Source of the DNA: Desulfobacteraceae bacterium | GTDB taxonomy: Bacteria; Desulfobacterota; Desulfobacteria; Desulfobacterales; BuS5 | Assembly: GCA_030642865.1 (NCBI GenBank) | Contig: DAOWMW010000026.1 | Location: forward strand, 1-10,088 | Direction: 5' to 3' | Length of the DNA stretch: 10,088 bases | Part shown: piece after piece, positions 1 to 10,088 of the stretch | Layout: every line of letters begins with the position of its first letter | Position numbering within the stretch: position 1 is the first letter of the stretch | Program-made: the position numbers and the translations under genes | Notes under the pieces: model-generated | Seen by the model: the letters and a program-made list of their open reading frames with translations, nothing else | Databases searched by the model: none | Told to the model about the DNA's origin: nothing

Positions 1-845
1 CCAAGTTCCCTGGAACGATTTGCCGCAGCCAGAATTCCCTTAACAATATTTTGTTTGACCATATTATCATCAAAAACCTTTATTGCAGCTTCAGTGGTTC
101 CCCCTGGGGAGGTTACTTTTTTGCGTAAAACTTCAGGGGCTTCACCCATCTGCTCCAAAAGTGCGGTGGCCCCCTTAACAGTTTCCATGGCCAGTACAAA
201 GGCTTTATCATAATCAAGGCCGGCTTCAACTCCCCCTTTTATCATTGATTCTATCAGATAAAATACATATGCAGGACCCGACCCGGAAAGAGCGGTTATT
301 CCATCAAAATCCTCTTCTTTAAATTCCAGAACTTTTCCGGTGGTCTCCAGGATTTTTCTGGCAAGAGCAGCATCCTCATCCGTGGTAAATTTATTCATAC
401 AAATTCCTGACATACCTGCCATGGCCAGGGCAGGGGTATTGGGCATTACTCTTATTATGGGGAGGCTGGACCTTGAGTTTTCATCTATACAGGGATAAAA
501 AATATTTTCAATTTTTTTAGTGGAATATCCTGCGGCAATTGATATAATCAATTTTCTTTTTGTCAGCTCAAAATTATTCTGTTTTAAAATCGCAAGGAGA
601 ACCTCACTTACCTGTTGAGGCTTTACCGCAATTATAACAACATCCGATTCCAGGAAAAGCTTAAAGTTATCATCCATTGCAGTTACAGCGTAGAGATTTT
701 CAAAAAGGTCGAGACGTTTTTTGTCGATATCACTTACCAGTATCATCGATGGATGAAAAAGGCCGGATTTAACCATTGCACCAACAATTGCTTCACACAT
801 ATTCCCTGCACCAATAAAACCTGTTCTTAAATCTTTTTTTATCAT
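1..845 (-). CDS. proC: Pyrroline-5-carboxylate reductase (ProC), 3' end cut by window edge
   Basis: Catalyses the last step of proline synthesis in the cytoplasm: NAD(P)H-dependent reduction of 1-pyrroline-5-carboxylate to L-proline. Reading back from ATG at 845, 281 codons are visible before the window ends, close to the usual 265-280 residues, so only a few C-terminal residues are missing. Visible signatures are the N-terminal dinucleotide-binding loop GFIGAGNM (residues 9-16), VKPQ (74-77), MPNTPA (134-139), the ALSGSGPAYVF segment (185-195) in the C-terminal dimerisation domain and VTSPGGTT (244-251), which is the family signature region. The start is supported by an AAAAGGA ribosome site 5 nt upstream and by the Rossmann loop lying at the expected distance. 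It lies 95 nt downstream of alaS on the same strand with a palindromic element between them, so it may be read through from alaS or have its own promoter. Family assignment is secure. Confidence 0.95.
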   Translation of the reverse strand, partial: MIKKDLRTGFIGAGNMCEAIVGAMVKSGLFHPSMILVSDIDKKRLDLFENLYAVTAMDDNFKLFLESDVVIIAVKPQQVSEVLLAILKQNNFELTKRKLIISIAAGYSTKKIENIFYPCIDENSRSSLPIIRVMPNTPALAMAGMSGICMNKFTTDEDAALARKILETTGKVLEFKEEDFDGITALSGSGPAYVFYLIESMIKGGVEAGLDYDKAFVLAMETVKGATALLEQMGEAPEVLRKKVTSPGGTTEAAIKVFDDNMVKQNIVKGILAAANRSREL

Positions 846-868
846 AAATATCCTTTTCTAATTCAGTG

Positions 869-932
869 GTGTCTGGTTAGGAAATTGCAAAACATAATTA
901 AACTTCCTCCACGCAAGATTCCAAACGGACAC
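869..932. repeat. 64-bp imperfect palindromic element between alaS and proC
   Basis: The two outer 20-nt arms (869-888 and 913-932) are inverted copies. Aligned with one gap in each, about 16 positions agree, including GTGTC at the outer ends, GGAA in the middle and TTGC at the inner ends. The 24-nt centre is AT-rich and unpaired. Such paired ends without a transposase between them are typical of a MITE or a collapsed insertion sequence, but the structure could also act as a hairpin in the alaS-proC transcript. There is no T-run after it on the minus strand, so a classical terminator is unlikely. What is seen is the inverted repeat; its origin is inference. Confidence 0.55.
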
Positions 933-940
933 TTCTGTCT

Positions 941-3571
941 CTAATTGACCGCAGCGACAATATCAGACACCTTTTCCAGAGCCATATCAAGATTTTCAGG
1001 TTTTGTACCCCCTGCCTGCGCCATATCCGGACGACCCCCTCCTCCCCCGCCGACCAGAGCGGCGACTTCCTTTACTATTTTTCCTGCATGATATTTGCCG
1101 GTCAGATTTTTTGTGACAATGGTCAGAAGAAGTACTTTTGATCCAGAGATTGCCCCCAGAACAAATATTCCTGAACCGATTTTATCTTTTAACTGATCAG
1201 CCAGAGATCTTAAGGCTGCTGGAGTATCAACTGAAACTTTTTTTATTATCAGCTTAACACCATTTATCTGTTTTATTTCATCTTCTTCTGATTCAGATTT
1301 TAGACGTCCTATTTCTCCTTTTAATCTATCAACTTCTTTTTCCAGAGATTTAAAATCAGAAAGGTTTTTTTTTATTCTTTCAATGATTTTTTCAGGTTTT
1401 TCTTTTATGAGCTGCGCTGTGCCGTGAACTATTTTTTCTGTTTTCTGGACGTATAGTAAAGCAGCAGCACCTGTTAATGCTTCAATTCTCCTCACGCCGG
1501 AGGCAACGCTCGATTCCTGAATAATTTTAAAAAGACCTGTCTGGCCTGTGGAGCAAAGATGTGTTCCTCCACAAAGTTCCCTGCTAAAGGAAGAAATTGA
1601 TACAACCCTTACCCTCTCCCCATATTTTTCTTCAAAAAGGGCTGTTGCTCCGGTTTTTTTTGCCTCTTCCATGCTCATTTCCTGAATCGTAACAGGAATA
1701 TTCTCTCTTATCCTGCTGTTGACAAGGGCTTCTATTTTATTGAGCTCCTTTATGCTGATTCTGGAAAAATGGGTAAAATCAAAACGGAGTCTGTCATGGG
1801 CCACATGAGATCCTGCCTGTTTTACATGATCCCCTAAAATATTTTGCAAAACCCCGTGAAGAATATGGGTGGCAGTATGATTACGCGCTATATCTGTGCG
1901 CCTTGCCTGATCAACCTCAAGAAAAGCTTCTCCCCCTGTTTTTACTCTTCCAGATACTACCTTACCTTTATGAATTATAATTCCCGAGGGATTTTTAATG
2001 GTATTAAAAATTTCAATTTCAAAACCAGCCCCTTTTATTTTTCCTGTATCGCCAGTCTGTCCGCCAGACTCTCCATAAAAAGGGGTTGATTCTGTGACTA
2101 TTTCAATATCCTGTCCCGGCGAAGCTTCAGTGGCCTCTGCGCCGTCTTTTATAAGGAGAAAAATTTTCGAGCTACAGGAAAAATTGTCATATCCCGTAAA
2201 TTTGGACTTTACCCCATGGGAAGAGAGCTTTTTATAAGCATCTCCTGTTTGCGTAAAAACAGCAGCAGATTTTGATTTTAACCGCTGCTCTTTCATCGAT
2301 TTATCAAAGGCGTTCATATCAAGGGTCATATTTTCGTCCCTGACAACATCCCGCACAATATCGACTGGAAAACCGAATGTATCATAAAGCTTAAATATTA
2401 TTTCACCGGGAACGGTGGTCTCCCCCCCGGCCTTTAGTTCTGCAAGTGTATCATTTAACAGCCTTAACCCGTTATCTAAAGTTTTGGAGAACTGAATTTC
2501 TTCATTTTCAATAATTTTCATTATAAAAGCTTTTGCGTCCAGAAGCTCAGGATATGCAGGTTTCATAATATTAAAAAGTGTCTGTGCAGTTGTATTGAGA
2601 AAGGGACGCGTAAGGCCTATGTTCCTGCCATATCGTATGGCGCGGCGCATGATCCTTCGCAGCACATATCCCCTCCCTTCATTTGAAGGCAAGACTCCGT
2701 CGCATATGAGAAAAGCAGTAGCCCGGGTATGATCTGCTATTACTTTCATGGAGACGTCGGTTTGGGGAGAACTCCCATATCCTGTTTCAGACAATGATTC
2801 GATTGTATTAATTATAGGTATAAAAAAATCGGTTTCATAATTGGTGGGTACATTTTGAATAATTGCGCAAAGACGTTCCAGGCCCATACCTGTATCGATA
2901 CTCGGCTTTGGCAGGGGTGTTAATTCTCCGGATTTGTTTCTGTTATACTGCATAAAAACCAGGTTCCATATTTCGAGATACCTGTCACAATCACAGCCCA
3001 CCATGCAATCGGACTTTGAACAGCCAAAAGCTTCCCCTCTGTCAATATGAATCTCGCTGCATGGACCGCAGGGGCCGGTATCCCCCATGGACCAAAAATT
3101 ATCCTTTTCACCGCATCTTACTATTTTTTCATGGGGGAGCCCCATATTTTTATTCCATATATTATAGGCATCATCATCATCTTTGTAGACTGAAACAAGA
3201 AGTTTTTCTTTTGGAAGGCGGAAAACGTTTAAAAGAAGATCCCATGCATATTCAATGGCTTTTTCCTTAAAATAATCTCCAAAAGAGAAATTGCCAAGCA
3301 TTTCAAAAAAAGTATGATGCCGTGCTGTATATCCCACGTTCTCAAGGTCATTATGCTTACCCCCGGCTCGTACACATTTCTGGGATGTTGCTGCTTGCGA
3401 ATAGTCTTTTTTGTCTTCACCTAAAAATGTACGTTTAAACTGCACCATGCCAGCATTAGTAAAAAGAAGGGTGGGGTCATCCAGAGGAACAAGGGATGCG
3501 CTCCTTACAACTTTGTGCTTTTTTGTTTCAAAATATTCCAGAAACCGTTTTCGTGTTTCATTGCCGGTCAT
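941..3571 (-). CDS. alaS: Alanine--tRNA ligase (AlaRS)
   Basis: Charges tRNA-Ala with alanine in the cytoplasm and edits mischarged Ser/Gly-tRNA-Ala. The 876-residue length is standard for bacterial AlaRS. Domains in order: class II catalytic core (about 1-240) with the HHTFFEMLGNFSFGDYF motif at 85-101; tRNA-recognition region with the arginine-rich motif GYVLRRIMRRA (301-311); editing domain (about 555-700) with the zinc-binding residues H565, H569, C667 and H671 (HTATH and CGGTH); a coiled-coil linker (about 705-765); and the C-Ala domain ending in GGGGGGRPDMAQAGG (841-855). All key residues are present and no frameshift is seen. ATG at 3571 is preceded by a GGAG ribosome site and begins at the usual family N-terminus. 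It follows recA by 90 nt on the same strand, a common recA-alaS arrangement, but without the recX that often sits between them. Confidence 0.98.
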   Translation of the reverse strand: MTGNETRKRFLEYFETKKHKVVRSASLVPLDDPTLLFTNAGMVQFKRTFLGEDKKDYSQAATSQKCVRAGGKHNDLENVGYTARHHTFFEMLGNFSFGDYFKEKAIEYAWDLLLNVFRLPKEKLLVSVYKDDDDAYNIWNKNMGLPHEKIVRCGEKDNFWSMGDTGPCGPCSEIHIDRGEAFGCSKSDCMVGCDCDRYLEIWNLVFMQYNRNKSGELTPLPKPSIDTGMGLERLCAIIQNVPTNYETDFFIPIINTIESLSETGYGSSPQTDVSMKVIADHTRATAFLICDGVLPSNEGRGYVLRRIMRRAIRYGRNIGLTRPFLNTTAQTLFNIMKPAYPELLDAKAFIMKIIENEEIQFSKTLDNGLRLLNDTLAELKAGGETTVPGEIIFKLYDTFGFPVDIVRDVVRDENMTLDMNAFDKSMKEQRLKSKSAAVFTQTGDAYKKLSSHGVKSKFTGYDNFSCSSKIFLLIKDGAEATEASPGQDIEIVTESTPFYGESGGQTGDTGKIKGAGFEIEIFNTIKNPSGIIIHKGKVVSGRVKTGGEAFLEVDQARRTDIARNHTATHILHGVLQNILGDHVKQAGSHVAHDRLRFDFTHFSRISIKELNKIEALVNSRIRENIPVTIQEMSMEEAKKTGATALFEEKYGERVRVVSISSFSRELCGGTHLCSTGQTGLFKIIQESSVASGVRRIEALTGAAALLYVQKTEKIVHGTAQLIKEKPEKIIERIKKNLSDFKSLEKEVDRLKGEIGRLKSESEEDEIKQINGVKLIIKKVSVDTPAALRSLADQLKDKIGSGIFVLGAISGSKVLLLTIVTKNLTGKYHAGKIVKEVAALVGGGGGGRPDMAQAGGTKPENLDMALEKVSDIVAAVN

Positions 3572-3616
3572 TAATTACTCCGTTTTATTCTTTTTCAATA
3601 TTTTTTTCGTAACTGT

Positions 3617-3657
3617 TCAGCTACACTGATTCAAATATCACAGTAGATATTGGCTGA
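3617..3657. repeat. Small nested inverted repeat in recA-alaS gap
   Basis: In the 90-nt spacer between recA and alaS, AATATC (3634-3639) and GATATT (3646-3651) form a perfect 6-bp stem around a 6-nt loop. Outer TCAGC (3617-3621) and GCTGA (3653-3657) form a second short inverted pair. On the minus strand no U-tract follows directly, so this is not a convincing intrinsic terminator. It may be a weak attenuating or stabilising hairpin in a recA-alaS transcript, or chance in AT-rich DNA. Confidence 0.25.
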
Positions 3658-3661
3658 AGAG

Positions 3662-4678
3662 TTACTTTTTTTCTTTTTTTTTTATAAGCCCAATGGCCTC
3701 TTTGACTTTGAGATATAAAGAGTTGCTCAGCTCAGAATTTTCCATGAGATATTTTTTTACATTTTCTCTTCCCTGACCAATCCGCTCTCCATTATATGAA
3801 TACCATGCCCCGCTTTTATCGATAATACACGCTTCAACACCAACATCGAGGAGATCCCCTGCCATGGAGATACCCTCCCCATACATCAAATCAAATTCAG
3901 CCTCCATAAAAGGGGACGCAAGCTTATTTTTTACAACTTTAACCCTGGTCCTGTTCCCCACAATATCCTGCCCCGATTTTATGGCTCCTATACGGCGGAC
4001 ATCTAATCTCACAGAAGAATAAAACTTTAAGGCATTTCCGCCTGTGGTTGTCTCGGGATTACCAAAAACCACACCTATTTTCATCCGGATCTGGTTTATA
4101 AATATCAATGTTGTTTTTGTTTTGCTGATTGAACCGGCGAGTTTACGGAGAGCCTGGGACATGAGCCTTGCCTGAAGCCCCATATGGGAATCCCCCATCT
4201 CTCCTTCTATTTCTGCTCTTGGGACAAGGGCCGCAACAGAATCAATAACAAGAATATCCATGGCGCCGCTTTTGACCAGCATATCGGTTATTTCAAGGGC
4301 CTGCTCCCCTGTGTCCGGCTGTGCAACCAGGAGTTCATCACAATTAACACCTATTTTTTTAGCATATTTAATATCAAGGGCGTGTTCTGCATCAATAAAT
4401 GCTGCAATTCCATCATTTTTCTGGGCATTCCCCACCACATGAAGTGCCAGGGTTGTCTTCCCCGATGATTCTGGTCCATAGATTTCAATAATCCTCCCCC
4501 TTGGAATTCCGCCTATGCCTAATGCCTTATCCAGAGCAAGGGAACCTGTTGAAATTGTAGGAATATCTTCAGCAGTCCTGTTGCCAAGCTTCATAATAGA
4601 ACCTTTTCCAAACTGGCGTTCTATTTGAGAAATTGTGTTTTCAACAGCTTTTTTTTTTTCAGGCAATGCCGTGGGCAT
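3662..4678 (-). CDS. recA: Recombinase RecA
   Basis: ATP-dependent strand-exchange protein that forms filaments on single-stranded DNA, drives homologous recombination and triggers LexA self-cleavage in the SOS response. The 338 residues show the Walker A loop GPESSGKT (68-75), the Walker B strand ending at D146 (LVID), the catalytic-glutamate region DAEHA (96-100), the NQIR strand (195-198) and the DNA-binding loop L2 [15 protein letters not shown] (205-219). The start is fixed by a strong GGAGG site 7-10 nt before ATG 4678. The C-terminus ends in the lysine-rich KKKEKK instead of the acidic tail known from E. coli RecA. Codons 7-10 contain an 11-nt A-run (4649-4659 on the plus strand as T), and codons near the stop contain a 10-nt A-run. 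The gene has a 286-nt upstream gap that probably carries its own promoter and control sites. Confidence 0.98.
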
Positions 4679-4964
4679 AAGTCATCCTCCATTAAATAGA
4701 ATTTTGCCAAATTAAAAGGAAACAGTGGGGCTGGGACATCAAGGTTTATAGAAATATAAATACTCAATGGTATACCCAAAAAATGATATAATCAGGTTCA
4801 ACTCTGATGGGTTCTTTTTTAACGTTTTTTAACAGGTTCAAACAATTTCGACCTGTGCGGTTAGCTATCAGGTGTTAACTTTCGCATGAAACCATTCAAC
4901 ATCTGCCTGGTCTCGTTACATTTGCCGATTTAATTCCAACCTGTAGATTTTCACCTGCCGGGTG
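4679..4964 (-). promoter_or_regulatory. recA upstream region with six CAGGT motifs
   Basis: This non-coding gap between the lytic transglycosylase stop and recA holds six copies of the pentamer CAGGT: plus strand at 4793-4797, 4833-4837 and 4869-4873, and minus strand at 4851-4855, 4939-4943 and 4953-4957. Most are followed after two or three bases by AA, giving a loose consensus CAGGT-N2/3-AA. About 0.6 copies would be expected by chance on both strands of 286 bp at even base composition. The pair at 4833 and 4855 forms a dyad, listed separately. A weak candidate promoter reading toward recA is TTGTTT with TTAAAA 17 nt later, overlapping that dyad. That recA is regulated here is expected from SOS biology; which protein binds is unknown. 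Confidence 0.4.
4832..4856. promoter_or_regulatory. Dyad ACAGGT-N13-ACCTGT upstream of recA, candidate operator
   Basis: A 25-bp dyad has perfect 6-bp outer arms and a further AAA/TTT match inside, so 9 of 12 position pairs are complementary. It lies about 155 nt upstream of the recA start codon. Its outer GGT/ACC spacing resembles the LexA boxes reported for Geobacter (GGTT...ACC), but the internal bases and the length do not match that consensus exactly. It is a candidate SOS operator only by position and symmetry. Confidence 0.35.
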
Positions 4965-5540
4965 TTATTTTCTGAGTATATTATAATACCTTATAACTCT
5001 TTTTACATATTCTTCTGTCTCTTTAAATGGGGGAATATCATTATATTGAATAACGCGATTTGGGCCGGCATTGTATGCTGCAAGGGCAAGGGGAAGTTTC
5101 CAGGAAAATTGCTGCAAAAGGCTTTTTAAATAACGTGTTCCCCCCATGATATTTTCGGAAGGGTTATAGGGATTGTTGATTTTAAACGATTTAAGATTTT
5201 TCGGCATGATCTGCATAAGCCCCATTGCTCCAGCTTTTGATACAGCTTTTGTGTTAAAATCAGATTCTGCCTTTATCACGGCTTTTAAGAGTTGAAAGGG
5301 TACTCCGTGTTTTTTTGAGGCCTTAATAATTAAATGATCGTACTTGTCGTTAAAGTATAAACCAGGCTGATACTTTGGGTATTCTTTAAGGTACAGTTTA
5401 TATCCAGGGGATGTGGGTATATTTGTATAGTGGATTACTCCGGCTGCATCTATATACTTATATATATCAGCATATGTGGTAATCTTTGAGGAAAGGAGGA
5501 GTAAAAATAAAAATAAAAATATTTTAATGGGTATTTTCAT
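4965..5540 (-). CDS. Periplasmic lytic transglycosylase (SLT domain) with N-terminal DUF4124
   Basis: Cleaves the MurNAc-GlcNAc bond of peptidoglycan non-hydrolytically to give 1,6-anhydro ends, acting outside the inner membrane. The 191 residues start with a signal peptide (basic MKIPIK, then a leucine/phenylalanine-rich core, probable cleavage after TTYA at about 24). A short DUF4124-type segment follows (about 25-58, IYKYIDAAGVIHYTN), then the SLT domain (about 65-190). The predicted catalytic acid is E92 in the AESDFN motif, followed by GLMQIMP (107-113), AYNAG (155-159) and ETEEYV (174-179), all classical GH23 family 1 marks. There is no lipobox cysteine. Its start lies 6 nt after the stop of the upstream flavoprotein gene with only a weak ribosome site, so translation is probably coupled. 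The pairing with an isoprenoid reductase family gene has no obvious functional logic. Confidence 0.92.
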   Translation of the reverse strand: MKIPIKIFLFLFLLLLSSKITTYADIYKYIDAAGVIHYTNIPTSPGYKLYLKEYPKYQPGLYFNDKYDHLIIKASKKHGVPFQLLKAVIKAESDFNTKAVSKAGAMGLMQIMPKNLKSFKINNPYNPSENIMGGTRYLKSLLQQFSWKLPLALAAYNAGPNRVIQYNDIPPFKETEEYVKRVIRYYNILRK

Positions 5541-5546
5541 TTCAGA

Positions 5547-6722
5547 TTACCATCCATAGTATATGGCTCTGGAATATTCAAAAGCCTTCATTATTGGTAT
5601 TGATCCTTTTTTTATAAGTCCTGGATTTCGAAGGAGCATTAAAAGGCCTGTGCGGATCTTTTTTTGTATGGAAAATTCTTCCATCTCTTCTGGTATATAT
5701 CCTGCCAGTAAATTTAACTGGTCATTGGGCATATCAAAGTATAATTTTTTTCCACGTAACAGTTTTTTATAGGGAGGAAATTTTTTTTTCCATTCTTTTT
5801 GATATAATGAGAAGAGTTCTTTGCTGAAATTGTTAAGCTCCACTGCTTTTTTTGCAATATGGGCTGCTATGCATCCCGATTTTACGGCAAGATGTGTTCC
5901 TCCTTCGAATAAAGGGCTTGTAAAACCTGCGGCATCTCCTATTATCATCAACCCTTCACCATATGTTTCGTATAGAGGCCCCGATGCAGGGAGCCTTCCC
6001 CCTGTAATCCTGTTGGTCTTGATAATCCTGAAATTATTCGTTTTTATAAAATTATCCAGTCTTTGCCGAATATCGGAGGAATTTTCCGATATAAGCCCCA
6101 CGTTACAGGTGTTATCCCCCTTGGGAATAACCCAGAGATATCCTTTAAATACGAATTCAGGCCACAGGTAAAAATTTATAAAATCATTGGTGTCAAATCC
6201 ATCAACATGATATTGAAATCCGGAAATTGTCCTAAAGGGTTTTGTCAGTTTAAGGAGTCTGTTTGCAAGAGAAAGTACTCCGGATGCATCGATTAAAATT
6301 TTTGATTGTAATTTTTTCCCTGAAGCAGTTTCTATTTCCCAGGCACCATTATCCCTGGCCAGATTTGTTACTCTGGAATTCAGGTGGAGAGTTGCCCCTT
6401 TTTCGCAGGCTGTTTGAACCATCCATTGCTCAAATTTTTCTTTGTGCAGTATATAGCCGTTTTCAATAAGTTTTTTTGCAGATCCATTGGGAAATATTAC
6501 GCGTACACCTTTTACACGTGTTGAAACAACATGTTCAGGCAATGATAATCCTGAATTTTCAAGGGCATATTCTGAAAGACATTCTCCGCAATGAACAGGT
6601 TCCCCCACAGTTTTTTTTTTTTCAAGGATGACTGTTTTTAAACCGGCCTGGGCGCAGGCGATTGCTGCTCTGGCCCCACCAGGTCCAGCACCTGTAATTG
6701 CTACATCATAAAATTTATTCAC
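5547..6722 (-). CDS. Geranylgeranyl reductase family FAD-dependent oxidoreductase
   Basis: A flavoprotein of the GGR/FixC-like superfamily (COG0644 type); relatives reduce isoprenoid double bonds in chlorophyll side chains, archaeal lipids or menaquinone tails. The 391 residues show the FAD ADP-binding loop GAGPGG (11-16), the EKKKTVGEPVHCGECLS region (34-50) where GGR enzymes carry a conserved CGE motif (here C45-G46-E47, with C48 nearby), the GYLWVIPKGDNTCNVGL strand (194-210) typical of the substrate cavity and the second FAD motif GDAAGFTSPLFEGG (262-275). The start is GTG at 6722: an in-frame stop lies upstream with no in-frame ATG between, and the flavin loop begins at residue 9 as expected. 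The ribosome site is weak. Codons 34-38 contain a 12-nt A-run. It leads the transcript with the lytic transglycosylase and is divergent from the methyltransferase operon. The substrate is unknown; menaquinone or another polyprenyl lipid is the simplest guess. Confidence 0.85.
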   Translation of the reverse strand: MNKFYDVAITGAGPGGARAAIACAQAGLKTVILEKKKTVGEPVHCGECLSEYALENSGLSLPEHVVSTRVKGVRVIFPNGSAKKLIENGYILHKEKFEQWMVQTACEKGATLHLNSRVTNLARDNGAWEIETASGKKLQSKILIDASGVLSLANRLLKLTKPFRTISGFQYHVDGFDTNDFINFYLWPEFVFKGYLWVIPKGDNTCNVGLISENSSDIRQRLDNFIKTNNFRIIKTNRITGGRLPASGPLYETYGEGLMIIGDAAGFTSPLFEGGTHLAVKSGCIAAHIAKKAVELNNFSKELFSLYQKEWKKKFPPYKKLLRGKKLYFDMPNDQLNLLAGYIPEEMEEFSIQKKIRTGLLMLLRNPGLIKKGSIPIMKAFEYSRAIYYGW

Positions 6723-6760
6723 GATTTGAGCCCATGGATTTTCTTAAGGGTATGAATATC

Positions 6761-6789
6761 TTGCAAAAATGTTCAATTTTACTTATACT
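6761..6789 (+). promoter_or_regulatory. Predicted sigma70-type promoter for the methyltransferase-radical SAM operon
   Basis: TTGCAA (6761-6766) and TATACT (6784-6789) are separated by exactly 17 nt, a good match to a housekeeping promoter. Transcription would start near 6796, giving a 5' leader of roughly 175 nt that contains the whole inverted-repeat element at 6817-6921. It is the best match seen in the divergent gap. No equally good promoter for the flavoprotein gene was found on the opposite strand. Confidence 0.55.
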
Positions 6790-6816
6790 TGAAAATTTAT
6801 AGATGAATGGTAACTA

Positions 6817-6921
6817 TATAGACCTTAAGATAATAATTTTGGGAAGGTCAGAGGGAGGAAGGCGTGTTGTAACACGCAGGCGGCAGATAACGCACCCAAA
6901 ATTTTTATCTTAAGGTCTATA
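6817..6921. mobile_element. MITE-like 105-bp inverted-repeat element
   Basis: Arms 6817-6843 and 6895-6921 are 27-nt inverted copies with 26 of 27 positions complementary; the only mismatch is at 6834/6904. Complementarity stops abruptly on both sides. If the element is taken as TAGACC...GGTCTA (6819-6919), it is flanked on each side by a TA dinucleotide, as expected for insertion by an IS630/Tc1-type transposase. Between the arms lie 51 nt containing a second perfect hairpin, GCGTGTT (6862-6868) and AACACGC (6871-6877). There is no ORF inside. The centre is G-rich, unlike the AT-rich arms. In RNA it would fold into a long stem with an apical hairpin. The repeat is directly visible; mobility is inferred. 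Confidence 0.65.
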
Positions 6922-6970
6922 CTCTTTATAGCATCAGATTTCAGGAAGATGCAAGGTCAAGATTTTAAAA

Positions 6971-8527
6971 ATGATAAAATTCCCTTTTCAGGCAATGGAT
7001 CCTGCTGCCCTCGATTTTCAGCATATTGAGGATCTCTCCACAGCCTACTGGTATTCCGAGGTACTCTTTACAGCTATCCGGTTGAAGCTGTTCATGTTTA
7101 TTGACCAGGGCTGTGCTGATTTAAAGGCTCTTGCAAAGGCTGCCCAGTGTGATGAAACAAAGCTTTTAAGATTTCTTGCTGTATTAAAACGGCTGGGATT
7201 GATTCATGAAATTGAAAACGGGTGGTGTAACAGCCAGGCTGCCGGTATTTATCTGGTTCCGAAAAACGAATCATATATGGGTGATTTTTTTCTGTACAGG
7301 CGGTATATGAAATCGAACTGGGAAAACCTTTTTAAAAGCCTTCAGGAAAAGAGGGGGGATCCCCCTGCGCAGGTTTCTGATGAAGAAAATTATAAAACAA
7401 GGATTTTCGATTATGTTCGTGCCATGGATTCCCTGGCAAAGCAGAAAGTTAATGAAATCATCCATATCCTTGCTGAAGAATCCTGGGAGCCCCCTGTTTT
7501 AGATGTGGGGGGAGGAGCCGGAGCCCTGGGGAGGTCACTGGTGCAAACAAAAAAAGACGGGTATGGAGTTTTGTTTGAAATTGCTGATGTAATAGAGGCA
7601 GCACGGATTCTCTATCCTGAAAAGACTGCGTGGGGAAGGGTGGGCACCATTGAAGGAGATTTCAGGAATTATCAGTTTGGCAGCGGACAAAGCTTCGGCC
7701 TTATATTATTAAGTAATATTCTCCATGCCTATTCCGAAAAGGAGGCAGAGGAGATACTCCAAAAGGCCCTCTCTATTTTAAAGGATGACGGGATCCTTGT
7801 AATACATGATTACTTTCCTGACCGCCATGGCCGGTCTCCGCAAAAAGGGCCCTTATACGATCTGAATATGATGTTAAATACATATAATGGAGTATGTCAC
7901 AAATCTTCCATATTAAGCGGTCTCCTTTTTCAATATGGGATGGCCAGAATTGATACCGTTGACCTTAACACAGATTCTGCCATTATAATTGCCAAAAAAA
8001 CTGATACTTTGAAAAGGAGAAAATCAGGTCTTGATGCCTGGGTTTACAATGCCCTTGACTGTGGGCTTTCGGGGGCTGTTTTAATCACTTCAGACAAAAT
8101 TGTTACAGGTCCCTGGGTACGGGAAAAATGTCGGTTTGGGTGTGCAAAGTATAATACAAATCTGCAATGCCCTCCCCATGGCATGGAAAGTGATGCTACG
8201 CAGAAAATGATAAATTCATATCAGCATGCTCTCCTTGTGGAAGGGACGCCCCCTGGCAAACAATTTCATAACATGCTTCTGGCGTTGGAAACAAAAGCCT
8301 TTCTCCATGGTTTTCACAAGGCGTTTGTTTTTGGTGCAGGCCACTGCCCTGTATGCGATAAATGCCCGGAGGATGGGAACTGCCGTTTCCCTGATAAGGC
8401 CAGGCCATCAATGGAAGGCTCCGGAATAGATGTTTATGCCACTGCCAAAAACAGCGGCATAGCTCTTAACCCGGTTTCAGCAAAGGGCCTTTATGTTAAA
8501 TATATTGGCCTTTTACTTTTGGAATAA
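6971..8527 (+). CDS. SAM-dependent O-methyltransferase-like protein fused to DUF2284 metal-binding domain
   Basis: A 518-residue two-part protein, probably cytoplasmic. Residues about 20-125 form a winged-helix dimerisation domain like that of BchU/CrtF/hydroxyindole O-methyltransferase relatives. Residues about 135-343 are a class I methyltransferase fold with the SAM loop LDVGGGAGALG (177-187), the LLSNILHAYSEKEAEEIL segment (246-263), where H252 sits near the catalytic-histidine region of this family, and ILVIHDYF (275-282). Residues about 355-518 match DUF2284, with seven cysteines in the pattern C387-x3-C391-x8-C400 and C459-x2-C462-x2-C465-x5-C471, followed by ARPSMEGSGIDVYAT (477-491); these cysteines probably hold an iron-sulfur cluster or metal. 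ATG 6971 is the first start after an in-frame stop at 6929-6931; the ribosome site is poor. The radical SAM gene begins 4 nt after its stop. Substrate unknown. Both domains look intact, with no frameshift at the junction. Confidence 0.85.
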   Translation: MIKFPFQAMDPAALDFQHIEDLSTAYWYSEVLFTAIRLKLFMFIDQGCADLKALAKAAQCDETKLLRFLAVLKRLGLIHEIENGWCNSQAAGIYLVPKNESYMGDFFLYRRYMKSNWENLFKSLQEKRGDPPAQVSDEENYKTRIFDYVRAMDSLAKQKVNEIIHILAEESWEPPVLDVGGGAGALGRSLVQTKKDGYGVLFEIADVIEAARILYPEKTAWGRVGTIEGDFRNYQFGSGQSFGLILLSNILHAYSEKEAEEILQKALSILKDDGILVIHDYFPDRHGRSPQKGPLYDLNMMLNTYNGVCHKSSILSGLLFQYGMARIDTVDLNTDSAIIIAKKTDTLKRRKSGLDAWVYNALDCGLSGAVLITSDKIVTGPWVREKCRFGCAKYNTNLQCPPHGMESDATQKMINSYQHALLVEGTPPGKQFHNMLLALETKAFLHGFHKAFVFGAGHCPVCDKCPEDGNCRFPDKARPSMEGSGIDVYATAKNSGIALNPVSAKGLYVKYIGLLLLE

Positions 8528-8531
8528 AGAT

Positions 8532-9857
8532 ATGAAAATTTTACTTGTACAACTTCCCACTTCCCATTTTGGTGCAAAAGAACTGGTATATCCCCTGGGT
8601 CTTTCCAGGCTTTCCTCTCTAGTGCCGGATAAATATTTTAAACATGTTCTGGATATGAATCTTTACGTTGATCCGTGGGAAAAGCTCCATGGGGTTGTGA
8701 AAGATGTAATGCCTGATATTGCAATCCTTTCCTTTAGAAACATTGATCCTCTGGCTGGTCACCAGACTTCCTATATATCTTCATTAAAAACCCCTGTAAA
8801 AATGATAAGATCCATGGTTCCGGAGGTCAAAATTATTGTGGGCGGCCCTGCCTTTACTTTGTTTGCAAAACGTCTTTTAGAGGAAATCCCGGAAATTGAT
8901 TATGGGATCTCCGGTGAAGGAGAGGTTGTTTTTCAAAAAATGCTAAAAGCCTCTTTTGAGCTGGAAAAGATTCCTGGACTGATTTGGAAAAACAAGGGGG
9001 ATATTATTCAGAATCGATCATGGGAAAAAACTGATATCGATTCCTTATCCATGATAGATGCTGAGTCTTTCAGACCCTCCGATTATCTGGAAAAAAATCA
9101 ATATGTAGCAGTAATGGGGATAGAGGGAAAGCGCGGGTGTGATTTAAGATGCAGCTACTGTACCTATCCGTATCTGGGAGGGAGGCGACTTCGCCTGCGA
9201 AATCCCGTAAAAATTGCAGATGAGGTTGAGTATCTAAAAAAGGAGTATGGGGTCAGGCTTTTTCATTTTACGGATTCAGTGGTGAACAGACCAGCGGATC
9301 ATTTCAGGGCAGTGTGCCAGGAGATACTTGGGAGAAAACTTGATATTGGATGGACAGGTTTTTTCAGGGAGACTGACCTCACCAGCGAACTTCTGAACCT
9401 TGCAGTCAGCTCCGGCCTTGTGGCGGTATATTTTTCCGGAGATGCCTTAACCGATGACGGTTTAAAAGTTTTAAACAAGCAGATGACAAAAAAAGATATT
9501 ATAAATGCCGCCAGAATAACAGCAAAGAGCGGAATACTTACAATGTGTCATTTTTTAATAAATCTTCCTGGAGAGACTCTTGACCATTTCCATGAAGCAT
9601 CCAGGACCATCGATGAAATTCTGGAGATACACGCCCCGGCAGGAAACCTTGGGGCTGTTATCTTTAATAATATAAGATTATACCCAAACGCTCCCATTAC
9701 AAATCGGCTGATAAAAAGCGGGATACTCTCACCTGATACAGATCTTCTTTTTCCTGTTTATTATAATCCTGAAAAAAATTCCCATTTTCTGCATCGTCTT
9801 GAAGCAAAGTGCCATGAAGCAGGTGTTTTTTCCAGGTTAGGATTGGGGATGAAATAA
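8532..9857 (+). CDS. Cobalamin-binding-type radical SAM protein
   Basis: A 441-residue protein of the B12-binding-domain radical SAM class (the architecture of BchE, HpnP and many class B methylases). Residues 1-150 form a Rossmann-like cobalamin-binding domain: LLVQLP start (4-9), VGGPAFT (103-109) and YGISGEGE (124-131). The usual DxHxxG histidine is absent, so any cobalamin would bind without lower-axial histidine, as in several characterised members. The radical SAM core (about 192-400) carries the [4Fe-4S] motif C203-x3-C207-x2-C210 (RGCDLRCSYC) and INLPGET (343-349). An ATG at 8493 would add 13 residues but lies inside the upstream gene. ATG 8532 is preferred because it begins directly at the domain's first beta strand, follows the upstream stop by 4 nt and has GGA 9 nt before it. 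Likely chemistry is radical methylation, cyclisation or rearrangement of a small molecule; the substrate cannot be read from the sequence. Confidence 0.88.
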   Translation: MKILLVQLPTSHFGAKELVYPLGLSRLSSLVPDKYFKHVLDMNLYVDPWEKLHGVVKDVMPDIAILSFRNIDPLAGHQTSYISSLKTPVKMIRSMVPEVKIIVGGPAFTLFAKRLLEEIPEIDYGISGEGEVVFQKMLKASFELEKIPGLIWKNKGDIIQNRSWEKTDIDSLSMIDAESFRPSDYLEKNQYVAVMGIEGKRGCDLRCSYCTYPYLGGRRLRLRNPVKIADEVEYLKKEYGVRLFHFTDSVVNRPADHFRAVCQEILGRKLDIGWTGFFRETDLTSELLNLAVSSGLVAVYFSGDALTDDGLKVLNKQMTKKDIINAARITAKSGILTMCHFLINLPGETLDHFHEASRTIDEILEIHAPAGNLGAVIFNNIRLYPNAPITNRLIKSGILSPDTDLLFPVYYNPEKNSHFLHRLEAKCHEAGVFSRLGLGMK

Positions 9858-10015
9858 ATTACCCATAATTACGTCGGGCTTCTGGTCGTCTTCAAGGCGC
9901 ATTAACGGTTGCATACTCGGAGCACTTTGGACACCCACAAGGGATGCCCCTACGCAATTTTGGCCATTGATGCAACACGGAAGACGGGCACAAGAACAAG
10001 TAATTCCGGGTAATT
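9857..10015. repeat. Nested inverted-repeat intergenic element, about 159 bp
   Basis: The element starts at the last base of the radical SAM stop codon. Outer arms 9857-9871 and 10001-10015 are complementary at 13 of 15 positions (AATTACCC...AATTA with TAATT..GGGTAATT). Inside them CGTCTTC (9887-9893) pairs with GAAGACG (9980-9986), then GTTGCAT (9908-9914) with ATGCAAC (9970-9976). In the centre (9929-9949), GGACACCCACAAGGG and the following TGCCC make a short bulged hairpin. The order of arms is consistently nested, so the whole stretch could fold as one branched stem on either strand. No ORF is visible inside. It may be a MITE-like repeat or a structured 3' region for the operon; no T-run marks it as a simple terminator. 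Confidence 0.5.
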
Positions 10016-10088
10016 AATAAAATTCACGATCCTTAGGATTCGATCGAAAATAAATTGGCAATTTTAAGTGTTGAGGCGCCTGTCTGAC
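10016..10088. other. Short non-coding tail with two overlapping palindromes
   Basis: After the nested repeat the window ends in 73 nt without a recognisable gene. It contains an 11-nt palindrome ATCCTTAGGAT (10029-10039) followed at once by the perfect 10-nt palindrome TTCGATCGAA (10039-10048). These could be protein-binding sites or chance; the next gene lies outside the window. Confidence 0.25.

Follow-up and report, generated by a model that had tools for sequence, protein, structure and literature searches.

A BzaC-like O-methyltransferase carrying DUF2284 in a Desulfobacteraceae bacterium, and the probable role of DUF2284 as a separable module of anaerobic benzimidazole synthesis

Introduction

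What does a cysteine-rich domain do at the end of an O-methyltransferase, and does it have to be there at all? The question is raised by a gene at positions 6971 to 8527 (forward strand, 518 amino acids) of the window, the whole 10,088-nucleotide stretch of Desulfobacteraceae DNA analysed here, in which a methyltransferase is fused to a domain of the DUF2284 family. Pfam and NCBI label the family as a predicted metal-binding protein. In the literature passages that name it, DUF2284 appears in table listings with no function given and unrelated to bza genes; a literature search on bzaC found no paper that deals with DUF2284 as part of BzaC; the principal study of that enzyme, which may mention the domain, lay outside the search. 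An earlier note on this DNA had proposed that the cysteine domain serves the methyl transfer carried out on the same chain.

The fused gene and its domains

The frame runs for 518 codons without an internal stop and, as the earlier note had claimed, joins a methyltransferase to DUF2284 in one protein. Three Pfam domains follow one another on the forward strand, namely the O-methyltransferase dimerisation domain PF08100 at 7016..7255 (codons 16-95; 35.7 bits, cut-off 25.6), Methyltransf_2 (PF00891) at 7424..7912 (codons 152-314; 57.6 bits, cut-off 22.3), and DUF2284 (PF10050) at 8084..8521 (codons 372-517; 128.7 bits, cut-off 25), which is the one DUF2284 domain of the genome. The SAM loop comprises D178, G180, G182, and G184, and the putative active-site residue is H252, which we take to be catalytic by analogy with the O-methyltransferase family. 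In an alignment of 44 homologues, hand-picked from the search results with one partial match (L008) excluded, D178, G182, G184, and H252 are invariant, and so are the seven cysteines that had earlier been singled out as conserved-looking (387, 391, 400, 459, 462, 465, and 471, out of 12 in the whole protein). All seven also recur in 20 of 20 fused loci, save C471 (19/20); the exception, L097, was read by eye as having one extra residue ahead of its last cysteine. By profile comparison, the best solved-structure relatives of the methyltransferase part are DsyB (7.8e-38) and hydroxyindole O-methyltransferase (5.3e-30), an affinity that suits 5-hydroxybenzimidazole as the substrate; both relatives lack DUF2284 and act on other substrates.

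The earlier note had called for a tabulation of how often the domains are fused in homologues, and had named a sequencing error as a possible source of the fusion. Among the matches listed of 512 homologues of the window's protein (P0001), 120 of 120 contain both PF00891 and PF10050, at 48-100% identity and with similar lengths of 506-564 residues. The fusion is thus genuine, widespread, and the usual state, and an origin in misassembly or sequencing error, rejected on these grounds, is exceedingly improbable. In the window's phylum, 237 of 395 genomes match the protein somewhere (E<=1e-10), mostly over one domain; the match spans both domains in at least five of the 395, the window's own genome among them, and covers the methyltransferase only, at E below 1e-36, in at least four (G196, G371, G185, and G274, the last across two stops). 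In the class of the Acetobacterium bakii genome (G395), eight of 391 genomes match at E<=1e-30. The methyltransferase-only protein of G371 (L078 7958-9025, reverse strand) scores 296 bits to Acetobacterium BzaC vs 196 to the window's protein, and no other bza gene was found near it.

DUF2284 is also joined to other methyltransferases, in the families NF041536 (ArsM/DUF2284) and NF045648 (MbdU). These selenoprotein fusions likewise place a methyltransferase or other part ahead of DUF2284, but the methyltransferase is of a different type and their selenocysteine corresponds to a cysteine in the window's protein. Membership of the latter in either family was rejected, the scores being 88.7 of 575 and 88.6 of 600 bits and confined to the DUF2284 part. 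Between five and eight DUF2284 matches were observed in each of G395, G396, G488, G582, G694, and G783, and every one of these genomes has an extra frame, about 460-540 codons long, that may encode a further DUF2284 fusion.

Probable identity as BzaC

Homologues of the 518-residue protein occupy the BzaC place in rows of bza genes, and BzaC is the 5-hydroxybenzimidazole O-methyltransferase of Eubacterium and Acetobacterium. The A. bakii and A. fimetarium homologues are 33-34% identical (query residues 6-518 and 6-511), and a Eubacterium protein of 518 residues with PF10050 (P0140), named '5-hydroxy-benzimidazole O-methyltransferase BzaC' by NCBI, is about 34% identical to the window's protein. 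The two domains, the length, and the seven cysteines are alike in the Eubacterium and Acetobacterium enzymes. According to a review, bzaC is the last gene of the bza operon in Moorella thermoacetica (PMC8123684).

The neighbourhood points the same way. Directly downstream, at 8532..9857 (forward strand), lies a gene for a B12-binding radical SAM protein, for which the BzaD model TIGR04385 is the best match but under its curated cut-off (405.6 bits vs 450), and the gene is therefore termed BzaD-like; by comparison, A. bakii BzaD reaches 735 bits and the corresponding gene of Desulfospira joergensenii, part of a C-D-E row, 402.7. The listed open reading frame starts at 8493, and the in-frame ATG at 8532, past the bzaC stop, is the likely start because it better fits the first matched residue of the model. 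BzaD adjoins fused BzaC at 18 of the 20 loci collected (exceptions L074 and L076; in L003 it is truncated by the contig end), and most relatives also have CobT and BzaE as neighbours. In one such locus (L073 7849-8727, reverse strand, G161), the BzaD frame after fused BzaC has just 292 codons, and no further BzaD match was found in the stretch examined. The pairing of a gene resembling BzaC with a neighbour best matching BzaD places the fusion within a known enzyme family, of which it is the usual state.

Unlike known bza rows, the window contains no bzaA, bzaB, bzaF, or cobT beside the bzaC-like gene, and BzaE is on another contig, where a BzaE-like radical SAM gene 54% identical to Desulfospira BzaE is found (C76, L015, 1159-2646, reverse strand), with an overlapping frame of 289 codons upstream. 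CobT was not found in the window's genome, an assembly of 1.6 Mb that is 67% complete. The single ThiC-family gene of that genome scores 614.9 and 573.3 with ThiC models vs 537.9 with BzaB, and A. bakii BzaA is likewise higher with one ThiC model (565.1 vs 551.7). Next to this ThiC-family gene is one for a cobA-type corrinoid adenosyltransferase (C216, L009, 186-1469 and 2058-2579), which may hint at BzaF, the choice between ThiC and BzaF being ambiguous by scores. Taken together, homology and gene order make it very probable that the gene at 6971-8527 encodes BzaC of the anaerobic benzimidazole (B12 lower-ligand) pathway. The earlier reading was right about the domains, the cysteines, and a radical SAM partner next door, and overlooked the pathway.

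On its other side, bzaC is flanked by genes for a lytic transglycosylase with an SLT domain (4965-5540, reverse strand) and a geranylgeranyl reductase-family FAD protein (5547-6722, reverse strand; TIGR02032, 181.8 bits, above cut-off). Just upstream of bzaC, at 6817-6921, is an inverted repeat of 27 nt, 96% complementary, with 51 nt between its arms, which folds far better than shuffled sequences (z -7.6) and matches nothing in Rfam; candidate explanations are a regulatory hairpin and a small mobile palindrome. With no Rfam family above gathering score anywhere in the window, no known cobalamin riboswitch is seen.

The two halves apart in Acetobacterium

The genus of G395, taken as Acetobacterium, offered a natural view of what happens when the domains part. 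All 19 genomes searched gave a match, and 18 were usable, G792 (a fragment with a stop, 2.2 Mb) being excluded from the counts. Fused BzaC, 69-100% identical to that of A. bakii, is present in seven of the 18, and the other 11 have a methyltransferase-only BzaC of 340-359 residues, which retains intact SAM-loop and active-site residues and lies in a bza operon whose other genes are all present unless the contig ends first. A second BzaC-like protein is encoded in 10 of these 11 genomes and in none of the seven with fused BzaC (Fisher p = 2.5e-4, or 5.1e-5 without G794, shared ancestry not being corrected for). In G794, the eleventh, the contig ends at the expected site; a possible DUF2284 relic seen by eye in a translated frame of its operon was not counted, blastn giving no significant match. 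The second copies, mostly of 44-49% identity (G800 has two pieces, at 59% and 43%, and that of G793 is cut by a contig end), lie away from the bza operon at a locus whose flanking genes are common to the genomes.

These second copies are the mirror image of the shortened BzaC. All ten have lost the SAM-loop residue D178 and the active-site residue H252, and all ten retain the seven cysteines together with R478, P479, M481, E482, G485, D487, and V488. Pfam finds DUF2284 in ten of ten and a catalytic methyltransferase family in none, the dimerisation domain being detected in nine at E<1e-3 and above cut-off in eight. Compared with the fused Acetobacterium proteins, the second copies are 67% identical over DUF2284 and 51% over the dimerisation region, against 29% over the SAM core. 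The median pairwise dN/dS of the second copies (eight of ten, the distant G582 and G797 being excluded) is 0.246 for the methyltransferase part, suggesting that even the degenerate part is still somewhat constrained, and 0.065 for DUF2284; the corresponding medians for the fused proteins are 0.087 and 0.118, from 11 and 13 of 21 pairs, the remaining pairs being saturated. When an Acetobacterium protein was used as the query, 109 of 120 among the matches listed (of 451) had both domains and eight were methyltransferase-only (P0148, P0149, P0150, P0154, P0156, P0157, P0160, and P0238). The other three (P0189, P0212, and P0231), which have PF10050 and PF08100 without any methyltransferase family in the precomputed Pfam list and are 49% identical to A. 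bakii BzaC, are probably further second copies with a dead methyltransferase.

Such reciprocal loss of domains indicates that DUF2284 is apparently kept by selection while being untied from methyl transfer on the same chain, and cells with the bza pathway appear to need DUF2284, though not on the methyltransferase chain. The earlier proposal that the cysteine domain serves methyl transfer on its own chain is weakened accordingly; the other suggestion of that note, a service to the neighbouring radical SAM enzyme, may still hold and comes near the role favoured below. The separation of the halves speaks against a role tied to the methyl-transfer step, unless they re-pair through the dimerisation domain. 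DUF2284 might still aid the O-methyltransferase itself, through substrate binding, product release, or protein stability, the Acetobacterium halves re-forming one enzyme as a heterodimer; this would fit the fused state of most listed homologues and the retention in second copies of a dimerisation domain better conserved than the SAM core. We consider it somewhat unlikely, given the 11 genomes whose methyltransferase-only BzaC has intact motifs and the four on the Desulfobacterota side in which a fused partner was not found either. Moreover, O-methylation with SAM is redox-neutral, and methyl transfer requires no metal or redox part.

History of the domain loss

In a tree of BzaA, BzaB, BzaD, BzaE, and CobT, fused and methyltransferase-only genomes are interspersed. 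The pattern of loss takes four Fitch changes (shuffled mean 6.35, minimum 3), and with so few events the Fisher p overstates the association. The tree of the methyltransferase domain (L005 was excluded from the two domain trees) places the methyltransferase-only genes in three clades (UFBoot 99, 99, and 100), and the fused G796 and G798 group with one of these clades (98) and stand separate from the next, the joining of G798 being weak (65). On these sequence trees, DUF2284 would have been lost from BzaC at least three times, if never regained, in lineages that now hold a second copy. The fused genome G796 still has both flanks of the second-copy locus, and between them lies a relic matched by five of the ten second copies over 61-88 bp at 76-82% (E 3e-9 to 2e-18), the other five having no significant match there. 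The ancestor of G796 thus had a second copy and lost it, and the fused gene stayed.

These observations also bear on the possibility that the second copy has acquired an unrelated new function, a few old events having coupled it to the shortened BzaC by chance. The small number of independent changes, the distance of the second copy from the bza operon, and a PPT-to-PGT change near residue 428 that distinguishes it from the fused proteins would all agree with this. Yet the second copy is found in all three methyltransferase-only clades and in none of the seven fused genomes, which belong to several branches; G796 bears a relic of it, and its DUF2284 is strongly conserved by dN/dS. Coincidence is therefore judged unlikely, and DUF2284 is probably a separable module that is still required. 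The full reading, in which the window's gene is BzaC and DUF2284 is such a module, is given a probability of about 0.7.

Fold and possible role of DUF2284

The predicted structure of DUF2284 has a moderate likeness to the nitroreductase-type fold of QueG, reductive dehalogenases, CblC, and BluB. Foldseek returned no match for the model at E<=1e-3, comparison with a profile of 21 QueG-family sequences in hhalign was not significant (probability 3.9%, E 0.011), no sequence relative in the PDB was found at E<=1, and a Pfam scan of 22 DUF2284 proteins at E<=5 turned up no second family consistently. In contrast to QueG and the reductive dehalogenases (class III B12 enzymes), CblC, BluB, and flavin nitroreductases, the DUF2284 cysteines lie within one domain of about 150 residues with no separate ferredoxin module. 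The two cysteine motifs probably hold iron-sulfur within the predicted nitroreductase-like fold. It has also to be considered that DUF2284 is a non-catalytic element, namely a sensor through which the enzyme responds to metal or redox state, or else a metal site for storage or structure, as the Pfam and NCBI label and the fusions to other methyltransferases in NF041536 and NF045648 would allow; the predicted fold and the long motifs conserved beyond the cysteines suggest that the domain does more than store metal, and this role is regarded as improbable.

For the separable module, a redox or corrinoid-handling role is favoured, albeit tentatively. The N-terminal two thirds of BzaC would catalyse the SAM-dependent O-methylation of 5-hydroxybenzimidazole or its riboside phosphate, the carbon methyl groups would be added next by BzaD, encoded by the adjoining gene, and by BzaE, encoded elsewhere in the genome, and DUF2284 would take no part in O-methyl transfer itself, acting instead in a redox or corrinoid step, for example by keeping the cobalamin of BzaD or BzaE reduced or loaded. 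In Acetobacterium, it is kept with the bza pathway, and the methyltransferase chain need not be the one that carries it. That DUF2284 strictly accompanies BzaD or BzaE was considered and found unsupported, with two exceptions in each direction: BzaE-like genes adjoin a methyltransferase-only BzaC-like gene in G185 and G274, and the fusion is present without an adjoining BzaD in G212 and G025. A more specific version, which as a whole is rather unlikely, would make DUF2284 a small, hitherto undescribed iron-sulfur module with a nitroreductase fold; it would bind a corrinoid or flavin and, by activating the B12-dependent radical SAM methylases BzaD and BzaE, serve the pathway that makes the lower ligand of B12 itself; duplication in Acetobacterium would have repeatedly split BzaC into a methyltransferase and a methyltransferase-dead carrier of DUF2284, a pair that may form a heterodimer.

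Implications

The gene of the window is an ordinary BzaC, and the natural separation of its domains in Acetobacterium is possibly a new finding. A domain for which the literature passages found give no function can thereby be tied to a known pathway, and the Acetobacterium genomes with BzaC divided into its two halves provide a ready genetic test of DUF2284 in anaerobic B12 synthesis.
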